Shown: piece after piece, positions 1-64,000 of the stretch | Layout of the letters: every line of letters starts with the position of its first letter | Numbering within the stretch: position 1 is the stretch's first letter | Notes under the pieces: generated by a model | Told to the model about the DNA's origin: nothing | Databases searched by the model: none | What the model saw: only the letters and a program-made list of their open reading frames with translations | Position numbers and translations under genes: made by a program | DNA from: a virus | DNA: 64,000 bases | Strand: one strand, 5' to 3' | Virus record (IMG/VR): IMGVR_UViG_3300044620_001883 | Span: 62,001 to 126,000 of that record

Positions 1-1
1 C

Positions 2-67
2 TACAAGCAGCTGGCGGATGAGATCGGCACAGATGCGCGGTTGCGCAAATGGCAGCAGGGTGCATGA
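2..67 (+). CDS. C-terminal end of a gene cut by the window edge
   Basis: An open frame enters from the left edge and gives 21 residues ending in RKWQQGA before TGA at 65-67. The stop lies 7 bases before the next good ATG, the spacing seen throughout this window. Too little is visible to assign a family. Confidence 0.6.
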   Translation, partial: YKQLADEIGTDARLRKWQQGA

Positions 68-74
68 ATGCGCC

Positions 75-476
75 ATGTCTCCATCTGACCTATCTCCCGG
101 TATAGCCCTCCCTGCCGCAGTGCCTGTCCTGGGCCAGGCAGCGGTGGAAGTTGTCGACACAGTACGTCGACCAGAGAAGTGGGTTAAGGGCAAGCCACAG
201 CTCAAGGATCATTTTGTAAAAAACCAGCAGCACGTCAAGTACGGGCCCATAACACACAAGATCCTGAATCTGTTGGATGCTGATGACCTGGGGGCGCTGA
301 ACGAGTTGTACGAGCAGTCGCATAATCCCACCGGGGACGGTGCTTGTATTGAAATCATGCGACACAGCGAGCCTGTCGTTGTCGGTGACAAATGGATATG
401 CCACATTATGTTGCGCGATATCTTTTACAGAAAGCTCGATCCTCATGACTCAGACGACACCAATTCCAAACCCTAA
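75..476 (+). CDS. Hypothetical protein, 133 aa
   Basis: I place the start at ATG 75 (MSPSDLSPG) because it follows the previous stop by 7 bases; an in-frame start at 18 would lie inside that gene. The N-terminal third is Ala/Val/Pro-rich, the centre is basic (RRPEKWVKGKPQLK), and the C-terminus is acidic and polar. No family recognised. The 3' end overlaps the next gene by 32 bases in another frame. Confidence 0.7.
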   Translation: MSPSDLSPGIALPAAVPVLGQAAVEVVDTVRRPEKWVKGKPQLKDHFVKNQQHVKYGPITHKILNLLDADDLGALNELYEQSHNPTGDGACIEIMRHSEPVVVGDKWICHIMLRDIFYRKLDPHDSDDTNSKP

Positions 477-1944
477 CGTCAAGCAGGCGGACGCTGCTAT
501 GTTCCCCACCGCAGGGATGCCAGCCCCAGCAGGGATGCCAGCCCCAGCAGCGATGCCAGCCCCAGCAGCGGCTCCCGCCCCTCCCGCCCCTGCCGCCCCT
601 GTGGGAACCCACGACACTCATGTCAACCCAGGGTTCCTTGCCCGCATGCTGCTTGGAGGTCTGGTCGCCGGCGGCGGGGTAGGACTTCTGACCGCGTTGC
701 TTCGGCAGCGGAACGCCATCGTGGAGGACAAAAACGAGGCAGCCGATTCTGACTTGGAGCTGCAACTACCGGCGAGACTTCGCAAGCAGGCCTCAGGTTT
801 TTCTCAACTCATGAACCTGGCGGCCCCCGCCGGGGAGTGGTTCAATGAGAAAATGGCACCGGCTGAGCAGTACGTGCAGTCACCAATGCCCGCGGCAGGA
901 AAACAACCACTGAGCGTGTGGGACTACATGTTGGGTGGTGCAGCGTTCCCCCTGGCTGCGCTGGGCGGGTTGCAGCTGACACGCAAGGCCTACCAAGGCT
1001 GGCGCGAGCGGGACGTGAAAGACAGGCTTGCGGAACAGCAGTCGCGCTACATGGCGGCGCTGCAGGCCGAAGCTGAAGGTACAAAGGAGGCGGCAGACGG
1101 GCGAGGCTTGAGTATGCCGCAGATCGCCGCTCTTGCGATTGGCGGCATACCGTTACTGACAGCCCTGACGTCGGGCTTGCTGACGGATCGTTTTCTGGAC
1201 CAGCAATTCCCGCTCAAACCCAAGATGCAGGCCCCGGTGAACCGAGTGCGTGTCGGGTTTGGGGAAGACCCGGCAGCAGAGGAGGAGGAAGACACGGAGG
1301 CTTTCAAGAAAGCATCCGACGCCCTGGTACATGTGGCTCTCCAGTTTGAAAAGCTTGCAGCCGATGCCGGTGTCAAAGCCGTCATCGCTGCAGTGGGACA
1401 CGGGATGCTCGATGACCTGGAACGTCATCAGTTCAAATATGGTTCGGACGCCATGCTGGATCTGGCCCAAGGAGCCAACCTTGAGTTGCCGTCGGATCCT
1501 TTGGTCAAGTGCGCAGCTGTGCGGGTCGCGGTGCAGTCTGGTATTGGGCCTGCTCTGATGCTCATGTCTGCCGGTGTTTTCGCTAATGCTGCACCGCACT
1601 GGCGCAAGCAAGGCGCACAGCTGGCGGAGTTCAACAAGACGGCGTCGCAGCTGATTAGTTGTACGGCTTCCGCCCTGGATCTGCATATCGCGGCACTGGC
1701 CGGCGAAGAAGTCATCAAGGCGGCGGCAGCGCAGGCTGCCCCACAAACACCGATGGAACAACTGCGTGCTATGCTTGCCCAACAGGGTGGCGCAGCAACT
1801 ATCGGTAAAGATGACGCGTCGCAAATGCACACGGGTACGCTACAGACGGCAGCCACGGGCTCCCAGTTCAGTGATTCCACACAGCAGGTCAACAGACCGC
1901 AGAACATCAAAGACGATATTGTAGACAACGTCCTGGTTAAATGA
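445..1944 (+). CDS. Ala/Gly-rich hydrophobic protein, probable virion component, 499 aa
   Basis: Start chosen at ATG 445 (MTQTTPIPNP); the longer frame back to 340 reads through the previous gene in a Cys/Ser-rich shadow. Residues about 20-55 are a Pro/Ala linker built from a repeated hexapeptide, MPAPAG-like. Gly-rich hydrophobic segments follow near residues 65-85, 160-180 and 230-250, alternating with charged stretches. The composition (hydrophobic Gly-rich segments, KQA/KTA motifs, Gln-rich tail) matches the proteins of the 13.6-19.9 kb block. That suggests a related virion or ejected-protein role, which is inference only; no named domain is visible. The stop overlaps the next start by 4 bases. 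Confidence 0.75.
   Translation: MTQTTPIPNPNVKQADAAMFPTAGMPAPAGMPAPAAMPAPAAAPAPPAPAAPVGTHDTHVNPGFLARMLLGGLVAGGGVGLLTALLRQRNAIVEDKNEAADSDLELQLPARLRKQASGFSQLMNLAAPAGEWFNEKMAPAEQYVQSPMPAAGKQPLSVWDYMLGGAAFPLAALGGLQLTRKAYQGWRERDVKDRLAEQQSRYMAALQAEAEGTKEAADGRGLSMPQIAALAIGGIPLLTALTSGLLTDRFLDQQFPLKPKMQAPVNRVRVGFGEDPAAEEEEDTEAFKKASDALVHVALQFEKLAADAGVKAVIAAVGHGMLDDLERHQFKYGSDAMLDLAQGANLELPSDPLVKCAAVRVAVQSGIGPALMLMSAGVFANAAPHWRKQGAQLAEFNKTASQLISCTASALDLHIAALAGEEVIKAAAAQAAPQTPMEQLRAMLAQQGGAATIGKDDASQMHTGTLQTAATGSQFSDSTQQVNRPQNIKDDIVDNVLVK
511..564 (+). repeat. Three 18-bp tandem units in the Pro/Ala linker
   Basis: The unit gcagggatgccagcccca occurs at 511-528 and 529-546 identically, and at 547-564 with one change (gcagcgatg). 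It encodes a repeated AGMPAP-type hexapeptide, so the linker length could change by slippage. Confidence 0.9.
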
Positions 1945-2495
1945 CACCCAGCATTGCTGATATTATCTCACGCGCCCAAGAAAGTCTTGGGCAGGTATGG
2001 TTGACCAACTATCGGAGTAGCGACGGCAAAGTTGCGAATTATCGGCTGCAGGTGCATCCCGCGCATTTCTATCCGTCTCTGATCAACCAGACTATCGCCA
2101 TGTTACAGCGAGTCGCGGAGGAAACAGAGCAGAAGGCTGAGTGTCCAGCCCCGGCGGTCATGCAGGCTGCCGCGACGCGATTGCTGGGCACGTTACAGCA
2201 GCGGCAGGCCGCCTTTGAGGAGCAGCAGAAATCTGCTGCGGGTATGCCACCCGAGAACCCCAATCTGCAGTTGCAGCCAGACGCGACGCTCATGCTGCGC
2301 AACGTGGAGGTACTCGAGACTGTCGTGGTTGAAGAACCAGCAATGAAGGCAGGCAAACGCGCCACCGCCGCAAAGGTGTACACACCGGATGAACAAGCGG
2401 AGCGTTGGCTACGGGCCAACTGGCCGTTAAAGCGTTACGGGGCGTCTTTCAAACTTGTCCCTGGAAAGTTTAGTTCAATCGTACCAACCGCTTAA
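1941..2495 (+). CDS. Hypothetical protein, 184 aa
   Basis: Begins inside the previous stop (ATGA). The centre (about residues 50-110) is Gln/Ala/Glu-rich and probably helical. A Val/Glu-rich stretch (LETVVVEEP) and a basic segment (KAGKRATAAK) follow. The tail has YTPDEQAERWLRANW, which looks like a small helical module. Its place directly after a probable virion protein may point to a structural or accessory virion role, but no family is recognised. Confidence 0.75.
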   Translation: MTPSIADIISRAQESLGQVWLTNYRSSDGKVANYRLQVHPAHFYPSLINQTIAMLQRVAEETEQKAECPAPAVMQAAATRLLGTLQQRQAAFEEQQKSAAGMPPENPNLQLQPDATLMLRNVEVLETVVVEEPAMKAGKRATAAKVYTPDEQAERWLRANWPLKRYGASFKLVPGKFSSIVPTA

Positions 2496-2502
2496 AACAC
2501 AC

Positions 2503-3117
2503 ATGGAATTCTACTCAAAACACAACAGGCTTACGCCAGAACTCTGGCATGATTACAGCGTCAACGCCTACAGGACGACGCCGGATGTCGGAAAACTGCT
2601 AACGCAATGGGGAGTTATTCAACCTGGTCAAGACCCTGCAATGGTGGTGTGGGATCTGGCAAATGTCAGGCGTGTCGAGGATCTCAAGCACGGCGCCCAC
2701 GGACTGGCCACGGAGTTGTATGAATACGCCTGCGCTCCGGATGAGGAAAACCGCAACGAGGAACTTGGGGATATCTGCTGGTACTTGGCTGTGATCGTAC
2801 GTGGCCTTGACTTGTGCCTCGATGATATCTGCCCACCAACCGATGACGGCACCATGTTTGCAATGACATTCCCGGCGTGTGCACATGAGGTTGTGGGAGA
2901 CCTCAAACGCCTGGCCTACTATGATCGCCAAGAAATACGGGACAGGTTAATCACCAACATCAGATCCACATTGATCTGTATTCAGGGACTTGCATCCTGC
3001 AGCATGGCCGAGTTGCTAGATCAGAACAGTCATAAACTTCTCAAGAAACGTTACCCTGATGGATTCAGCAACGAAGCAGCTACGGCTCGCCGCGATAAAC
3101 CGGGCGAGAGCGATTGA
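2503..3117 (+). CDS. MazG-like nucleotide pyrophosphohydrolase
   Basis: MazG-type enzymes hydrolyse NTPs or (p)ppGpp-like nucleotides to monophosphates and pyrophosphate, and phages often carry them. The metal-binding signature is visible as E71-LY-E74, followed by EELGD with E87 and D90, then ICWYLA, the usual helix. The C-terminus has KLLKKRYPDGFS, then EAA..R, the typical closing motif of phage MazG proteins. The 204-residue length fits a single-domain member with an N-terminal extension. ATG 2503 is chosen over an in-frame TTG at 2455 that lies inside the previous gene. Confidence 0.85.
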   Translation: MEFYSKHNRLTPELWHDYSVNAYRTTPDVGKLLTQWGVIQPGQDPAMVVWDLANVRRVEDLKHGAHGLATELYEYACAPDEENRNEELGDICWYLAVIVRGLDLCLDDICPPTDDGTMFAMTFPACAHEVVGDLKRLAYYDRQEIRDRLITNIRSTLICIQGLASCSMAELLDQNSHKLLKKRYPDGFSNEAATARRDKPGESD

Positions 3118-3481
3118 TGCAGAATGGCATCGAGCGGGGGAGTTGATGCGGACCACCCAGGACTTTCGTTCGGACGTGGCCTGGTATTGGGCAGGACCAG
3201 AGGACGACTTCACACGTGCTGCTTTTTGGCAGATCGTGGTGCAGGCACGCTGCATTGTGTTGGAGTTCCTCAATGACGCGATCATTGGATTGGTCTGGGA
3301 TCGAGGCCAACCCGCAGTAGCCTACGACGCCTCGCTGGCGCTGGCGATCTTGCGGCGTAAATGGCTGTTGGGGGACACGTCAACAAAGTTGCAGCGCGAG
3401 ATAGAGGCCAGGGAACTTGAGAAGTTCGAGGCAATGCTGCACACAGACTTTGGAAAGACAACGCCTTGGTTTTTGATGTAG
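3059..3481 (+). CDS. Hypothetical protein, 140 aa
   Basis: The frame opens at ATG 3059 and overlaps the MazG-like gene by 59 bases, unusually long here. ATG 3146, with a purine-rich GGGGGAG just upstream, is a possible alternative start. The sequence has aromatic runs (AWYWAGPEDD), a hydrophobic helix (IVLEFLNDAIIGLVW) and a charged helical tail (LQREIEARELEKFEAML). No family recognised. It is the last gene before an AT-rich gap. Confidence 0.65.
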   Translation: MDSATKQLRLAAINRARAIDAEWHRAGELMRTTQDFRSDVAWYWAGPEDDFTRAAFWQIVVQARCIVLEFLNDAIIGLVWDRGQPAVAYDASLALAILRRKWLLGDTSTKLQREIEARELEKFEAMLHTDFGKTTPWFLM

Positions 3482-3712
3482 ATGGTTATAAGAGTATCCA
3501 GTATAATACACTGAAGAATGTGCGAAATGGGCAATTTCCTGAACGTGTTTTGGAATAAGTTGAACAAACTGTTCAGCGTGATACATGTATGCTAAGTATT
3601 GATTATCAATTATTTAGCTGCGTTTTAGGTTTCACCAGAAATGGTGCGCTTAAAATGTTGTTCAGCGTTTTAAGTTATTGCTACACAGTGCTTTACAACA
3701 CTCAATTTGCTG
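3482..3712 (+). promoter_or_regulatory. AT-rich gap with a consensus -10 and an inverted repeat
   Basis: This 231-base stretch is clearly more AT-rich than its surroundings. A perfect TATAAT lies at 3502-3507 without a convincing -35 box at the usual distance. A perfect 7-bp inverted repeat (CTTAAAA 3649-3655, TTTTAAG 3668-3674) with a 12-base loop could be a weak terminator or an operator. A 25-codon frame at 3518-3595 is open but has no support. It separates two runs of overlapping genes, so some transcriptional signal here is plausible. Confidence 0.4.
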
Positions 3713-4147
3713 ATGGCTACAATGTACAGTTTCGCGTGTATTGACACGAATGGTGGTCATCGCAATTACTACCGGACCGCGAGCAAGGAGTCTATGTGCG
3801 TGCTGGGCGCTGACGGCAAAACCGTGCTGCAGTGTCCCGAAGACATTGATCACACGGACACGATTGTGTTGCCTGGCGGTGTGCACCTCAGCATCCGAGA
3901 GATCGCACTTTCGGGTCTAGCAGGTTGGGTGACAGCACCCCCCACGTCCTATCGTTGGTGGTTGGAGTTCACGGACGGTACACGCGCCTCTTACTTGTTG
4001 CGTGAGCCTGACAGCACAGTTTATCAGTTTTTTCCTGAGCAGGAAAACGGAGCATGGGTGCCTGCGCGCACCGTGCAGGAGCAGGCAATCTTGTGGCACC
4101 CACGTGCGAACAAGTACGGGTTAGTTGTTAAAGTACATCCTGTTTAG
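3713..4147 (+). CDS. Hypothetical protein, 144 aa
   Basis: First gene after the AT-rich gap. ATG 3713 (MATMYSF) is preferred to an upstream in-frame TTG at 3707. The protein looks all-beta: short alternating strands such as TIVLPGGVHLSI and YRWWLEFTDGTRASYLL, then aromatic residues (VYQFFPEQENG). No catalytic motif or known family is seen. Confidence 0.75.
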   Translation: MATMYSFACIDTNGGHRNYYRTASKESMCVLGADGKTVLQCPEDIDHTDTIVLPGGVHLSIREIALSGLAGWVTAPPTSYRWWLEFTDGTRASYLLREPDSTVYQFFPEQENGAWVPARTVQEQAILWHPRANKYGLVVKVHPV

Positions 4148-4188
4148 ATTGTACTTGCCGTCGTTGATTATCTTGCCAGTTCTACATC

Positions 4189-4755
4189 ATGGTTAAAAAA
4201 GCATCATCTAAAGGGGGCACCGCATCTGCGAGTGCCGGTATCGAAGTCGTCTATCGCGTCGGTGGGCAGGAGTTCACTGACAAGGCCGCTGCGGAAACGC
4301 ATGCTGCGAAGCATTCCGTGGAAGCAAAAGTAGCGTCCGCTGTGTCGGCTGTCATGCAACGCACCGCAGCGCGCAAGCGTCAGGACGTGCATGAGGGTGT
4401 CAAACATGTGTGCACACTGCTGCTCACCAATCCGGAGCTCGCGGCAAGGCTGCAGGAACTCATCAGCGGCGGAGGCGTGGACGCGAAAGCAGCAACGCGT
4501 GCCGTCGCAAAGACCCCCAAGACAAAGAAACCCACGGCGGAAGCCAAGGCACCAAGGGCCAAGAAACCCGCAGCGCCCGAGAGCAAGCCCGAGAAACCTG
4601 CGGAGTCGGAAAACAAGCCCGAGAAGCAGACCAGGACCAAGAAAGCTGCCGCGGTCAAACCTGCAGCAACCCCACCGGCTGCGGCGGAGGCTCCACCCAA
4701 GATCGACTTCTCCAAGTTTCCACCGCCACCCCCGCCACCACCACCTGGTAAGTAA
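4189..4755 (+). CDS. Histone H1-tail-like basic protein with polyproline C-terminus
   Basis: Residues about 1-95 form a compact Ala-rich domain (VVYRVGGQEFTDKAAAETHA, then a helical part ending in LQELISGGG). From about residue 100 the protein turns into a Lys/Ala/Pro-rich tail with repeated KTPK, AKKPAAP and KPEKPAE motifs like histone H1 tails. It ends in KFPPPPPPPPPGK. Such tails bind DNA non-specifically, so nucleoid or packaged-DNA binding is plausible, but that is inferred from composition only. Confidence 0.7.
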   Translation: MVKKASSKGGTASASAGIEVVYRVGGQEFTDKAAAETHAAKHSVEAKVASAVSAVMQRTAARKRQDVHEGVKHVCTLLLTNPELAARLQELISGGGVDAKAATRAVAKTPKTKKPTAEAKAPRAKKPAAPESKPEKPAESENKPEKQTRTKKAAAVKPAATPPAAAEAPPKIDFSKFPPPPPPPPPGK

Positions 4756-4791
4756 GCACAGGAACTGATCTCCTCTAACGACGTACTTGCC

Positions 4792-5343
4792 ATGGACCCT
4801 CACATCATCATTTCCGGTTCGAATCCCCAGCCTACTGAACCCCCATCTCCGACTGGAGGTGTGGCGTTCCGGCAGGCGGATTTTGACCAGCAGGTGCGAG
4901 GGCTCCATGCAAGTGCACGTGTGCGTCCAGAGGACGTACTTGTCGGTAATCCGGAGCATCGGCCCTTTGTGACGGTGATCCCGATTCTACCCCATCCCTT
5001 CAGTGTTGATCTGCAGCATGTGATCATTTTCACACGCGCGCCGAATCTGACAGAGGCGCTGGGCCGCACACCCATCATCTGGGAGAAGTTCATCAAACCG
5101 ATACACTTCCCACCACAGTCGGACTTCACAGGTGTTCCAATGGCGAAAGCCTTGGACGAAGAGGATTGGGTCGAGTACCTGAAATCCTGCCTGCGGGCGC
5201 AAAGAGACCAACCGCACAAGTACAAACTTGTGGCGCTGGGCCGCGGTTCATTCCCGCACACATTTTGTCCCTTGTGGTTGCTGGAGGACTTCAAGGATAT
5301 GTGCAGCTTCGAAGTGGACAACCGCAAGGATGTGGTCGCGTGA
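4792..5343 (+). CDS. Hypothetical protein, 183 aa
   Basis: Starts with MDPHIIISGSNPQP. The N-terminal 35 residues are Pro/Gly-rich and probably disordered. The rest looks globular, with hydrophobic strands (FVTVIPILPHPFSVDLQHV) and an acidic helix (ALDEEDWVEYLKSCL). A tRNA T-arm look-alike within its coding sequence is not a tRNA. Its stop overlaps a GTG start by 4 bases. Confidence 0.75.
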   Translation: MDPHIIISGSNPQPTEPPSPTGGVAFRQADFDQQVRGLHASARVRPEDVLVGNPEHRPFVTVIPILPHPFSVDLQHVIIFTRAPNLTEALGRTPIIWEKFIKPIHFPPQSDFTGVPMAKALDEEDWVEYLKSCLRAQRDQPHKYKLVALGRGSFPHTFCPLWLLEDFKDMCSFEVDNRKDVVA

Positions 5344-5579
5344 CCAAACACGCACCAGTCGAAATGGAATTGCGCCGGTTGACGGCGGCTCATCGTTACG
5401 GTGAGTTGAAAAATGTACGACGCCTTTCACCAGGGTTAGCGGCAGGAGTGGTCCAAACCGGCTGTAGGACACTCATTTGTCGGCGCCTGAGAACAGGGGA
5501 ATGCGTTTTGTTGTGGTCCGCATCATGGCTGCCTTTGCGGCAGCTTCTGAGGCTCCAACATGCCGGCTATCAAACATAA
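5340..5579 (+). CDS. Small Arg/Leu-rich hypothetical protein, 79 aa
   Basis: GTG at 5340 forms a GTGA junction with the preceding stop, and the frame stays open until it overlaps the following gene by 20 bases. Without it there would be a 216-base hole in an otherwise continuous run. The product is basic, with many Arg and Leu residues (ELRRLTAAHRYGELKNVRR). ATG 5364 is an alternative start. No family recognised. Confidence 0.5.
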   Translation: MTKHAPVEMELRRLTAAHRYGELKNVRRLSPGLAAGVVQTGCRTLICRRLRTGECVLLWSASWLPLRQLLRLQHAGYQT

Positions 5580-6375
5580 CAGAGTTACAGGCAGTGCGCG
5601 CAAGAGCACTGCGGGACGTTGGAAACAGAAACAGCTGCAGAAGCAGCCCACAGGTGCGCTGCTAAAGTTCAGTCGTGACAATGCCAAGCTGGGAAGTCAC
5701 ATCCTGACGTTTTCCCTGCCATCCGGCCACACATGCCCCGGAGCTTGCACCTGTTTGGCCAAGGTGGATTTCAACACTAACCGGCTTGTGGACGGACCGC
5801 AGCAGGACACACGATGCTTTTCTGCCTCGCAGGAAGTGGCGTTCAAGAACTTGCGTGAAGCCAGGCGCTTCAACTTCGCATTGCTCCGTCGGCTCAAGAA
5901 AGCCACAGACATGCGGGATCTGATTTTGCGATCTCTGCCTGATGTGGGTGGTATCATTCGGATACACATCGGAGGTGACTTCTTTTCGCAGACATACTTT
6001 GACGCCTGGCAAATGGTGGCGCAGGCGCGTCCATATCAAAAGTTTTACGCGTACACGAAGTCCATACCGTTCTGGCGCAACTGGCTCAACAGGCACAAGG
6101 CGCTGGCCAAGAACTGTTTTCTGACGGCCAGCCTTGGTGGTAAGTTCGACGACCTAATTCTCCCGGGCTGGGTCACAGCCCAGATTGTAAAACATCCCGA
6201 CGTGGCCGAGGCGTTGGAACTGGAGATCGACCATGATGACTCCCATGCCTACAACCCGCGTGGGTCCTTTGCACTGCTGATCCATGGTCCACAACGCCCA
6301 GGTACAGAGGCTGCTGCCTCGCTCAAAACGCTGCGTGAAGAAGGTGTGCAGTACAGCTATTCACGAAAAAAATGA
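5560..6375 (+). CDS. GP88-family phage protein
   Basis: Resembles the family named after mycobacteriophage gene 88, whose biochemical role is not established to my knowledge. Diagnostic segments are LLKFSRDNAKLG, TFSLPSGHTCPGACTCLAKV with clustered cysteines, DTRCFSASQEV, then RIHIGGDFFSQTYFDAW and YAYTKSIPFW. The conserved Cys cluster and the HxGGDFF motif suggest a metal or cofactor site (inference). At 271 residues it has a plausible full length. It overlaps both neighbours, so it sits in the same run of coupled genes. Confidence 0.8.
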   Translation: MPAIKHNRVTGSARKSTAGRWKQKQLQKQPTGALLKFSRDNAKLGSHILTFSLPSGHTCPGACTCLAKVDFNTNRLVDGPQQDTRCFSASQEVAFKNLREARRFNFALLRRLKKATDMRDLILRSLPDVGGIIRIHIGGDFFSQTYFDAWQMVAQARPYQKFYAYTKSIPFWRNWLNRHKALAKNCFLTASLGGKFDDLILPGWVTAQIVKHPDVAEALELEIDHDDSHAYNPRGSFALLIHGPQRPGTEAAASLKTLREEGVQYSYSRKK

Positions 6376-6578
6376 ACGAGCAACGAATTCTGAAGCGTCT
6401 GGCTCAAGCCCGTCGAGGGCTGTGCATTGCTTTGTGGTGTGCTGTACTTCTGCCATTACCAGCTGCCTTGATTTCTCCCTCCGTGGCTTTTATGACGTCT
6501 GGAATTGTGCTTGCAGTTGCAGCGCTTTTATGGTGGTATCGGGCGCATTTGTTTAGCAGCCTCATAGATCATGACTGA
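6372..6578 (+). CDS. Small membrane protein with two transmembrane segments
   Basis: 68 residues: a short basic N-terminus (MNEQRILKRLAQARRG), then hydrophobic helices at about 17-37 and 39-55, joined by a short turn (ISPSVAF). A two-helix small protein could be holin-like, but no endolysin is recognised nearby, so that is only a possibility. ATGA junction upstream and an 8-base overlap downstream. Confidence 0.7.
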   Translation: MNEQRILKRLAQARRGLCIALWCAVLLPLPAALISPSVAFMTSGIVLAVAALLWWYRAHLFSSLIDHD

Positions 6579-6939
6579 AACACCCAGCAAACCCACGCCC
6601 TATGATGGGCTTCCGCTAGAAGCCAAAGAACTGGCAGCCTTTGCGCTCTTCAAGGCGCTGCTGCAGCCGGTGGACGCAAAAGACTCACGGCCGCTGGGGG
6701 CTGTGATAAGCCTGAAGTCTTGGGAGACGTGCGCCGAGGCGGACCAAGCTGAGCTGCACTGGCGCGACGACAAGAACCTGCGCTTCATTTTCCGCAGCTT
6801 CGGCCGGGTTGTGGTTGAGGAGTTGCTGCAACAGGGCTTCACGATCAGACCGCCACGTGAAAAACAAATGCTCGACCAGCTCGATGCGGTCGTGACAGTA
6901 CCGTCACACCCTGCCTACCAACTGACGGACGACATCTGA
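6571..6939 (+). CDS. Hypothetical protein, 122 aa
   Basis: Mixed alpha/beta composition: a helical N-terminal part (LEAKELAAFALFKALLQPV), a strand-rich middle (KNLRFIFRSFGRVVVEELLQQGF), and a polar tail ending in LTDDI. It starts 8 bases before the end of the membrane protein gene. No family recognised. Confidence 0.75.
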   Translation: MTETPSKPTPYDGLPLEAKELAAFALFKALLQPVDAKDSRPLGAVISLKSWETCAEADQAELHWRDDKNLRFIFRSFGRVVVEELLQQGFTIRPPREKQMLDQLDAVVTVPSHPAYQLTDDI

Positions 6940-6944
6940 TACTT

Positions 6945-7406
6945 ATGCATGTCGCGCGACTACTCCAGATGGCTGATTACCTTGATCGTCTGGATCCGTC
7001 GCGTTTCACCATGCAGGCCTGGGTGCGCGTACCGCAGGCTCCGCGTTCGCACTTGATCAACCAACTCCCACCGGACAGCCGAGCTTGCCCGGTGGGATGG
7101 CTTCCTGACTTGGATCCTGAAAACTGGTGTTGGGTGGCCGTGCCTGAATCCTCTGAAGGGAAAGTGGAGTTGACCATCTACCCCGTGTGCAAGGTAGCCG
7201 CGGTATGGTGTGGGGAGGGACTGCAACCACATAACCTTGACCTCAATCCGGTGGTGTGTCGGGTGTGGCAGCAGGTGCGAGAATGGTTCGAGCTGGATTC
7301 GTTACAGCTGACGGGGCGGCTATTTGAGAGCAGTGGGTATGGTAATGGCGAGCCGGAACCGGGTCAAGTGGCGCGACGCATACGCGAGACAGTTTGTGTG
7401 CAATAA
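6945..7406 (+). CDS. Hypothetical protein, 153 aa
   Basis: Trp- and Pro-rich soluble protein (PVGWLPDLDPENWCWVAVPES) with a likely amphipathic helix near the end (VWQQVREWFEL). It is the last gene before the 346-base structured gap. Its stop codon lies in the loop of a small hairpin (7395-7412). No family recognised. Confidence 0.75.
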   Translation: MHVARLLQMADYLDRLDPSRFTMQAWVRVPQAPRSHLINQLPPDSRACPVGWLPDLDPENWCWVAVPESSEGKVELTIYPVCKVAAVWCGEGLQPHNLDLNPVVCRVWQQVREWFELDSLQLTGRLFESSGYGNGEPEPGQVARRIRETVCVQ

Positions 7407-7412
7407 CACACA
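7395..7412 (+). promoter_or_regulatory. Hairpin over a stop codon
   Basis: TGTGTG (7395-7400) and CACACA (7407-7412) form a 6-bp stem around the loop caataa, which contains the TAA stop of the preceding gene. It opens the run of hairpins that fills the following gap. Confidence 0.5.
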
Positions 7413-7752
7413 CCAACGCGTTATAGAAATTTGAGGACGGCTACGCTTGGTGGCGCCTCACCCATCTCCCGAAAGGGCACGAACTGGGGACCTTCGGGTC
7501 CCCGCCTGCGTACTGGCTCGCTACCAGCACGCAGGTTTGTTCGGCTTCGGGCTTTGCAGTGACTTCATCGGGTCATGCATTTGGGGAAATCAAACAGGTC
7601 ATGGGTGACCTGTACGATGGTTCGTGTTCACGAGACCCCACAGGGGCGGGAATCAATATGGGGCGGCATACGCCCCCACAGGGCCCAACTGGCCCGACCG
7701 CTGACCTGGCAGTTACTACCAGGATCGTTCCGGCGAAATCCGGTTCCACACC
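7407..7752 (+). ncRNA. Candidate structured RNA or long structured leader
   Basis: No convincing gene occupies these 346 bases, but perfect inverted repeats occur one after another. These are GGGGACC-TTCG-GGTCCCC (7486-7503, a UUCG tetraloop), a two-part stem at 7505-7535, CAGGTCA-TGGG-TGACCTG (7595-7612), a stem at 7619-7637, GGGGCG-gcata-CGCCCC (7660-7676), GGGCC-caact-GGCCC (7681-7695), CCTGG/CCAGG (7705-7723), and CCGG/CCGG (7730-7743). An outer stem TGAGG/CCTCA (7432-7460) precedes them. It ends directly at the start of the 435-residue gene. It may be the 5' leader of that gene or a separate RNA; it matches no class I can name. Confidence 0.55.
7505..7541 (+). terminator. Possible intrinsic terminator inside the structured gap
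   Basis: CCTGCGT (7505-7511) pairs with ACGCAGG (7529-7535), and CTGG (7513-7516) pairs with CCAG (7524-7527) inside it. The stem is followed at once by TTTGTT. The T-run is short, so termination would be partial at best. Its placement fits the end of the transcript coming from the genes on the left. Confidence 0.4.
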
Positions 7753-9060
7753 ATGCAGAACAAAAGCAAACAGATGAGTCTCTCCAACATGTTCGCCCAA
7801 GGACTCACATCTATGGGCGCTCTCCTGGAGAGCAATGAGCAGTTCGCGAACCTCGCGGCGGCAAGACCGCCGCGCTGCCGCTTGACCAGCAGCTACGCAG
7901 GCCCCAACGATTTCACGTTGGAGGTCATCGGGGAACAGATGCCGGCACCGGCGAAGGTGGATGAGGCGACGGTGCGCCTCATGAAGGGATGGCTGGCCAG
8001 TCGCCAGGTCATCACGGGAATCCTTCAGGGGGATAACCTCCTGGAGGACATGTCAGTCGAGGAGGCGATCGATCTCCTCGACCAGCACCGTATCATTAAG
8101 CCCCGTGACAAGAAGTCGCTGGGCATGACCGTGTGGGAACATGCAGTTCCGCACTGCTTGTTCCGTCAGTCCCTGGAGTTCCTCCAGAAAGCAGGACCTG
8201 GCCTCCCGGCAGCCTGGGACGTGGTGGAACTCCTCGAGGATGACGACGGCACCCAAGTGGGTGTCAGCCGCGCGGATCTCGAGGACTTGATCAAGAAGAT
8301 CAAGGCCGTCGAGGCCATCGTGACGAACCTGCCCAAGATCGCAGGTCCGTTCATCCCGCTTGGGGCCGCGACACCGCGCCCCTCGCTGGACACCTCGGAT
8401 ATCCAGCGCAACACCCGCTGGGTGCCGCTGAGCCGCTGGGGTGGTACGACGGCGTTCAAGTTGCGGATTGAGGTCCGCAACGGTCGTATGACGGCCATGT
8501 CGGCCGTTCCTGAACTGGAGGGCGGTACTCGGGAGAAACCCGAGGTCGTCCAACAGGCGCGCAACCCCGACCGCCACGGGCGTCCACAGCTGACGCCCCT
8601 GCCGTCTCTTCCGCCCCTGGCGGAAGACTGCCGGTTCCTCACGGACACTTTCGCACGCCGGGAGGAGATCCTCCAGGCAGCGCCAGAGTTCGCGAAATGG
8701 GCAGGAGCGGCAGGGCTACCGCTCTTCCTGCTTCAGCAGATCAACCTGACAAAGTCGGGGAAGGTCTGGCTGCAGGACGTGATGGATCAGCAGCAGCAGG
8801 CCAAGGAGGACTTGGCCGCTGCAAAGGCTGAGGCGGCCGCCGCTGTGGCCGTTGCAATGGGTGTTCAGAACGGAGAGGTCGGCGACGATTTCTCGATTCT
8901 GGAGAATGCGATTTCGTCCGCACCGATTGCGGATGAAATCGAGATCGAGCCTGAGGTGATTTCGTCCGCACCGATTGCGGATGAGATCGAGATCGAGCCT
9001 GAGGTCGAGGCAACACCAGCTGAGGCCGAAACGACACCCGCCGAGATGGCAGTTGTTTAA
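7753..9060 (+). CDS. Hypothetical 435-residue protein, apparently monocistronic
   Basis: Unusually for this window, the gene stands alone: a structured leader precedes it and a strong hairpin follows, with no overlap on either side. That suggests separate regulation and perhaps high expression (inference). The N-terminal half is helical and acidic (VEEAIDLLDQHRI, a DDDGTQVG segment). The centre is strand-like (TRWVPLSRWGG, FKLRIEVRNGRM). A coiled Gln/Ala/Lys stretch (QQQQAKEDLAAAKAEAAAA) leads into an acidic tail with two copies of ISSAPIADEIEIEPEV. No family recognised; a structural or DNA-associated role is possible. Start ATG 7753; ATG 7774 (MSLSNMF) is an alternative. Confidence 0.75.
   Translation: MQNKSKQMSLSNMFAQGLTSMGALLESNEQFANLAAARPPRCRLTSSYAGPNDFTLEVIGEQMPAPAKVDEATVRLMKGWLASRQVITGILQGDNLLEDMSVEEAIDLLDQHRIIKPRDKKSLGMTVWEHAVPHCLFRQSLEFLQKAGPGLPAAWDVVELLEDDDGTQVGVSRADLEDLIKKIKAVEAIVTNLPKIAGPFIPLGAATPRPSLDTSDIQRNTRWVPLSRWGGTTAFKLRIEVRNGRMTAMSAVPELEGGTREKPEVVQQARNPDRHGRPQLTPLPSLPPLAEDCRFLTDTFARREEILQAAPEFAKWAGAAGLPLFLLQQINLTKSGKVWLQDVMDQQQQAKEDLAAAKAEAAAAVAVAMGVQNGEVGDDFSILENAISSAPIADEIEIEPEVISSAPIADEIEIEPEVEATPAEAETTPAEMAVV
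8910..9005 (+). repeat. Two 48-bp tandem units encoding the acidic tail
   Basis: Units at 8910-8957 and 8958-9005 differ by a single A/G change. Each encodes ISSAPIADEIEIEPEV. The near identity at DNA level points to a recent duplication. Confidence 0.9.
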
Positions 9061-9076
9061 GTGACCACGGCGTGGG

Positions 9077-9110
9077 CCGGCTCAGGGGGTAACACCCCTG
9101 GGCCGGTTCC
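9077..9110 (+). terminator. Strong hairpin after the 435-residue gene
   Basis: CCGGCTCAGGGG (9077-9088) pairs with CCCCTGGGCCGG (9095-9106) as a 12-bp stem with one T-G wobble and a 6-base loop. It lies 16 bases after the stop. There is only a short T run after the stem (TTCCC), so it could terminate or protect the mRNA 3' end. Confidence 0.55.
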
Positions 9111-9145
9111 CGCCATCATTTTAGCTATTGCGTCTTGCTGTGTAC

Positions 9146-9170
9146 TGCTTAGATGTAAGCATCATATAGT
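9146..9170 (+). promoter_or_regulatory. Perfect palindrome next to a -10-like box
   Basis: TGCTTA (9146-9151), GATG, TAAGCA (9156-9161) is a perfect 6-bp inverted repeat. Three bases later comes TATAGT (9165-9170), close to a -10 consensus, just before ATG 9175. That distance leaves almost no leader. No good -35 box is seen 17 bases upstream. An operator-controlled promoter or a small hairpin covering the ribosome entry site are both possible. Confidence 0.35.
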
Positions 9171-9174
9171 ACAC

Positions 9175-9582
9175 ATGCACTTCGATCCTCCGGAACTCGC
9201 CGTCATTGCCGACCTAATCTTGTGGTTACTCCAGGACGGTAACATCGCCGACCAAGTGACGCAGCATGGCATCAGCCTCCCGGATTTGAAGCTCAAGCTC
9301 CTGCAGGTACAAGAGACCAGTCATGACAGTGAACCCCTGTTGTTGGATGAACCAAGCAGTGATTACGAGGAGCGCAGACGCCGCAAGCCAGCCACCGTGA
9401 AGGAGAAATCACGGAACATAGCCACGCTGGTAAATTGCTACAGCAAGAAGTCGCTGACAGGTATGCAGCTACAGGAGGCTTTCTTGGAGTCCCCGAAGCA
9501 GGACCTCGTTGATTTTATCATGCTTTCACTTTTAGGATGGGCACCCCCACAGCAGCGGAAGAAATTCCCAGCGGTCAATTAG
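9175..9582 (+). CDS. Hypothetical protein, 135 aa
   Basis: ATG 9175 (MHFDPPELAV) is chosen; extending upstream to GTG 9061 would run through the terminator hairpin. The product has a hydrophobic helix (VIADLILWLLQDG), a strongly basic centre (YEERRRRKPATVKEKSRN) and a helical end. The basic centre may contact nucleic acid. First gene of a new run. No family recognised. Confidence 0.7.
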   Translation: MHFDPPELAVIADLILWLLQDGNIADQVTQHGISLPDLKLKLLQVQETSHDSEPLLLDEPSSDYEERRRRKPATVKEKSRNIATLVNCYSKKSLTGMQLQEAFLESPKQDLVDFIMLSLLGWAPPQQRKKFPAVN

Positions 9583-10037
9583 TACCGGAAGCCACGACAG
9601 TGTCAGGGCAGGAAGTAGCCAGGTTGGTATTTGACCACGCAGAGGCAAAAGGCACAGTGGAGTTGCGACGGGAAGGCTACGGCGCGTCACTGTGGGTAGA
9701 CGGTGTTGAGCTCGCCTATGTGGATCTGTTTTACCGTTCTCCAGAAGGTCAACGCGCAATCGCCGACAGTTTGGTGCAGCGCAACACCGCTCTACTGAGC
9801 GCGCCTGACAGTCTGGTGCGGCGTAACGCCGTTTTACTGGGATCACATGCCGATGAATTTGGAGAGCAGGGGCTCCTGCAGTACATTCGAGCCGAGGATG
9901 GTAGGATCGTCAGTCGCACGTATGACGAAATAGGGCTGCCCATTGTGCGCAGTCGCTGGCGTCCTATCCAAGACACGGATCCCACTCACGTGCTGTGTGA
10001 CAAGGTTCCAGCCACCTGGGAGGCAAGCAGCATATGA
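9537..10037 (+). CDS. Hypothetical protein with an internal 14-residue duplication, 166 aa
   Basis: Starts 46 bases inside the previous gene. A 14-residue unit occurs twice in a row, DSLVQRNTALLSAP then DSLVRRNAVLLGSH. The N-terminal half alternates short strands (EVARLVFDHAEAKGTVELRREG, in part). The C-terminal part has IRAEDGRIVSRTYDEIGLP. No family recognised. Confidence 0.75.
   Translation: MGTPTAAEEIPSGQLVPEATTVSGQEVARLVFDHAEAKGTVELRREGYGASLWVDGVELAYVDLFYRSPEGQRAIADSLVQRNTALLSAPDSLVRRNAVLLGSHADEFGEQGLLQYIRAEDGRIVSRTYDEIGLPIVRSRWRPIQDTDPTHVLCDKVPATWEASSI
9765..9848 (+). repeat. Diverged 42-bp tandem duplication
   Basis: 9765-9806 and 9807-9848 encode the two DSLVxRN units. The DNA copies differ at several third positions, so this duplication is older than the 48-bp one at 8910. 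Confidence 0.7.
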
Positions 10038-10288
10038 CACCCCGGCAGCAAATCCGACTTAATCAAACCTTTGCGCGTGTGAAGGGTGAGTCCATTGAGG
10101 TGCTGGAGCGCGCCGAGGAAGTCTTGAAGGAAGCACTAAAACTGCTGCGGACAGATGATGTCGAACTGCCACGGTATCTGCATTCTCAAATGCAGCTAGT
10201 CACATCTGCGCTTAACAAGGTGCTTTCCGGACAGCAGCGAGTACGCGGTATCCGGGAAGCTTGCCGGATCATGGAGGGTAAGCCGTGA
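10034..10288 (+). CDS. Small helical hypothetical protein, 84 aa
   Basis: ATGA junction with the gene before and a 4-base GTGA junction with the gene after. The composition predicts two long helices (EVLERAEEVLKEALKLLR and QMQLVTSALNKVLSG), consistent with a coiled-coil or helical bundle. No family recognised. Confidence 0.75.
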   Translation: MTPRQQIRLNQTFARVKGESIEVLERAEEVLKEALKLLRTDDVELPRYLHSQMQLVTSALNKVLSGQQRVRGIREACRIMEGKP

Positions 10289-10509
10289 AGCAACCTGATG
10301 TAATCATCTTTGTCGAAGGGGGTCTGGTGCAGGCAGTTCGTTCGACGGTACCGCTTACGGTGCAGGTGTTCGACAAGGACAACTACGACGCAGGGGGCAG
10401 GGCTGAGCGGGAGGACATGAGGCGTCGCTTTATCATTCTGGGTGACATGGACATTGATGACTGGTGGTCTGACGTCGTCAGAGAAACACATCCGCATGGA
10501 GCCTTCTGA
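10285..10509 (+). CDS. Small hypothetical protein, 74 aa, GTG start
   Basis: GTG 10285 overlaps the preceding TGA. Beta-rich start (DVIIFVEGGLVQAVRS, VPLTVQVFDKDNYD), then a charged helix and an acidic segment with two Trp. The opening strand-and-Gly pattern recalls small phage proteins of similar size, but I cannot name a family. Confidence 0.75.
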   Translation: MKQPDVIIFVEGGLVQAVRSTVPLTVQVFDKDNYDAGGRAEREDMRRRFIILGDMDIDDWWSDVVRETHPHGAF

Positions 10510-10999
10510 AAATCAATCTTTGAAGCTGCCCAGGTTGATGGTGCAGCCGGATGGAACTGCCAAGTTGTACTTGCTGGCAGCGGATACGCATAAAGGAGGT
10601 ACGACTGTGGAATGCTTCACGGAGGAGTTGAGTATTCCACGTGCAATAGCACGCTTGCTGGACGAGTCGGAAGAGGCGGCCGTTGCTGCGTACAATGATG
10701 AGGATGAAAGTGGAGACTTCTGGGACTGGATTGAAGATGTGAGGGGTAACACCCTGGATACCTTCCAGACAGATGAGGCCACGTACTTGGTCGATCCAAC
10801 GCCACGCGTGCAGCGTCTGGAGGATCTGCTCCTCAAGGCTTTTGACCATCTGTGTTACATGGCCAATATCTTACCAGCAGGTATCATGATCGACATGGCG
10901 CGGAGTGGCCAAGATGAGGCGGCACAGCAGATCGTGAAAGAAGTAGATCGCATCCGAGCGTACCGGAAACAACATGGAAGCAATCCCAATCCCGTTTGA
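10496..10999 (+). CDS. Acidic hypothetical protein, 167 aa
   Basis: Start taken at ATG 10496 (MEPSENQSLKL), 14 bases before the previous stop. Rich in Asp/Glu (NDEDESGDFWDWIEDV) with a C-terminal helix (KEVDRIRAYRKQHG). The N-terminal part looks beta (TAKLYLLAADTHKGG). No family recognised. Confidence 0.75.
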   Translation: MEPSENQSLKLPRLMVQPDGTAKLYLLAADTHKGGTTVECFTEELSIPRAIARLLDESEEAAVAAYNDEDESGDFWDWIEDVRGNTLDTFQTDEATYLVDPTPRVQRLEDLLLKAFDHLCYMANILPAGIMIDMARSGQDEAAQQIVKEVDRIRAYRKQHGSNPNPV

Positions 11000-11207
11000 A
11001 CAAGAGGACCCCGTGTTGGGGAACCTGGTGGCCCGCTGGATTCTTCGTCGTCATGGTGCGTCGCCGTTTGCTGCACGGATGCTGGACATGAAGTCAGACC
11101 GCATGTTTGAAGAGATACGACGTGAAACACGCGCCCAACCCCGGAACGCTCCTTGTGGTTGCGGTTCTGGACAGAAGGCCAAGAAGTGCTGTAGTGCCCT
11201 GGTATGA
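10974..11207 (+). CDS. SEC-C motif protein, 77 aa
   Basis: The C-terminus carries the zinc-binding SEC-C signature RNAPCGCGSGQKAKKCC (C61, C63, C72, C73), as at the end of SecA and in many stand-alone proteins. In SecA it binds zinc and mediates contact with SecB and the ribosome. Here it follows a short helical domain (LVARWILRRHGASPFAARML). A protein-binding or chaperone-linked adaptor is plausible (inference). It overlaps both neighbours. Confidence 0.85.
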   Translation: MEAIPIPFEQEDPVLGNLVARWILRRHGASPFAARMLDMKSDRMFEEIRRETRAQPRNAPCGCGSGQKAKKCCSALV

Positions 11208-11632
11208 CAAACCCCCTATCTCTTTCCGATTTTTTTGAGGCACTCGGCGGTATCGCTGCCTCTGTTTTAACCTGGCTCGATACTCCTGCTGCCTCCCCGT
11301 TCGAATCTCACAGTTTCGACATAGAGGATGACACCTTCAAAGGCTGGTTTACACCCGCGGTTTGCCAAGGCGCATCACTACGCGTGCGGCCGTTGGAAGG
11401 CCCGACGGGGCATGGGGTGGAGCTGTTGTTTTCCGTGAACGCTCCTGCAAATCCATTTCTGCATGGCAGCAAGCGTATGCAGACTCAATGGGTCGCTCCA
11501 ACTTTCAAGGCGTTGGGGTTGGATATTGATATCCTCGTTCCTCAGTCGAGTCACACGGTGTACATTACGCTCGTCCACACAGACTCACGCAGGAGTTGCG
11601 TACTGAGCGTCGTGTACTACCCACGCAAATAG
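11204..11632 (+). CDS. Hypothetical protein, 142 aa
   Basis: ATGA junction with the SEC-C gene. A hydrophobic start (LGGIAASVLTWLD) is followed by a beta-rich body (LRVRPLEGPTGHGVELLFSV, then HTVYITLVHTD and CVLSVVYYPRK). No catalytic motif seen. Confidence 0.75.
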   Translation: MTNPLSLSDFFEALGGIAASVLTWLDTPAASPFESHSFDIEDDTFKGWFTPAVCQGASLRVRPLEGPTGHGVELLFSVNAPANPFLHGSKRMQTQWVAPTFKALGLDIDILVPQSSHTVYITLVHTDSRRSCVLSVVYYPRK

Positions 11633-11668
11633 CGGTTGACAGTACCGTATGCGCGGGAACCATCTAGC

Positions 11669-11947
11669 ATGGACGAGACCATGCACAGCTACGATGTACT
11701 GCACCTTGCCGACTTGCTGGAGCGAGTCTGGCAGGAGCGTAGCATCGCGGCCTCGTTGGTTGAGCGCCAATCCTGGGATGTTGTTGAAGGGATGGTGCTG
11801 CACGCAACCTCGATAACGGCACTGGAGAGCAAGCTGCGCACCTGTATTAAGTTCGCGGCAAAAGGAGGTTACCGGAGAGTACTGAGGCTCGCTTTGACGC
11901 ACATGGAAGAAACCATCCTGAACATCTCGGCCTGTGTGGGAGTTTGA
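11669..11947 (+). CDS. Small helical hypothetical protein, 92 aa
   Basis: ATG 11669 (MDETMHSYDV) preferred over TTG 11636. Helical throughout (VLHLADLLERVWQERSIAAS, then LESKLRTCIKFAAKGGY). Overlaps the next gene by 14 bases. No family recognised. Confidence 0.7.
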   Translation: MDETMHSYDVLHLADLLERVWQERSIAASLVERQSWDVVEGMVLHATSITALESKLRTCIKFAAKGGYRRVLRLALTHMEETILNISACVGV

Positions 11948-12134
11948 GTGTACGCTAGCGCGTGTGCTCACCCGCACAGGCCGCTTCACTGTAATGGCGG
12001 AGCGGAAAGAAGACGCGGAGGAGCAAGCGCTCAAGATATTGGCGGACCCGAAAAATCCGGCTGTCCAGTGGGATGCAGAAGCTGCCTGTCAGTCATCCAT
12101 GGTCGTATCCATTGAAAAAGTGGAGAAGGCCTGA
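11934..12134 (+). CDS. Small hypothetical protein, 66 aa, GTG start
   Basis: A strand pair (FECTLARVLTRTGRFTVMA), a Glu-rich helix (AERKEDAEEQALKIL), then an acidic segment and SSMVVSIEKVEKA. This strand/helix/strand order, with a helix written ..AEEQA.., is common in tiny phage proteins. A similar arrangement is seen at 33939 and 42107. Confidence 0.7.
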   Translation: MWEFECTLARVLTRTGRFTVMAERKEDAEEQALKILADPKNPAVQWDAEAACQSSMVVSIEKVEKA

Positions 12135-12150
12135 TTGGGATCTGTTCTAA

Positions 12151-12627
12151 ATGTCCAACACACTCACTTCAAATCTGCGCAGCCGGCGCAATCAACTCAT
12201 TGAATCCTTCGAGCAGGGATTCAGTTCTTCCGATATCCAGAGCGTCAACATCCTCGCGCATGCCCGGAGGCATTGGCCCGTACAGTTCACCTGGACCTAC
12301 CTGCTGGAGCGCCTGACGGTTATTCAGGGAGACACCATCACGGTGCCTGAGTTGTGGGAACTGCGCATGATTACCGATGCCGGACAGCACCCGGATTTCA
12401 ATCCGCTTGCCTGCCATCCCTGGTCTGGGTACAATCAACCCCACCCAGCTGATCGCACTTTGCAGCGCTTGAGCCGGGTTTTCGCAGGCTGCTGTGCGCG
12501 TCTGATGATAGACCGCGGGAGCGCGGTCACCCGTCAGTACTACATCCGGAGACTCCGGGCTGTGCTCGTGCGTGTCACAAATCTGTGTAACGCAGCCCAG
12601 CAGGAATACGACGACAACTGTCTCTAA
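12151..12627 (+). CDS. Hypothetical protein, 158 aa
   Basis: Mostly helical and basic, with a central His/Pro-rich loop (HPWSGYNQPHPAD) and paired cysteines (FAGCCARL). Its TAA shares its last base with the next ATG. No family recognised. Confidence 0.75.
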   Translation: MSNTLTSNLRSRRNQLIESFEQGFSSSDIQSVNILAHARRHWPVQFTWTYLLERLTVIQGDTITVPELWELRMITDAGQHPDFNPLACHPWSGYNQPHPADRTLQRLSRVFAGCCARLMIDRGSAVTRQYYIRRLRAVLVRVTNLCNAAQQEYDDNCL

Positions 12628-12938
12628 TGTCTTTAACGGCCCAGCAACGCCATAACCGTACGGTGTGTAAATGCTGCCCTCAGTGTAATCTTCCCTCGGA
12701 TCGTTTGCTCCCAAGCGGACGCGCGGGGCTCTGCAGTGTGTGTCGCGTCCACCTGCGCGGTGTGCGGGATGTTTGGCGCGCTGACCGTCACGACCGGGGG
12801 CTGTGTCTGGACTGCGGTGGTCCTAAGGGGGTTAACAGGCAGGCACGTACTACCTGCCAGGGGTGTGCGGACTGCAAAGCGGCAAAGCGGCGAAATAGTT
12901 TGCAGGGCAACAGTCTCGTATGGACTATACCCCAATGA
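12627..12938 (+). CDS. Zinc-ribbon-type Cys-rich protein, 103 aa
   Basis: Three cysteine groups (CKCCPQC, LCSVC, then CLDCGG followed by CQGCADC) could hold two zinc ions. Spacing CxxC...CxxC and many Arg/Lys residues suggest a nucleic-acid-binding zinc ribbon, resembling the zinc parts of phage HNH-like proteins but lacking a catalytic HNH core. It starts on the last base of the previous stop. Confidence 0.7.
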   Translation: MSLTAQQRHNRTVCKCCPQCNLPSDRLLPSGRAGLCSVCRVHLRGVRDVWRADRHDRGLCLDCGGPKGVNRQARTTCQGCADCKAAKRRNSLQGNSLVWTIPQ

Positions 12939-13480
12939 CACCCACCATCATCGCTTACAGCACCGCAGACTTGTTGTTTGGCAAGATCGATCGCGAGGCC
13001 ATGCAACGCTCCGTCGAGCAGGCAGTCACCGAATGGAATCGTGTACTTGCAGGGCTTGTGGTGTTTCAGCCCTGGGTGAAAGGCTGCACGGACCCTTTGG
13101 TGTTGATCACGTTTGGACACCAGTTCAAACCACGGCCAACGACAACAGAGACCTGGGCAACCTGTACACAGTTCCCAGGCAAGCTGGCACCGCGTTGGGT
13201 TATTGAGCTCAAGGACAACCCCAGGTTGAACTGGAAACCCCTGCCGGTAACCCGGTTCGGTATCTGGTGGCGCAGGGTAAACGGGCTTGCCGTTGGTAGT
13301 ATCTCGATTGTGGCGGTGCTGCTCCATGAATTGGGGCATGTGCTGCAGCTACCCCATGAGGAAGTTGAAGACTTGATCATGAGCGAGTCTTGCGCGCAGC
13401 GGGAAACCATCCGACCGATGGAAGCCAAACGGTACCGGACATGGTTTGAGAAATACATCGCGGCGCAGCAGCATGACTGA
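12920..13480 (+). CDS. Metzincin-like zinc metalloprotease
   Basis: The active-site helix reads LLHELGHVLQLPH: H136, E137, H140 and H146 give the three zinc ligands and the catalytic Glu of the HExxHxxGxxH metzincin motif. The usual Gly is replaced by Gln. DLIMSE, about 10 residues later, fits a Met-turn. Upstream AVTEWNRVL and PLVLITFG correspond to the first helix and edge strand of matrixin-like domains. No signal peptide is evident, so it probably acts in the cytoplasm or is packaged. Target unknown. 186 residues is right for one catalytic domain. Confidence 0.8.
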   Translation: MDYTPMTPTIIAYSTADLLFGKIDREAMQRSVEQAVTEWNRVLAGLVVFQPWVKGCTDPLVLITFGHQFKPRPTTTETWATCTQFPGKLAPRWVIELKDNPRLNWKPLPVTRFGIWWRRVNGLAVGSISIVAVLLHELGHVLQLPHEEVEDLIMSESCAQRETIRPMEAKRYRTWFEKYIAAQQHD

Positions 13481-13605
13481 GCGTCCCAAGTTCGCAGATG
13501 GTTCGGGCAATACCTGAGGTACGCGCTCCGGTTGTGGGAAGGTGAATGGCGCAAAGCGTAAATCTTACCCGTGACAATGGAGGGACCGGTGGTTAAACTT
13601 CTCCT
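13481..13605 (+). other. 125-base gap before the virion-type block
   Basis: No supported gene. In the protease frame, 26 further sense codons follow its stop (ending in YLRYALRLWEGEWRKA) before another stop at 13559-13561. No start codon is available, so this is either chance or the remains of a longer C-terminus. No convincing promoter is seen. Confidence 0.4.
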
Positions 13606-15411
13606 ATGGCAACCCGTGCGGAATTCGACCAGCTCCTAAACAGTATCTACCAGGACAACCCCACCTGGTGGCCTCACGGCCTCAAACGCGCCCAGCTCGA
13701 CGAGGCGTTCGCGATCCGAGACCCTGCGACGCGCAAGCTGGCTGGTTTCACAGGCTGGCAGTTCCGCAACGATCAGACAGGCAAGAAGGCTGGCTACTAC
13801 GCTGTGGGACTCCTGCCGGAGTTCCGGCGCCAGGGGCTTGCGAAGCGTGCCCTGCAGGAAATGTTCCAGGAGCACAAGCCGGCGGATGTCCAGGATGTCC
13901 GGGCCTACATTGTGCCCGGTAATGAGCCGAGCCTGAAGCTCGCCGACAAGCTCGGGGTGCCTGTGCAGCATAAGATGGCACGCTTGCGCTCCCAACCGCT
14001 TCCCTCTATGTTGACCAAAATGGCACGCCGACCTTCCTACGTTCCAGGCTCCTACGGGGGTGTTTCTCTCCAGCAGTACATGCCGCTGGCACCCCGCCGT
14101 GCTGTGCTGAACCCAGAGGAACAGGCCAACGTCGAGGAAGGACAGAGTCAATGGTTCCCAAAACTTTTCAGGTCTATGGCTGACAGTCCTGCTGTGGACA
14201 TGTCCTCCCCTGCCAAGGCATCCTTGATGACAGCCTTGGTTGGTGGTGGAGCAGTCGGCGCAGGTGCCCACTTCCTAGGAGCCAAGCCAGAACACACGGC
14301 AATGGCCGGCGGCGGTGCGGCGTTGCTGTCTGGGTTGCTCGGTTACCACAGCCGCAAGGCCAACAACGAGGGGATCATTGAGATGATGCGCCGCCTACCC
14401 CCAGGTGGGACCCGTCGCGACATGCTGGCTGACCCGGTGCTGCAGCAGGAACTCAACCGCGAGAGTCAGACCGGTGCCTCCGAGGAAGCCCTCCGGACGG
14501 CCCAACTTCTGGCCGTCTTGAAAGCCACGTCCAAGACGGCGGCGGTGAAGCAAGCCGGTTGGCCCGAGGTTGCCAAGGCGTTGTGGACAGGCACCAAATA
14601 CATGGCGGCACCAACAGCAGGTGCGGTCGGCATGGACGCGTTATACAACGCCCCCAGTGGACGGTTTCTCACGACTGAACATTGGAAGGAACGCCTGGCG
14701 GACGGTTTGCTGAACACTACCATGTTCGGGATTGGCAAAGGTACGGGACGGTTGCCTGGTGTTTCCGCACTCGCGAAGGCCGAAGCGGCAAAGCGGCCCG
14801 TACAATTGACCATCGACGCCGCCAAGAGGTTAAAGATGATGGGCGGAGCAACAGGTATGGCGGTAGCTATTCCCGGTGTGTTCGCGAAGGATTTAATGCG
14901 GCGTAACATGAACACGGGTTCTGATTTGGTGGCCGCCTTGTCCAAGGAGCGTGGGACCAACGTCAACGTCACGGCTCCCGCCAATACCTCTGTCAACGTC
15001 ACGTCCCCGAGCATCTTTGATCAGGCTTCTCAGTACATAGACAAGAATCCGGGAACAGCCATCGCGGGTGGGCTTCTGGGCGCCGGGCTGCTGGGTGGTG
15101 TCGGTTATCTGGGCCTCAAGGGCATCAATGCCCTGCAGGGTGTCGCGGACCGTGCGGAGCGCCCTGAGTCTGGACGTATCCGGGTGACACTACCAACCAA
15201 GAACAAGGGTGACGCGGAAACGCAGCTTGATCTGCCTGTGCAGGAGATGGCACTCTCGGATGCTCTGGTGGGCAAGATTCGCCGCGATGTTCGTGGTCGC
15301 CTCCGGCACGAAACTAACGAGCGTACCAAACGCGTGATCCTCTCCCCGGAAGAGCGCCAGCGTCGAGCTGAGTTGTTGGCAAGCTACCGTAATAACGCTG
15401 TGAACGTATGA
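13606..15411 (+). CDS. GNAT acetyltransferase domain fused to an Ala/Gly-rich virion-type protein, 601 aa
   Basis: Residues about 1-130 look like a GNAT N-acetyltransferase: a strand pair (LAGFTGWQFRN, AGYYAVGLLPEF) leading into RRQGLAKRALQEM. This matches motif A, whose Q/RxxGxA loop binds the acetyl-CoA pyrophosphate. A NEPSLKLADKLG segment like GNAT motif B follows. The rest is unlike GNAT: Gly-rich hydrophobic stretches (ALVGGGAVGAGAHFLG, GGGAALLSGLLGY, GGLLGAGLLGGVGYLGL), KTAAVKQAG-type motifs and a basic tail. A virion or ejected protein with an enzymatic head is the likeliest reading (inference). The next gene starts inside its stop. Confidence 0.75.
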   Translation: MATRAEFDQLLNSIYQDNPTWWPHGLKRAQLDEAFAIRDPATRKLAGFTGWQFRNDQTGKKAGYYAVGLLPEFRRQGLAKRALQEMFQEHKPADVQDVRAYIVPGNEPSLKLADKLGVPVQHKMARLRSQPLPSMLTKMARRPSYVPGSYGGVSLQQYMPLAPRRAVLNPEEQANVEEGQSQWFPKLFRSMADSPAVDMSSPAKASLMTALVGGGAVGAGAHFLGAKPEHTAMAGGGAALLSGLLGYHSRKANNEGIIEMMRRLPPGGTRRDMLADPVLQQELNRESQTGASEEALRTAQLLAVLKATSKTAAVKQAGWPEVAKALWTGTKYMAAPTAGAVGMDALYNAPSGRFLTTEHWKERLADGLLNTTMFGIGKGTGRLPGVSALAKAEAAKRPVQLTIDAAKRLKMMGGATGMAVAIPGVFAKDLMRRNMNTGSDLVAALSKERGTNVNVTAPANTSVNVTSPSIFDQASQYIDKNPGTAIAGGLLGAGLLGGVGYLGLKGINALQGVADRAERPESGRIRVTLPTKNKGDAETQLDLPVQEMALSDALVGKIRRDVRGRLRHETNERTKRVILSPEERQRRAELLASYRNNAVNV

Positions 15412-16856
15412 CCACTCTTTCGCCCTTCATCAAGCTCGCACTCCTGCAGGACGGCGTCTCACCCAAGAGCGCCCCGGGTCCTGTGCGGCCTGCGGATCAA
15501 ACCAACGGCATCAAGCCAATCGTGATCCCGAACCATGCGGCTGAGGATCCGAACGCAGTCTCCCCTGAACAGACCAAGGCCGAGCAGGGACAGGTCAAGG
15601 CTGAGCAAACAGCCCAGCAGGCGCAGATGAAGGCCTTGGAAGCAGGCCATCAGCAGAAGCTGCAGCAGCAACAGATCCTGCACACCAAGGCCATGTCCAA
15701 CGCGGCAAACAACATGGGCGCTGGTTATTTCGGTAAGCGCTTCTCGACGACCATGGGGAACATCAGCAAGCTCACCCAGCAGGCAAGCATGTCCCGGTTG
15801 AACCATGGGCTCTATGGTCTCAAAACAGCGGCAGATGCTCCGAGTGCGCCCACCCTGACCCGCTCTGGCAAACCCTGGCCAACCGGGCGGGCCGCACCAA
15901 CAGGCGTGCTGAAGGGACCGCATATTGCGGATCTGTACCGCGACAACGGAATCAATTACAAAGCCCTGCAGGCTGGGCACTACGGTGATCCTGCGGCGCC
16001 TGTGCCAGGTGTCATGGACACGCTCTGGAATGGGATTAAGGAGCCCAGCAAGGCCCTGCCGATTGCACGTGCCGGTATCAGTACAGTTCCGGGTCTTAAC
16101 TGGTTTGCAGGTGACAAACCGGTCACGCCTTTCGGAGAGACACCGTGGCAACCCTTTTCGAACTCGGCCAAACCAGGTACGGTGGGAGCGTTGATGCCTA
16201 CCAGCTTACTCAACGGCGTAGCTAACGCGACGCAGTGGATGGGCAATAAAGCGCTCAACTTACCACGTGTACTGGGCAACGCCGGCTTGGCTGTAGGTGC
16301 AACAGGACTAGGGGCAGCCTCCCACACTGGCCAGGCTTACGCAGCAGCGCCCGATGCCTACAAGGAACTCTCGGCAGCTCATGCAACCCCGGAGGGAATC
16401 TGGAATACCCCGACCGACAAGCTGACTAAAACCAAGGCGATGCTTGGTCAACTTGGTTCGGGTGCACTGGATACTGCTAACACGGCTTTCACGGTTACTC
16501 CCTGGAAAGGGGTCGGACTGGCGGCGAAACCAATTGCGAAACTGCTGGGCCTCTCGTTTCCGCTCATGGAGGGGCCGATGGCCAACATGGGGCATGACGC
16601 GACTGTCGCACAGGCGACTGCCCAACAGCAGGCGCTGCGCGAGGCGGCGGCCAAGGCAGGACAACCATTGACCACCCCCAGCGGCTCAGGTGAATGGTTG
16701 CAAGGGCTGCTTGGACAGCTCGGCACCTACCTGAAGAATCGCACAGGCTCCATGGTAGCAGGTGGACAACCACAGACGCTGCCCTCCACAGTAGGGGCGC
16801 AAGGGCTGCCTGTGCGCTCCATGACGGGATTCTTGCGGGAAGCACTCGGAACCTAA
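15408..16856 (+). CDS. Ala/Gly-rich probable virion protein, 482 aa
   Basis: Opens with MTTLSPFIKLALLQDG, then a Gln/Lys coiled segment (residues about 50-90, with QQAQMKALEAGHQQKLQQQQ). Pro/Gly-rich spacers and Gly-rich hydrophobic stretches follow (VLGNAGLAVGATGLGAASH). No enzymatic motif. The composition matches the preceding gene and those at 445 and 19200, suggesting one functional class, perhaps inner-body or ejection proteins (inference). Confidence 0.7.
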   Translation: MTTLSPFIKLALLQDGVSPKSAPGPVRPADQTNGIKPIVIPNHAAEDPNAVSPEQTKAEQGQVKAEQTAQQAQMKALEAGHQQKLQQQQILHTKAMSNAANNMGAGYFGKRFSTTMGNISKLTQQASMSRLNHGLYGLKTAADAPSAPTLTRSGKPWPTGRAAPTGVLKGPHIADLYRDNGINYKALQAGHYGDPAAPVPGVMDTLWNGIKEPSKALPIARAGISTVPGLNWFAGDKPVTPFGETPWQPFSNSAKPGTVGALMPTSLLNGVANATQWMGNKALNLPRVLGNAGLAVGATGLGAASHTGQAYAAAPDAYKELSAAHATPEGIWNTPTDKLTKTKAMLGQLGSGALDTANTAFTVTPWKGVGLAAKPIAKLLGLSFPLMEGPMANMGHDATVAQATAQQQALREAAAKAGQPLTTPSGSGEWLQGLLGQLGTYLKNRTGSMVAGGQPQTLPSTVGAQGLPVRSMTGFLREALGT

Positions 16857-16868
16857 AGTCCACGCCTC

Positions 16869-17309
16869 ATGTTCAAAGCACCTCTCATCAACGCCGCCGC
16901 CAACACAAGCCCGAGCGCGCACATCAGACTCAACTACGGCACCCCAAGTGGGGAGGCCCTGCCGAGTCTGACATCCAGCCCAATGGCGGATGCGCTGCTG
17001 CGCTTTGGTCGGGCGGCTCTAATGCCCGCAGGGCGTGCTGAGACGTTTGAACCTTCAACATACCGCCTGCCGAATCTCATAGGGCGCATGAACGGCAGTT
17101 ACGGGGTGGGTGGTGAGTTCTACGCAAAGGCGCTCGGCAACGTGGAGGCAGCGCAACAGCTTGCAGCGCAGTCTCAGGCTGGTCTCATGGCCGCCGTGCA
17201 GGGCACCGGTGCCGCCCCCTACGCGCTACCGCTGTATGAAACCTTGCAGGACCCACGTTGGGGACCTGAGGCCAGCAATCTCCGCAACGCGCTTTTCCAT
17301 GCATCGTGA
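16869..17309 (+). CDS. Hypothetical protein just upstream of the RNA polymerase subunit, 146 aa
   Basis: Polar, Ala/Gly/Pro-rich start with SPSAHIRLNYGTPSGEAL. The middle contains YRLPNLIGRMNGSYGVGGEF, and the end is helical and Gln/Ala-rich. It overlaps the beta-subunit gene by 11 bases, so the two are probably translated together. It could be a small subunit or partner of the phage polymerase, but it shows no recognisable beta N-terminal motif. Confidence 0.65.
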   Translation: MFKAPLINAAANTSPSAHIRLNYGTPSGEALPSLTSSPMADALLRFGRAALMPAGRAETFEPSTYRLPNLIGRMNGSYGVGGEFYAKALGNVEAAQQLAAQSQAGLMAAVQGTGAAPYALPLYETLQDPRWGPEASNLRNALFHAS

Positions 17310-19203
17310 AGTCGTTAACGCCCAGTATGAATTGGATCGGCGCCCTGAAGAGGACGTCGATTTCGAGTTCATGTCTCCCAATCAATTCGTCGGTCCCAAT
17401 GTCGGGCTGATCCCGCTGCAGAATGCCGTCCAACCTACCCGGTTGTTCTACGGTGCCCGTTTCGCCAACCAGGCACAACCACTGGTAAAACCAGAGGCAC
17501 CATGGATCCAGACCAGCATGGATGACACGCCGGACACGTCATTTGACGACATGCTTGGCGGTACGGCCGGCGCTATCCGCTCTGACGGGGACGCCACGGT
17601 TGAGGATGTGGCGGACACACAAATCAAACTGCGACTGGCAGATGGAACTCCCAAGGTGATCGGGCTGTATCGCAACATGCCCTTCAACCGGTACAGCGGA
17701 ATCACACAGACCCCGACGGTCACGAAGGGACAGACTGTCAAAGCCAAGGACCTGCTGGCCCGTTCCAACTTCACAGACGAGAAGGGTTCCCTGGCGTTAG
17801 GCCTCAACGCCCGTGTGGGGGTTGTTCCCTTCAAGGGGTTCTCGATGGATGATGCCATGGTGGTCTCGGACAAGTTCGCAAAGCGGGCCACCAGCCTCCA
17901 TCTGGATTCCATCGACAAGGACTTTTCAGGGGGCAACCTGAAGAGCGGCCAAGACCACTTCAAGTCACTGTTCCCTGACATGTACACCAAAGATCAGCTC
18001 ACGCTGCTGGACGAGCACGGCATCGTGCGTCCAGGTCAGGTTGTACAACCGGGCGACCCTCTGATCCTGGCCACCCGTCCGCGCAACTTCAATTCAGCCC
18101 AGTCACAAAGCCTGGGGCGCTTGGGCAAGGTAGCGAGACAGCTCCGCGCGGATGCCTCTGTGCAGTGGGACAGCGCAGTGCCAGGTACCGTCACGGACGT
18201 GGTGCGCAAGAATGACGGATCTGTGAAGGTGCTGGTCGAGAGTCATCGCCCCATGCAGAAGGGCGACAAGCTTGTCCTGCGCTCGGGCCAGAAGGGGATC
18301 GTCTCAGCGGTCATCCCCGAGCATGAGATGCTCCGCACAGCGTCGGGTGAACCGCTGGAGATGCTGCTCAACCAACAGGGTCTCCCATCGCGTGCCAACC
18401 CCTCGCTGTTACTTGAGATCCTTCTTGGAAAAGTTGCAGCCAAGTCAGGCACCCCAATGAAGCTCCCGGCGTTCAATCCGAACGAGGACAGTTGGATAGA
18501 CTTTGTGGCGGCCAAGCTCAAGGAAGCAGGCATGACCGACAAGGAGACTGTGTTCGATCCCAAGGACAACCGCAAGCTGGACAGGCCGATCACAACCGGC
18601 AATGCCTACGTGTTGAAGCTGCACCACATCGCAGAGCACAAATACGACGCACGTGGGCAAGGGGGGTATGACCAGGACGGACAACCTTCGAAGGGGTCTG
18701 GCCTTGGTGGCGGCGCCAAACGTCGCTCAGGTCTCGAGACTACCGTGATGCTCAGCAGCGGCGCGTACAACAACCTCCGGGAGTCCAGCACATTGACGGG
18801 GCAGCAGAACGATGATTTCTGGCGCACCTTCAGGTCAGGGCAAACCCCCAAAGCTCCAGGCTCTCCTTTTGTGTTCCAAAAGTTCAGGGCACTTCTGAAC
18901 GGTGCTGGCATGCACGCGCGCGAAATGGGCGGCGGCAAACTTCGGTTGGGTCTCCTGACTGACAAACAGCTCGAGCAATTCAAACCCCTGAAAGTACATT
19001 CCGGTGAGACCATTGACTTCCGCACCTTGGCTCCCAAGGCAGGCGGTCTCTTCGACCCGGCATTGGTGGCCAACAAGAACTGGGGTTACATTGACCTCCC
19101 GGAGCCTATGCCGAACCCAGCCGCAGAGGACACCATTCGCCAGCTGCTTGGGATCACTCGCAAGGACTTCGAGGAAGTTCTTGCCGGTACTCGGCCGCTG
19201 TGA
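17299..19203 (+). CDS. RNA polymerase beta subunit, C-terminal half (split, phage type)
   Basis: The sequence follows bacterial RpoB from the fork/rifampicin region to the C-terminus. MSPNQFVGPNVGLIPLQNA matches the SPxQ...LIPF segment and LVKPEAPW the following RPEAP. GFSMDDAMVVSDKF matches the ED loop near the active site. GDKLVLRSGQKG carries both catalytic lysines (K324, K332, the same 8-residue spacing as E. coli K1065/K1073). LLNQQGLPSRANPS and LLGKVA follow, and then a degenerate HKYDARG...GGGAKR core-dock segment. At 634 aa only the C-terminal half is present, so the enzyme must be split, as in phiKZ-type phages. Neighbouring virion-type genes suggest a packaged polymerase. ATG 17299 (MHREVV) is chosen because homology starts there. 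Confidence 0.9.
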   Translation: MHREVVNAQYELDRRPEEDVDFEFMSPNQFVGPNVGLIPLQNAVQPTRLFYGARFANQAQPLVKPEAPWIQTSMDDTPDTSFDDMLGGTAGAIRSDGDATVEDVADTQIKLRLADGTPKVIGLYRNMPFNRYSGITQTPTVTKGQTVKAKDLLARSNFTDEKGSLALGLNARVGVVPFKGFSMDDAMVVSDKFAKRATSLHLDSIDKDFSGGNLKSGQDHFKSLFPDMYTKDQLTLLDEHGIVRPGQVVQPGDPLILATRPRNFNSAQSQSLGRLGKVARQLRADASVQWDSAVPGTVTDVVRKNDGSVKVLVESHRPMQKGDKLVLRSGQKGIVSAVIPEHEMLRTASGEPLEMLLNQQGLPSRANPSLLLEILLGKVAAKSGTPMKLPAFNPNEDSWIDFVAAKLKEAGMTDKETVFDPKDNRKLDRPITTGNAYVLKLHHIAEHKYDARGQGGYDQDGQPSKGSGLGGGAKRRSGLETTVMLSSGAYNNLRESSTLTGQQNDDFWRTFRSGQTPKAPGSPFVFQKFRALLNGAGMHAREMGGGKLRLGLLTDKQLEQFKPLKVHSGETIDFRTLAPKAGGLFDPALVANKNWGYIDLPEPMPNPAAEDTIRQLLGITRKDFEEVLAGTRPL

Positions 19204-19850
19204 AACATTTACTCATTCCTATGAACCTGCCATTCCGTATCAATCTCACGACTTTCATCATCAAGCGCGCTGCGGGTGAACCAGCCCAAGCGCCAATTAA
19301 CCCCCGCATCCTGGCCGCCATCCTTGGTGGTGGAGCCGGGGCGCTCGGGGGTGGCGCCATTCAGGGTGTCCGTAAGCTCATGCAGAGCAAACGGGATGAG
19401 GAGGAGAACGGTTCTCCCTCGATCCTGAAAGGTATGCTGCTCGGGGGTCTTGGTGGTGCTGGGGTTGGTGCGGGCTTGGAACACTGGCGTGGGCAGGGTG
19501 GTTCCGATGAATCATCGATACCAGCGTTTGCAGATCACTCCAGTCAGCTTGCAGGAGCAGCAGGGCTAACCCCAACTAAACCCATCACCGGTTCCGTCAG
19601 GGAAATGGAGGAGGGCGCGGGTTACCCGACACGCCCAACTAACTGGGGAGCACAGAGCAAGGCAGATCCATTACAGACGAATCTGCTCCGTACACCCGCT
19701 AGGTTTGGCGGAGTACCGAATGAGAACGAGCAAGCAATGTTATCGTCAGCTATGTTCAAAAAAATTCTGATGGGGGCTCCGTCTCCAAGTTCGCTACTTT
19801 CAGGAACAATACCAGCTCCGTCTCTCCCGCCGTACGCAGGAGGCGCATAG
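19200..19850 (+). CDS. Gly-rich hydrophobic probable virion protein, 216 aa
   Basis: GTG 19200 overlaps the polymerase stop; ATG 19221 (MNLPFRINLTTF) is an equally good start. Two Gly-rich hydrophobic segments (ILAAILGGGAGALGGGAI and MLLGGLGGAGVGAG) flank a charged linker (LMQSKRDEEENG). The Pro-rich tail ends in PAPSLPPYAGGA. It belongs to the same compositional class as its upstream neighbours. Confidence 0.7.
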   Translation: MKHLLIPMNLPFRINLTTFIIKRAAGEPAQAPINPRILAAILGGGAGALGGGAIQGVRKLMQSKRDEEENGSPSILKGMLLGGLGGAGVGAGLEHWRGQGGSDESSIPAFADHSSQLAGAAGLTPTKPITGSVREMEEGAGYPTRPTNWGAQSKADPLQTNLLRTPARFGGVPNENEQAMLSSAMFKKILMGAPSPSSLLSGTIPAPSLPPYAGGA

Positions 19851-19870
19851 CGCAGTAAAATCAGCACTTA

Positions 19871-20221
19871 GTGTCCACCAAGGCCTATCACGAGTACAGG
19901 GGGCAACAGCAGTTTGTCCGGTTTGATTTCGGCGTCACAGAAGCGTTCCCGCAAGGTACAAACTACATTGAAGTGCAGGTGGTAGGCTCCCATACGGAGC
20001 GCACCCCGGTGACAATCTCGTCGGATCTTACAATTGAGAAGGAGGACGATGACTGGTACTGGGATCGGCGCGATGAGTGGAACATCGCAGTAGATCAGCT
20101 CCTCAGTACACTGTTGACCGTGCTCACGCACAACCCGCAGCTGTTGGATCTGGAGCGTCCCGACTCCTCGACCGCAGACATGTTCACGGATTTATTCGAC
20201 ACGCTTGGAAACCAGTTTTGA
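19871..20221 (+). CDS. Acidic hypothetical protein, 116 aa, GTG start
   Basis: GTG 19871 begins 20 bases after the virion-type block. Beta-rich first half (FVRFDFGVTEAF, YIEVQVVGSH), a very acidic centre (IEKEDDDWYWDRRDEW), then helices. Its TGA overlaps a TTG start by 4 bases. No family recognised. Confidence 0.7.
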   Translation: MSTKAYHEYRGQQQFVRFDFGVTEAFPQGTNYIEVQVVGSHTERTPVTISSDLTIEKEDDDWYWDRRDEWNIAVDQLLSTLLTVLTHNPQLLDLERPDSSTADMFTDLFDTLGNQF

Positions 20222-20742
20222 ACAAACTACGAAATCTTATCCTCAAGTGCCACACTGCGTGGTACTGGCTCTCAGAAGGTACCTACGATGTGTACGTGGC
20301 CTTGACAGACTGGCGACCGGTCCTGACTGATCTGACCAGCATTTGGGTCGGTGTCATGCTGTGTGGTTGTCTCAATGCCTTGGTGACGATTCCGGACCAT
20401 CCGTTGTTGGGTTGTGTGTTTCTGCTGTGCTGTGCGAGCAGCATAAAGATCTCGCTGGCGACCAGTGACAACACGTACGCGCGTGCCTACGGGACGTTGG
20501 AGGCGCGGCAAAACATGCTGAAGAGCATGGAGGTTGCGGTGATAAATTTGCAGCAACAGGCACGGGATCCGAAGCAACTCGAATGGCGTGTCTTACAGCA
20601 AGCCGTGCAGGACTTGTACCTCAGCAACCTGACGGCGATGAAACGTCATGAGCAGTACAGGCAGGGTATGCGGTTTCGTGCGCAGCAGTGGTGTTATGAG
20701 AAGTACCAATTCCTGACAGGATGTCACAGAAGATCTCATTGA
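20218..20742 (+). CDS. Membrane protein with a helical cytoplasmic tail, 174 aa, TTG start
   Basis: TTG 20218 makes a TTGA junction with the preceding stop and gives MNKLRNLIL. Two hydrophobic segments at about residues 40-60 (SIWVGVMLCGCLNALVTI) and 63-82 (LLGCVFLLCCASSIKI) are rich in Cys. The remaining 90 residues are helical and Gln/Arg-rich. This layout fits an inner-membrane anchor with a coiled tail. No holin or spanin family can be assigned. Confidence 0.65.
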   Translation: MNKLRNLILKCHTAWYWLSEGTYDVYVALTDWRPVLTDLTSIWVGVMLCGCLNALVTIPDHPLLGCVFLLCCASSIKISLATSDNTYARAYGTLEARQNMLKSMEVAVINLQQQARDPKQLEWRVLQQAVQDLYLSNLTAMKRHEQYRQGMRFRAQQWCYEKYQFLTGCHRRSH

Positions 20743-21101
20743 ACGCCCAAGCGGATCACGTGATTCTGATATCACGCGAGGGTGAACCGAGCACGAAGCT
20801 GGAGTTTAGGTGCAGTACAATAACCGCCATGACCATGGAGGAAGTGCTGAGCAGAGTGCAGTCTGCCGTGACGGATTGGATTATTGAGACGGACGAGGGC
20901 AAGCGTGCCTGGCAGGATTCTGTGGAGGACTTTAATGTCGGAGACCTGAGTCTGGAATTATGCGCCCAGCTCCATGAGCATCTCCGTAGCTGGGGTATCT
21001 TGAATGTCTCAGTCTCGTCACCGGACCACGACGTCTGTCCGGCGTGGAACTATGACACCGTGTTGGCTGAACGGTCGCGGTTGGAGGGCCTCGCCTCGTG
21101 A
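20721..21101 (+). CDS. Hypothetical protein, 126 aa
   Basis: Overlaps the membrane protein gene by 22 bases. Mixed alpha/beta: strands HVILISREG and LEFRCSTITAM, helix EEVLSRVQSAVTDWII, acidic middle, and GILNVSVSSPD near the end. No family recognised. Confidence 0.75.
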   Translation: MSQKISLNAQADHVILISREGEPSTKLEFRCSTITAMTMEEVLSRVQSAVTDWIIETDEGKRAWQDSVEDFNVGDLSLELCAQLHEHLRSWGILNVSVSSPDHDVCPAWNYDTVLAERSRLEGLAS

Positions 21102-21775
21102 GCGGTACTGTCGAGTACCCCTTCCTGTACGAGGCCACAGATGCTCAGCTGCAACGATTCTTCATGTTGACGGCCTTTGTGGCGGGTAAACATGCTGGCG
21201 TTCAGCAACGCAAGTTGGACGCCCTGCTGGGTGACTGGCGGGAGCTGTACGGACTGCGCTGTCCCTTCGACTGTTTGTCCATGTTATGGGCCGACGCGCG
21301 AAAGTGTGTTCCGGACAGCGGAGCGGAAGCGCAGCGTGTGGTGAAAGAGGAGCCGGCATTGGTGATCTGGCTACAGCAACACAAGGTTGGTCAGTACGTG
21401 CGCTTGTCGCGGTTGCTGTTCCATGTGGCAGCCAGGCACTATGAGGGGTTGCTGAATCTCCGCACCTGCACACGCGAGGACCTCGTAACGCTTCCCGGTT
21501 ACGGCCTCAAGAGCGCCTCTATGCTCATGCTATTCACACGCCCCGGATTGCAGTTGGCCTGCCTGGATACCCACATCTTACAGTACATGCAGCGCAAACG
21601 CCTGTGTGCTGGGATTCCCAAAACAACTCCTTCCGGTAATGAGTATTTGCGGTTGGAGAAGGCGTTCTTGCATCATTGTGATGAGCTGGGCCGCGTACCG
21701 GCAGAACTGGACTTCGAGATCTGGAAAGAAAACTCAGTGACGATGCGTGGACAAAAGTTCCTGACAGAGCTATGA
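21098..21775 (+). CDS. HhH-GPD DNA glycosylase-like protein (endonuclease III superfamily)
   Basis: The helix-hairpin-helix DNA-binding element reads LVTLPGYGLKSASMLML. About 20 residues later ACLDTHILQYMQRK carries the conserved Asp of the GPD loop (LDTH), the catalytic acid of this superfamily. Helical flanks and 225 residues fit a compact glycosylase. The 4Fe-4S cysteine cluster of endonuclease III is not visible at the C-terminus. Likely role: removing a damaged or modified base from phage or host DNA; substrate unknown. The ligase gene lies about 1 kb downstream in the same run, consistent with repair. GTG start at 21098. Confidence 0.8.
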   Translation: MSGTVEYPFLYEATDAQLQRFFMLTAFVAGKHAGVQQRKLDALLGDWRELYGLRCPFDCLSMLWADARKCVPDSGAEAQRVVKEEPALVIWLQQHKVGQYVRLSRLLFHVAARHYEGLLNLRTCTREDLVTLPGYGLKSASMLMLFTRPGLQLACLDTHILQYMQRKRLCAGIPKTTPSGNEYLRLEKAFLHHCDELGRVPAELDFEIWKENSVTMRGQKFLTEL

Positions 21776-22293
21776 GCAGGCGTAGCACCAAAGCAACGCG
21801 GGACAAGTTCGTACAAGATTTCGTAAAATCCTGGGCAAGGGGGAGGGCACGCTTCGAAGCCATGCGCCGTCGTTTTGCGGCGGAGGCTGGGTGCGAAGTG
21901 ACGATTCATCCTAGACCTGAAAAGTACTATTGGAACTTTGTGATAATCCAGCAAGGGCTTGCTCCAGCCCTGCGTAAACTTCTTGGTCCCGAGGCGGCCG
22001 TGCTAGGTCCAATGGGGTTGTACTGTGATCTTACAGTCGTGGCGAATCTAATGCGTACGCGCAGTCCGTCCTTGGAGTTGAGATTCACGAACTACAACAA
22101 AGCGTCACTGCACTTTGTGTTACCGTCCGTAGCGAGACAAGCCAAATTCGCCCCCGGTTCCCTCGGCGCCATCAATGGGGGTAATCGTAAAAGCATCCCG
22201 ATCCCAGATGACTTTACCGTCGGGCAGCTCGTCGACCTCCTGTTAGCCGGGCGGCGCGCCCAGCGGAAGTTTTTCAAGACACTGTTGTCATGA
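21772..22293 (+). CDS. Basic hypothetical protein, 173 aa
   Basis: ATGA junction after the glycosylase gene. Very basic N-terminus (MSRRSTKATRDKFVQ, then RGRARFEAMRRRF), a strand-rich centre (YYWNFVIIQQG, LELRFTNYN), and a helical basic end. Nucleic-acid binding is likely from charge. No family recognised. Confidence 0.75.
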   Translation: MSRRSTKATRDKFVQDFVKSWARGRARFEAMRRRFAAEAGCEVTIHPRPEKYYWNFVIIQQGLAPALRKLLGPEAAVLGPMGLYCDLTVVANLMRTRSPSLELRFTNYNKASLHFVLPSVARQAKFAPGSLGAINGGNRKSIPIPDDFTVGQLVDLLLAGRRAQRKFFKTLLS

Positions 22294-22757
22294 CCTCCCC
22301 ACCTATTCCCGCAGGGCTTCCTCCCGAGGAAGCCATTAAACGAGTGCTGACGGATCAACTCGATCAGCCGGAGTGCTGGGCCAAAGCCCTCGTGAATCTT
22401 TCGGAGTTAGACAGAGAGTGCCAAGTGGACGCCCTGGTTATGCTGCAGCTGGCGCAGCCCATAAGACAGTTTCTGCATCAGGTCGCGGGGGGCAATTCGG
22501 AAATCAATCAGACGATGCGGCGAGCTCGTATGTTCTTGTACGCGCTGAGCCTCAAACCTGGTACGGTTACTCTGGGTATGCATCCGGACAAACAAGGGCA
22601 TGTGTTGACCCTCAAACTGGACTTGGGTGCGGTTCCTCTGCTGGAGGAGTTCTATGAGGAGGAAGACAAGGCGCAGGCGCTTGACGAATACGCGCTACTG
22701 ACGGAACTGAGAATGCCGGCCAATGCCTTGCACACCACGCACGACAAGGACGCATGA
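22290..22757 (+). CDS. Hypothetical protein, 155 aa
   Basis: Lies between the basic protein and the ligase with 4-base overlaps at both ends. Helical, with a strand pair GTVTLGMHP and HVLTLKLDLG, and an acidic helix (LLEEFYEEEDKAQALDE). No family recognised. Confidence 0.75.
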   Translation: MTSPPIPAGLPPEEAIKRVLTDQLDQPECWAKALVNLSELDRECQVDALVMLQLAQPIRQFLHQVAGGNSEINQTMRRARMFLYALSLKPGTVTLGMHPDKQGHVLTLKLDLGAVPLLEEFYEEEDKAQALDEYALLTELRMPANALHTTHDKDA

Positions 22758-24808
22758 GCACACCCACTACACCCGCACAAGTACGAGACCGCATTGAGGT
22801 TCTCAGGAAGCAGATTGAAGATGCCGCTAACTGGTACTACCAGGTGGGGCGGCCCGTGATATCAGACCAGGAATACGACAAGCTGTTCCGAGAACTGCAG
22901 ATCTACGAAGCGAGCTATCCGGAACTCCTGACGCCGGCGTCCCCAACGCAGCGCATCCTGCAGCAACCCCTGAAGGGCTTTGCTTCCTGCATGCGCCAGA
23001 TCCCAATGCTCAGCCTCGCGAATGCCTACGAGGACAAGGATATCAAGACATTCTTGGAGCGTTGCGTGAAAACAATCGGGACGCAGGACACGCCAGCCTA
23101 CTTGGTGGAGCCGAAGGTGGATGGTCTCTCCGTGGAGCTGTACTACAACCATGGTATTTTGACGCGCGCCCTGACCCGTGGTGACGGTATCACGGGTGAT
23201 GATGTGACGGCCCAGGTCAGGACGATTCGTAGCGTCCCGCTGCAACTCAAGAGCACTACCGGCTTCCTGCACCCGGATGAGATGGTGTTTCGTGGGGAAG
23301 TGTACATGTCGCGGGATACATTCCAGCTGCTCAATGCACAGCGTGTCGCCGCCGGGGAAGAGGAATGGGCAAACCCCCGCAATGCTGCCGTGGGAGCCCT
23401 CAAGCAGCTGGACCCGCGTGAGACCTCCAAGCGGCGTCTGGACTGTGTCATCTACGAGTTGCTGGAATGTGACAGCTGGGTCTGTCAGACAACCCTCCAT
23501 GATCAGTTCCGCTGCATGGGCCTGCCGACCTTTCCTCCGCATGTCCTGTACCGCACACGCCAACCCACCGTCGAGCAGACCTTGGTGTCTCTGAAGGATG
23601 CGCTGGCGCAGCTGCAGAGTGAGCGTGGTACGTTGCCCTTCGACATCGATGGCGCGGTGATCAAGCTTGATCAGCGGAATCTCCGCCGACTGCTTGGCAC
23701 CAACAAGACAGCCCCGCTCTGGGCCGCGGCCTTCAAGTACCCACCCGAGGAAGCCAAGACCGTCCTGAATTCCGTGACGGTCCAGATGGGCAAGAACGGT
23801 GTCCTGACGCCCGTGGCGGAACTCCGTGCCGTGAAGCTTGCTGGTTCCACGATTCGGCGCGCGACCCTCCACAACTATGTGGATGTCGCCGCGAAGGACA
23901 TCCGGGTCGGGGACCATGTGATCATTGCAAAAGCAGCAGAAATCATACCGCAGGTCTTACGGCCGATTCTGGACAAGCGCACAGGCGACTGTTCCAAGAT
24001 CTTCGCCCCAACGGAGTGTCCGTTCTGCGGCTCCCCCACAGGCAAGTCTGAGGAAGAGGCGGTGGCAATCCGTTGCACCAACTATGATTGCCCGGAGTGG
24101 TTCAAGCAACGTCTCTGCTACTTTGTATCCAAGGCCGCTTTGGATGTTGAGGGAATGGGACCGTCCACTATTGAGGCGATTTTGACGCATCTGCCGCGCG
24201 TGAAACGGTACGCAGATCTGTTCCTGCTTGGCATCCCCGAGTTGGATCGGTGCGGGCTAGGGGAGAAGCAGGCCAGCAATACCGTCAAGGCACTCGCGAC
24301 GGCACGTCAACGCGCAGCCCAGGAGCAAGACCGGGTTATCCGGGGACTCTGTATCCCGCAGGTTGGCAACACGGCATCGAGGGCGCTCGTGACACACTTT
24401 GGCAGTATCCCAGCAATCCTGGCCGCCGCCGACCAGGATATCCTGTCCTGTCCGGATATGCTCCCTGTGGCTGCCGCAGCCTTCCTGGCCTGGCGGCAAG
24501 ACACCGAGAAGGTGCGGGACATTGATCTGCTGGGTTTGGTCGGCTTCGAGTTCCCGGAAGCCACGCGGGAGATCAAAGGTAACACCTTGGAGGGTGAAAT
24601 CTGGGTCATCACCGGCACCCTGACGGTCCCACGTGAGATCGCAGCGGCGATGATCAGGGCCCACGGAGGCAAGGTGGCATCGGGGGTGACCAAGAACACG
24701 ACCCGGTTGCTCGCCGGTGACAAGGCAGGCTCGAAACTCGACAAGGCCGCGAAGCTGGGTGTCATGGTGGTAACCGAAGAAGAGTTCCGGACGCGCATTG
24801 GAGCTTGA
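22754..24808 (+). CDS. ligA: NAD-dependent DNA ligase
   Basis: Seals nicks in duplex DNA using NAD+ as adenylate donor. All LigA domains appear in order in 684 residues (E. coli: 671). Ia domain binds NMN (WYYQVGRPVISDQEYD). The adenylation core carries the nucleophile K121 in EPKVDGLS, followed by LTRGDGITGDDVT. The OB fold follows. The zinc finger has CPFCGSP and CTNYDC. HhH repeats follow (LDVEGMGPSTIEAIL), then a C-terminal BRCT domain (LEGEIWVITGTL to LGVMVVTEEEF). No key residue is missing, so the enzyme should be active in phage replication and repair. It is the last gene of its run, before a structured gap. Confidence 0.97.
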   Translation: MSTPTTPAQVRDRIEVLRKQIEDAANWYYQVGRPVISDQEYDKLFRELQIYEASYPELLTPASPTQRILQQPLKGFASCMRQIPMLSLANAYEDKDIKTFLERCVKTIGTQDTPAYLVEPKVDGLSVELYYNHGILTRALTRGDGITGDDVTAQVRTIRSVPLQLKSTTGFLHPDEMVFRGEVYMSRDTFQLLNAQRVAAGEEEWANPRNAAVGALKQLDPRETSKRRLDCVIYELLECDSWVCQTTLHDQFRCMGLPTFPPHVLYRTRQPTVEQTLVSLKDALAQLQSERGTLPFDIDGAVIKLDQRNLRRLLGTNKTAPLWAAAFKYPPEEAKTVLNSVTVQMGKNGVLTPVAELRAVKLAGSTIRRATLHNYVDVAAKDIRVGDHVIIAKAAEIIPQVLRPILDKRTGDCSKIFAPTECPFCGSPTGKSEEEAVAIRCTNYDCPEWFKQRLCYFVSKAALDVEGMGPSTIEAILTHLPRVKRYADLFLLGIPELDRCGLGEKQASNTVKALATARQRAAQEQDRVIRGLCIPQVGNTASRALVTHFGSIPAILAAADQDILSCPDMLPVAAAAFLAWRQDTEKVRDIDLLGLVGFEFPEATREIKGNTLEGEIWVITGTLTVPREIAAAMIRAHGGKVASGVTKNTTRLLAGDKAGSKLDKAAKLGVMVVTEEEFRTRIGA

Positions 24809-24838
24809 TTGGATACGCACGTCGTGTCATTCTCATTT

Positions 24839-25058
24839 TATCTGCGGCTAGTGCTCCCCTAGCTGCAGATGCACCACCAGCAGGTGTGCAGTGTCGGAAG
24901 CGTTTTCCTGCAACCTTTCCCTGAGTGGTTACAGGGTTTCACGTATTGTCCCTGCACGCGCAATAAACCGCGGCAGGGTTTCCGATCAGAACAGCTGGCG
25001 TTTATTAAACAGGACTGGCAGGTGCTCCCTCACACCTGCCAGTCCATTTTTCATATTT
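24839..25058 (+). ncRNA. Candidate structured RNA ending in an intrinsic terminator
   Basis: Between the ligase and the next gene there is no supported gene but a series of stems. ATCTGCGGCTAG/CTAGCTGCAGAT (24840-24870) has 12 bp with one wobble. CCCTG/CAGGG spans 24919-24936. CCCTGC-a-CGCG/CGCG-GCAGGG spans 24950-24978. The 13-bp terminator stem is at 25012-25045. The first and last hairpins share GTGCTCCC at the loop. This looks like a small RNA of about 220 bases or the long 3' end of the ligase transcript. No known class recognised, and no promoter was clearly identified. Confidence 0.5.
25012..25051 (+). terminator. Intrinsic (Rho-independent) terminator
   Basis: GGACTGGCAGGTG (25012-25024) pairs perfectly with CACCTGCCAGTCC (25033-25045) around an 8-base loop, followed by ATTTTT (25046-25051). 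This is the clearest terminator in the window and should end transcription from the ligase run. Confidence 0.9.
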
Positions 25059-25075
25059 ACATGGGCAGAACTAGA

Positions 25076-25303
25076 ATGAGCAGAGACGTCCGGTACTTTG
25101 TGCTGGGTTGGGTGTGCGTGTTGGTTGGTATGGTTCCTTGGGCGGTGCTGCTGGCCGACTCTTCCGGCGCCGTGTTTGGCATGTTGTGCGTCGTGGGGCA
25201 GATCGCAGGGGCCTGTGTGGGTTTTTGGCTCATCTACAAAGCGCACACGTGGCGTGAACCAGAACCGAAGAAAGAACGTCCAAACAACGAAAAATGGTCA
25301 TGA
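25076..25303 (+). CDS. Small membrane protein with two transmembrane segments, 75 aa
   Basis: First gene after the terminator. ATG 25076 (MSRDVRYF) is preferred; ATG 25061 is in frame. Hydrophobic helices at about 8-28 (VLGWVCVLVGMVPWAVLL) and 33-57 (VFGMLCVVGQIAGACVGFWL), then a charged tail (REPEPKKERPNNEK). Small-molecule transporter subunit, holin-like or anchor roles are all possible. Confidence 0.7.
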   Translation: MSRDVRYFVLGWVCVLVGMVPWAVLLADSSGAVFGMLCVVGQIAGACVGFWLIYKAHTWREPEPKKERPNNEKWS

Positions 25304-26061
25304 CTTATCGCATTGAACAGATCACTAAATTTGTGGACCGCATGCATGCGATCCTGGCAGACGATTCAGTTGAACGCATTGAGCTCACCAAAGAGGAGTA
25401 CACGGCGCAGGAACTCTCCGTTATCCTTAACACCTACCTGGCTGAGGCGCAGACATCCCAGCAGCGGGCTGCGATGCTTGAGGAGCTGGCGGAGCTGGCC
25501 ACGCAAGCAGCGGCATCAATCACGCTGACGGCAAAAACTGCGGCGCTGTTGTTTGCGATCAACCACACCGTCACGACTTGTTCAACCATGGTAGATGCCA
25601 TAGATCAAGCATTGAAGCTCGGTGTGCATGCCCGCCGCGCCGCCCTGGAGCTGACAGCACAGGGGATCGCAACAGAGCTGCGGAATATTCACGCGGACCT
25701 CTCGGTAATCGCGAAGGATGGTGAACTGTCGGCTGCGCGTCAACCTGAGGAAGTCACGTGGGTGCCGCTAGCACGCGTGCTGGCAGTCCTGAACCACCCG
25801 AACTTCTACTGGGGCAACACCAACATGGCGGCGACAGCCAAGTACCTGGAACTCCGGATCGACACCCGGGACAACCACTGCGTGGTCATGGACGCAAAGC
25901 ATAAGCTCCTGGACATCAAGCACCTCGAGGAGGCCTGCCTGAAGTTCTATGTGCCGAACATGAACGAGAATGTGTGTCCCCGTGAAAAGGGACCCAAGGC
26001 GTTGATCTCAGACACGCAAACCGAACCAGCATCGGACCATGGACCTGATCCAGTCACGTAA
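25300..26061 (+). CDS. Helical hypothetical protein, 253 aa
   Basis: ATG 25300 (MTYRIEQITKF) makes an ATGA junction; ATG 25294 is also in frame. Long helical stretches (residues about 40-135, Ala/Glu/Gln-rich) suggest a coiled-coil. They are followed by a globular end (YWGNTNMAATAKYLELRID, DNHCVVMDAKHKLLDIKHL). No family recognised. Confidence 0.75.
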   Translation: MTYRIEQITKFVDRMHAILADDSVERIELTKEEYTAQELSVILNTYLAEAQTSQQRAAMLEELAELATQAAASITLTAKTAALLFAINHTVTTCSTMVDAIDQALKLGVHARRAALELTAQGIATELRNIHADLSVIAKDGELSAARQPEEVTWVPLARVLAVLNHPNFYWGNTNMAATAKYLELRIDTRDNHCVVMDAKHKLLDIKHLEEACLKFYVPNMNENVCPREKGPKALISDTQTEPASDHGPDPVT

Positions 26062-26482
26062 GCAATTCCGTCAGGATATCACGCAGATATTTGAATCTCT
26101 GCGACATCAGCGAGGTGAGGCTATTGATGTAGCCTGGGACGATCTCATTCAGTACTACGTCATGGGGTTCAATGGTTTCAATCCCATGACGACCACGGCC
26201 AGGCTCCTGGAGGTAGCCAAGCATATCCCCTATCTGGAGCTACCCGACATACACGGGGTGCACTTTCAATTCAACGTGCTGTACAGTGACCCTGCATATC
26301 CGCAAGAGTCATCGACGCGGGTGGTTGTGCAGATGGTACGCAAAGTGCGTGTGGTTTATCGAATGGAGTGTGAAGCCAAGGTTCCTCTGGGGCATCCTCA
26401 CATCAAATACAATCCCGACTTCCCGGTGCCTGCGCCTGAGTTTGGAGAGTTCCTGGATTACGAGATCATTGACGAATCATGA
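26039..26482 (+). CDS. Hypothetical protein, 147 aa
   Basis: Overlaps its neighbours by 23 and 4 bases. Helical start, aromatic middle (IQYYVMGFNGFNPM), strand-rich second half (TRVVVQMVRKVRVVYRME) and an acidic end (EFLDYEIIDES). No family recognised. Confidence 0.75.
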   Translation: MDLIQSRKQFRQDITQIFESLRHQRGEAIDVAWDDLIQYYVMGFNGFNPMTTTARLLEVAKHIPYLELPDIHGVHFQFNVLYSDPAYPQESSTRVVVQMVRKVRVVYRMECEAKVPLGHPHIKYNPDFPVPAPEFGEFLDYEIIDES

Positions 26483-27186
26483 GTACAACTCTAACTGCTG
26501 TTGACTGGATTGTGACGCCCTGGCAACCGACCGGGCTGGCCGTGGGGGATTTCGTGGAAGCTGCAGCGCGTGCCGACGACGCCTGGTTCGGCGTGATTCG
26601 CGGTGAGATCTCGTACATCTTGCGTGGTCCGGAATGCTACGCTGCCGTCGAAGTAGACGACGGTGTAGTCTGGGACGTGGATATCAGTCAGATCAAGGTT
26701 CTCAGTGGGAAGCGCAAAGTGTCCATATACCTGAGCGAGAACACCAAGCTTGACCCTCTGCACAGCTCACACAAGAGCGCCGCGTATAACACCATGCCGG
26801 TGAGCTTGTTCGGGTTGCGGTTGGGTCTCCTGACCGTGCAGGTCTATCGTTGTGACCAGGACAGGCCGGCAATAGCAGACACCCAGCTGCACCTGCACAC
26901 CGCTGTATTGGAGTTCAATGAGGAAGAAGACGAAATCACCTGGGAGGCAGTCTTGCCGTTGTTCCAGGAGCTCCCGATTTCAACCATAGGCAGGAAAGAG
27001 AAACCCACGGAGGCTCTCGTGTCCTTGACGCATTCCGGCAAAGAGGATTGGGGTTGGGAACAATCCTTCCCGCTCCAGTTCTGTCATGCCAACCGCAAGG
27101 TGTACGTCTGCGTTGGGGACCTTGATTCCATCCCGGATGTAGAGGACATGACAAACCTCGAAGACGACATATGCCAATGGGATTAG
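26479..27186 (+). CDS. Beta-rich hypothetical protein, 235 aa
   Basis: Alternating short strands through most of the length (GLAVGDFVEAAAR, CYAAVEVDDGVVWDVDIS, KVSIYLSENTK, LGLLTVQVYRC) suggest a beta-barrel or SH3-like fold. The C-terminus is acidic. No catalytic motif or family recognised. Confidence 0.75.
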   Translation: MSTTLTAVDWIVTPWQPTGLAVGDFVEAAARADDAWFGVIRGEISYILRGPECYAAVEVDDGVVWDVDISQIKVLSGKRKVSIYLSENTKLDPLHSSHKSAAYNTMPVSLFGLRLGLLTVQVYRCDQDRPAIADTQLHLHTAVLEFNEEEDEITWEAVLPLFQELPISTIGRKEKPTEALVSLTHSGKEDWGWEQSFPLQFCHANRKVYVCVGDLDSIPDVEDMTNLEDDICQWD

Positions 27187-27614
27187 GAGACCTCGGTTTC
27201 GTCCCAGTAATCCTGACAGAGGATGATTATAAGGCTGCTGCCAAGCTGGTAGAACATGCTGAAACGTACGTGCTGTCCCATCAGGACATGAAGCGTATTC
27301 AAACAGGCTTCGATCCTCCCGCTGGTGCGGACCCGGCTAGGCAGATTATCATGGGAGGCGTGATACGCTGTGTGTTCACCCACGAGTACCAACCCTGCGG
27401 ATTATGTCGACACCTTTCACTGAGTGTCATCGAAGAGGTCGGTACCAAAATAGTACCTAGCCGGCTGGTAGCTTACATTGCGGCGAAGTTCTTCGGGTTC
27501 GACATTAAGGACAAGGGCGCCGTTGATGTACTGACGGTCTACCTGGAAGCAAATGAGGAACCTGCGGCGCCTCCGGTCTTTAATCTAATCCAGAGAATTC
27601 ATGAACCAGAATGA
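27171..27614 (+). CDS. Hypothetical protein, 147 aa
   Basis: Starts at ATG 27171 or 27177. Helical (DDYKAAAKLVEHAETYVLSH), with a possible metal-binding CGLCRH segment next to HEYQP. The end is Pro/Glu-rich. No family recognised. Confidence 0.7.
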   Translation: MPMGLGDLGFVPVILTEDDYKAAAKLVEHAETYVLSHQDMKRIQTGFDPPAGADPARQIIMGGVIRCVFTHEYQPCGLCRHLSLSVIEEVGTKIVPSRLVAYIAAKFFGFDIKDKGAVDVLTVYLEANEEPAAPPVFNLIQRIHEPE

Positions 27615-28089
27615 AATCAAGGCGCTCGGACGCCGACGCGAACTGGAGAGGCTGTTCGCAGGTAAGAAGGTGTGGCTCAGGAATCCTCAAGGGATGTACA
27701 TGTGCCATCCAGATGGTAAGCAGGGTGTAGGAGCGAGCTGGCACCCAGAGAACACACATGCGCGGATCTTTGACTTTGATCAGGCCCGCGTCGCTGATCA
27801 GTTGTTCGATATCCAGATGGAGCAAGGTGATGAATGGGAAGTCGAGGAGGCGAGTCGTCCCTACTCGGTGCTGTTGCTGTATCCCGACTACCTGGCGGAC
27901 ACGTATGGGCAGGACACGTTCTTGACCACCGTGCAGGCCATCAATCCCATCCAGGCTGTGGCGTTGGCACGTAGTCAAATGGCGGTGGCCCAACACTTAG
28001 TACCTGAAGCAACGGAGGACCCATATTTGCTTCTGGTCTGTGAAGGTGCGATCCGCAACCTGGTCTACAAGGGAGAACTGCTATGCTGA
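27601..28089 (+). CDS. Hypothetical protein, 162 aa
   Basis: Basic helical start (KALGRRRELERLFAGKKVW), aromatic and His-rich middle (MYMCHPDGKQG, SWHPENTHARIFDFD), then mixed alpha/beta with a predicted helix AVALARSQMAVAQH. It overlaps the DUF6745 gene by 7 bases. No family recognised. Confidence 0.75.
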   Translation: MNQNEIKALGRRRELERLFAGKKVWLRNPQGMYMCHPDGKQGVGASWHPENTHARIFDFDQARVADQLFDIQMEQGDEWEVEEASRPYSVLLLYPDYLADTYGQDTFLTTVQAINPIQAVALARSQMAVAQHLVPEATEDPYLLLVCEGAIRNLVYKGELLC

Positions 28090-29576
28090 TAGGCCACACC
28101 GCTACAGGCAGCATTGCTGTCATGGTGGATGAGGGGCGCAAGTACACCCTGTATCAGCAGAGCGGCGGATGGCATCTGCGCGCGTATGCTGACTTTTCAA
28201 ACAGAATCGTGGAGGAGCGCGTTCCTGTCACGGAGGTGGAATGGCTGGCATGGCACAAAGTCAATGAGGCCGAGCAGGAGTTGCGGAACATCTGTATCAG
28301 GTTCAAGGAGGACCAAGCTTTCGCAGTAGAGCTGCTGCGCATGCGTGATCGTACCATGCAGACCGTAGAGGTCCTGGATGCAGTTGTCCGCAAGCGGATC
28401 AAAGACGCCACGATGGGTGACGTGCGCAAGAGCATGACGGCGCGGCAGTGGGACGTCATTGTACGTCATGGCAAATACCCTACAGGGTTTGATCGGGTCG
28501 TGTACGCGACTCTGACCAAGCGCCTTCAAGCACTGAGGTATGCCGCGCAGAAGCGCCGCCCAGGTCGCGGCTGGGTCGCCCCCACCCCACGTCCAAGCTC
28601 ACTCTACCTGGCGACACTAAGATCGCAGTTGAACCAGAAACGTGAGATCGCGCGCGCCAAGCGAGATGCAGCGGCCAGGAAACGGCTCGAGCCCCTCAAT
28701 AAGTTCCTGCTCCATGTAGCGCACCGATTCGACAAGTCCGTTTATGCCCTGCATAACCAGAGTCAGATCCGCGTGGGCATGGGTGTTACTGGTCACTCCC
28801 AATTCAACCGAGGGCGTTGGCGCTCCACTCCCGGCGCTGCTGGGGTGCAGCTTATCCGGGGACGCGTGGTCCTCACAACCGTACAGCGTGGTGGTAAGTG
28901 CTTCGCATTCAAGATGCCTGCCAACTGGCGCAAGGCAGCTGTGGGGGTGGCACACCCACGTGGTCTGTTCTGCGTAGCCTCCAAGGAGTATCCAGGCTTC
29001 TATGAGAACTGGGGGTTCGATGTACCAGACAAGATCACAGCCGTGCCGATCTCTAAGCGCCCCCTCAAGGACATGCCGCATCATGCACGAATGCTGCCCT
29101 CCTGTTGGCGTATCCTCGGGTACAGCTATAAGGGTGTGCGCGTGCCTGAAAACGTGATGCGGCGCGAGTACGCACCCGAGGATATCCTGGAAGAGGATAA
29201 CCAGGAAGTTCGGCGCATCATGATCGAGCTGCTGGCGCCGGAGATTCTGGAGGCCAGTGGAATCCTGAAGGTGCTCCATCGTGACGACTTCGGAACATTG
29301 TTTGTGGCCGGGCTGCCAGCCGATGCGTATGACCTGAGCCAGCCGCGGCTTGGTGAAATTGAATACCGGCGTACTTGCGACACCGTGCGGCGCTTCGGCG
29401 CCACCAAGCACAGTCTGACGTTGTTCGTCAAAGTCGTGAACTCTACGGCTGAACCGGACGGTACCTTCAAGGACTACTACCTGCAGGTGCCGCCGCATAT
29501 AAGCTCTTCGAAAGAAGCCGTGGCCTGGACGTTTGGTCTGCGAGCAGATCACTACAACCCCACCTTTGAATCATGA
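28083..29576 (+). CDS. Protein with a C-terminal DUF6745 domain, 497 aa
   Basis: The last ~150 residues resemble DUF6745 from memory: NQEVRRIMIELLAPE, a D-DFGTLFVAGLP strand, VKVVNSTAEPDGTFKDYYL, then VPPH and KEAVAWTFGL close to the end. The family's function is unknown. The N-terminal 350 residues are basic and less conserved, with KQKREIARAKRD-type helices and a His/Gly segment (NQSQIRVGMGVTGHSQ). It directly precedes a small gene (29573) of a family I recall beside DUF6745 genes, so the two may act together. Confidence 0.75.
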   Translation: MLIGHTATGSIAVMVDEGRKYTLYQQSGGWHLRAYADFSNRIVEERVPVTEVEWLAWHKVNEAEQELRNICIRFKEDQAFAVELLRMRDRTMQTVEVLDAVVRKRIKDATMGDVRKSMTARQWDVIVRHGKYPTGFDRVVYATLTKRLQALRYAAQKRRPGRGWVAPTPRPSSLYLATLRSQLNQKREIARAKRDAAARKRLEPLNKFLLHVAHRFDKSVYALHNQSQIRVGMGVTGHSQFNRGRWRSTPGAAGVQLIRGRVVLTTVQRGGKCFAFKMPANWRKAAVGVAHPRGLFCVASKEYPGFYENWGFDVPDKITAVPISKRPLKDMPHHARMLPSCWRILGYSYKGVRVPENVMRREYAPEDILEEDNQEVRRIMIELLAPEILEASGILKVLHRDDFGTLFVAGLPADAYDLSQPRLGEIEYRRTCDTVRRFGATKHSLTLFVKVVNSTAEPDGTFKDYYLQVPPHISSSKEAVAWTFGLRADHYNPTFES

Positions 29577-29932
29577 ACACCACCGCAATCCCAGCAATTG
29601 TCAGGCAGGGCGATGTCCTGCTTGTGCCAGTCGAGATGCCCGAAGCGGCAGCTCAGAAGAAGATGAAACGAAGCAGAAGCGAAGCCGGTCGGTTTGTGCT
29701 CGCGCACGGGGAAGCCACTGGACACGCCCATACCGTATCTGTGAATGATTGCCTGATGTTGCAGAACACCATCAACCGTCTGTTGATCGTCAATAAGCCG
29801 ACGCAGTTGACACACCAGGAGCACGCGCCGCTTTGGCTCCAAGAGAACACCTGTTACAGGGTCATTCGTCAGCGCGAGTTTGTGAGATCAGAACCAGGCA
29901 TGCCCTTGGAGGACCGGTATGTCCGAGACTGA
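29573..29932 (+). CDS. Small conserved protein, usual neighbour of DUF6745, 119 aa
   Basis: Shows the pattern RQGDVLLVPV, then GRFVLAHGEATGHAHTV, HEHAP-like HQEHAPLWL, and CYRVIRQREFV. I recall this arrangement of His and strand motifs in a phage and bacterial family found next to DUF6745 genes. The clustered histidines (GEATGHAH, HQEHAP) could bind a metal (inference). ATGA junction with the DUF6745 gene supports co-translation. Confidence 0.7.
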   Translation: MNTTAIPAIVRQGDVLLVPVEMPEAAAQKKMKRSRSEAGRFVLAHGEATGHAHTVSVNDCLMLQNTINRLLIVNKPTQLTHQEHAPLWLQENTCYRVIRQREFVRSEPGMPLEDRYVRD

Positions 29933-30914
29933 TCCGTATCGTGAGAATATCTTGTACGGGTTGGCCTGCGGGTTCTGCACTGCTCTGAGGTTGGGGTTAA
30001 ATGATGCGCAGCTGTGCGCTTTGATCAGCGGCAAAGACGGGCTCGGTGCGAATGATTATTGTGATGCAAATGTGCTGATGGCTGCCGCATGGGATGCTGT
30101 GATGTTGCAGAAGATATTTGATCCGGACAACGCACAGGATGCGGCATTATGGAACGACGCCTGGAACCTGGCTGTGCGGCAGCGGTACGACATGAGCAAA
30201 TACAGGCTGGAGCAGGCGCTCAAAACTCCAGAACAACCGGCTGAGGCGCCAGATGCTGCAGCGGAATTTGCAATTGCCAAAGGTCTGTACGACTACTTTG
30301 CAAACAAGCAGAGCTACGACATCTCCGAGATCTACAACGGCGCGGATGAATTCATGCGAAGGTGCGCACACCTCGGCCGGCTGTTCGAGGCATGGAGTTG
30401 TGACCATGTGGACTTCAACGCCATGCAGGATGTTTGGCCGTACTATTTGGAAGACCACGTAGGACCTGCGGTAGAATCCATGTTCTGGGAGCAGAACTGT
30501 GAGATCCCGGTGCGTTGGGGTGAAGATGAACTCCTGTCTCTGGCGACCAAACTGCGGTTGCCAGTGCGTATCCAAAACACACCCAACTGCAGCATGAACG
30601 TGGAGTGGGCTGCCGCGCCCGCGCAGCAGGGACGTTATCAGCGTTACCAGGTGCGCACAGTGCGGCACAGTGAGGACGGCTGGGCGATGGAACACTACAC
30701 CGTCGAGGATGCGCAGGAGCGCCACGCGGCTGACAACGATCACCCCGTCCTGTTTGCCCTGTATGGCTCGCTGGAGAGCTCAGGTGAATGGGAGTTCATC
30801 TGCGAAGCTCCCAGCTATGATGTCTTGCGCACGTCTATGCTGCGCATGCTTGGTCCGGAGAATATCGAGGGACTGCTAGAGTGTCCGGTCATGCAGTACC
30901 CGAACAAGGTATGA
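29919..30914 (+). CDS. Hypothetical protein, 331 aa
   Basis: Helical first two thirds rich in Ala, Asp and aromatic residues (YGLACGFCTALRLG, DYFANKQSYDISEIYNGAD), then a strand-rich last third (YQRYQVRTVRHSEDGW, WEFICEAPSYD). No catalytic motif seen. Overlaps at both ends. Confidence 0.75.
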   Translation: MSETDPYRENILYGLACGFCTALRLGLNDAQLCALISGKDGLGANDYCDANVLMAAAWDAVMLQKIFDPDNAQDAALWNDAWNLAVRQRYDMSKYRLEQALKTPEQPAEAPDAAAEFAIAKGLYDYFANKQSYDISEIYNGADEFMRRCAHLGRLFEAWSCDHVDFNAMQDVWPYYLEDHVGPAVESMFWEQNCEIPVRWGEDELLSLATKLRLPVRIQNTPNCSMNVEWAAAPAQQGRYQRYQVRTVRHSEDGWAMEHYTVEDAQERHAADNDHPVLFALYGSLESSGEWEFICEAPSYDVLRTSMLRMLGPENIEGLLECPVMQYPNKV

Positions 30915-31183
30915 GCGCCAGACACGGAAGCAGAGTCCCGCTGCCCAAAGTGCCCAAAGTGCTGCAGCGTGTCGGCGATGGTAAGTTTTTGGAGTTGTGG
31001 GGGTGGGGAATAGAGTGGGCTGAAAAGCAGTCTGCCGCGTGTCCAAAGTTCACGACCAGCAACATGGGCAAGCAGCGTCAAGATGACTTTCACAAAAACC
31101 TGTACCAGCGTTTCTCCAGCCGCAAAGCCAAGCAGGCTGGGGTGTTTTGCAAGCTCGTTCCCTATGACGAATCCAACGGTTAA
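30911..31183 (+). CDS. Small basic protein, 90 aa
   Basis: ATG 30911 gives an ATGA junction. Lys/Arg-rich with Trp (LELWGWGIEWAEKQ) and a basic helix (FHKNLYQRFSSRKAKQ), which suggests nucleic-acid binding. No family recognised. Confidence 0.7.
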   Translation: MSARHGSRVPLPKVPKVLQRVGDGKFLELWGWGIEWAEKQSAACPKFTTSNMGKQRQDDFHKNLYQRFSSRKAKQAGVFCKLVPYDESNG

Positions 31184-31676
31184 ATTCAAGTTTAAGCACT
31201 TCGACACGACGTTGTCAGGGCGGTTGTCTGTGACCACTTACGCTCTGGGTGGGCTGGCTGTGTCCCTCACCACCGAAATGGAGGAAGCACCTGGGCAGTA
31301 CGAGCCGTATTGTCATGTCAGTGTACGCCTGCCTGAGACAGATCACCTGCCTTCCGATGTCTTCTATGCCAAGCACTGGAGCGAGAACGAGGGAATAGTG
31401 GAGACGCTGGTTGAGCTGCGTATCATTGAGCTAGCCCCGGACTTTCCTCCGGTAGCCAGTGGTTTTGTGCGGAACATCCGGGCGTACCGGTTGGTGTCCT
31501 GTGTTCAGTGTCCGGACGAGCCGCGGTTTGAGGGTGACCTTGTTGGTTGCGGCTTCGTCTGCGCAGAGCCTCCCGATTCCGAGGGGTTGTATGACTGTCT
31601 GAATTGTGGTCTGTTCTTCTCCAAGGAAGATGACCAGCGCGGTATTCCCCATATCGTACATGACAATATCCAATGA
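31164..31676 (+). CDS. DUF4313-like domain with a C-terminal zinc ribbon, 170 aa
   Basis: ATG 31164 is used because the upstream part of the frame overlaps another gene. The segment LAVSLTTEMEEAPGQYEPY, then HVSVRLPE, LPSDVFYAKHWSENEGIVE, follows the DUF4313 pattern (a phage and plasmid family of unknown function, recalled rather than searched). It is followed by CVQC...CGFVC and CLNCGLFF, four CxxC-type groups forming a zinc ribbon. Confidence 0.65.
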   Translation: MTNPTVKFKFKHFDTTLSGRLSVTTYALGGLAVSLTTEMEEAPGQYEPYCHVSVRLPETDHLPSDVFYAKHWSENEGIVETLVELRIIELAPDFPPVASGFVRNIRAYRLVSCVQCPDEPRFEGDLVGCGFVCAEPPDSEGLYDCLNCGLFFSKEDDQRGIPHIVHDNIQ

Positions 31677-31734
31677 GAACTCATCAAGAACCTCCGGTAT
31701 GAGCTTCGGAATACAGGGATCAAATGACCTATGA
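31673..31734 (+). other. Two possible coupling micro-ORFs of 9 and 11 codons
   Basis: ATG 31673 overlaps the preceding TGA and runs 9 codons to a TGA at 31700-31702. That stop overlaps ATG 31699, which runs 11 codons to a TGA at 31732-31734, and that stop overlaps the methyltransferase start at 31731. The three ATGA junctions bridge the gap exactly. They may only carry ribosomes across, or be chance. Confidence 0.35.
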
Positions 31735-32387
31735 CAGCTAAAAAAAAGAAAACCGAAATACCCCAACAACCAGCTGGGGTGGTGGACGAAGTACAAAAGG
31801 TTAAACGGCGCGGGCTCGTACCGTCCAACGGTGAGAACCGGGTCATGACACCCGCGCCATTGGCCCAGCAGCTCGTGGATCATTTTGCTGCGCAGATGAC
31901 CGGCGGATACATTCTTGACCCGGCTCGCGGACAGGGCGCATTCCTGGAGGCATTGAAGACGCGATGTGCTGTAACCAGTTTGAAGTGGGCTGAAGTGGAC
32001 GCCGGGATCGATTTCTTCGACACCAAGAACTGGTGGGGTTGTGTGATGAAACGCGACACCCTCAAGGACACCAAGCTGGACCATGTAGACAAGTTCAGTT
32101 TCATCATCACCAACCCGCCTTGGGAGAAACTCCTGAACTGGTGGATTCGTGGGATGGAGCTGGCCGACAATGTTGTGTACTTGTGTCTGGTCCCCAACGT
32201 GTTCCAGAAGGCCAAACGCAACGCCATCCGGAATGCTGGCTTCGGTATCAAGGAGATCGCGTACGTGAAGACCCCACCGCCCAAGACTCCCTGGCCCCAG
32301 GCTGGGTTCTGTCTTGGGGCTGTGCATGTACAGCGCGGCTACAAAGGTGGCATCAAGGAAACGTTCCTGCCCGACTACGACGCATGA
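31731..32387 (+). CDS. DNA N6-adenine methyltransferase-like protein (NPPW type)
   Basis: N-terminal MTPAPLAQQLVDHF is the opening helix typical of gamma-type N6-adenine methyltransferases. GGYILDPARGQGAFLEAL is motif I, the S-adenosylmethionine loop. KWAEVDAGIDFFD fits the following strands. IITNPPWEKLL is motif IV (N128, P129, P130, W131), the catalytic NPPW/Y motif. At 218 residues there is little room for a target-recognition domain, so specificity may be low or supplied by a partner. Likely role: modifying phage DNA against restriction. The first ~30 residues are Lys-rich. Confidence 0.82.
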   Translation: MTAKKKKTEIPQQPAGVVDEVQKVKRRGLVPSNGENRVMTPAPLAQQLVDHFAAQMTGGYILDPARGQGAFLEALKTRCAVTSLKWAEVDAGIDFFDTKNWWGCVMKRDTLKDTKLDHVDKFSFIITNPPWEKLLNWWIRGMELADNVVYLCLVPNVFQKAKRNAIRNAGFGIKEIAYVKTPPPKTPWPQAGFCLGAVHVQRGYKGGIKETFLPDYDA

Positions 32388-33121
32388 AAGCCGTCACGCT
32401 GATCCAAGTATGTTCTGCAGAAGATGAGCACGACAGTGCTTCTCTAATGCGCCGCGTGCAGGAGATGAACTGCATCCTACAGGGTGTACAGGCCCACTAT
32501 GCTGAGTCTGACGTGTACGTGGTGACAGACCAGCTGTACGCAGGTCTGAATGGTAACACGCGGGAGTTCCGGTCACATTTTAATCGCGTCTGGGACTCAA
32601 ATGCACATCCGTGCACTGAGAAAGTGTTTAGAACGTGGTGGCTCAGCTGGGTCGAGATGCTGCAGTTCGAGCTCAACTACATTGTTGGGTTGGAACAGTC
32701 ATGCGACAAGGCGGATCGTGAATCCTCTGAAAATGCTCACAGAACCTGGGACTCGTACCTGAAGGGGCTGAGGGTGCAGGTCGACAATACTGTGCGGATC
32801 ATGCAGGAAGTCAGGCATGAGGTGCTCAAGATCATTCCAACATTGGACCTGCCGGGATTCCCGGACGTTCCCAAGGCAGCCGAGTTGACCCCGGACGACA
32901 AGCGTTGGATCAAAACCGCTGCAGAGGTTGTCGCCGATGTTGAGATGGAGCGGGGGCGGCATGAGGCTATCAGGGAGCTGGCCAGGCAATACCATCAGAA
33001 AGATGGTGAGCTCGAGTTCGACCCGGACGCGAAGGTGTCTGAGGGTGAAGAAAACGGCGCCTATGTGCAGGGTTGGAAGTGGGTCAGCTTTCGCGATACC
33101 GCCCTGGATAAAGTGTCATGA
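32384..33121 (+). CDS. Helical hypothetical protein, 245 aa
   Basis: ATG 32384 overlaps the methyltransferase stop. Long helices with Glu/Arg/Lys (VRIMQEVRHEVLKIIP, KTAAEVVADVEMERGRHEA) suggest a coiled-coil. Start region MKAVTLIQVCSAEDE is strand-like. Its coupling to the methyltransferase could mean a functional pair, unproven. Confidence 0.75.
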   Translation: MKAVTLIQVCSAEDEHDSASLMRRVQEMNCILQGVQAHYAESDVYVVTDQLYAGLNGNTREFRSHFNRVWDSNAHPCTEKVFRTWWLSWVEMLQFELNYIVGLEQSCDKADRESSENAHRTWDSYLKGLRVQVDNTVRIMQEVRHEVLKIIPTLDLPGFPDVPKAAELTPDDKRWIKTAAEVVADVEMERGRHEAIRELARQYHQKDGELEFDPDAKVSEGEENGAYVQGWKWVSFRDTALDKVS

Positions 33122-33456
33122 AATCCGATCTATCCGAGGACATCATTGCCTGCATGGTGGCGGGTGGTTTGATCATCGCGGCTTTGCTGTGGGTTAAGTC
33201 CGCAGACAGTCCTGAGCCTAAGAAACCAGCAATGCCAGTTCAAGACGCTCCATTTACAGCAACCCTAGATACCCTCAAGGAGTTGTCACTCCCAGGAACA
33301 GCGCCGTTGTTGATTGTCACAGATAACACCTGGATGACGCTCACGTTTGGTCCTGAGGGTCCCAGCACCGCGAAGGGGGCTGTCATGACCTTGAAGGCGG
33401 AGCCCATTGTGGAGCGGCTAGGGACGACGTGGAGAGTCACTTTCAAGGTGCCATGA
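33118..33456 (+). CDS. Membrane-anchored small protein, 112 aa
   Basis: One hydrophobic segment at residues about 8-26 (IIACMVAGGLIIAALLWV), preceded by a short acidic end. A Pro-rich spacer (SPEPKKPAMPV) and a beta-rich domain follow. Topology fits an N-terminal anchor with a small periplasmic or cytoplasmic domain. No lipobox is seen. Confidence 0.7.
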   Translation: MKSDLSEDIIACMVAGGLIIAALLWVKSADSPEPKKPAMPVQDAPFTATLDTLKELSLPGTAPLLIVTDNTWMTLTFGPEGPSTAKGAVMTLKAEPIVERLGTTWRVTFKVP

Positions 33457-33731
33457 CAAGTCAAACAACCGACCGACGGGACAGGCTACACCAGGAGTAC
33501 TGGGAGGTGTTTACCCGATGGGCCTGGCGGGTGCTGGGTCCACAGCAGCTCAACTGGTATTGGACTATGAACAATACCCCGGCAGGTCAGCGCTTCAGCG
33601 CCGCCCTCTGCCGGTTCGGGTTGCAGGAATCATTCATGTACCGGCGCCAGAATTACGAACGCGGGCTGCGGGGTTCCATCATGGAACCTCCGCCCCGTCT
33701 CATGATCCGTACCATTGATGCATCAGCATAA
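33453..33731 (+). CDS. Small aromatic-rich protein, 92 aa
   Basis: ATG 33453 forms an ATGA junction. Trp/Tyr-rich (EYWEVFTRWAWRVLG, LNWYWTMNNTP) with a basic second half (YRRQNYERGLRG). No family recognised. Confidence 0.7.
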   Translation: MTSQTTDRRDRLHQEYWEVFTRWAWRVLGPQQLNWYWTMNNTPAGQRFSAALCRFGLQESFMYRRQNYERGLRGSIMEPPPRLMIRTIDASA

Positions 33732-33957
33732 GCATTTCGTCCGCACCCCTGTCATCCATGATGTGCTGCACCTGCAGTGCTATCAGCGGGGACAGTGGGT
33801 GCAGCTCGCTTGGTGTGATCGACCAAGCAGGTATTGGGGCACAAAGCCAGGAGCAGGCAGGGTCGTGATAGCCTTTCACTACCCCCATGCGCACCGCAGT
33901 TTCGTTCAGTACAACCAGATGTTAAAACAAAGAGCAGCATGCCCGTCTACGACGTAA
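33718..33957 (+). CDS. Small His-rich protein, 79 aa
   Basis: ATG 33718 (MHQHKHFVR) starts 14 bases before the previous stop. Beta-rich with several His (HQHKH, HYPHAH); RYWGTKPGAGRVVIAF in the middle. Overlaps the next gene by 19 bases. No family recognised. Confidence 0.65.
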   Translation: MHQHKHFVRTPVIHDVLHLQCYQRGQWVQLAWCDRPSRYWGTKPGAGRVVIAFHYPHAHRSFVQYNQMLKQRAACPSTT

Positions 33958-34550
33958 CGATTCAGGCCACGGTCCGCAAGGCAGTCCGTGTGGAAGCAGA
34001 CAACCAGCAGGCTGCGGAGGAGCAGGCCCACCAGGGCTTCACGATTCAGTGCGACAGTGATGAGTTCTACAGGCAGGATACGGTGGACACCATTGAAGTA
34101 CAGCCTGACACTTCCGCATCCGTCCCTCAGGATATGGTTCAGCGCGTCAAAGCCCTGGCAGCGGCGGCGGAGCGGCGAGCGGCAATCCTCGAGACCAATA
34201 CCAAGCGCAACGAGATGCTGTATGCCCAGGCCAAGGCAGCTGCGGACCAGTTCTGTGATGCTGTGGTGCGCAAGTTGCTGGAGCTGCGTTCACATGGGCT
34301 TGCCGTCAAGGAACAGTTTACCCATGTAAACCACGAAGCTTCCGGCTCTGTCATGTGTTTCTTGTCATATCACGTTGAAGGTCATTTCGAATGCGGGCGG
34401 CATGTCCTTGCAAGCTACCCAGCCTACGACACTGTGGAGGTGAAGAATTACGCAAATGAAAAAGCGTCATTCAAATTCAGGGTTACCCAGAGCGCCGAGG
34501 TGGCCGCGCGGGACTACGTGGAGCGGATTCTGGCCAGCGTGGAGAGGTGA
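33939..34550 (+). CDS. Hypothetical protein with an N-terminal strand-helix-strand module, 203 aa
   Basis: Residues 1-45 (YDVTIQATVRKAVRVEADN, AAEEQAHQGF) repeat the small-module pattern seen at 11934 and 42107. A coiled helix (MVQRVKALAAAAERRAAILE, then QAKAAADQF) connects to a C-terminal domain. ATG 33939 (MPVYDVT) chosen. No family recognised. Confidence 0.72.
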   Translation: MPVYDVTIQATVRKAVRVEADNQQAAEEQAHQGFTIQCDSDEFYRQDTVDTIEVQPDTSASVPQDMVQRVKALAAAAERRAAILETNTKRNEMLYAQAKAAADQFCDAVVRKLLELRSHGLAVKEQFTHVNHEASGSVMCFLSYHVEGHFECGRHVLASYPAYDTVEVKNYANEKASFKFRVTQSAEVAARDYVERILASVER

Positions 34551-34553
34551 CCA

Positions 34554-34715
34554 ATGAGCCCTATGCGGAATGATCAACTGCTCCACCAGGTCAAAACCTG
34601 GTGGGCACACCGCGACGGCAAGCCTGAGTGGGCACAGCTGACCAGTGACGACAAAAAGCACCTGGTAGCGCAATGGAAGCGCGAGCAGGACAAACACAAG
34701 GCCCGGAAAAAATGA
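34554..34715 (+). CDS. Small basic Trp-rich protein, 53 aa
   Basis: Found by following gene junctions: ATG 34554 is 3 bases after the previous stop, and its TGA (34713-34715) overlaps the next ATG at 34712. The product is helical and highly basic, with WWAHRDGKPEWAQL and a Lys/Arg end (KREQDKHKARKK). Nucleic-acid binding is possible from charge. Confidence 0.75.
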   Translation: MSPMRNDQLLHQVKTWWAHRDGKPEWAQLTSDDKKHLVAQWKREQDKHKARKK

Positions 34716-35182
34716 GTGAAGCTCGCACAAAATTAACAGCAGCCTTTGCAGGCTATCTGGGGGCTCTGTCCATCAGTGACGATGATCTGTGCCGCGCCTG
34801 TCAGCACCTTGACTATGCTCCAGGTATGCTGTCCCGCTGTTCAATCGGCTGGCCTGGTTTGTTTGACCTGGACAATTATTGCAAGGAGTGCCCCAAGTTC
34901 ATGAAGACCGATGAAGAGTGTGACCAGACCGAGCAAGGTCCGCTGATCAGTGCGCTGGTCGTGGCTTGCGAGAAACTTGTGTCGACCATTAGTGCGACTG
35001 GTGGGTTGATCAGACTTGAATCCGGCTGTGTGCGCCCCGTCGGTGATCCTGAGTGGGAGGACCTGGCAGACGCAGCCGAGTGTGCGGATGCGGCGCTAGA
35101 GCGCTACTATGCGGCAGGAAATCCACCAGTCCTGGGTGAACATGAGCAGCCCCGGCTACAAATCATGGAACGCAATGAGTGA
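34712..35182 (+). CDS. Cys-rich hypothetical protein, 156 aa
   Basis: ATG 34712 makes an ATGA junction. Cysteines at CRACQH, RCSIGW, YCKEC and DEECDQ could form one or two zinc sites in the first half. The second half is helical and acidic (EWEDLADAAECADAAL). No family recognised. Confidence 0.72.
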   Translation: MSEARTKLTAAFAGYLGALSISDDDLCRACQHLDYAPGMLSRCSIGWPGLFDLDNYCKECPKFMKTDEECDQTEQGPLISALVVACEKLVSTISATGGLIRLESGCVRPVGDPEWEDLADAAECADAALERYYAAGNPPVLGEHEQPRLQIMERNE

Positions 35183-35489
35183 CATACCTCAACCTCAGTG
35201 GGTACCACCATCCTGGATGTGTACAAGGGATCAGGACGATCTCAGGCGGGACACAATCGTGGGTGCCTGTAACTGCGGCACAAAAACACCGGAGGTTGTC
35301 TACCATGCACCAGGGTGCAAGTACCGGTTGATCTGTGAGCGTGACGATGCCCGTGAGTTAGCCGAAGCCATCAAGGTGGAATTAAACGCACGCCTGATGG
35401 AGCGCACCCAAGGGCTGTTGACCAAGTTGATTGAGGTTGAAGGACAGTTGAGGAAACTACAAAGCAGACTCCGCGCCACGCGGTCCTGA
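35175..35489 (+). CDS. Small zinc-site protein with a coiled tail, 104 aa
   Basis: ATG 35175 (MSDIPQPQW). The first half has ACNCGTKT and APGCKYRL, a likely CxC...C metal site. The last 55 residues form a heptad-like helix (LLTKLIEVEGQLRKLQSRLR), suggesting an oligomer. Last gene before a 117-base gap. Confidence 0.72.
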   Translation: MSDIPQPQWVPPSWMCTRDQDDLRRDTIVGACNCGTKTPEVVYHAPGCKYRLICERDDARELAEAIKVELNARLMERTQGLLTKLIEVEGQLRKLQSRLRATRS

Positions 35490-35494
35490 GTGTG

Positions 35495-35509
35495 GGCCGT
35501 TTCGCGGCC
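35495..35509 (+). promoter_or_regulatory. Short GC hairpin after a gene end
   Basis: GGCCG (35495-35499), loop TTTCG, CGGCC (35505-35509). No T-run follows, so it is weak as a terminator; it may mark the end of the upstream message. Confidence 0.35.
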
Positions 35510-35532
35510 GGACCAGCACTGGGAAGGATGAG

Positions 35533-35576
35533 GTGTGGTGGGATACTTTGTTCTATGTTTTCAAAATACACCACAC
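35533..35576 (+). promoter_or_regulatory. 8-bp inverted repeat around an AT-rich core
   Basis: GTGTGGTG (35533-35540) and CACCACAC (35569-35576) are perfect complements around a 28-base AT-rich stretch. It lies upstream of ATG 35607, which has AGGA 7 bases ahead. An operator pair around a promoter or a regulatory hairpin is possible. No clean -35/-10 pair is visible. Confidence 0.35.
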
Positions 35577-35606
35577 ACGCTTCGTGAAGTGGGCCCAGGA
35601 CTGCAT

Positions 35607-35954
35607 ATGCAAATAACACGCATTGATCAGCAAACACACGACGAGCTCAAGCGGCTCTTCGAGGATAATCCGGAGTTACGACTACAGAACAGGGGTTACG
35701 AGTACATCGGATGCGCTGTACGCGAAGCCAAGGCACCACAGCTTGCCCGGATCGCCGAGATCCTAAAGCAGCACATCACGGGGTTCCATGAGTTTCACAA
35801 CTTCAGGACCGGCAAAGAAGGGGAGATCGTACTGCGCTTCGACTATGATTGGGGTGCCGAGGACAAAACCTTGCGCTTCTGCGGTGTCGGGTACCTGCCC
35901 CTGGATCACCTGCGGGATGGTTTCTTGAATGGTGACCGCACGAGCAGCTCATGA
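35607..35954 (+). CDS. Hypothetical protein, 115 aa
   Basis: ATG 35607 (MQITRIDQQ) has a well-placed AGGA; a GTG at 35535 is in frame but lies in the inverted repeat. Mixed alpha/beta: helix HDELKRLFEDNPEL, then RIAEILKQHITGFHEFHNF, then strands (EIVLRFDYDWG, LRFCGVGYLP). No family recognised. Confidence 0.72.
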   Translation: MQITRIDQQTHDELKRLFEDNPELRLQNRGYEYIGCAVREAKAPQLARIAEILKQHITGFHEFHNFRTGKEGEIVLRFDYDWGAEDKTLRFCGVGYLPLDHLRDGFLNGDRTSSS

Positions 35955-36136
35955 ACTATTTCCTGGTACGTGATCGCAAAGGGCAGGCTGTAGCCTTGTG
36001 CTTCATGGCGGGCGCACGCCCGCTTGTTGCACTGCAGGAGCCGCGAACCATGAGTTACTGGGATGACAAAATTGTCCAACCTGTGACCCGTGCGGATTTT
36101 TTCAAACTGCACCCAGAGCAACCAAATGACGCATGA
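35951..36136 (+). CDS. Small hypothetical protein, 61 aa
   Basis: ATGA junction upstream and an 11-base overlap downstream. The sequence YFLVRDRKGQAVALCFMAG looks like a strand pair, and WDDKIVQPVTRADFF follows. No family recognised. Confidence 0.72.
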   Translation: MNYFLVRDRKGQAVALCFMAGARPLVALQEPRTMSYWDDKIVQPVTRADFFKLHPEQPNDA

Positions 36137-36527
36137 AGTCATAGTCAGTAACATCGGTCGCGCCTATACGGGCGACTCGGCAGACCAGGCACTTATCACA
36201 TTCAAGGAATACGAAGCGCAGTCCAAGGAGGGCGGCGGACGTGCGGCCGGCGAGCAAGTCACCTGGTTGGCGGACGGTGAAATCCTCAAAGAGTACCGAC
36301 CACCGGACTCCGACGGACCAACTCCCGGCACGTACTTCAAGGTTTGGGTTGAGCTGGAAATGGTCAATGACGACTTGGACCAATATGAGAATATGGATCT
36401 TGGTTTCTCAGCCACCGCTGCGTTCAAATATGAGGCGGATGCGCTAAAATTTGCCCACGCCCTGCACGCATGTGGGGAAGAGGGGTTGAAGCGTCTGATG
36501 CCCGCGGAGGTGTTCTATGATCAGTGA
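36126..36527 (+). CDS. Hypothetical protein, 133 aa
   Basis: ATG 36126 (MTHEVIVSNIG) chosen by overlap. Strand-rich start, Gly/Glu loop (QSKEGGGRAAGEQ), then acidic stretches (ELEMVNDDLDQYENMDLG) and helices. No family recognised. Confidence 0.72.
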   Translation: MTHEVIVSNIGRAYTGDSADQALITFKEYEAQSKEGGGRAAGEQVTWLADGEILKEYRPPDSDGPTPGTYFKVWVELEMVNDDLDQYENMDLGFSATAAFKYEADALKFAHALHACGEEGLKRLMPAEVFYDQ

Positions 36528-37494
36528 GCCTCAGACAGCCACGTTGGTATTCGAGTTTGCCCCGCACGCGGCCCTGCTGACCCGATACGATCTGCATGAT
36601 CGGGAGCACCATGAGGTTGGACACCACATGGGCGAGTACGCCAGGGAGACCAGTGACGGCGCTGAGTACCGGTGTCTCGGGGTGGAGAAGTACGATGCGA
36701 AGAAACAGGAGCACATCATTACCCACGGGAGTGACCTTGGCTGTGGTGCCTTCTATCCATCGACGCTGTTCCTGACCGGGGAGGACCACGAGGGAGAATC
36801 ACTCCCCCATGCACTCTTGGATGTGATTGCCCGGCGATTCTGGAACATGGAACCAAGCAGGATCGAGCCTGTCATCCTGCCGCGTGGGTGGGACAAGAAC
36901 CACTGGACCTGGTGGAAGGGGATTCAGTTTGTGCGAGCTGGAGAGTGGCGGCACATGCGCAAGACCTTCCTGACCACGCTCTTCCAGGCACCCCTGTGTG
37001 AGATTCTCTCGAATCGTGAATCCCCCACAGGTACCAATGCCTACACGGAGATCTTCATTGAGGACATACGAGAGTTCATGGGACAAGGACATATCACACA
37101 GGGAAACCCAACACCCAACCTCAACTGGATCGGGTACGCACCCAAACACGGTGAGGTGATTCGCAACAAGGAGACCGGCAAGACGTTGGGGGTCGTGTCC
37201 CATCTGGATGGTAATCTGGTCATGGATTTCCTGGGTGAAATCCTGATCATCTGGCGGTTCCACGATGGTCTCAATAATCTACACACCTGGGACTCGAAAC
37301 GGGATGGACCCGAAGCACCACGAGGAGCAGTCAAGCATGAGGACCGGTTCTGCGTGCGTTGCGGCGCAGAGCTGTTTGACGACCAGAAGCCTGGGTTGTG
37401 TGATACCTGCGTAGGAGAAGCGCAACGTGGTGCGCATGACATGCTTCAGTGGCTGGCCCAACATCCCGAGTATGCACACCAAATTAAACCCTAA
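36517..37494 (+). CDS. Hypothetical protein with a C-terminal zinc ribbon, 325 aa
   Basis: His-rich N-terminal part (YDLHDREHHEVGHHMGEY), then Trp-rich and strand-rich central region (WDKNHWTWWKGIQFV). Near the end FCVRCGAELFDDQKPGLC, followed by DTC, is a zinc ribbon. No enzymatic motif is evident; the HEVGHH-like segment is not a true HExxH. Confidence 0.72.
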   Translation: MISEPQTATLVFEFAPHAALLTRYDLHDREHHEVGHHMGEYARETSDGAEYRCLGVEKYDAKKQEHIITHGSDLGCGAFYPSTLFLTGEDHEGESLPHALLDVIARRFWNMEPSRIEPVILPRGWDKNHWTWWKGIQFVRAGEWRHMRKTFLTTLFQAPLCEILSNRESPTGTNAYTEIFIEDIREFMGQGHITQGNPTPNLNWIGYAPKHGEVIRNKETGKTLGVVSHLDGNLVMDFLGEILIIWRFHDGLNNLHTWDSKRDGPEAPRGAVKHEDRFCVRCGAELFDDQKPGLCDTCVGEAQRGAHDMLQWLAQHPEYAHQIKP

Positions 37495-37496
37495 CC

Positions 37497-37778
37497 ATGT
37501 CCGCTGAATTAAGCGCAGCCTTGCTGGCCTTGAATGAGGGTAACGCAGAGCAGTGGCGTGTTAGGTGGGCAAAGTCGGACAGGTCAGACGGTCGCAAGTG
37601 CTGGCGCCTCGAAAACGAGCAAGGACACCTGCGTGCTGAGATCCATCAGGGAGGAGACGTCCTGGAGGATATCTATTACGTCCACAACTGCAGTTGCGGA
37701 CTTGATGTACCGCTGCAGTTGCGGCTGGAGGTGTTGGCGCGTGTCCTTTGGACCGAGGCAGTGGAACAAACTACATGA
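37497..37778 (+). CDS. Small hypothetical protein, 93 aa
   Basis: Helix (LSAALLALNEGNAEQWRVRW), charged strand region, then VHNCSCGLDVPLQ and a helical end. The CSC pair may bind metal with nearby His. No family recognised. Confidence 0.7.
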   Translation: MSAELSAALLALNEGNAEQWRVRWAKSDRSDGRKCWRLENEQGHLRAEIHQGGDVLEDIYYVHNCSCGLDVPLQLRLEVLARVLWTEAVEQTT

Positions 37779-38035
37779 GTCTTGTACTACACATAGGATC
37801 AGAGGTGAGCCGTACCGTGGCTAACCTGGAAGAAGCGTCTGCCGCTTGGTGTTGGTACCGTGACGCAAACGGTCTCGGAGCTCGCGACATGCCAGAAGTC
37901 TATGTACAGGACGGCGACCGTAAGGTAGCGCGGATTAGCTACAATGGACGCTGTTGGTCGCCGGATATACCGCATCGTGAAATTGTGCTCAATGCGTACC
38001 GGTCCGTGGAAGCAGAAATCAAGGCGGGTTGGTGA
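37775..38035 (+). CDS. Small protein resembling a recurrent phage family, 86 aa
   Basis: The arrangement LEEASAAWCWYRDANGLGA, then PEVYVQDGDRKVARISYNG and RCW resembles a short phage and plasmid family I recall. Its function is unknown. Alpha/beta with a conserved helix and a two-strand hairpin. ATG 37775 gives an ATGA junction. Confidence 0.65.
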   Translation: MSLVLHIGSEVSRTVANLEEASAAWCWYRDANGLGARDMPEVYVQDGDRKVARISYNGRCWSPDIPHREIVLNAYRSVEAEIKAGW

Positions 38036-38038
38036 TAC

Positions 38039-38230
38039 ATGCCAGCTGACTTCGAACCTGAACGGGTTTTCATTACCCCCACCGTGATTGTGACCAGTGC
38101 TGATGTTCCAGAGGTCGAGGAGGTGCCATTACATTTCTTCCTGCGTGGTTTCTTCCGCCATCGTGAGAAGCTGTTGAGCGGGCTGGCAGGCGACGTAAAG
38201 GACAACAAGCATGGTCGAAACAAAAAGTGA
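38039..38230 (+). CDS. Small basic-tailed protein, 63 aa
   Basis: Strand-like start (ERVFITPTVIVTSADVP), acidic turn (EVEEVP), then an aromatic basic half (HFFLRGFFRHREKLL) and a Lys/Arg end. Overlaps the next gene by 20 bases. No family recognised. Confidence 0.68.
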   Translation: MPADFEPERVFITPTVIVTSADVPEVEEVPLHFFLRGFFRHREKLLSGLAGDVKDNKHGRNKK

Positions 38231-38681
38231 CTTCGAAGGGTGGTGCCTTGAGTACTATCCGGAAACGGCTGATGAATTGCTGCGGCGCAGCAGTGATCAC
38301 ATGCACTACATAGATCACTCCATCTTGAAATGGGAAGGACTCCAACCAGAGGCACTGGCCAAGTATGGGTTGGAGTTGCAGATGACGGACATCATGACAA
38401 AGGAAGGGGAGGAGGTCATGCAAATCAGCGGAGCCAACTGTGCGCTGTGTCTGGCGGTTTGGCCGCCAACCAAGGGTCACAACTGTGTGGGTTGTCCCCT
38501 GTACCAGTTCCGTGATGATGTTCCTTGTTATGAAGACAAGCAGGGCACGCCTGACTCGCTAAAATCTCCCTGGCATGTAGCCATGTACAAAGGTAACACT
38601 GCACCGATGCTCGCGGAACTGAAGGCCACCAAGGCTTGGATGGAAGCCTCAACCACAAGCAACAATGATACCATTACCTAA
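38211..38681 (+). CDS. Cys-rich hypothetical protein, 156 aa
   Basis: The middle carries CALCLAV and GHNCVGCPLYQ, then CYED, fitting one zinc site (two CxxC plus a further Cys). The N-terminal half is helical and acidic (YYPETADELLRRSSDHM). No family recognised. Confidence 0.72.
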   Translation: MVETKSDFEGWCLEYYPETADELLRRSSDHMHYIDHSILKWEGLQPEALAKYGLELQMTDIMTKEGEEVMQISGANCALCLAVWPPTKGHNCVGCPLYQFRDDVPCYEDKQGTPDSLKSPWHVAMYKGNTAPMLAELKATKAWMEASTTSNNDTIT

Positions 38682-39111
38682 ACCGAAAATGAGCGCCGTC
38701 GACGTGGTCGATTTCGTGGTTGAATACTTTGGGAGCGACCCTTCCAGGAGATCCCTGAATCCGCACTACACAGGCCAAGAGCATGAAACAAGATGTCTCT
38801 ACCGTGGACCAGAGGGTAGACGCTGTGCCTTTGCGATCTTCGTGGCAGAGGATGAGGTGGAAGCACTCAGGGAGGGCAGGCAAGCCTCAGACAATCTGCA
38901 CGGTAGTGGGCGGCTGCGACCTGAGGTGGAGCATCTTGCCAGAAAGACGGAGTTCTGGGATCGGCTGCAGTGTCTGCACGACACGAAATCGTATTGGAAC
39001 GCTGAGGGCTTTACAGATCACGGTAAGCTAGAATGTGAAATGCTACGCGCCTATGCGGCTTCCACATTCTGTCAGGTTGACGAAACCACCAAGCAAGATG
39101 CCATCCATTAA
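38665..39111 (+). CDS. Hypothetical protein, 148 aa
   Basis: ATG 38665 or 38689 (MSAVDVVDFV). Pattern DVVDFVVEYFGSD, then TRCLYRGPEGRRCAFAIFV, followed by Glu-rich helices. The CLYxGPEGxRCAFAI segment looks like a conserved metal or redox loop and recurs, as I recall, in unnamed phage proteins. No function known. Confidence 0.68.
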   Translation: MIPLPKPKMSAVDVVDFVVEYFGSDPSRRSLNPHYTGQEHETRCLYRGPEGRRCAFAIFVAEDEVEALREGRQASDNLHGSGRLRPEVEHLARKTEFWDRLQCLHDTKSYWNAEGFTDHGKLECEMLRAYAASTFCQVDETTKQDAIH

Positions 39112-39592
39112 AGAACTGCGGGAGCATCTCAGCTCCTACCCTGATGACATGGCCTGTGCGTGGGCCCTGTGGACGCCCCCGGATGTCGTGACGGTGATGC
39201 GACAGCACCGTGATACGCAAGCTGATCGTGGTGAACGCCTGCAGCCAACCCTCGATGACGAGGAGATCGGGTACATCCTGGAGCGTGCTAATCACAACCA
39301 GGACGCGTCATATGGGATAACCTGGTATTCGCTGGAGAGTGAATTACCCGCAGCTGACCAACGGGACGAGCGGGTCATAGCACGGTTGAAACCTGGAGTT
39401 CGGGTCAAGTGGTATGACCCTGACGTCATGGATGGTATCGAGAATGCCTGTCACAAGGAGGGTATCATCAAGACCGTACAGGTTGCTGATCACCTTGTAC
39501 TGCTGTCCCTGGAAGACGGTTGGACCAGTGAGGTTCTAGCCAGCGAGCTAGAGATCATTGAGGAAGAAGCCTGCCGGGATGCTGATGAGTAA
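39098..39592 (+). CDS. Hypothetical protein, 164 aa
   Basis: Starts MPSIKELREHLSSYPDDM, a pattern common to unnamed small phage proteins (helix, then YPDD and a strand). The middle is helical, and the end contains a strand-rich part (GVRVKWYDPDVMDG) and an acidic helix (ELEIIEEEACRDADE). ATG 39098 chosen by overlap. Confidence 0.7.
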   Translation: MPSIKELREHLSSYPDDMACAWALWTPPDVVTVMRQHRDTQADRGERLQPTLDDEEIGYILERANHNQDASYGITWYSLESELPAADQRDERVIARLKPGVRVKWYDPDVMDGIENACHKEGIIKTVQVADHLVLLSLEDGWTSEVLASELEIIEEEACRDADE

Positions 39593-39752
39593 CCGCGTCC
39601 TGACAATCCAGCTGGAGAACAACACCAATGAAGGTGAGGAGCATGACGACGAAACGATCGTCGCCGAAGTGTTACGGCTGATGCGTACTGGATGTACGAG
39701 TGGGTTCTACCCGACGTGGAACATTGTCGACAAAAGCGAAACAACAGCATGA
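39585..39752 (+). CDS. Small acidic protein, 55 aa
   Basis: ATG 39585 (MSNRVLTIQLE); ATG 39579 is also in frame. Strand VLTIQLENN, acidic linker (EGEEHDDE), helix IVAEVLRLMRTG. Bracketed by overlaps on both sides, which supports its reality. Confidence 0.65.
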   Translation: MSNRVLTIQLENNTNEGEEHDDETIVAEVLRLMRTGCTSGFYPTWNIVDKSETTA

Positions 39753-39925
39753 CAGGCATTCAGCCTCTACCAGCAAACACCCCGACGTTCCGGCGTGTGG
39801 TCTATGAAGCGGCCGAGCGTGTGACGCTTGTACAATCCGCGGCGGGCAAATGGGTGGACGTACTGGCCCATCGCGGGGCTGATCTGGTGTACATCACAAC
39901 TTTCCGGAATGAAAAAGAAGTTTAA
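39749..39925 (+). CDS. Small hypothetical protein, 58 aa
   Basis: ATG 39749 makes an ATGA junction. Beta-rich: FRRVVYEAAERVTLVQSA, KWVDVLAHRG, LVYITTFRNE. Overlaps the next gene by 17 bases. No family recognised. Confidence 0.65.
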   Translation: MTGIQPLPANTPTFRRVVYEAAERVTLVQSAAGKWVDVLAHRGADLVYITTFRNEKEV

Positions 39926-40334
39926 CCCGCGTCAGCCTGTGTCCATCTACAATGAATGGCCGGCAGACAAGTACCCGATCCGCAAAGGACGGGCGGTTTG
40001 GTTTGTTTGGAACACACTCCAGCTCGAATGCGGACATATTGCCTGGTACCATCCGGCACGTCACCGTGACCGCAGCTTCGTCATCAGCCCCGGCGCCGAT
40101 TTCTATAAAGTGAAGATTCGTGGGGATAATGAGGCCGTACATGTCTCGGCTAAGTGGGTACAACCCAAGACCCAAGCTGGCAGGAAGAATCTGCTACGTG
40201 CCTGCATAGTGCGCGCACGTTTGCGTCTGGAGGATGAGAAGGTCGCATTTGAGGAGCGAAAGTGGAGACTCGAAAGTGAGATCACAGCCTTGGAACGTCT
40301 GTTAGGACCAACCACCAAGAAAACCAGAAAATGA
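39909..40334 (+). CDS. Basic protein with a coiled tail, 141 aa
   Basis: ATG 39909 (MKKKFNPRQPVS). The centre has ECGHIAWYHPARHRD, a Cys/His cluster that might bind a metal. The last 45 residues form a charged helix (RLRLEDEKVAFEERKWRLES). No family recognised. Confidence 0.72.
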   Translation: MKKKFNPRQPVSIYNEWPADKYPIRKGRAVWFVWNTLQLECGHIAWYHPARHRDRSFVISPGADFYKVKIRGDNEAVHVSAKWVQPKTQAGRKNLLRACIVRARLRLEDEKVAFEERKWRLESEITALERLLGPTTKKTRK

Positions 40335-40726
40335 AACTTGTACTACAGATCAACGACAAGGCCATCAATGACACTGGCCGGGCACTAGCGGATCGTGGCT
40401 TCTCGATCACACCACCCCTCAATGAGGACTTCTGGCTATTTCGCGTGGCGGTATCGGAGGACCAGGCAATCGTCGGGTTCCCGAAGTTCATGCAGATTGG
40501 CATTGGGTTCCAGAAGGAAGCAGCGGATTGGAACACCAACCTGCCCAGCACCTGTGATGCCAAGATGATCTATGAGCACATTGAGGTTAACAAAGGTCAA
40601 GAACCCAAACGCCAGGATTGCATTAAGGCCATCGAGATGATCAAGGATTTCGTAGCTCAGATGGACAGGGCTGCCGCTGCGAAAGCAGAGGCAGAGGCTA
40701 CGCTGGAGGTACCAGCAAGAGCATGA
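40331..40726 (+). CDS. Hypothetical protein, 131 aa
   Basis: Strand-helix start (LVLQINDKAINDTGRALADR), an aromatic middle (FWLFRVAVSED, IGFPKFMQIGIGF), and an Ala/Glu helical end. No family recognised. ATGA junctions at both ends. Confidence 0.75.
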   Translation: MKLVLQINDKAINDTGRALADRGFSITPPLNEDFWLFRVAVSEDQAIVGFPKFMQIGIGFQKEAADWNTNLPSTCDAKMIYEHIEVNKGQEPKRQDCIKAIEMIKDFVAQMDRAAAAKAEAEATLEVPARA

Positions 40727-41415
40727 ACGTACCCGTCAAAGGCACACCGTACCTGGGGCCTTGTCCTGGTTGTGGGGCAGAGCTGGACCCAGGTTGGGTT
40801 CGTGGTTGGCGTGGTTGGAAGTGTGGCAGCTTCAATGCCGCACATGCCTGGATGCCAGTCGATTTCAAACAGAGTATACCTTGCGCGGTATCGGTGTGGT
40901 GCCGTCGTGCTGAGATTGCAGAAGCCAAGCTAGAGGTGCTGACCAGCAAGAGCCCCACGCCCATCACGAAGCCATTGACCCGGCGAGACATGGATGAGGA
41001 TGGGTGGGTCTCAGGCATTGTTTCCGTCCACCTCAGTGATGCCGTCGACAACGACCTTGAGGGTTGGCTGGACCTGCTCAGCGAAGCACTGGTGGATGAT
41101 TCGCTCCTGATGGACATCACCTACAAGGTTGTGGGGCTAGGCGGCGGGGAGGATGAGTTGCTTGTCGAAGTCCGCGGGGATGCCTCGATGTCCTTCAAGG
41201 AAGAAGAGGAACCCGAGGACAAGCAGGAACCTGTGAATCCCTATGTCTGCGACAACTGCGGGTACACGGCTGCCGCGGACGATCTACCAGAAGCAAAGGA
41301 CCTCTGGCAACGGCTGACCCCAGGCGGGATCTACACGGACAAGGAATGTCCTGAATGCGGAGCCTTGTGCTTCCCGAAGAGCTGCGGATTGGAGAACACA
41401 GTTGCACTACAATGA
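40723..41415 (+). CDS. Double zinc-ribbon / rubredoxin-like protein, 230 aa
   Basis: The N-terminus has GPCPGCGAEL with a distant Cys (WKCGSF), a first zinc ribbon. The C-terminus reads YVCDNCGYTAAADDL, GGIYTDKECPECGALCF: two CxxC pairs in the spacing of a rubredoxin-like knuckle. The middle is acidic and helical (LEGWLDLLSEALVDD). Iron or zinc binding is likely; partner unknown. Confidence 0.72.
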   Translation: MNVPVKGTPYLGPCPGCGAELDPGWVRGWRGWKCGSFNAAHAWMPVDFKQSIPCAVSVWCRRAEIAEAKLEVLTSKSPTPITKPLTRRDMDEDGWVSGIVSVHLSDAVDNDLEGWLDLLSEALVDDSLLMDITYKVVGLGGGEDELLVEVRGDASMSFKEEEEPEDKQEPVNPYVCDNCGYTAAADDLPEAKDLWQRLTPGGIYTDKECPECGALCFPKSCGLENTVALQ

Positions 41416-42110
41416 CCCCGGAACAAAAGATGGATGATCTATCACGCAGGCTTGATGAAGCCCTGCAGGAAAGATTAGGCAAGGAACACGGCGTGCCTGG
41501 TGGGGATGGTATCCTCAAACTGGACATGAATATCCTGATGTGTCCGCCTCGGCGCAGTCAGCCGACGCTGCTCATGGAGCAGTTTATGCAGACCGCGCAG
41601 GAGTCCACGGGACTGCCTAGATCGTGGATCGCAAACACGGAGCTGGCGGAAGCCGATGCGCTCGTGCGGGCTGCCGGTGCTCCACTACTCCATCAGCAGG
41701 TCACGAATGCTCTTAAAGATGAGATCTCCCGAAAGTTCTCAGCAACCGTACAGAGCATCGCAGCCTCAATGCGGCACCAGTTCAGGTTCCCTAGGAGTAA
41801 GCGCCGGCGCATCCGGAAGAAGTGGGCCAAGAACCCGGCGAACTACCGGACAGGTAGCCACCCGGCTTTGAAGTTCTGGGAGCAGCCTGGACTCTACAGC
41901 TTCCTTGATAACTGTATCGTCGAGTCAGACTACCACGACAACCCCGGTGGAGAGGCAGACGTGGAACGGATCATTGATGGGCGTGATCCCTACCTGGACA
42001 AGGCCGCGAAGATATTCGGGGTAGCGCCTGAAGATGTCACGGAGGTGCAGCGGCATCTGGGCAAAACCCAGTATCTCTTGGACCACTACAGCCAACCTCC
42101 GAAGCCATGA
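41412..42110 (+). CDS. Helical basic hypothetical protein, 232 aa
   Basis: Starts at ATG 41412 (MTPEQKMDDLSRRL). The centre is strongly basic (FPRSKRRRIRKKWAKN) and may contact nucleic acid. The C-terminus is helical and acidic (DVTEVQRHLGKTQYLLD). It immediately precedes a small protein and the C5 methyltransferase. No family recognised. Confidence 0.72.
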   Translation: MTPEQKMDDLSRRLDEALQERLGKEHGVPGGDGILKLDMNILMCPPRRSQPTLLMEQFMQTAQESTGLPRSWIANTELAEADALVRAAGAPLLHQQVTNALKDEISRKFSATVQSIAASMRHQFRFPRSKRRRIRKKWAKNPANYRTGSHPALKFWEQPGLYSFLDNCIVESDYHDNPGGEADVERIIDGRDPYLDKAAKIFGVAPEDVTEVQRHLGKTQYLLDHYSQPPKP

Positions 42111-42322
42111 GCACAAATCTGCACTGGTACATATGGGGTGCGAACGATCACCCCAGAAGAGTCGCCAGGTTTGCCGTTGAGGCTGAATCGGAGGAAGAAG
42201 CCAAGACGCGAGTCTGGAAACTCTACGATGATCACGACCACCGCCGTGAGACACAGCACCCCGCCAAGGTAGCTGATTCCCCGGATGCGCTGTTCGCGTG
42301 TGTACTGCACCACAGACCATGA
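42107..42322 (+). CDS. Small strand-helix module protein, 71 aa
   Basis: WYIWGANDHPRRVARFAVEA, then EEEAKTRVWKLYDDH: two strands and a Glu-rich helix, the same layout as in the proteins at 11934 and 33939. ATGA junction upstream and 4-base overlap with the methyltransferase. Confidence 0.68.
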   Translation: MSTNLHWYIWGANDHPRRVARFAVEAESEEEAKTRVWKLYDDHDHRRETQHPAKVADSPDALFACVLHHRP

Positions 42323-44337
42323 AGACTAATTACATTCACCCAGGTGTCACGACTCGGCGTCGTGAACAGGTCGTCGTACACTTTGCCGGCGGTGGGGGTT
42401 CCTGTACTGGAATCGCGAATGCATTGGGGCGCTCCCCCAACCATGCCGTCAATCACGACAGCGCCGCGCTGGGGATGCACCGGGCCAACCATCCCGGCAC
42501 GCGACACCACATCGAGGATGTCTTTGATGTGGATCCGGCGCCGATCATCCAACAGGACGGGCCTGTGGGGTTGGCATGGTTCAGTCCATCCTGTACGCAC
42601 TTCAGCAAGGCCAAGGGTGGTCAGCCCCTGGATGCCCGCATTCGTGGGCTGACGCTCGTGATGCTGCGCTGGGCCAAGGCGGGTACGCGGTTGATGTTCA
42701 TGGAGAACGTCGAGGAGATCCGAACCTGGGGACCCTTGGTCAAGATGGTTAAGAACAAGATTCCCGGATGGTATCCGGACCCGCAGGCACGCGGGCGCAC
42801 CTGGCAGGCTTTCCTGGACTGCATGGGGGACGGGATATCACCCGACCATCCTGACTTACCGTTCTTCGCGGAGGTGCTGGCTGGGCAGGTGCATGTCGAC
42901 GAGATGATCAAGGGCTTCGGGTACAAGTTCGAGGCCCGTGAGTTGAGGGCTTGTGACTACGGAACCCCCACGATCCGTAAGCGTCTTTACGCTGTGTTCC
43001 GGAATGACGGGCGCCCAATCGTGTGGCCCAACCCCACGCATGCGGACCCTGCAACCCTACAGCCTGGGGACACCCGCAGGCCGTGGCATACCATGGCCGA
43101 ATGCGTCGACTGGGAGCGTCCCTGTCCTTCCATCTTCCTGCGCGGACAGGCGGCCAAGAAGGCACGGTGCAAGCGCCCTCTTGCGGACGCGACACTGGCC
43201 CGCATTGCCCGCGGGATCGACAAGTACGTGCTGAACAATACCAGACCATTCATTGTCTCGCTGACCCACCAGGGTGGTGACAGGGTCGAGAGCATCGACC
43301 TCCCGGCAAACACCATCACGGCAGCGCACCGGGGCGAGAAGGCTCTCGTGAGTGCAGTCGTGACCGAGTGTGCCAATGCCAGCTCAAAGCGGAACATGCC
43401 CGTAGATGAGCCAATGCGGACAGCCTGTGCGCATGTCAAGGGCGGACACTTCGCCCTGGTAACTGCCAGCGTGATGACAAACACGACAGGGCACAGCGGT
43501 GCGGATGCCCAAGCACCGTTACCCACAATCGCCACTGGCGGGCATCATGCCCTCGTTGCAACCAGTATGGTCAAACTGAGGGGTACCAACACCGGCGACG
43601 CCGTGGACACCCCCATGCACACCGCCAGCGCCGGGGGCACCCATCACGGACTCGTGGCGGCCTCCCTGGTCCAGACTGGCTACGGTGAGCGGGAAGGGCA
43701 GGAGCCTCGTGCTCTGGACATCGAGAAGCCACTGGGGACCGTGGTAGCTGGCGGCGGCAAGCATGCTCTCGTAGCCGCCTACGTGGCCCAGCACAACGGT
43801 GGCTTCAATGTCGTGGACGGGAAGCCGCTGGACAGCCCGGTATCTACCATCAACACCACCGGCAGCCAGCAAACCCTCGTGGCTGCCTCCGTGATGGCCT
43901 ACTACGGCACCGAAGCCGACGGGCAACATGTCAATGATCCCGCCCGCACCGTCACGACCAAATCCAGGATGGGGTTGGTCAACAGCGAGTTGGTGCCGAC
44001 CATGACTGAAGCGACCCGCCGGGACGCGCTTCGGGTAGCCAAGTTCCTCCGGTCCTACGGGGTTGAGTTCGAGGGTGAGTTCGCGACTGTCCAAGGTCTG
44101 GCCATCGTGGATATCGGACTCAGGATGTTTACACCCCGCGAGCTCTTCCGTGCATCTGGTTTTCCCGAGGGGTACATTATCAACCAGGCGATCTACCGGG
44201 AACCCACAACAGGTATGACGGTCGTCCGGGAGCTGACCAAGGAAGAGCAGATCCGGATGTGTGGTAACGCTGTGTGCCCTCCGGTCGCGGAGGCGCTTGT
44301 GCGCAGCAACGCTCCCGAGATGGTACACGCAGGATGA
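42319..44337 (+). CDS. C5-cytosine DNA methyltransferase with an expanded repeat region, 672 aa
   Basis: Transfers a methyl group from S-adenosylmethionine to cytosine C5 in DNA. Motif I VVHFAGGGGSCTG binds the cofactor. Motif IV reads FSPSCTHFSKAKGG with nucleophile C92 (PSC rather than PPC). Motif VI is MENVEEI. Motif VIII-like TIRKRLYAVF, and at the C-terminus LFRASGFPEGYII and RMCGNAVCPPVAEALV (motifs IX-X), complete the core. The region at 43.3-44.0 kb, where the target-recognition domain lies, is a series of seven related 32-39-residue modules, each with an x-LV-x-A segment. This large subfamily is known in proteobacterial phages. No matching nuclease is nearby, so anti-restriction is the likely role. 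Confidence 0.93.
   Translation: MKTNYIHPGVTTRRREQVVVHFAGGGGSCTGIANALGRSPNHAVNHDSAALGMHRANHPGTRHHIEDVFDVDPAPIIQQDGPVGLAWFSPSCTHFSKAKGGQPLDARIRGLTLVMLRWAKAGTRLMFMENVEEIRTWGPLVKMVKNKIPGWYPDPQARGRTWQAFLDCMGDGISPDHPDLPFFAEVLAGQVHVDEMIKGFGYKFEARELRACDYGTPTIRKRLYAVFRNDGRPIVWPNPTHADPATLQPGDTRRPWHTMAECVDWERPCPSIFLRGQAAKKARCKRPLADATLARIARGIDKYVLNNTRPFIVSLTHQGGDRVESIDLPANTITAAHRGEKALVSAVVTECANASSKRNMPVDEPMRTACAHVKGGHFALVTASVMTNTTGHSGADAQAPLPTIATGGHHALVATSMVKLRGTNTGDAVDTPMHTASAGGTHHGLVAASLVQTGYGEREGQEPRALDIEKPLGTVVAGGGKHALVAAYVAQHNGGFNVVDGKPLDSPVSTINTTGSQQTLVAASVMAYYGTEADGQHVNDPARTVTTKSRMGLVNSELVPTMTEATRRDALRVAKFLRSYGVEFEGEFATVQGLAIVDIGLRMFTPRELFRASGFPEGYIINQAIYREPTTGMTVVRELTKEEQIRMCGNAVCPPVAEALVRSNAPEMVHAG
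43336..43990 (+). repeat. Seven diverged protein modules within the methyltransferase
   Basis: Segments KALVSA, FALVTA, HALVAT, HGLVAA, HALVAA, QTLVAA, MGLVNS begin near 43339, 43450, 43545, 43644, 43761, 43871 and 43969. They are spaced about 32-39 residues, each preceded by a D-P-T-type segment. The DNA has diverged, so the repeats are seen mainly at protein level. Confidence 0.75.
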
Positions 44338-44588
44338 GTGCAAAAAGCAAACACAACAGTACGGAGCTCGACGGAGTGTGTCGTGCGTGTCGTCGATCCA
44401 TCTCTTACCGAGATGGTGTGTGGTCACATGAGCATCGCACGTTTGACCTCCACCATGCAGCTGAACCAAGATCAAATCCGGAAGGTCCTGAGTGTTCAGG
44501 CCGGGTGGCCGTGCGTGAGCAAGGTGAACAATGGAGGCGCATGCTAGATGCAGCCGGATTCCCGGCAATTAGACAATGGACCCAATAA
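44334..44588 (+). CDS. Small Cys/His-rich protein, 84 aa
   Basis: ATG 44334 overlaps the methyltransferase stop (ATGA). VCRACRRSISYRDG, then SHEHRTFDLHH, then PECSGR: a CxxC pair with nearby His that could hold zinc. The end is helical. No family recognised. Confidence 0.7.
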   Translation: MSAKSKHNSTELDGVCRACRRSISYRDGVWSHEHRTFDLHHAAEPRSNPEGPECSGRVAVREQGEQWRRMLDAAGFPAIRQWTQ

Positions 44589-44992
44589 CCTTTGATGATT
44601 TTGAAACCTTCTACGAGGCCATGGTGGAAGCGGCGCTGTACACCAGCACAGACGAGCACTACAATATCGGTCTTGGTATGGCGAGGGACCGCTCCCTGCA
44701 GGCCTGTGGTTTTGACTTCAAGGACCTGACAGAGCGCGCACATCTGATCCTGCGTGCCCATGCGTTGAGCTTCTGGTCCAGGATGTGGTACTACCTTGAC
44801 CACGAGAAGCCAGTCGACAAACATCAGGTCAACCGCGCAGGGCGGCACTTCTGGTGCACCAGCCAAGGGGAAGGTGACGGTTTCTGGGATGGCGACTGGC
44901 CGGTTTACGGTGATATGTTCACAAGTCTGTCCAAGTGCTACCCAGCTGAGCTGAACTTGGAAGTAACAGCGGAGGGCGTTGATCTCACATGA
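44576..44992 (+). CDS. Conserved small phage protein, 138 aa
   Basis: The C-terminal half, AGRHFWCTSQGEGDGFWDGD, then YGDMFTSLSKCY and LNLEV, resembles a recurring phage family (AGHDFW...GHGAGFWDR type) of unknown function that I recall. The N-terminal half is helical (FETFYEAMVEAALYT). ATG 44576 overlaps the previous gene by 13 bases. Confidence 0.72.
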   Translation: MDPITFDDFETFYEAMVEAALYTSTDEHYNIGLGMARDRSLQACGFDFKDLTERAHLILRAHALSFWSRMWYYLDHEKPVDKHQVNRAGRHFWCTSQGEGDGFWDGDWPVYGDMFTSLSKCYPAELNLEVTAEGVDLT

Positions 44993-45360
44993 GAACACCA
45001 AAATGGTTACGTGATAGATTACGCAAGTATCTACCTAGGCTGCTGAGTACACGCGTTACTGACACTGTGTACTTGGATGCTCTACCGCTTGCGTGGGATG
45101 TGGAGGAAATCCGGTGTCCGCAAGCGACACCCGGCAGCGTGTGGTGCCGACGCTACCTCAGGGAAGTAACGAGCCTTGAGATGCAGATTGGCTTTGAGTA
45201 CCTGCGGATCGGCGACACACACAGGTACCATGAAACCGAGCTGTGGTGTACTGTTGGCACGCCTGGCGCTTTTGATAATTACTACCGCACTCCATCAGGA
45301 CGTACTGTATGGCGGCGGCACCGCCCCACAGACTTGACTCGTAAATTGAGACTACCATGA
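44989..45360 (+). CDS. Basic hypothetical protein, 123 aa
   Basis: Strongly basic N-terminus (PKWLRDRLRKYLPRLLS), aromatic middle, basic end (RTVWRRHRPTDLTRKLRL). Cysteines at EIRCP, VWCRR and LWCTV are widely spaced. No family recognised. Confidence 0.7.
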   Translation: MRTPKWLRDRLRKYLPRLLSTRVTDTVYLDALPLAWDVEEIRCPQATPGSVWCRRYLREVTSLEMQIGFEYLRIGDTHRYHETELWCTVGTPGAFDNYYRTPSGRTVWRRHRPTDLTRKLRLP

Positions 45361-45662
45361 AACAAAAACCCATACCCTGGTATCAAGTGCAGCGTGGTAA
45401 GCGCTACGAGCTGCAAAGTGTCACGTCACAGACCGAGGCACTGCAGGACCGAATAGGTGAACCTTTTGTACGCCAAATAGAAGACGAGTACTTTCAAGTG
45501 ACGGCGCTGCAGCGTCTGATGTTCAATGCCGCTAGAGCGGACAAACATCCGTTCACGGTGTGCAGCCGTTTCGCCACCGTGGAACCCGCTACTGCCGAGA
45601 ACCCGGAACATGTGAAGATCAGGTTTTGTCAGAACTACATTGTACTACGCGAAGTCCCATGA
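45357..45662 (+). CDS. Small hypothetical protein, 101 aa
   Basis: Mixed alpha/beta (PWYQVQRGKRYELQSV, then LQRLMFNAARADKHPF) with a strand-like end (VKIRFCQNYIVLREV). Overlaps both neighbours by 4 bases. No family recognised. Confidence 0.72.
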   Translation: MKQKPIPWYQVQRGKRYELQSVTSQTEALQDRIGEPFVRQIEDEYFQVTALQRLMFNAARADKHPFTVCSRFATVEPATAENPEHVKIRFCQNYIVLREVP

Positions 45663-46120
45663 GCATGAAAAGCATCACAAATGGTGTGCCGGGCGAATAT
45701 GCCGAGCACTGGTTGGAGAAAATCACAAGCATCACTTGGATGTTGAATGGCAGACTGCACACTTGGGCACCGGGTCTGGACACCTTGGCGTTCCTGACCG
45801 AGTTCCCGGATCATGTCCGGATATCCGGGCTCTTGGAGTCGTCGGGATCGAGCTGGTGTGACAAGGCCTTCGTGTTCTGCTGCGCTGACTGCTTCGACCC
45901 ACCCCTGTACGTGCAGTTCGGTTCCAGCTTTGAAGACGCTCATGAGAGCTATCTGGACAACGACGAGTCACTCCTGATCACCGAGGAGGACCAGAAGGAC
46001 TACGTCATTGAAGGGGATAACCCGACCTGTGACTTCAACAGCGACGGGGAACCTGTGGACGCGGACAACGTGAAGGGTTCTGGACCTCTGACGCTCGTGA
46101 CCCTGAGGTTCAAGGTATGA
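45659..46120 (+). CDS. Acidic Cys-containing protein, 153 aa
   Basis: ATG 45659 chosen by ATGA junction; ATG 45665 is in frame. The middle has CDKAFVFCCADCFDPP, four close cysteines that could bind metal. The second half is very acidic (LDNDESLLITEEDQKD). No family recognised. Confidence 0.7.
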   Translation: MSMKSITNGVPGEYAEHWLEKITSITWMLNGRLHTWAPGLDTLAFLTEFPDHVRISGLLESSGSSWCDKAFVFCCADCFDPPLYVQFGSSFEDAHESYLDNDESLLITEEDQKDYVIEGDNPTCDFNSDGEPVDADNVKGSGPLTLVTLRFKV

Positions 46121-46386
46121 CCAGAGCGAATATGCAGTGCGTCCTTCAAGGACTCAACAACGTGACTGCGATCACATTGTGGATCGAGACACCGCTCAAG
46201 AAAGCCACACATGCCTGTATCTGCCGGTTCTACTACCAGCTGGATCCGTGGCGCAAAGGAGAAGCACCACACATCATCACCTGGGAAGACGGACCGGATA
46301 GCCTCAAGGCTCTGTTGGGACTACTGCGGCGTGTAAAGGTCAGGTATTCACTGGAGGTCAAGTATGAGCAAGATCATGACAGCTGA
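46117..46386 (+). CDS. Small hypothetical protein, 89 aa
   Basis: Strand-rich start (AITLWIETPLKKATHACICRF) and a C-terminal helix (SLKALLGLLRRVKVRYSLEV). Overlaps the next gene by 23 bases. No family recognised. Confidence 0.7.
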   Translation: MTRANMQCVLQGLNNVTAITLWIETPLKKATHACICRFYYQLDPWRKGEAPHIITWEDGPDSLKALLGLLRRVKVRYSLEVKYEQDHDS

Positions 46387-46963
46387 CAAATTGTATGAGA
46401 TCATGTACAGCCACACCGAGGCAGTACGGGATTTGACGTATCAGTACATGCTGGACAACGGTGACAAAGAAACGGAGTGTCAACGCATTGGGATGATCAA
46501 CCGCATAAATGCGTTGGAGGCGCAGATGCGAGGGATCGACGATGCAGATTTGAAACCTGATGCGGAGGATGAAATACCCCTTACACGCCCGGAACCGTCA
46601 GTGACGTTGAAGCATATCGATGCCTGCTTCGCCTCTGAGGTACTGGCGGGCATGCAGGCTGCGTCGGCCAAAGACTACAAGGCGGCGAACCAACACCAAC
46701 TGCAGGCCGCCGCCATCAAGTACACGAGGAGCATCATAACCATGAGCCGCCCCACACCATTTGAGATCCAACATCTTGCCCAGTTTGAAGGTAAGACGGT
46801 AGCCAGAACCTATTTTGACGTTTCAGATGAGTTTGTACTGCCTGTGCTTGAGTTCACGGACGGGACATCTGCAATCATCTGGCGGGACCCCGAAAACAAT
46901 GGGCCTGGTCACATTGCTCTCTATGCTGAGAATGGTAACACCCTCCATCCTGAAGCGGCATGA
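46364..46963 (+). CDS. Hypothetical protein, two-part, 199 aa
   Basis: Residues 1-125 are helical with acidic linkers. From about 130, PFEIQHLAQFEGKTVARTYF, then LPVLEFTDGTSAIIWRDPEN and HIALYAEN, form a beta-rich domain that resembles small stand-alone phage proteins. Possible fusion of two units. No family recognised. Confidence 0.72.
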   Translation: MSKIMTADKLYEIMYSHTEAVRDLTYQYMLDNGDKETECQRIGMINRINALEAQMRGIDDADLKPDAEDEIPLTRPEPSVTLKHIDACFASEVLAGMQAASAKDYKAANQHQLQAAAIKYTRSIITMSRPTPFEIQHLAQFEGKTVARTYFDVSDEFVLPVLEFTDGTSAIIWRDPENNGPGHIALYAENGNTLHPEAA

Positions 46964-47106
46964 GTACGGTAAAAGTTGAGTCAGGCTGCACTTACGTTCC
47001 AAACAGCAATGAACCCTGTACGACATGTCCGAGCCTGATTACATGTCTTTACATGTGCAAGCTCTTACAGGAAGTAACCAAGGAGACAGATGAGCCGGGA
47101 GAATAA
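46960..47106 (+). CDS. Cys-rich microprotein, 48 aa
   Basis: ATG 46960 overlaps the previous stop by 4 bases, and the frame ends at TAA 47104-47106, inside the next gene. Five of its six cysteines fall in CTYVPN, CTTC, TCLYMC, suggesting a metal-binding knuckle or disulphide-rich peptide. Found by following gene junctions. Confidence 0.7.
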   Translation: MSTVKVESGCTYVPNSNEPCTTCPSLITCLYMCKLLQEVTKETDEPGE

Positions 47107-47287
47107 ACGTCCACAGCACAGGGGCATCCCCATGGGGCGCATGGAACGACCAATCGACCCGCGTCCGATTGTCCACCAACCCACGCCCCGCGAAGTAGAT
47201 GAACACACACCTATTGAGGTGCGTAGAAGCGAAGTGGGGATGATCAACCTGCTGGAATCCAGGGGATACCGGATACGTCATGATTGA
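47090..47287 (+). CDS. Small basic Pro-rich protein, 65 aa
   Basis: Basic and Pro-rich (RENKRPQHRGIPMGRMERP), probably disordered, with a short helical end. Overlaps the microprotein by 17 bases and the PP-loop gene by 8, so it probably belongs to the same translational unit. No family recognised. Confidence 0.65.
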   Translation: MSRENKRPQHRGIPMGRMERPIDPRPIVHQPTPREVDEHTPIEVRRSEVGMINLLESRGYRIRHD

Positions 47288-48089
47288 CCACATGCCTGAC
47301 CTGGCCTGCTATGACTGGATCGTGGTAAACAGCAGCGGGGGCAAGGACAGCCAGACGGCCCTGGAGGGCATTGTCCGGGCGGCGGACCGGCAGAGTGTGG
47401 ACCGATCCAGGATCGTCGTGAACCACCAGTGTCTCGGTGCCCAAGAGTGGCCCGGGACGCTGGATCTGGTGCGGCGCCAGGCAGCCCACTACGGACTGCG
47501 GGTCGAGGTGGCTTCCTACCGGGACAAGGACGGTGCAGCCCCCACGCTCCTGGACTACGTTCGGAAGCGGGGCAAGTGGCCCTCCAGCAAGCAGCGATTC
47601 TGCACCAGCGAGTTCAAGCGCGGCCCTGGTGGTCGTGTCCTGACCAAGCTGGCACGTGAAGTGCAAGGACCGTGCAAGATCCTGAGTGTCTTCGGGTTCC
47701 GGGCCGAGGAGTCTGCGGCGCGGGCCAAGCGGCAGCGCTTCTCTCTCAACACCCGCCACTCGACGAATACCCGGCAGGTCTGGGATTACCTGCCCATCCA
47801 TGACTGGACTGAGGAGCAGGTCTGGCAGGATATAAAAACTTCTGGCGTCCCTTATCATACAGTGTACGATCAGGGTATGAAGCGGCTGAGCTGTACGTAC
47901 TGCATCTTCGCACCCCGCAATGCACTCCTGACTGCCGCGTACTTGCGACCGGACATGTTGCAAGAGTACGTGGACTTGGAGCGGGAGATCGGGCATGATT
48001 TCCAGCACAACAAACCGATACGGTTGATCCAGGAGGCTATGTTGGCCGGCGAGAAACCCAAAGAGGACACAGAAAAATGGCGTATGTAG
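47280..48089 (+). CDS. PP-loop ATPase, PAPS-reductase-like, 269 aa
   Basis: The PP-loop SSGGKDS (S18-S24) binds ATP or the adenylyl part of the substrate. The fold continues with RIVVNHQCLG and a helix. Cysteine motifs RFCTSEFKR and RLSCTYCIFAP sit where phage and DndC-type members place their sulfur- or cluster-binding cysteines. Such enzymes act in sulfate reduction, tRNA thiolation or DNA phosphorothioation. With no DndA/D/E partners visible, the reaction here is unknown. 269 residues is the usual length. A second PP-loop protein lies at 60825. Confidence 0.85.
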   Translation: MIDHMPDLACYDWIVVNSSGGKDSQTALEGIVRAADRQSVDRSRIVVNHQCLGAQEWPGTLDLVRRQAAHYGLRVEVASYRDKDGAAPTLLDYVRKRGKWPSSKQRFCTSEFKRGPGGRVLTKLAREVQGPCKILSVFGFRAEESAARAKRQRFSLNTRHSTNTRQVWDYLPIHDWTEEQVWQDIKTSGVPYHTVYDQGMKRLSCTYCIFAPRNALLTAAYLRPDMLQEYVDLEREIGHDFQHNKPIRLIQEAMLAGEKPKEDTEKWRM

Positions 48090-48385
48090 AACCCGAACAA
48101 GCACCCCTGGAGACTGATTCGGGGGTGGTGTTACCACCAGAACCCGCGAGACGCCCCAGACTCTCAGGGATGTCAAGTATGCTGGGAATCGCGGCAATGA
48201 TGGGGGCACACATGTACTACCCAGGCTTCGGGCCCTGCGATCCCTTTGGGGGTGGTTCCTCGAGCCCGAAGCGGTACCGCCGCGGGCCCTGTCGGGTCTG
48301 TGGTAAACCGGATGTCGCGGCTGGTCGGCAGCGTGGTGTGTACTTGTGTGGTGAACATCTGCACCTGGAGCATGAAGCTCACTGA
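48077..48385 (+). CDS. Small protein with a C-terminal zinc ribbon, 102 aa
   Basis: Pro-rich start, a Met/Gly-rich hydrophobic stretch (SMLGIAAMMGAHMYYPG), then PCRVCGKPDVAAGRQRG and LCGEHLHLEH: CxxC plus Cys and His. Overlaps the PP-loop gene by 13 bases, so the two may be linked in function. Confidence 0.7.
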   Translation: MAYVEPEQAPLETDSGVVLPPEPARRPRLSGMSSMLGIAAMMGAHMYYPGFGPCDPFGGGSSSPKRYRRGPCRVCGKPDVAAGRQRGVYLCGEHLHLEHEAH

Positions 48386-48605
48386 CTTACCTAAGCTAGG
48401 CCCTGGTTGGCATGCTGCTCTGGAGAGAGCCAGACTCCGGGAAGAGGTCCGGCGTGCCCGGTGGGAGAGACATCACAAACAGGAGATGACCTACGACGAG
48501 TTCGTGTTCCGGGAGGGTCTACAACGGGAAGTCGAGGAGAACCGCATGACACCTGAGCGTGCCCGCGAAGCACTGAAGAAATACTATGCCAGAAAGCATC
48601 AATGA
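48372..48605 (+). CDS. Basic helical small protein, 77 aa
   Basis: ATG 48372 (MKLTDLPKLG). Almost entirely helical with Arg/Glu (ALERARLREEVRRARWERHH, then ALKKYYARKHQ). Coiled-coil or nucleic-acid-binding helix. No family recognised. Confidence 0.68.
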   Translation: MKLTDLPKLGPGWHAALERARLREEVRRARWERHHKQEMTYDEFVFREGLQREVEENRMTPERAREALKKYYARKHQ

Positions 48606-48804
48606 AATCGCAGTCAAACTTCGTGGGGAGCACCGCGTAGTGGAAGGGCATATCGAACAACTCATTCGTCGGGCTGTAGCGATGGAGGCAGCGTTGGTGC
48701 AGATATCGGAATGTGACTTCAACGAGGACAACTGTGCGAGCTTTGATGTGGCGAACAGACGCCTCCACAACGTAGCGCGAGCGGGACTGAATCCTGGACC
48801 ATGA
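48586..48804 (+). CDS. Small helical protein, 72 aa
   Basis: Helical (INEIAVKLRGEHRVVEGHIE, RAVAMEAALVQI) with two Cys (SECDFNEDNC). Overlaps neighbours by 20 and 4 bases. No family recognised. Confidence 0.68.
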   Translation: MPESINEIAVKLRGEHRVVEGHIEQLIRRAVAMEAALVQISECDFNEDNCASFDVANRRLHNVARAGLNPGP

Positions 48805-49556
48805 GCAGCAAGAACAGCGAATCAGACGGGATAGCCACCTACATCGCGAAGGTTGGCGGAAAGTATCCGGAAGGCGCAGTCGTCTTCAATGCCAAGACCC
48901 AGACCTTCTACCCCATGGGTGGTGGTCCAGTCTATCGCGCCGGTCCAGACTTCCTGGAACGCTTCCGCGTTGTGACGGCTGAGGAAATGAAACCGACATG
49001 GCAGCCGGCGATGTTTGAGCTGGCTGGTGTCGGCAGATTCCGCGGCTACACCTGCGGGCAGGTTTGGAATGGGTGGGCCTGCCCCGTTTTTGACTATAAG
49101 ACTGCACGTTCCGTGCTGGAGAAGATGGGCGCTGCAGATCATGACTGTGGTACCATGAAATTCACGTGGGGCTTTAATCTCACGGAGGACGCCTTCTACC
49201 ATCACAGCCTGGATGATGGGATGACGGAATCAGCAGAGTGTCGCGAAGTGGGACAATTCATCCAGGTGAATGAGGGGACCCTGCTGGTGTACCCGATCGG
49301 CGCTCAGCAATGGTGTTGGGAGATTGTCGATCCAGACTGTCCCGGAGACTTCTGTGTGAAGTGCGGTGAAGTGATGTTGAGTGCCAGCCCCGTTGATGAA
49401 GATGATGGCTCTTGGCAGGGGTTGATTCAGATCCGGCAATCGGATGGACGTTTTGCCTGCGGATACCTGACCGAGTCCGAGATGCTGGAATTGAGCGAGC
49501 AGTTACTGGAGCTGGCGAGACAGATTCGCTGCAAACGAGGAGAACAAGGACCATGA
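48801..49556 (+). CDS. Hypothetical protein with a zinc-type CxxC, 251 aa
   Basis: Contains GYTCGQVWNGWACPVFD, a motif I associate with unnamed phage and plasmid proteins, and later CPGDFCVKCGEVML. The end is a Leu/Glu helix (LELSEQLLELARQIR). Strand-rich in the first third. No function known. Confidence 0.72.
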   Translation: MSSKNSESDGIATYIAKVGGKYPEGAVVFNAKTQTFYPMGGGPVYRAGPDFLERFRVVTAEEMKPTWQPAMFELAGVGRFRGYTCGQVWNGWACPVFDYKTARSVLEKMGAADHDCGTMKFTWGFNLTEDAFYHHSLDDGMTESAECREVGQFIQVNEGTLLVYPIGAQQWCWEIVDPDCPGDFCVKCGEVMLSASPVDEDDGSWQGLIQIRQSDGRFACGYLTESEMLELSEQLLELARQIRCKRGEQGP

Positions 49557-49876
49557 TCTTCGAAATTGACGTAGATACCCTGAGGTACGTCGATCAGCAG
49601 CTGAATACCGTGGGGCCGTTCGTGCTTGAGAAAGTCATACAAAAGTACGTAGATCAGATGAAGGCTAAACACCACGCGGCTCTCGCGAAGGAGATCGCGG
49701 AGTTCTTCCAAGCCATCACCGTGAAGGCAGCCTTGGTGTCGTCCGACACCACTTCAGCACACCCTGGGAATGTTCTGCCAGTCATCAGGCTGCGGATTGA
49801 GATCCCGGATGAGATCGCGAAGCGCATTCAGGAGCCTGAGAACGATAAGGATCAGGCACAAAATGGGCGGGCTTGA
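49553..49876 (+). CDS. Small helical protein, 107 aa
   Basis: ATG 49553 (MIFEIDVDTL). Helices FVLEKVIQKYVDQMKAKHH and ALAKEIAEFFQAI, then a strand LPVIRLRIEIP and an acidic helical end. It resembles subunits that assemble as helical bundles, but no family is recognised. Confidence 0.72.
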   Translation: MIFEIDVDTLRYVDQQLNTVGPFVLEKVIQKYVDQMKAKHHAALAKEIAEFFQAITVKAALVSSDTTSAHPGNVLPVIRLRIEIPDEIAKRIQEPENDKDQAQNGRA

Positions 49877-49900
49877 TGCCGCCTCGTTAATCTGGGACTC

Positions 49901-49930
49901 ACAAACATGAAAATCACAAACATGAAAATC
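49901..49930 (+). repeat. 15-bp tandem duplication at a gene start
   Basis: acaaacatgaaaatc occurs twice, 49901-49915 and 49916-49930, giving two in-frame ATG codons 15 bases apart, each with the same upstream bases. A recent slip duplication that doubled the start site. Confidence 0.85.
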
Positions 49931-50896
49931 AGCATCAAGACTCTAGCTAAGCTCAACGTCACCACCATCGCCGCCGCTATCGAGGCCATCGCGGCTGAGC
50001 ATGACAACATCGCCTCTGGCGTGATTGGATCGTCATTTTCCACCAGCGGCCCTGGGTCTGGCTGGAGCAAGCAGCACGATGTGAGCGACTTTGCTCGCCG
50101 TGCTCTGGATGATGGCTATGGGGCGGGAAGCTACATCGATAGCAGCGATGGTCGCGAGGCTACGCTGGACGAAGATGGCGACTTGGTGTGGGCGGATGAG
50201 AGTGTGGTGGAAATCGAGCTGCCGACGGTGGAAGAGGCTCTGGACAACCCTGCCGAGTGGCAGGCGATCAAGGGGGATGCTGCTAGCTATGGCATCGATC
50301 AAGACGACATCGACGAAATCACCGAAGCGATTGAAAATCCTGACAAGTCTGAGGCTGGCAACTGGTCCACCGAGGCCACCTATGGAGTGCTCTGCTCGAC
50401 TGGGGACGGTGAAGACCTCGTCACTGTCGAGGTCCAAGTGGGCGAATGGAATGGGCGCTACTTTATCCGCACCACAGACGACGCTGGTGGCAGCGATGAT
50501 TGCGATAATACACTCTACGCCGACATCGACGAAGCCATTGCCGCCGCGAAAGAGTGGGCAGAAGATCACGACGAAACACCCGACAAAAACGACCTCGCTG
50601 AAGAGATCGCCAAAGACGGGTGGTGGGGCTGTGAGATGACCGCCGACGAAATCTTAGAGATCGCCAATGCCGCAGAAGGTCGCCAATCGGGTTCTCGCCT
50701 CTGGATCAGCAACAAAGGCGGCACCCATTGGGATACCGGCAACACCATCCGAGTGGAAGGCTGGGAAGACTACATCACGATCAGCGCCAACCATGACAGC
50801 ATCGAGGCCGCTTTGATGTCGCTTCAATCCGCAATCAACACCTCCTGGGATGACGCCCACCCTGTCGAGATTCGTGTGACCGCCGCGGTACAATGA
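49907..50896 (+). CDS. Acidic protein, 329 aa
   Basis: Start at ATG 49907 or the duplicated ATG 49922. Asp/Glu/Ala-rich throughout, with repeated short helices (EEALDNPAEW, DEAIAAAKEWAED, ADEILEIANAAEG) alternating with strands such as VTVEVQVGEWNGRYFIR. Codon choice and evenness look unlike neighbouring genes, so it may be a later arrival. The strongly acidic surface could mimic DNA (speculative). No family recognised. Confidence 0.72.
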   Translation: MKITNMKISIKTLAKLNVTTIAAAIEAIAAEHDNIASGVIGSSFSTSGPGSGWSKQHDVSDFARRALDDGYGAGSYIDSSDGREATLDEDGDLVWADESVVEIELPTVEEALDNPAEWQAIKGDAASYGIDQDDIDEITEAIENPDKSEAGNWSTEATYGVLCSTGDGEDLVTVEVQVGEWNGRYFIRTTDDAGGSDDCDNTLYADIDEAIAAAKEWAEDHDETPDKNDLAEEIAKDGWWGCEMTADEILEIANAAEGRQSGSRLWISNKGGTHWDTGNTIRVEGWEDYITISANHDSIEAALMSLQSAINTSWDDAHPVEIRVTAAVQ

Positions 50897-51015
50897 AACT
50901 GCCGTCCCATCCCCACAGGATATCCGGCGTTGAATGGCATGGACTCGGCGGGTGTTCAAACCCCCTGCTGTTTCGGAGACAGGTCAGAGGAACCTGGCAC
51001 TACTACAAGGCATGA
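50893..51015 (+). CDS. Microprotein of 40 residues
   Basis: ATG 50893 overlaps the preceding TGA, and TGA 51013-51015 overlaps the next ATG at 51012, so both ends fit the 4-base junction pattern. The product is basic and aromatic (ISGVEWHGLGG, FRRQVRGTWHYYKA). Without it there would be a 115-base hole here. Confidence 0.7.
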   Translation: MKLPSHPHRISGVEWHGLGGCSNPLLFRRQVRGTWHYYKA

Positions 51016-51368
51016 AGTCACCGCATATCAAACTGAAGCAGTTCAGAAATGGGCACACCTTTTGGCGTGCTCCGGATAGTAATCGCATTGTCATTTCGGA
51101 CCAATCAGGTGACACACCTGAGCAGACCGACGACGGCGTCCTGTACATTGATGAGAGTCGCGACATGATGGTGCAGTTGCTGGAGGGCAAGATCATCCAG
51201 GCCAACATCCCGGTGGAGCTCAGTAATGGTGCAAAGTCCCGCACGCCAGCCAGCCTCGAAGAGCTCCTGTACTGTCAGGGTGTATGCAACATCATGACGA
51301 CCATATCTGAGCCGGTCATGAACCTCGTTGCTGCATTGGAGAAGCTGGGAATACCTGTACCCGCATGA
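51012..51368 (+). CDS. Hypothetical protein, 118 aa
   Basis: ATG 51012 gives ATGA with the microprotein. Strand-rich first half (IKLKQFRNGHTFWRAP, RIVISDQSGDTPE), then a helix, and LEELLYCQGVCNIMTTI near the end. No family recognised. Confidence 0.72.
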   Translation: MKSPHIKLKQFRNGHTFWRAPDSNRIVISDQSGDTPEQTDDGVLYIDESRDMMVQLLEGKIIQANIPVELSNGAKSRTPASLEELLYCQGVCNIMTTISEPVMNLVAALEKLGIPVPA

Positions 51369-51625
51369 GTGCCATTACTGAATCACAAGTCCGAGGAGCC
51401 GTAGGTCGTACTTATTTTACCCTACAGGATGAAGGAGATTACTTCCTCTACGATACCCGGGACAATGGGAGCGTAGGAGATGAGGAAGCAGGAGAGGAAG
51501 ACATCCAGGCCGGACTGAAGTTATCCAAGATCCTCGAGGCTGCGTTCCCGAACCACAAGGTACGGTTTGAAGTCGTGGACGAGTGGGTGCTTGTGAGCAT
51601 CAACAAGGAACCAAAACAAGCATGA
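51365..51625 (+). CDS. Small acidic protein, 86 aa
   Basis: Beta-like start (TYFTLQDEGDYFLYDTRD), acidic helix (EEAGEEDIQAGLKLSKILE), strand VRFEVVDEWVLVSIN. Overlaps at both ends. No family recognised. Confidence 0.72.
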   Translation: MSAITESQVRGAVGRTYFTLQDEGDYFLYDTRDNGSVGDEEAGEEDIQAGLKLSKILEAAFPNHKVRFEVVDEWVLVSINKEPKQA

Positions 51626-52041
51626 GCGGGACCCCAACCCTTACACCCGAGCAACGCCGTGAAGCTTTGCAGGCGGCCCTGGAGAATTTCCACGGCAGTG
51701 ATCAGTTCCATGAATTCGATCCGTTGATCTGTCGGAACATCTACACCACCGAGGGTGGTCTGTACTTGGCCAAGGAGGCAGGAGCTTTCTGGTTGCTGGA
51801 GTACATCGGCCTGCGCTGTCGTTCGAGTGAATTCCCGAAGATCAAAGCTGAGGAGTTCCAGGTGTGGAAGCTGGTCGTCGACCTGGATATGCACACGGCG
51901 CGCATCTCCTGTGAAGACGGTAACCACAATGAGGTCTTCCATGACGTCATCGAGTACACAAGTTTCCCCTTGCCCACAATTGAGCTGTGGTGCGAGCCCA
52001 ACGAATTCGGCATGACCATCTACCTTCCCGGAGAGCGATGA
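51622..52041 (+). CDS. Hypothetical protein, 139 aa
   Basis: ATG 51622 (MSGTPTLTPEQ). Helical start (QRREALQAALENFHGSD), then several strands (GLYLAKEAGAFWLLEYIGL, FQVWKLVVDLDMHTARIS) and ELWCEPNEFGMTIYLPGE at the end. The pattern resembles unnamed phage proteins with a DUF-like alpha/beta fold; no certain match. Confidence 0.7.
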   Translation: MSGTPTLTPEQRREALQAALENFHGSDQFHEFDPLICRNIYTTEGGLYLAKEAGAFWLLEYIGLRCRSSEFPKIKAEEFQVWKLVVDLDMHTARISCEDGNHNEVFHDVIEYTSFPLPTIELWCEPNEFGMTIYLPGER

Positions 52042-52337
52042 GACAGCTAAAAGAAACGGAGTTCCTGGATCTGTTCGACCCGGGGATCCACAACGCCATT
52101 CTGGCTTCCGCCTCCAGGTACCCTGATTGTGAGGCGGTTGTCTGCTTTGAGAATCAACAGATGGATTCCAGTCAGTTCGGCAAACGCGCAGCCTTGGTGG
52201 TAGGTCCCAGCAACTCCTACACGCTCGCGGATTGCCTGAAGGAGGGTGCACGGCTTGGGGATGTTCCGAGCCGGTTCCAGTATCCGGTCGCGTACGTGGA
52301 CTACCGCAAACCTTCACATGAAGCTACAGCATCTTAA
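52038..52337 (+). CDS. Small hypothetical protein, 99 aa
   Basis: ATG 52038 (ATGA). Helix LKETEFLDLFDPGIHNAILA, strand CEAVVCFENQQMD, then RAALVVGPSNSYTLADCL and an aromatic end. No family recognised. Confidence 0.7.
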   Translation: MRQLKETEFLDLFDPGIHNAILASASRYPDCEAVVCFENQQMDSSQFGKRAALVVGPSNSYTLADCLKEGARLGDVPSRFQYPVAYVDYRKPSHEATAS

Positions 52338-52677
52338 AGATACAGCGTGTCCCTCTTGTGGGGCGCGGGTGACTGGCGAGACTCAGGAGAACCAGCATTG
52401 TAATGGTCAGTGGTTTGAAGCGCAGATATTCAAGTGTGGTTACGTACAAGAATGGGTACCGAACTTTAGCGCAATGCGGGTCACACGCGCGTGCCCGAAA
52501 AGCGCAGAAGAAGTAGAGGACCAGCTGCAACGGGACGCTCTCGACCAGGAACTCTTGGAGGTGTTGCGGGCCAGCAAGGCACCGCCGAAATGGGTAGTGG
52601 GACGCATGAAGGCACTGGGGTTCTACGACCAAGCCGCCGCATGGTATGAAAAGAACCACAATGGGCAGTATCAGTAA
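52318..52677 (+). CDS. Zinc-ribbon protein, 119 aa
   Basis: ATG 52318 (MKLQHLKDTACPSCG). CPSCG...CNGQ and FKCGY in the first 45 residues form a zinc ribbon. A helical tail with WVVGRMKALGFYDQAAAWYE follows. Overlaps the previous gene by 20 bases. No family recognised. Confidence 0.72.
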   Translation: MKLQHLKDTACPSCGARVTGETQENQHCNGQWFEAQIFKCGYVQEWVPNFSAMRVTRACPKSAEEVEDQLQRDALDQELLEVLRASKAPPKWVVGRMKALGFYDQAAAWYEKNHNGQYQ

Positions 52678-52925
52678 TGCACCAACCCATCAAAATCCTC
52701 TCCATCTGCGGCAAGACCTCAGACATGTGTAGCATCCAGGCGAAGACACAGGACGGGAAGGTAATCACGGAATACAGTGGTTACGTGCCAGACTTCTTCC
52801 CGGGGGAACACTACGGGGATTACTTGATGTTCGACATTGATGTCAAGACAGGCCAAATCCTGAACTGGCCTAAGGGGCTGACACAGGCTGTGCTCAAGCG
52901 CCAGTTGGTTGATCTTGAAGATTAG
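52677..52925 (+). CDS. Conserved small phage protein, 82 aa
   Basis: The segment YSGYVPDFFPGEHYGDYLMF, then DIDVKTGQILNW, matches from memory a small family common in proteobacterial phages and plasmids, function unknown. Starts on the last base of the previous stop. Confidence 0.75.
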   Translation: MHQPIKILSICGKTSDMCSIQAKTQDGKVITEYSGYVPDFFPGEHYGDYLMFDIDVKTGQILNWPKGLTQAVLKRQLVDLED

Positions 52926-52929
52926 AACC

Positions 52930-53226
52930 ATGACAAGCATTGAGGAAAAAATTGCAAACAAGTTACTACGCCGTGGTAACTGGCACGGGCTGCTCGAACT
53001 GCAGGTTGTACAGGTTGTCTACAAGGGCTGGTGGTGGAACCGCCGGCAGGTTGGGTACCAGGCAGTGGTGACCAACTGGGAACTGATGTATGAACGCTCC
53101 GGTGTACATGCAACTCCGCTGGAGGCCGTTACGGCGGTTGTGGGGCAGATCATCAGTGAAGACGACATGGACATCTGCCTGGAATTTGAGCAGGAAATTG
53201 ACCAGGAGGATACTGCCAGATCATGA
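52930..53226 (+). CDS. Small hypothetical protein, 98 aa
   Basis: Helical start ([19 protein letters not shown]), strands [17 protein letters not shown] and [10 protein letters not shown], then a helix and acidic end. Lies next to the acyl carrier protein fusion with a 4-base overlap. No family recognised. Confidence 0.7.
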
Positions 53227-53720
53227 CGCTCGAGACCACGACACTCTACACATTACGGTTACATCTGCGGCCGTTCTACGCCGCAGGGCTGACGTTTGAG
53301 CAGGTCGCCAGCCTGATCACCAATATCGAGATCGAAGGCAAGAGACTGACTTGCACGCGTGTGGCACATGGCCCTTTCGTGGATGTCCCATTTTCTCCGC
53401 ACAGTCTTGAGCGGGCAATAACGTGGCGAATCGGTGACGCTCTGAATGGTGCCCTTGCTGATCGCATGGCGTCCGCGCGGATACCGAACCTGCGGGAAAG
53501 AGTCTACGCGATCATTGCAGAGCAGCTGGCACTCGACGTTGTACTGGGGGACACACCAGTCAAGGATCTGGGGGCTGACTCGCTGGACGTCGTTGAACTG
53601 GAGATGGCCTTCGAGGAAGAATTCGGTGTCGAGATCCCCACCTACCAGTTCAGTATTACAAGCACCCCACAGGACTTCGCAAGGTGGTTACGGGTGAACG
53701 CGCCGGAGGACTACGCATGA
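53223..53720 (+). CDS. Protein with a C-terminal acyl carrier protein domain, 165 aa
   Basis: Residues about 90-160 are a clear acyl carrier protein: [12 protein letters not shown], then [20 protein letters not shown] and [11 protein letters not shown]120 in GADSLD is the residue that takes the 4'-phosphopantetheine arm. The first 85 residues are unrelated to ACP ([39 protein letters not shown]), and I recognise no family. ACPs carry acyl chains in fatty acid, lipid A and natural-product synthesis, and bind host proteins. This one could be charged by host AcpS and divert acyl groups, or compete with host ACP for its partners (inference). No synthase or acyltransferase is seen nearby. Confidence 0.88.
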
Positions 53721-54391
53721 TACACTACCGGTACCGAATTGAAGTCGATGGAGACGCCGAGAGTCCTCGCAAGGCTTTCGACAATGTGGGGACCATGGTC
53801 TGCTGGCACCACCGCTACCAGCTGGGGGACGAGCAGCCCTCCTGCACTCCAGAGGAATACGTGGAGGGGTTGTTTGACAAATGTGTGGACCCGAAGTTCC
53901 CAGCAAATCTGCGCAGGCTTCGCAGCCCTGGGATCCTCAGCAGCCACTACGCCCGGTTGCCCCTTTATCTCTATGACCACTCGGGCATTACCATGAACAC
54001 CACAGGCTTCTCGTGTCCTTGGGATTCAGGCCAGGTGGGGTTCATCTACTGCTCCTTGGAGACGGCCCAGAAGGAGTTCGGGACAGTCGGGGACAAGCGA
54101 GGTTTCAAGGCCATGGTCGAATACGATGGCAAGACCATGACACTCGAGGAGCGTGCTGAGCTGTGTCTCAAACAGGAGGTCGAGACCTACGACCAGTTCA
54201 TCTCCGGGGAGGTGTACTGGTGGTGCGTGGAATCCTGCGAGACCGAGGACGGGCAACCACCAAGCGACATCGACGATGCTGACTGGGAAACCGTGGAGTC
54301 CTGCGGGGGCTGCTACGGTCGAGACTACGCGGAACAGGAGGCCAAGGAGACCTTGGAAGCATGCAAGAAACGCGGACCTGTACTGACATGA
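53717..54391 (+). CDS. Conserved phage/plasmid protein, 224 aa
   Basis: The segment [20 protein letters not shown] followed by [11 protein letters not shown] is a hallmark I recall from a widespread phage and plasmid family of unknown function. [16 protein letters not shown] and a Cys-rich stretch ([15 protein letters not shown]) also fit. ATG 53717 ([13 protein letters not shown]) chosen by ATGA junction after the ACP fusion. Confidence 0.78.
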
Positions 54392-54564
54392 CGGCCGTAC
54401 TGCGCACCTATCAGGGTGAAGACAAGATCGCGGACAAGCTGGTTGAGATCTCGGATGACCACAACTTTGCCGATGGGCCCTACGGGGATACCGTCCCGTT
54501 TGCGGTTGGGAGCAATCAGGCAATCCTGCCTGAGGATGAAGGTTTTTATTTCTTTGAAACATGA
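54388..54564 (+). CDS. Small acidic protein, 58 aa
   Basis: ATG 54388 ([10 protein letters not shown]). Helix KIADKLVEISDD, acidic loop, strand FAVGSNQAILPED. Bracketed by 4-base overlaps. No family recognised. Confidence 0.68.
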   Translation: MTAVLRTYQGEDKIADKLVEISDDHNFADGPYGDTVPFAVGSNQAILPEDEGFYFFET

Positions 54565-54818
54565 GTGCCCTCTATACCTGCAAGTCCTGCCTGAACCCGC
54601 AGGAACTCGTGCCGCCACTCAGCCGGCGCACTGGACCCGATGGTCAACCGATGACCAAAGCCCATGCTCTGTTTCTCTTCTGTCATGATGGGGAATGCGT
54701 GGACTGCTACCTGCAGCGCCGGGACCATGGACCGCCGCCGGTCAGAAGAACGTGGCCGTCACTGTGCTTCCCTGACCTGCCTAACCCACGGAACTGGGTC
54801 ACCCTCAGGACTGCATGA
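54561..54818 (+). CDS. Cys-rich small protein, 85 aa
   Basis: TCKSC in the first 10 residues, and CHDGECVDC near residue 45, give two CxxC-type halves of a zinc site. The rest is Arg/Pro-rich. ATGA junction. No family recognised. Confidence 0.7.
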   Translation: MSALYTCKSCLNPQELVPPLSRRTGPDGQPMTKAHALFLFCHDGECVDCYLQRRDHGPPPVRRTWPSLCFPDLPNPRNWVTLRTA

Positions 54819-55273
54819 GCATCCTCCACTCACTGTTTCCCGGTGGTGCTCCTGAGTTCATGCGTAAGCACAAGACATTCGTCAAAGAGCTGAAGGACAC
54901 CCAGGCTGAGCGGATCTGCAAAGGAACCGTAGAGGGTTGCGAGGTTGTGACTGAACCGTACTACACGGACCGTCGCCACGACCGAGCACACCTGAAGATT
55001 GACGGGGAATCAGCAGGTATTGAGTGGACCAGTATTCCGTGGAGTTGCTTCAAGCCAATCACGGTCTCGTACTGGATGTACATTGACTACTTGGCACGTG
55101 ACCACGCCCTGGCTCTGCTGAAACGTGCCGGTGTTGAGGATGGGTGGGTCCAGGAGGACCCGTATGCAGATCCGGTGCGCTGGGGTGTCCACACGGAATC
55201 AATCGAGAGTGCCGTCAAAGTCTGGAAAGAGTACAAAACATGTTCCAAGAAGGACTCTCAAGCGCAGGAATGA
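54815..55273 (+). CDS. Hypothetical protein, 152 aa
   Basis: Helical start (EFMRKHKTFVKELKDTQAER), strand-rich centre (AHLKIDGESAGIEWTSIPWS), then a helical end rich in Lys. Its last 16 bases overlap the end of the HNH gene, which runs towards it on the other strand. Confidence 0.72.
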   Translation: MSILHSLFPGGAPEFMRKHKTFVKELKDTQAERICKGTVEGCEVVTEPYYTDRRHDRAHLKIDGESAGIEWTSIPWSCFKPITVSYWMYIDYLARDHALALLKRAGVEDGWVQEDPYADPVRWGVHTESIESAVKVWKEYKTCSKKDSQAQE

Positions 55274-56112
55274 GCATAGGCTCGGCGTAACCAATCCAGG
55301 AAGTCTGCTACAGACAGGCTGGCTTTAGCCACGTTGCACGTGCGACAGCAGGTCACCGCATTTTCTACGTTGTAGCCATTCGCATTGTCGCGTCGGTCTA
55401 CGCCATTATAGTAACCATGGGCTAGTGAGGGGTCATCTATGATTTTGCCGGAGGCACAACCAGGCAACCAGCCGCAGTACGCGCATGGTGCTTGTACTAG
55501 TTTCATGAATGTCGTCTTGTCTAAATCGAATGGTAATCCCCGACGTACAGCGTTGCCTTTATAGCGATGCAACAGGATGTTACCGGCCAATACCGGTACG
55601 TCTCGATTTTTGCGTCTTCGCTTTGCTGTTTTTTCTTGCGTTCGTTTCGTACTCTCAATCATTAGACAACCGCAGCTGCGTACAGGCTGAAGTGTCGAAC
55701 GTAGCTTGGTTCCGAATTTCGTAACGGTCTTTCCGCAACTGCAGGAGCAAACCCAACGACGCGCTTTGGGTTTGTTCTTTCCTTCCGGTTGGCTATCAGC
55801 TGCTGCGATAACGGTCAGTCGTCCGAATACTTTGCCGAGCATATCCGCACCTGTGGACCTTTTTCTACAGCCACAACTGCCATGCAGGCCTAGCTGCCTA
55901 GTCTGAATTAGCTGCACGTTTGTACGTGTGAATGTTTTACCGCAGACACATCGGCAATTCCATACGTGATTGCCGATGTGTTTCAGTACAGTGGAATGCC
56001 CAATCTCTATGTTTGTGAAATCTATAAGCTTGCTCATATGGCGTAAACTTACGCTGCGGTTGTTGACTTTCAATAGTGGGTATTTGATTTGTGGTCTATA
56101 CAGCTTTAGCAT
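55258..56112 (-). CDS. HNH homing-type endonuclease, 284 aa
   Basis: Read on the - strand from ATG at 56112-56110. Two zinc knuckles precede the nuclease: CRCVCGKTF...SCGCRKR and CSCSCGKTV...SCGCL, a paired CxCxCG/SCGC arrangement found in phage HNH endonucleases. The catalytic part reads CAYCGWLPGC, YNGVDRRDNANGYNVENA, CCRTCNVAK, giving HNH-type zinc and metal positions. It is AT-richer than its neighbours. It lies between two + genes without breaking either, typical of a free-standing mobile endonuclease. It ends 16 bases inside one neighbour and starts 3 bases before the next gene. Confidence 0.88.
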   Translation of the reverse strand: MLKLYRPQIKYPLLKVNNRSVSLRHMSKLIDFTNIEIGHSTVLKHIGNHVWNCRCVCGKTFTRTNVQLIQTRQLGLHGSCGCRKRSTGADMLGKVFGRLTVIAAADSQPEGKNKPKARRWVCSCSCGKTVTKFGTKLRSTLQPVRSCGCLMIESTKRTQEKTAKRRRKNRDVPVLAGNILLHRYKGNAVRRGLPFDLDKTTFMKLVQAPCAYCGWLPGCASGKIIDDPSLAHGYYNGVDRRDNANGYNVENAVTCCRTCNVAKASLSVADFLDWLRRAYAHSCA

Positions 56113-56115
56113 CCC

Positions 56116-56472
56116 ATGTTCTCTGTAGGTCAGAAGGTTGTATGTATTTCGGATCAGTTCGCGGCGTGGGTATTTGATCTGTACAAAGCACTCCCCAAGA
56201 AGGACAGCGTGTACACGATCAGGGCAGTAAGATCTGGACGCTCCAATCCCAACTTCGTCGTCAATGACGATGCGGAGATCAAGATGGCAGGAGCCGAGTT
56301 CGACATCCTGGTCCTCCTCCAGGAACTACGCAACCCGGACGATCCGCACTCCTCTGTGAAGCAGGAGCTGGGCTTCCGGGCTGAGCGCTTTGCCGAAATG
56401 CTGGAAGAGTCCGAGGAATGGAAGGATTCCGTTGAAGTGGGGAATGGTGAACTGGTGCCCCTGAACCGATGA
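56116..56472 (+). CDS. Conserved small phage/bacterial protein, 118 aa
   Basis: VGQKVVCISDQF, PKKDSVYTIRAVRSG, DILVLLQELRNP and ELGFRAERFAEML match a family of unknown function common in proteobacterial genomes and prophages. The usual form is a strand, a charged YTIR strand, an L-E-x-N-P turn, then GFxxxRF. Its promoter side is interrupted by the HNH gene, so it may depend on transcription through that region. Confidence 0.75.
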   Translation: MFSVGQKVVCISDQFAAWVFDLYKALPKKDSVYTIRAVRSGRSNPNFVVNDDAEIKMAGAEFDILVLLQELRNPDDPHSSVKQELGFRAERFAEMLEESEEWKDSVEVGNGELVPLNR

Positions 56473-56828
56473 AATTCCAGGACCTGTGCCAAGCTGGACA
56501 GCGCAAGATCCAGTACGCAATTGGACTCGCGGACGAATCCTGGGAGAACTGCGCAGGCTGGTGGAAGCCTGAAGGCAAAACCGGCAGCGCTGTGGAGGAT
56601 ATGCGCCGTTGGTTCGCAGCCTGGGAAAAGTTCAAGGAATCGATCCAGACACAGGACTTTGAAGACGCGTTCATGCAGTGGTTGGCTGACGCCTTTCCTG
56701 GCAAGGAACTGTTGTCCCCCTTATTCAGTGAAGCAAAGTTTCATGGAGGTCCGAGTCATCTTCGCCTACATGATGCCTATGAGATTGCGAAGCGCCTGAC
56801 ATCAACCCAGGAAGAAGATGACGCCTAG
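56469..56828 (+). CDS. Hypothetical protein, 119 aa
   Basis: Trp-rich helical sequence (ESWENCAGWWKPEG, MRRWFAAWEKFKESI, FMQWLADAFPG), then HLRLHDAYEIAKRL. Overlaps neighbours by 4 and 11 bases. No family recognised. Confidence 0.72.
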   Translation: MKFQDLCQAGQRKIQYAIGLADESWENCAGWWKPEGKTGSAVEDMRRWFAAWEKFKESIQTQDFEDAFMQWLADAFPGKELLSPLFSEAKFHGGPSHLRLHDAYEIAKRLTSTQEEDDA

Positions 56829-57117
56829 ACCCGCCCCACCTCCTCCAGTTCCAGACCCAGCCGCGGAAGCACGCCGCGACGGTGCGACACACATCAATGG
56901 TCACAAGATTCTGGGCCGGCAGCCACCCTGCCGCCGTGACACCCACGAGTGGTCCCAGCTGACCAAGGCCGCGCTAGAATGGCGGGAAGCCGGCAAGACC
57001 GAGCGATTCGGCCCGGGACACCAACGCATTTGCCGCCACGCCGCCGAAGAAATTGAGATCCTCCGGGACTACGGGTTTGAGATCCAGATCGAACCACGTT
57101 GTGTAAAGAAAGCATGA
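56818..57117 (+). CDS. Small Pro-rich then helical protein, 99 aa
   Basis: Starts TPRPAPPPPVPDPAAEARRD, then a helical region with HIN and QLTKAALEWREAGKTERFG, ending in YGFEIQIEPRCVKKA. Cys/His residues (RICRHAAEE) might bind metal. No family recognised. Confidence 0.7.
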   Translation: MTPRPAPPPPVPDPAAEARRDGATHINGHKILGRQPPCRRDTHEWSQLTKAALEWREAGKTERFGPGHQRICRHAAEEIEILRDYGFEIQIEPRCVKKA

Positions 57118-57296
57118 TCGAGGCAACAACAACGACCAAGACGACCGTACATCTGACGATGGACGAGGACACAGCAGACTGGCTCCTCAGATACCTGCAG
57201 AATAACGTGCCCGACGAGTCACCCAGCGACGCTGAGATGCGCAGGCTTACCTGGTCTGCTTTGAATACGGCACTCGGCGGTTCGGACCTGGAGTGA
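57114..57296 (+). CDS. Small helical protein, 60 aa
   Basis: ATG 57114 overlaps the previous stop. TTTKTTVHLTMDEDTADWLL, then a Pro/Ser turn and helix AEMRRLTWSALNTALGG. The pattern of a strand then a helix with TADWLLRYLQN suggests a ribbon-helix-helix-like small protein, weakly supported. Confidence 0.65.
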   Translation: MIEATTTTKTTVHLTMDEDTADWLLRYLQNNVPDESPSDAEMRRLTWSALNTALGGSDLE

Positions 57297-57823
57297 GTAT
57301 GCACATATCAGCTACCCCCAAGTGGTTTTGGATGATGGAGGCTTGGCGCCGGCCCAGCAAACCAGTTGGGAGTGCGCCAACGCAGTATGGGGAAACGCAG
57401 CTCAATCCAGTCGTGGCAGAACCAACACTATCCAGCACCAAGGCCCTTGAGATCATCAAGGATCGGGCAGAAGCGCGAAAGCAAAAGGAAGAACAGGAAC
57501 GCGTGACCAAGCAGGCTCAGGACGAGGCCGCATTGGCAACACGGCTGAAGCTCTGGGAACCCATCCTGGATATCCTGGCGGCCTTCAAGCAGGAGTACCC
57601 GTACAAGATCACCATTCATGGGGTTGATAAATTGCACATACCGATCAGCTTCGCACTTCACAGACCGCAGTACGTCAATAGCTACGCGTGTCATGTATTC
57701 CCTGCGGGTGGATTTATAATCCAATGTAATGACTTCAGACAGCCATTTGGTCCCGACGGCAGAGCCAACACGGTCGCCGAATTTATCCCACCTTTGATCG
57801 ACCTGTTGTCTGACCTCCTATGA
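57293..57823 (+). CDS. Hypothetical protein, 176 aa, GTG start
   Basis: GTG 57293 makes a GTGA junction; ATG 57299 is in frame. Long Lys/Glu/Gln helix (KALEIIKDRAEARKQKEEQE) in the middle, then strands (YKITIHGVDKLHIPISF). The end is hydrophobic (FIPPLIDLLSDLL). No family recognised. Confidence 0.7.
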   Translation: MSMHISATPKWFWMMEAWRRPSKPVGSAPTQYGETQLNPVVAEPTLSSTKALEIIKDRAEARKQKEEQERVTKQAQDEAALATRLKLWEPILDILAAFKQEYPYKITIHGVDKLHIPISFALHRPQYVNSYACHVFPAGGFIIQCNDFRQPFGPDGRANTVAEFIPPLIDLLSDLL

Positions 57824-58299
57824 ACGACGCGCACGAAAAAATGCCTTTGAACAAGCGTAGCCACGCAGAGTTGAGCCGTTACAAGCAGCAGTTGGAGACA
57901 CAGGTGTCGGCTATCAACCGCGCGCTGCGGGTGAGGCTTCCGAACCATGAGGCGCGCAGGCTCAAGGGAGACAAGCAGCGGCTGCTGCTTGATATCGCTG
58001 CCGTTGAGTCAGCCATCTTGGATCTTCGGGTCATCAACGGCGGGCAGGACACCGCACCTGCCTGGTTGCTGCTGATGCAGTGGGATGAGCGTTGGTTCTA
58101 TTTTGCGACCCGCGAAAACCTGACAGAGATGACGATCGACATGCTGGTGGAAATTGGGCCCGATGCTCCCTGTGTCATGGCGCAGACGCGCCTGACGGAG
58201 GCGCAAGCGGAGCGACTGCCAGCCTGGGTGTGGTTGTTACCCACGGAGCGTGAAGACCTGGACTTCGATGACGCGGATCCCGAAGGCGATGATGAGTGA
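57820..58299 (+). CDS. Hypothetical protein, 159 aa
   Basis: Basic coiled N-terminal 60 residues (HAELSRYKQQLETQVSAINR, RRLKGDKQRLLLDI), then a Trp-rich middle (APAWLLLMQWDERWFYFAT) and a very acidic tail. Overlaps both neighbours. No family recognised. Confidence 0.72.
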   Translation: MNDAHEKMPLNKRSHAELSRYKQQLETQVSAINRALRVRLPNHEARRLKGDKQRLLLDIAAVESAILDLRVINGGQDTAPAWLLLMQWDERWFYFATRENLTEMTIDMLVEIGPDAPCVMAQTRLTEAQAERLPAWVWLLPTEREDLDFDDADPEGDDE

Positions 58300-58675
58300 G
58301 GTTGTTCCAGTTCTGCCGTTCAAGATTCTCAGCTCCGAGGTGGTTCCAGGTAAGAATAGCCATGTTACTTGTCTGCGTACGGTTCTACAGGACGCAGCGG
58401 ACAACCAGTGGGTCTTTGACCCGTCGGTGTTGAACATCGAGCTGAAACCATACGTGGAACCGCGTGGGCGTTACTGGCTATTGGACGCTGGTGACGAACA
58501 TCAGGGTCCTGTGTACAGGTCTGTCGAAGATGGGCAACGGCATCCAGGTTGCTACAACTGTGGACTACCCCTGCGTGAGCATCGCGAGAGCAGTACAGGT
58601 AAACGTCGTGGTTGTCCTCCTGACTATGAAGCCATCCTGAAAGAAATCTTGGTTGACCCGCCAGTGCATGAGTAA
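58292..58675 (+). CDS. Hypothetical protein with a Cys pair, 127 aa
   Basis: ATG 58292 (MSEVVPVLPF). Strand-rich; later CYNCGLPLREHRESSTGKRR and GCPPDYE give CxxC, His and Cys in a row. This resembles a small C-terminal zinc finger seen in phage proteins (recalled). Overlaps the GHKL gene by 8 bases. Confidence 0.7.
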   Translation: MSEVVPVLPFKILSSEVVPGKNSHVTCLRTVLQDAADNQWVFDPSVLNIELKPYVEPRGRYWLLDAGDEHQGPVYRSVEDGQRHPGCYNCGLPLREHRESSTGKRRGCPPDYEAILKEILVDPPVHE

Positions 58676-60434
58676 AACAAACACCACAGAACGGCGTAGC
58701 CTCAAGGCTCACGCGGATTTGATCCTGCAGGTAATCAAACGACAGGCTGGAACGTTGGCCAAGGCCGTCATGGAGGGTGTCATGAATGCCATCGATGCCG
58801 GTGCGACCACCATCCAGATTCAGCTCAAGCCAGACCGATTGATCATCACTGACAATGGCAAGGGCTTCGATTCGGCGGATCACATCAAGGATGTCTTTGA
58901 GGTGTTCGGCTCCCCACATGAGATGAACGAGGAAGGTATCTCGGTCGATGCCAAGTTCGGCACGTACCGGATCGGGCGTGGGCAGCTGTTTGCCTTTGGG
59001 GTGAACGAGTGGAAGTCCAACACGTTCAAAATGACGACGGACATCAATGGTCTGGGGTTGGCGTATGACCTGTCAGTCGGACAGTCCCCGCGGCTCGGGT
59101 GCGAGATCACGGTGCAGCTTTACGAAAAGCTGTCCATGCGGGACGTCCAGCAAACCACCGACGAGGTGACGAAGCTGTGTCGTTATGTCATCCCCACCCT
59201 GACCGTCAACGGTGTCAACATCGCCAGGGATCCGGCAGGCATGAAGTGGGACGTCGTCACCGACGACGCCTACATCAGCAAGAAGGTCAGCGAATCCCGC
59301 TGGCGTTACGGTTCCGGCCTGGATGTGTACCAGCAGGGGGTGTTTGTGGAGACCATCCCGGCATCCGAGTATGGCCTGGAGGGGACGATTGTGATCAAGC
59401 AGGCCGTGCAGGTGAACTTTGCCCGCAACCAGGTCATCCGCAGCTGCAAGCGCTGGAAGAAGATTGCCGCGTTGCTTCGTGACACAGGCACCAAGGATGC
59501 CGTCCAGAAGGTCAAGCTGGACGTGCATAAGGCCCGCAGCTTCATCCAGAACTTCGTCAGCAAGGATATCGATTACCAGACATTCAGGAATGTTCAGTGC
59601 CTGCCGGATGTACGGGGGCGCATGTGGTCGATGGATCAGCTGGACAAGTTGTCGCGTTCCAAGTCCTCTACGAGTCCCGTGTACGCGAATGCGCTGGGGC
59701 ATATCCCAGTGGGGTTCGGGCCCAGGAATTGTCGAGACGGGGACCGCGTCATCCAGAATGGTAAAGCGCTCGTGCTGGATGCGGTGTTGTTCCAGTACTT
59801 GGGGTTGTCCGACCAGCTTAGCGCGGCAGAATGCGGCGCGGCGGCTCTGGACATCATCCAGGGTGGCGGAACCAAGATCTTGACCTGGGTGGCTTATCAA
59901 ACCCTGGTAGAGGACAGCTCGGGTGACTATGAGCTGGTCCAGCAGAACAAGCTGACACCACAGGAGCAGGATATCATCAGTTCGTCGGCACACATTCTGG
60001 GTAACATGGCACGAACGCTCGGTGTCAGGAACCGCAAGCTCTGTCTGGGAAACAAGGCGAATGCTGAGGGTTGGACGGACGGCGCCACCTATGTGGCGAT
60101 ATCCAGGACCTGGCTGAAGGGTCTGCGCCTGGGCTACGAGCGGGATTGGCATGCGTTGACTCTGCTGCTCGCCCACGAGATGTGTCACGACGGTCAGGAC
60201 ACTGACACGCACAATCACACACCACAGTTCTATGAGGACTACCATGAGCTTACCCGGCGGGTACCTGTCTGGGCGCGCTGGGGGTACCAGCTGTATCGGA
60301 AGTACATGAACTCACGGCTTAGAAAACTGCCCAAGCAGATACAGGATCAGTTATTCATCGAGTCAGAAGCGGTCGTGTTGGCTGAGCTAGCGTACATCCA
60401 AGAACCAGTACCAGTGACAAAGAAAGCAGCATGA
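58668..60434 (+). CDS. GHKL ATPase joined to an HExxH metallopeptidase domain, 588 aa
   Basis: N-terminal ATPase of the GHKL (Hsp90/MutL/histidine kinase) fold: N-box E36-GVM-N40-AIDAG, G1 box TDNGKGF (D62, N63, G64, G66), then FGTYRIGRGQLFAFG as the G2/lid region. A middle transducer-like section runs to about residue 440, including NFARNQVIRSCKRW. The C-terminus has LLAHEMCHDGQDTDTHNH (H503, E504, H507, with H515 and H517 nearby), an HExxH zinc motif like metallopeptidases, followed by a helical end. The enzyme could use ATP-driven conformational change to control proteolysis; the substrate is unknown. MORC-, Hsp90- or defence-like activity is possible but inferred. Not a standard MutL or gyrase. 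Confidence 0.82.
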   Translation: MSKTNTTERRSLKAHADLILQVIKRQAGTLAKAVMEGVMNAIDAGATTIQIQLKPDRLIITDNGKGFDSADHIKDVFEVFGSPHEMNEEGISVDAKFGTYRIGRGQLFAFGVNEWKSNTFKMTTDINGLGLAYDLSVGQSPRLGCEITVQLYEKLSMRDVQQTTDEVTKLCRYVIPTLTVNGVNIARDPAGMKWDVVTDDAYISKKVSESRWRYGSGLDVYQQGVFVETIPASEYGLEGTIVIKQAVQVNFARNQVIRSCKRWKKIAALLRDTGTKDAVQKVKLDVHKARSFIQNFVSKDIDYQTFRNVQCLPDVRGRMWSMDQLDKLSRSKSSTSPVYANALGHIPVGFGPRNCRDGDRVIQNGKALVLDAVLFQYLGLSDQLSAAECGAAALDIIQGGGTKILTWVAYQTLVEDSSGDYELVQQNKLTPQEQDIISSSAHILGNMARTLGVRNRKLCLGNKANAEGWTDGATYVAISRTWLKGLRLGYERDWHALTLLLAHEMCHDGQDTDTHNHTPQFYEDYHELTRRVPVWARWGYQLYRKYMNSRLRKLPKQIQDQLFIESEAVVLAELAYIQEPVPVTKKAA

Positions 60435-60832
60435 TCAACAGTACAAAGTACAAGATAGCAAAGACCATCCGGGAGTACCGGGTGAACTACAATGGGTGGG
60501 ATTTACTCATTCCGGTTGGTTCCACGGTCGCGAACAAGACAGCCGGCGGGAACAATGACGCGTACCGGTTCCTGCAGGGTACTAATGAGTTTGCAAAGCT
60601 GGTGACGGGATACCCAAACTCCATTCTGGCCCATGACCTGACCCACTGCGGGCTGAACATCCCGGCTGAGTACTGCGAACCCTGGCCTGAGGAAGTCATG
60701 CCTGTGACACCGGATGAAGATGCTACCCAGTCCCTGGTACGGGACTGGCAGTACGAGGTTGCCAATGGTGACACCGTGCTAGGACTGGTTGAGTGGCGTA
60801 AGCACAAACAAGAGAGTGAAGACCGTGAGTGA
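60431..60832 (+). CDS. Hypothetical protein, 133 aa
   Basis: ATGA junction after the GHKL gene and an 8-base overlap with the PP-loop gene. Contains ILAHDLTHCGLNIPAEYCEP, an AHD-HYG-type segment I recall in small phage proteins, with His and Cys that might bind a metal. No function known. Confidence 0.7.
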   Translation: MINSTKYKIAKTIREYRVNYNGWDLLIPVGSTVANKTAGGNNDAYRFLQGTNEFAKLVTGYPNSILAHDLTHCGLNIPAEYCEPWPEEVMPVTPDEDATQSLVRDWQYEVANGDTVLGLVEWRKHKQESEDRE

Positions 60833-62006
60833 AACGATCATCATACCCGCGCCGGAAGCTCCGTCGCCTTTAATGCTCGCCTACGGGCTTGGCGTGGATT
60901 CGACGGCCGTCCTAGTCGGACTACAGCAACAGGGCATCCGCCCCGACGCGATCCTGTTTGCCGACACGAAATCGGAGAAGCGCGAAACTTACGCGTACCT
61001 GCCCGTCATCCAGGAGTGGTTGAAGAAGGTGGACTTCCCACCTGTGACGGTCGTGGAATACCGGGTCAAGAACTTCAAGCACTGGCCCCCGTATCGAGGG
61101 CTGGGCGAGAACTGCCTGACCAATGGGACACTGCCGAGCTTGGCCTTTGGGTTCAAGTCGTGCTCGCTCAAGTGGAAGGTGCAACCCCAGAATGCATGGA
61201 CGGACGAATGGCAGCCCGCCATCGACTGCTGGGCCGCCGGTGGTCGCGTCCGGAAGATGATCGGGTACGACAACGGCGCCAAGGACCGGAAGCGGTACAG
61301 CCACGCCGTGGGGGTTGAGGATCCCAAGTACGACTACTGGTATCCCCTGATCGACTGGGGTCTGGACCGCGAAGGCTGCAAGGAATTGATCCGGTCAGCG
61401 GGACTCCCGGTGCCACCCAAGAGTGCCTGCTACTTCTGTCCTGCGACTCAGCCGGCGGAATTGCACGAGCACCGCAAGGAATACCTGCGAAACATTGTCA
61501 TCATGGAGGCCAGGGCCAAGCCCCGCCTCGACGGGTGCAAGACCCAGGAGTTGCTCGACCAGGAATGGCGTGAGCGTGAAGACAAGTGGTTCGCGAAAGC
61601 GGAAGCGGATTACGCGCTGGCACGAGACATCCTGGACCTTGCTCGTACTTCGGTGTTTCTGCCGCCTGCGTTTGCGGACATGGACGCCTTTGAGGCGTTT
61701 CTGAAGACCAGACCCAAGCGGCGCCTGGCAGGTTCCGGGACGGCCGGGCTGTGGCGTAGTGCCACCAAGACTCGGCCGGCCATGATGACGGACTACATCC
61801 GCGATCACAACCTCCTGCCTGCAGATGAGATCAAGACGCTGCAGGGCCGCGCACCTCAGGAGATCGTGGACACCATCCAGGCCTTCGCGAACGGGGAGGA
61901 CATCCTGAACTGGCACGACTTCCTGGAACAGTTCTCACCCGAGGATGCTCTGGACGAACTGCCCGGTGGTTGTGCTGGGTGTGATGCTATTGACCGATCT
62001 GTATGA
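60825..62006 (+). CDS. PP-loop ATPase, PAPS-reductase superfamily, 393 aa
   Basis: The loop is AYGLGVDSTAVLVGL, a divergent SGGxDS (GLGVDST), followed by AILFADTKSEK. KSCSLKWKV and ACYFCPATQPAELHE hold the paired cysteines typical of phage PP-loop proteins in this group. The remaining helical part (KYLRNIVIMEARAKPR, KTRPKRRLAGSGTAG) exceeds the normal PAPS reductase, so length and motifs suggest a distinct subfamily. GTG 60825 (MSETIII) is chosen; GTG 60816 and TTG 60789 are alternatives. Possible roles include base or tRNA modification, but the substrate is unknown. Confidence 0.8.
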   Translation: MSETIIIPAPEAPSPLMLAYGLGVDSTAVLVGLQQQGIRPDAILFADTKSEKRETYAYLPVIQEWLKKVDFPPVTVVEYRVKNFKHWPPYRGLGENCLTNGTLPSLAFGFKSCSLKWKVQPQNAWTDEWQPAIDCWAAGGRVRKMIGYDNGAKDRKRYSHAVGVEDPKYDYWYPLIDWGLDREGCKELIRSAGLPVPPKSACYFCPATQPAELHEHRKEYLRNIVIMEARAKPRLDGCKTQELLDQEWREREDKWFAKAEADYALARDILDLARTSVFLPPAFADMDAFEAFLKTRPKRRLAGSGTAGLWRSATKTRPAMMTDYIRDHNLLPADEIKTLQGRAPQEIVDTIQAFANGEDILNWHDFLEQFSPEDALDELPGGCAGCDAIDRSV

Positions 62007-62458
62007 ATCCTGAGACATCTGAGGCACCTCAAGCCCCAACAGTAGACACAACCCCCGCGGCTGTGCCGGTCTTCCTGTACCTGCTGTATTCACATGGTGT
62101 GGGTGCTCTTGTGAACGTACCGCGCGATCTTAGTGCAGACAACTGGGGACGCATGCAGGACTTCTTCTGCCAATGCGCGCGTGTACCGCGCCCCCACAAG
62201 GGTGGCTATGTTGAGTGTTACCATCTCTACGAAAACCAACGGATGGGCGACGTGTACTGGGTTGAGGAGCTGGCCAGCTCGCAGGGTATGCGGTTTACGT
62301 TGTTACCACTCGCGACTGCGACCAACAAGGAAGTCATGCAGGTCAAATCCAACCTCAGACACAACCGGGATGTTGTGGGTCTGTCGATCCTGCGGGTGAA
62401 GCGCTGGATTCAGTTCCCGCCTGTTCGCGGAGACGCCCAACCCACACAAGCAGCATGA
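62003..62458 (+). CDS. Hypothetical protein, 151 aa
   Basis: Pro/Thr/Ala-rich start, strand VFLYLLYSHGVGALVNVP, then a Cys/His-containing middle (CQCARVPRPHKGGYVECYHL). The end is basic. Overlaps at both ends. No family recognised. Confidence 0.7.
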   Translation: MNPETSEAPQAPTVDTTPAAVPVFLYLLYSHGVGALVNVPRDLSADNWGRMQDFFCQCARVPRPHKGGYVECYHLYENQRMGDVYWVEELASSQGMRFTLLPLATATNKEVMQVKSNLRHNRDVVGLSILRVKRWIQFPPVRGDAQPTQAA

Positions 62459-62658
62459 GCCCGAACTACCACACGCACTCCGAGATTGGACGTGCCAGGC
62501 ACGTCGTGACGTATCACGACGGGGTTAAACAACACCCGGATGGAAGTCCCTTCTATGACATCCACATATGCAGAACTGCAAGAAAGCTGGACACCTTCGT
62601 CAAAGAGCTGGAGAAGAAAGGTTATAGACCAACCAGAGTGCACGATGGCCTGTCCTAA
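62455..62658 (+). CDS. Conserved small phage protein, 67 aa
   Basis: VVTYHDGVKQHPDGSPFYDI, then CRTARKLDTFVKELEKKGY, matches from memory a common small family (KYxVxYHDGVKxHPDGSPFYDI...). Function unknown; short alpha/beta fold. ATGA junction upstream. Confidence 0.78.
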   Translation: MSPNYHTHSEIGRARHVVTYHDGVKQHPDGSPFYDIHICRTARKLDTFVKELEKKGYRPTRVHDGLS

Positions 62659-62878
62659 CTGCGGTTCCAAATCCACCTGGGACGACTGCTCGTGCTGGGG
62701 CTGCAACAAGTGTGGTTGGTGTTCCCTCCAGGGTTTGAATCGAACCCCCACGGCCTCCTATCCTCGCTCCCCCCATGATGTGGCGGAGCGGGCCAGGACC
62801 TGGGGACACGATGAGGATCAGGAGTACCGGAAGCGTATGGGTCTCACATCCCACGAAGCCTTGGACGATGAAGATTGA
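62645..62878 (+). CDS. Zinc-ribbon microprotein, 77 aa
   Basis: ATG 62645 (MACPNCGSKST). CPNC, CSCWGCNKCGWC: three close Cys groups able to hold zinc in one or two sites. The C-terminal half is acidic and helical. Overlaps neighbours by 14 and 11 bases. No family recognised. Confidence 0.72.
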   Translation: MACPNCGSKSTWDDCSCWGCNKCGWCSLQGLNRTPTASYPRSPHDVAERARTWGHDEDQEYRKRMGLTSHEALDDED

Positions 62879-63107
62879 TAAGAAACTCACACCCCAGGAG
62901 ATTGCCAAGGCTGTCATTGCCCACGCGGAAGCCAACTACAACACATCAGGCTGGGACGTCATCTGCGAGTGTTGGTCAAAGGATGAAGTCATTGCCTGGG
63001 TGCTGAAGTACCGTCTCAACACCGTGGAGAAAGCCATCAGGGAGTTCAAAAACATTGCCGAGGGTAATGATGAACAACGTCGAAGCCAGCTTGCCGAGGT
63101 CTGGTGA
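62868..63107 (+). CDS. Small helical protein, 79 aa
   Basis: ATG 62868 (MKIDKKLTPQEIAKAVIAHA). Helical with ANYNTSGWDVICECW and KDEVIAWVLKYRLNTVEKAI, a layout recalled from small phage proteins of unknown role. Overlaps at both ends. Confidence 0.72.
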   Translation: MKIDKKLTPQEIAKAVIAHAEANYNTSGWDVICECWSKDEVIAWVLKYRLNTVEKAIREFKNIAEGNDEQRRSQLAEVW

Positions 63108-63484
63108 CAGCCCCTACCATGCTAGACATCAAGATTACAGCACCTGATATCAGCGAAGGCTGGCATCAATATCCTGCGCCTATCCAGGCCAAGGCGGGTG
63201 TACATGACATCCTGGATCAGGAGGATAACACGATTCTATTCGTGCCTCTTTCCCGGCCTGCAGGTCATGGCGAAGAAAACGGCCGGTTCGTCCGGCAGGC
63301 TCCTACCATGGCCAAGCACCTGGTGGAGATGCTGGAGGCCCACTCCGTGTACTTTCCCTGCGAGAGTCCGCCCAGGAAGCAGGCGCGCTGCTGGGCGGGC
63401 GAGGACGCCTGTCCATCCTGTCAGATGTTTTACGAGATCGTAGAGACCCTCCGGCAGGCTGGATACAAGATTGAGCTGTCATGA
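63104..63484 (+). CDS. Hypothetical protein, 126 aa, GTG start
   Basis: GTG 63104 makes a GTGA junction; ATG 63119 (MLDIKIT) is in frame. Strand-rich, then RQAPTMAKHLVEMLEAHSVY, then CWAGEDACPSCQMFYEIVE with a CxxC. No family recognised. Confidence 0.7.
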   Translation: MTAPTMLDIKITAPDISEGWHQYPAPIQAKAGVHDILDQEDNTILFVPLSRPAGHGEENGRFVRQAPTMAKHLVEMLEAHSVYFPCESPPRKQARCWAGEDACPSCQMFYEIVETLRQAGYKIELS

Positions 63485-63657
63485 GAGCACTCTCTGTCGT
63501 TATGCGTGATCTCATTGCGGTCCTGTTTTTAATCGGGTGGTTGGCTGGCATCGTCATCGCCAAGGGGTTCTGGTCTGTGCTGTTCGCCTGCGTGTGTCCG
63601 GCATGGGCCTGGTACTTGCTGGTGGAGCGGCTGCTCCAGCTTTGTAAGATTGTTTGA
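63481..63657 (+). CDS. Small membrane protein, 58 aa
   Basis: ATG 63481 overlaps the previous stop (ATGA). Two hydrophobic segments, about residues 10-25 (DLIAVLFLIGWLAGIVIA) and 29-45 (WSVLFACVCPAWAWYLL), separated by a short turn. Found by following gene junctions. Possibly a membrane anchor. Confidence 0.7.
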   Translation: MRALSVVMRDLIAVLFLIGWLAGIVIAKGFWSVLFACVCPAWAWYLLVERLLQLCKIV

Positions 63658-63673
63658 AAGTACAAGACAAAAT

Positions 63674-64000
63674 ATGGCTACGAAAAACATGTTACCTTTG
63701 AATCGAACCCTAGCCGTCAAGGCATGGGTGGACGCGCGCGCCGATAAAGAAACGTTCCTGCAAAACACGACCGACGCCGCTGCGGCTGCGGCGATCTCGG
63801 AAGGTGTGGGATTCGTCGTCACCGCCTCCAACGTCATGGGTCTCAGGAACGCCCTGGGAATCCGTAAGCACGCGGCGGTCAAGGAAGACAAGGCCAAGAC
63901 CGGAAAGGTCACCCGCCAGGAATTCGAGGCACTGTCAGCGACGGTCACCCGCCTGGAGGGTGACCTGAAAGCCGTGCAGGCCCATCTCAAAGGGCAGCTG
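63674..64000 (+). CDS. N-terminal part of a coiled Ala-rich protein, cut by the window edge
   Basis: ATG 63674, 109 codons to the edge without a stop. Ala-rich helices (NTTDAAAAAAISEG), a Lys-rich segment (RKHAAVKEDKAKTGK), then a heptad-like stretch (EALSATVTRLEGDLKAVQAH). The type resembles phage coiled or tail-associated proteins; no family can be assigned from this part. Confidence 0.65.
   Translation, partial: MATKNMLPLNRTLAVKAWVDARADKETFLQNTTDAAAAAAISEGVGFVVTASNVMGLRNALGIRKHAAVKEDKAKTGKVTRQEFEALSATVTRLEGDLKAVQAHLKGQL

What the first reader, a model, noticed from the sequence alone, without database searches (positions are those of the whole stretch)
58668..60434. GHKL ATPase fused to an HExxH metallopeptidase
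One polypeptide has complete GHKL boxes and a zinc-peptidase motif (H503/E504/H507). This pairing is unlike standard MutL, Hsp90 or gyrase and recalls switchable effectors in defence. It is followed closely by a small His-rich protein and a PP-loop enzyme, so these three may form a module.
Basis: partly seen in the sequence, partly recalled or inferred. Interest (0 to 1): 0.72.

Follow-up and report, generated by a model that had tools for sequence, protein, structure and literature searches.

The report
Hsp90-like ATPase fused to metalloprotease
A large bacterial virus carries a protein that joins an ATP-driven clamp like the Hsp90 chaperone to a zinc protease like those that clear proteins stuck on DNA; it belongs to a widespread, undescribed family on plasmids, conjugative elements and phages, where it often sits beside DNA-processing genes.

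Summary
The fusion is real: window 58668-60434 encodes 588 aa with intact GHKL boxes (E36/N40/D43, D62-G64-G66, G98-G103-Q106) and H503-E504-x-x-H507. It is not a one-off. Relatives occur in 200 plasmid records, 63 genome loci and 25 viral loci, and 64 of 67 dereplicated full-length members keep HExxH plus a third His (H517). Residues 1-424 are not merely 'GHKL': model and profile match the Hsp90/HtpG N-terminal plus middle domains, including the catalytic-Arg motif. Residues 425-548 model confidently as a zincin (minigluzincin), closest by profile to SprT/Wss1. So the Hsp90 dimerisation domain is replaced by a SprT-type metallopeptidase. Pfam and NCBIfam describe no such family and I found no paper on it. 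In relatives it sits beside topoisomerase III, SSB, conjugation genes or DNA ligase, not in defence islands. My best reading is an ATP-gated protease acting on proteins bound or stuck to the element's DNA; that function is inferred. The nearest phage relatives (41-45% identity) have lost every zinc ligand but kept the ATPase, so proteolysis cannot be the family's only function.

The parts
58668..60434 (+). 588-aa protein: Hsp90-type ATPase module fused to a SprT/Wss1-like metallopeptidase domain
58668..59132 (+). GHKL (Bergerat) ATPase domain, residues 1-155
   Evidence: Pfam HATPase_c_3 E 9.7e-9; model
58773..58796 (+). N box E36-G-V-M-N40-A-I-D43 (catalytic base and Mg/ATP residues)
   Evidence: E36, N40, D43 invariant in 57 members
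58851..58865 (+). G1 box D62-N-G-K-G66
   Evidence: D62, G64, G66 invariant
58959..58985 (+). G2 box / ATP lid G98-T-Y-R-I-G103-R-G-Q106
   Evidence: G98, G103, R104, Q106 invariant
59253..59939 (+). Hsp90-middle-like region, residues 196-424
   Evidence: hhalign to HtpG middle domain in register; Foldseek to TRAP1/Hsp90
59424..59426 (+). R253 in VNFARN, aligned with the Arg of the Hsp90 LNVSRE motif
   Evidence: R253 invariant; alignment
59940..60311 (+). C-terminal zincin domain, residues 425-548
   Evidence: AlphaFold2 pLDDT 95.1; Foldseek to HtpX/selecase/jannalysin; profile to SprT/Wss1
60174..60188 (+). H503-E504-M-C-H507 zinc/catalytic motif
   Evidence: invariant in the 54-member alignment of zinc-bearing C-termini
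60216..60218 (+). H517, probable third zinc ligand (HExxH-x9-H)
   Evidence: invariant in A3; aligns with the SprT and YgjP third His
60243..60245 (+). H526, near-invariant, role unknown (possible substrate or transition-state residue)
   Evidence: 90% or more conserved
60431..60832 (+). neighbour: 133-aa protein of unknown function, overlapping stop/start; not His-rich and not conserved with the ATPase
60825..62006 (+). neighbour: PP-loop / PAPS-reductase-like enzyme (GTG start 60825); co-occurrence not conserved
   Evidence: PHROG 424 E 3.4e-18

Best explanation
The protein is an Hsp90-type ATPase (ATP-binding N domain plus middle domain with the catalytic-arginine loop) whose C-terminal dimerisation domain is replaced by a SprT/Wss1-like zincin metallopeptidase. 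SHOWN by sequence and model: the two-part architecture, intact ATPase residues, an intact HExxH...H site, and conservation of the fusion across phages, plasmids and integrated elements. INFERRED: ATP binding closes the Hsp90-like module on a client and so presents it to, or uncovers, the protease site. The clients are probably proteins bound or covalently stuck to the element's DNA (topoisomerase III or relaxase adducts on conjugative elements; replication or host proteins on jumbo-phage DNA). The family would be an element-encoded, ATP-gated DNA-protein-crosslink or DNA-bound-protein protease. The sister clade that lost the zinc site would keep only the clamp/unfoldase part.
For: Architecture: the model of P0001 has pLDDT 89.5 and all 50 listed Foldseek PDB hits are Hsp90/TRAP1 (best E 6.4e-16). 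The N+M profile against an Hsp90 profile gives probability 98.1, E 9.1e-14, 340 columns; middle region alone E 0.0012, reversed control 0.017. P0001 GLDVYQQGVFVE...VQVNFARNQV aligns with HtpG HGLKLYVQRVFIMD...LPLNVSREIL. Protease: domain model pLDDT 95.1; Foldseek to HtpX and selecase, probability 1.00 and 0.96; the top four profile hits among PDB sequences are Wss1, SPRTN (twice) and proabylysin (weak E 0.18-0.64); hhalign to a SprT profile 65%, E 6e-5, and YgjP 40%, against under 0.5% for reversed controls. Motif in 64 of 67 members. DNA link: a type IA topoisomerase gene lies within the roughly 6-kb flanks of 20 loci, 4 bp away in three and under 300 bp in several, and topB is 10 bp upstream in a Xanthomonas plasmid. 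SSB is near in 10 loci and directly downstream in a Pseudomonas plasmid; a VirD4-type gene is near in several; an ArdC-like gene is near in a haloarchaeal plasmid; NAD-dependent DNA ligase is near in 10 viral loci. Precedent: human SPRTN removes trapped topoisomerase III-alpha from DNA (PMC10079683).
Against: No activity of any kind has been shown for the family. Topo III, SSB and T4SS genes are ordinary backbone genes of such elements, so adjacency may only reflect shared location, and the window's own gene has no such neighbour. No DNA-binding domain was identified. The nearest phage relatives (L080-L082) lack all zinc ligands, so proteolysis is dispensable at least there. Assignment to SprT rather than another minigluzincin is weak: P0001 has no Pfam hit for this domain, and the SprT-like model matches only 4 of 54 members.
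Confidence: 0.42

Rival explanations
1. Counter-defence factor of invading DNA, working like ArdC: the protein binds or remodels host restriction or other defence complexes, and its peptidase part may be dispensable.
For: ArdC of plasmid R388 also ends in a zincin domain, protects incoming DNA, and does not need its protease activity (PMC7213743), which fits the zinc-less sister clade. The family is carried by invading elements. An ArdC-like gene is close by in one plasmid. DNA methyltransferase genes lie near in some loci (cluster with L080-L082).
Against: No ArdC-N or other known antirestriction domain. The third zinc ligand is His, not Glu. In several elements it sits in the conjugation or topoisomerase block rather than clearly in a leading-region antirestriction block.
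Confidence: 0.25
2. Host-protein or virion-protein processing protease with a built-in chaperone: it refolds or cleaves phage or host proteins during infection or assembly, with no DNA role.
For: The N+M module is Hsp90-like. Jumbo phages are reported to carry other zincin peptidases thought to process virion proteins or attack host proteins (PMC7824862).
Against: Most relatives are on plasmids and integrated elements that make no virions. Phage members lie near DNA ligase, not structural genes.
Confidence: 0.15
3. Defence effector: an ATP-gated protease switched on by phage infection, forming a module with the small protein and the PP-loop enzyme.
For: GHKL/Hsp90-like ATPases do occur in defence systems (weak MzaB, TmtA and REase_II partial matches). 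Inter-element competition cannot be excluded.
Against: PADLOC matches cover only the ATPase core. The two neighbours are not conserved. The gene travels with conjugation and replication genes. PP-loop genes near other members are few and of different subfamilies.
Confidence: 0.08
4. The HExxH part is a structural remnant: the protein is only an Hsp90-like clamp and the domain is a zinc-stabilised fold without catalysis.
For: Sister phages keep the domain with every ligand replaced.
Against: The catalytic Glu504, not needed for zinc binding, is as conserved as the ligands: invariant in 54 of 54 zinc-bearing members.
Confidence: 0.1

Closest known systems
Hsp90 / HtpG / TRAP1
   Same: N-terminal Bergerat ATPase, middle-domain order, and Arg in an N-x-[SA]-R loop aligned with LNVSRE; 340 aligned columns at E 9e-14; Foldseek E 6e-16.
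   Different: No C-terminal dimerisation domain (a zincin sits there); no Pfam HSP90 match; N box closer to MutL in sequence.
SprT / SPRTN / Wss1 (WLM) / YgjP and minigluzincins (proabylysin, selecase)
   Same: Strand then HExxH helix and a third His followed by an aromatic-bearing helix; best profile hits and similar fold.
   Different: Below Pfam cut-offs; no Cys at all after residue 506, so no SprT zinc ribbon; own conserved signature WTDG...HExxH...H-x3-F-Y-x3-H-D; fused to an ATPase.
ArdC antirestriction protein
   Same: C-terminal zincin carried by conjugative plasmids.
   Different: N-terminal ssDNA-binding domain instead of an ATPase; Glu as third ligand (PMC7213743).
T4 rIIA
   Same: Phage protein with N-terminal GHKL domain and variable C-terminus (PMC7824862).
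   Different: Only 76 columns of the GHKL core align (probability 31%); no HExxH in T4 rIIA.
MutL / MORC
   Same: GHKL N box; closest PDB sequence hits are PMS2 and MutL.
   Different: Alignment stops after 48 columns; no MutL C-terminal match.

Membership tests
GHKL ATPase superfamily | N (ExxxNxxD), G1 (DxGxG) and G2 (GxxGxG-like) boxes | tested here: met
   Invariant in 57 members; Pfam HATPase_c_3 over cut-off
Hsp90 | N-terminal ATPase followed by middle domain with catalytic Arg loop | tested here: met
Hsp90 | C-terminal dimerisation domain | tested here: not met
   Residues 425-548 are a zincin
Hsp90 | Pfam HSP90 (PF00183) match | tested here: not met
   No match in any of 13 members up to E 5
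SprT/Wss1-type metallopeptidase | HExxH plus third His ligand in the following segment | tested here: met
   H503, E504, H507, H517 invariant; 64 of 67
SprT/Wss1-type metallopeptidase | Zincin fold | tested here: met
   Model pLDDT 95.1; HtpX/selecase/jannalysin hits
SprT/Wss1-type metallopeptidase | Pfam SprT-like, WLM or YgjP score over cut-off | tested here: not met
   Only weak matches in a few members, none for P0001
SprT/Wss1-type metallopeptidase | DNA-activated protease activity | not testable with these tools
   needs an assay
ArdC | ArdC N-terminal ssDNA-binding domain | tested here: not met
   No such Pfam match
T4 rIIA | Homology beyond the GHKL core | tested here: not met
   76 columns only
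Known anti-phage defence systems | PADLOC family match over most of the protein | tested here: not met
   Partial weak matches to ATPase core only

The most novel reading that the evidence does not exclude
A new class of mobile-element protease in which an Hsp90-type ATP clamp feeds DNA-bound or DNA-crosslinked proteins into a covalently attached SprT-type protease: a single-chain chaperone-protease for clearing topoisomerase, relaxase or host adducts from phage and plasmid DNA, in which some phages later discarded the protease site and kept the clamp.
Probability: 0.3. Interest if true: 0.82.

Novelty: new variant of a known kind. Interest (0 to 1): 0.62.

Why it matters
Hsp90 chaperones and SprT/Wss1 proteases are both intensively studied, and a natural fusion of the two would be a direct model of how an ATP-driven clamp hands a substrate to a protease. 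The family is spread over Pseudomonadota, Bacillota, Deinococcota, several MAG-only phyla, haloarchaeal plasmids and jumbo phages, annotated only as 'ATP-binding protein', so one characterised member would annotate hundreds. If it clears DNA-protein crosslinks, it would show that conjugative elements and phages bring their own crosslink-repair protease.

Tried and rejected
(1) A three-gene module with the 133-aa protein and PP-loop enzyme: phmmer in all fetched loci found the neighbours only in the near-identical contig L079, plus one weak hit each in L086 (PP-loop, E 5e-4) and L023 (small protein, E 7e-5); PP-loop proteins near other members are few and of different subfamilies. (2) Membership in T4 rIIA, MutL or MORC. 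(3) Defence annotation by PADLOC. (4) Foldseek on the full model mostly reports the ATPase half, so the C-terminus was modelled and searched separately. (5) Terminase_6N and SU10_MCP searches to confirm phage identity found nothing (the latter rang in no control either); phage-like RNA polymerase beta, DNA polymerase, ligase and helicases were found instead. (6) Full-text searches for GHKL plus zincin and HATPase plus SprT gave one and no paper; the one describes the two domains in separate proteins. (7) The polyvalent-protein survey does not mention GHKL or Hsp90.

Full report
OBSERVATION. The ORF 58668-60434 (+) encodes a 588-aa protein (P0001). The window lies at 62001-126000 of a 200-kb viral record that encodes phage-like RNA polymerase beta, DNA polymerase and helicases and an NAD-dependent ligase, so a jumbo phage is the likely owner, although no terminase or capsid gene was identified. 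GHKL boxes and H503/E504/H507 are present as described.

FAMILY. tblastn found 200 plasmid records but only two GenBank phage records. Profile-guided scans found 63 loci in bacterial and archaeal genomes and 25 in viral contigs. The scans depend on short sequence patterns, so these are lower bounds. Pfam and NCBIfam recognise only the ATPase core, and PHROGs only a partial match. After dereplication at 80% identity, 64 of 67 full-length members carry HExxH, a third His, F/Y and a further His in fixed spacing. The exceptions are informative. L099 keeps HExxH and the third His but lacks the last His. The phages closest to P0001 (L080 at 45%; L081/L082 at 41-42%) have every ligand replaced in frame (AKLYAY for HEMCHD) while the ATPase boxes stay intact. 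In the tree P0001 is sister to those three (100/100), and the next group (L016, L103) has the intact motif, so the loss is derived in the sister lineage. Two shorter matches (L070, L077) also lack the motif.

ATPASE HALF. The AlphaFold2 model of the whole protein has mean pLDDT 89.5. All 50 listed Foldseek matches in the PDB are Hsp90 or TRAP1, best E 6.4e-16; the TM-score is only about 0.41 and the rmsd is large, so this is a domain-order match rather than a rigid superposition. Profile comparison of residues 1-424 with an Hsp90 profile built here gives probability 98.1, E 9.1e-14 over 340 columns. The middle region alone is weak (E 0.0012; reversed control 0.017) but stays in the same register. 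The invariant R253 (VNFARN) aligns with the Arg of HtpG LNVSRE; that this Arg contacts the ATP gamma-phosphate in Hsp90 is established knowledge, recalled and not tested here. By sequence the N box alone is nearer MutL/PMS2, and T4 rIIA aligns only over the GHKL core.

PEPTIDASE HALF. Residues 425-548 model alone at pLDDT 95.1. Foldseek returns gluzincins: HtpX (probability 1.00), selecase (0.96) and jannalysin (0.84), with modest E-values as expected for a small domain. A profile of 54 members against PDB sequences ranks Wss1, SPRTN twice and proabylysin as the top four, each individually weak (E 0.18-0.64). Profile-profile comparison with SprT gives 65% and E 5.9e-5, aligning the strand before the helix, HExxH and the third His; YgjP gives 40%; reversed controls stay under 0.5%. 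H503, E504, H507, H517 and F521 are invariant in that set. Zinc binding and activity are inferred, not shown.

SURROUNDINGS. In the window, neighbouring genes overlap and run in one direction, which is ordinary for a phage. The 133-aa protein (3 His) and the PP-loop enzyme are not conserved with the family. Elsewhere the neighbours are DNA-processing genes: type IA topoisomerase in 20 loci, 4 bp away in three and 10 bp in a Xanthomonas plasmid; SSB in 10 loci, directly downstream in a Pseudomonas plasmid; VirB/VirD4 genes in P. syringae plasmids; DNA ligase near 10 phage members. These loci are partly related to each other and no background rate was measured, so this is suggestive only.

MECHANISM. 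Best reading: ATP binding drives closure of the Hsp90-like module, which holds a protein substrate for the attached protease; the DNA-processing neighbours and the SprT/Wss1 resemblance point to proteins bound or crosslinked to element DNA. A direct precedent for the enzyme pair is human SPRTN, which removes trapped type IA topoisomerase III-alpha (PMC10079683). The main rival is an ArdC-like antirestriction role, in which the zincin fold is present but its activity is dispensable (PMC7213743); the zinc-less sister phages fit this rival at least as well. Defence is the least supported.

KNOWN OR NEW. Both halves are known folds, and fold-level membership is strong for each. Neither half passes the membership test for the named families (no Pfam HSP90 or SprT score over cut-off; no Hsp90 C-domain). 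I found no description of the fusion: a full-text search for GHKL plus zincin returned one paper, which treats them as separate proteins, and the polyvalent-protein survey mentions neither GHKL nor Hsp90. I rate it a new variant of a known kind.

Noticed in passing
L080, L081, L082 (sister phages), C-terminal 150 residues: Closest phage relatives keep the ATPase but have all zinc ligands replaced in frame: a pseudo-peptidase branch of the same family.
   Followed up: partly
window 53223-53720 (+): Phage gene ending in an acyl-carrier-protein domain (Pfam PP-binding E 7e-11) after an unassigned N-terminal half; unusual for a phage.
   Followed up: no
window 17110-19203 (+); L148:13844-16831: Pieces of a multi-subunit RNA polymerase beta subunit (Pfam Rpb2_6 E 1e-58; PHROG matches), as in phiKZ-like jumbo phages.
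   Followed up: no
window 47280-48089 and 60825-62006 (+): Two PP-loop/PAPS-reductase-like genes in one phage window.
   Followed up: no
window 55258-56112 (-): Gene on the opposite strand to its neighbours; by eye a Cys/His-rich HNH-type (homing endonuclease-like) protein, but no Pfam match.
   Followed up: no
window 42298-44337 (+): Large DNA methyltransferase with a long insertion (PHROG 116, residues 18-675 of the protein over 203-493 of the profile).
   Followed up: no
L004:5042-8112 (Acinetobacter phage MD-2021a): A diverged member of this family lies about 160 bp after a gene annotated as a YfgC-like peptidase.
   Followed up: no
L147:4344-7046: A 901-aa protein of the same phage has a central segment shared with minor head proteins, DarB-like antirestriction proteins and other giant phage proteins, possibly a polyvalent virion protein.
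   Followed up: no
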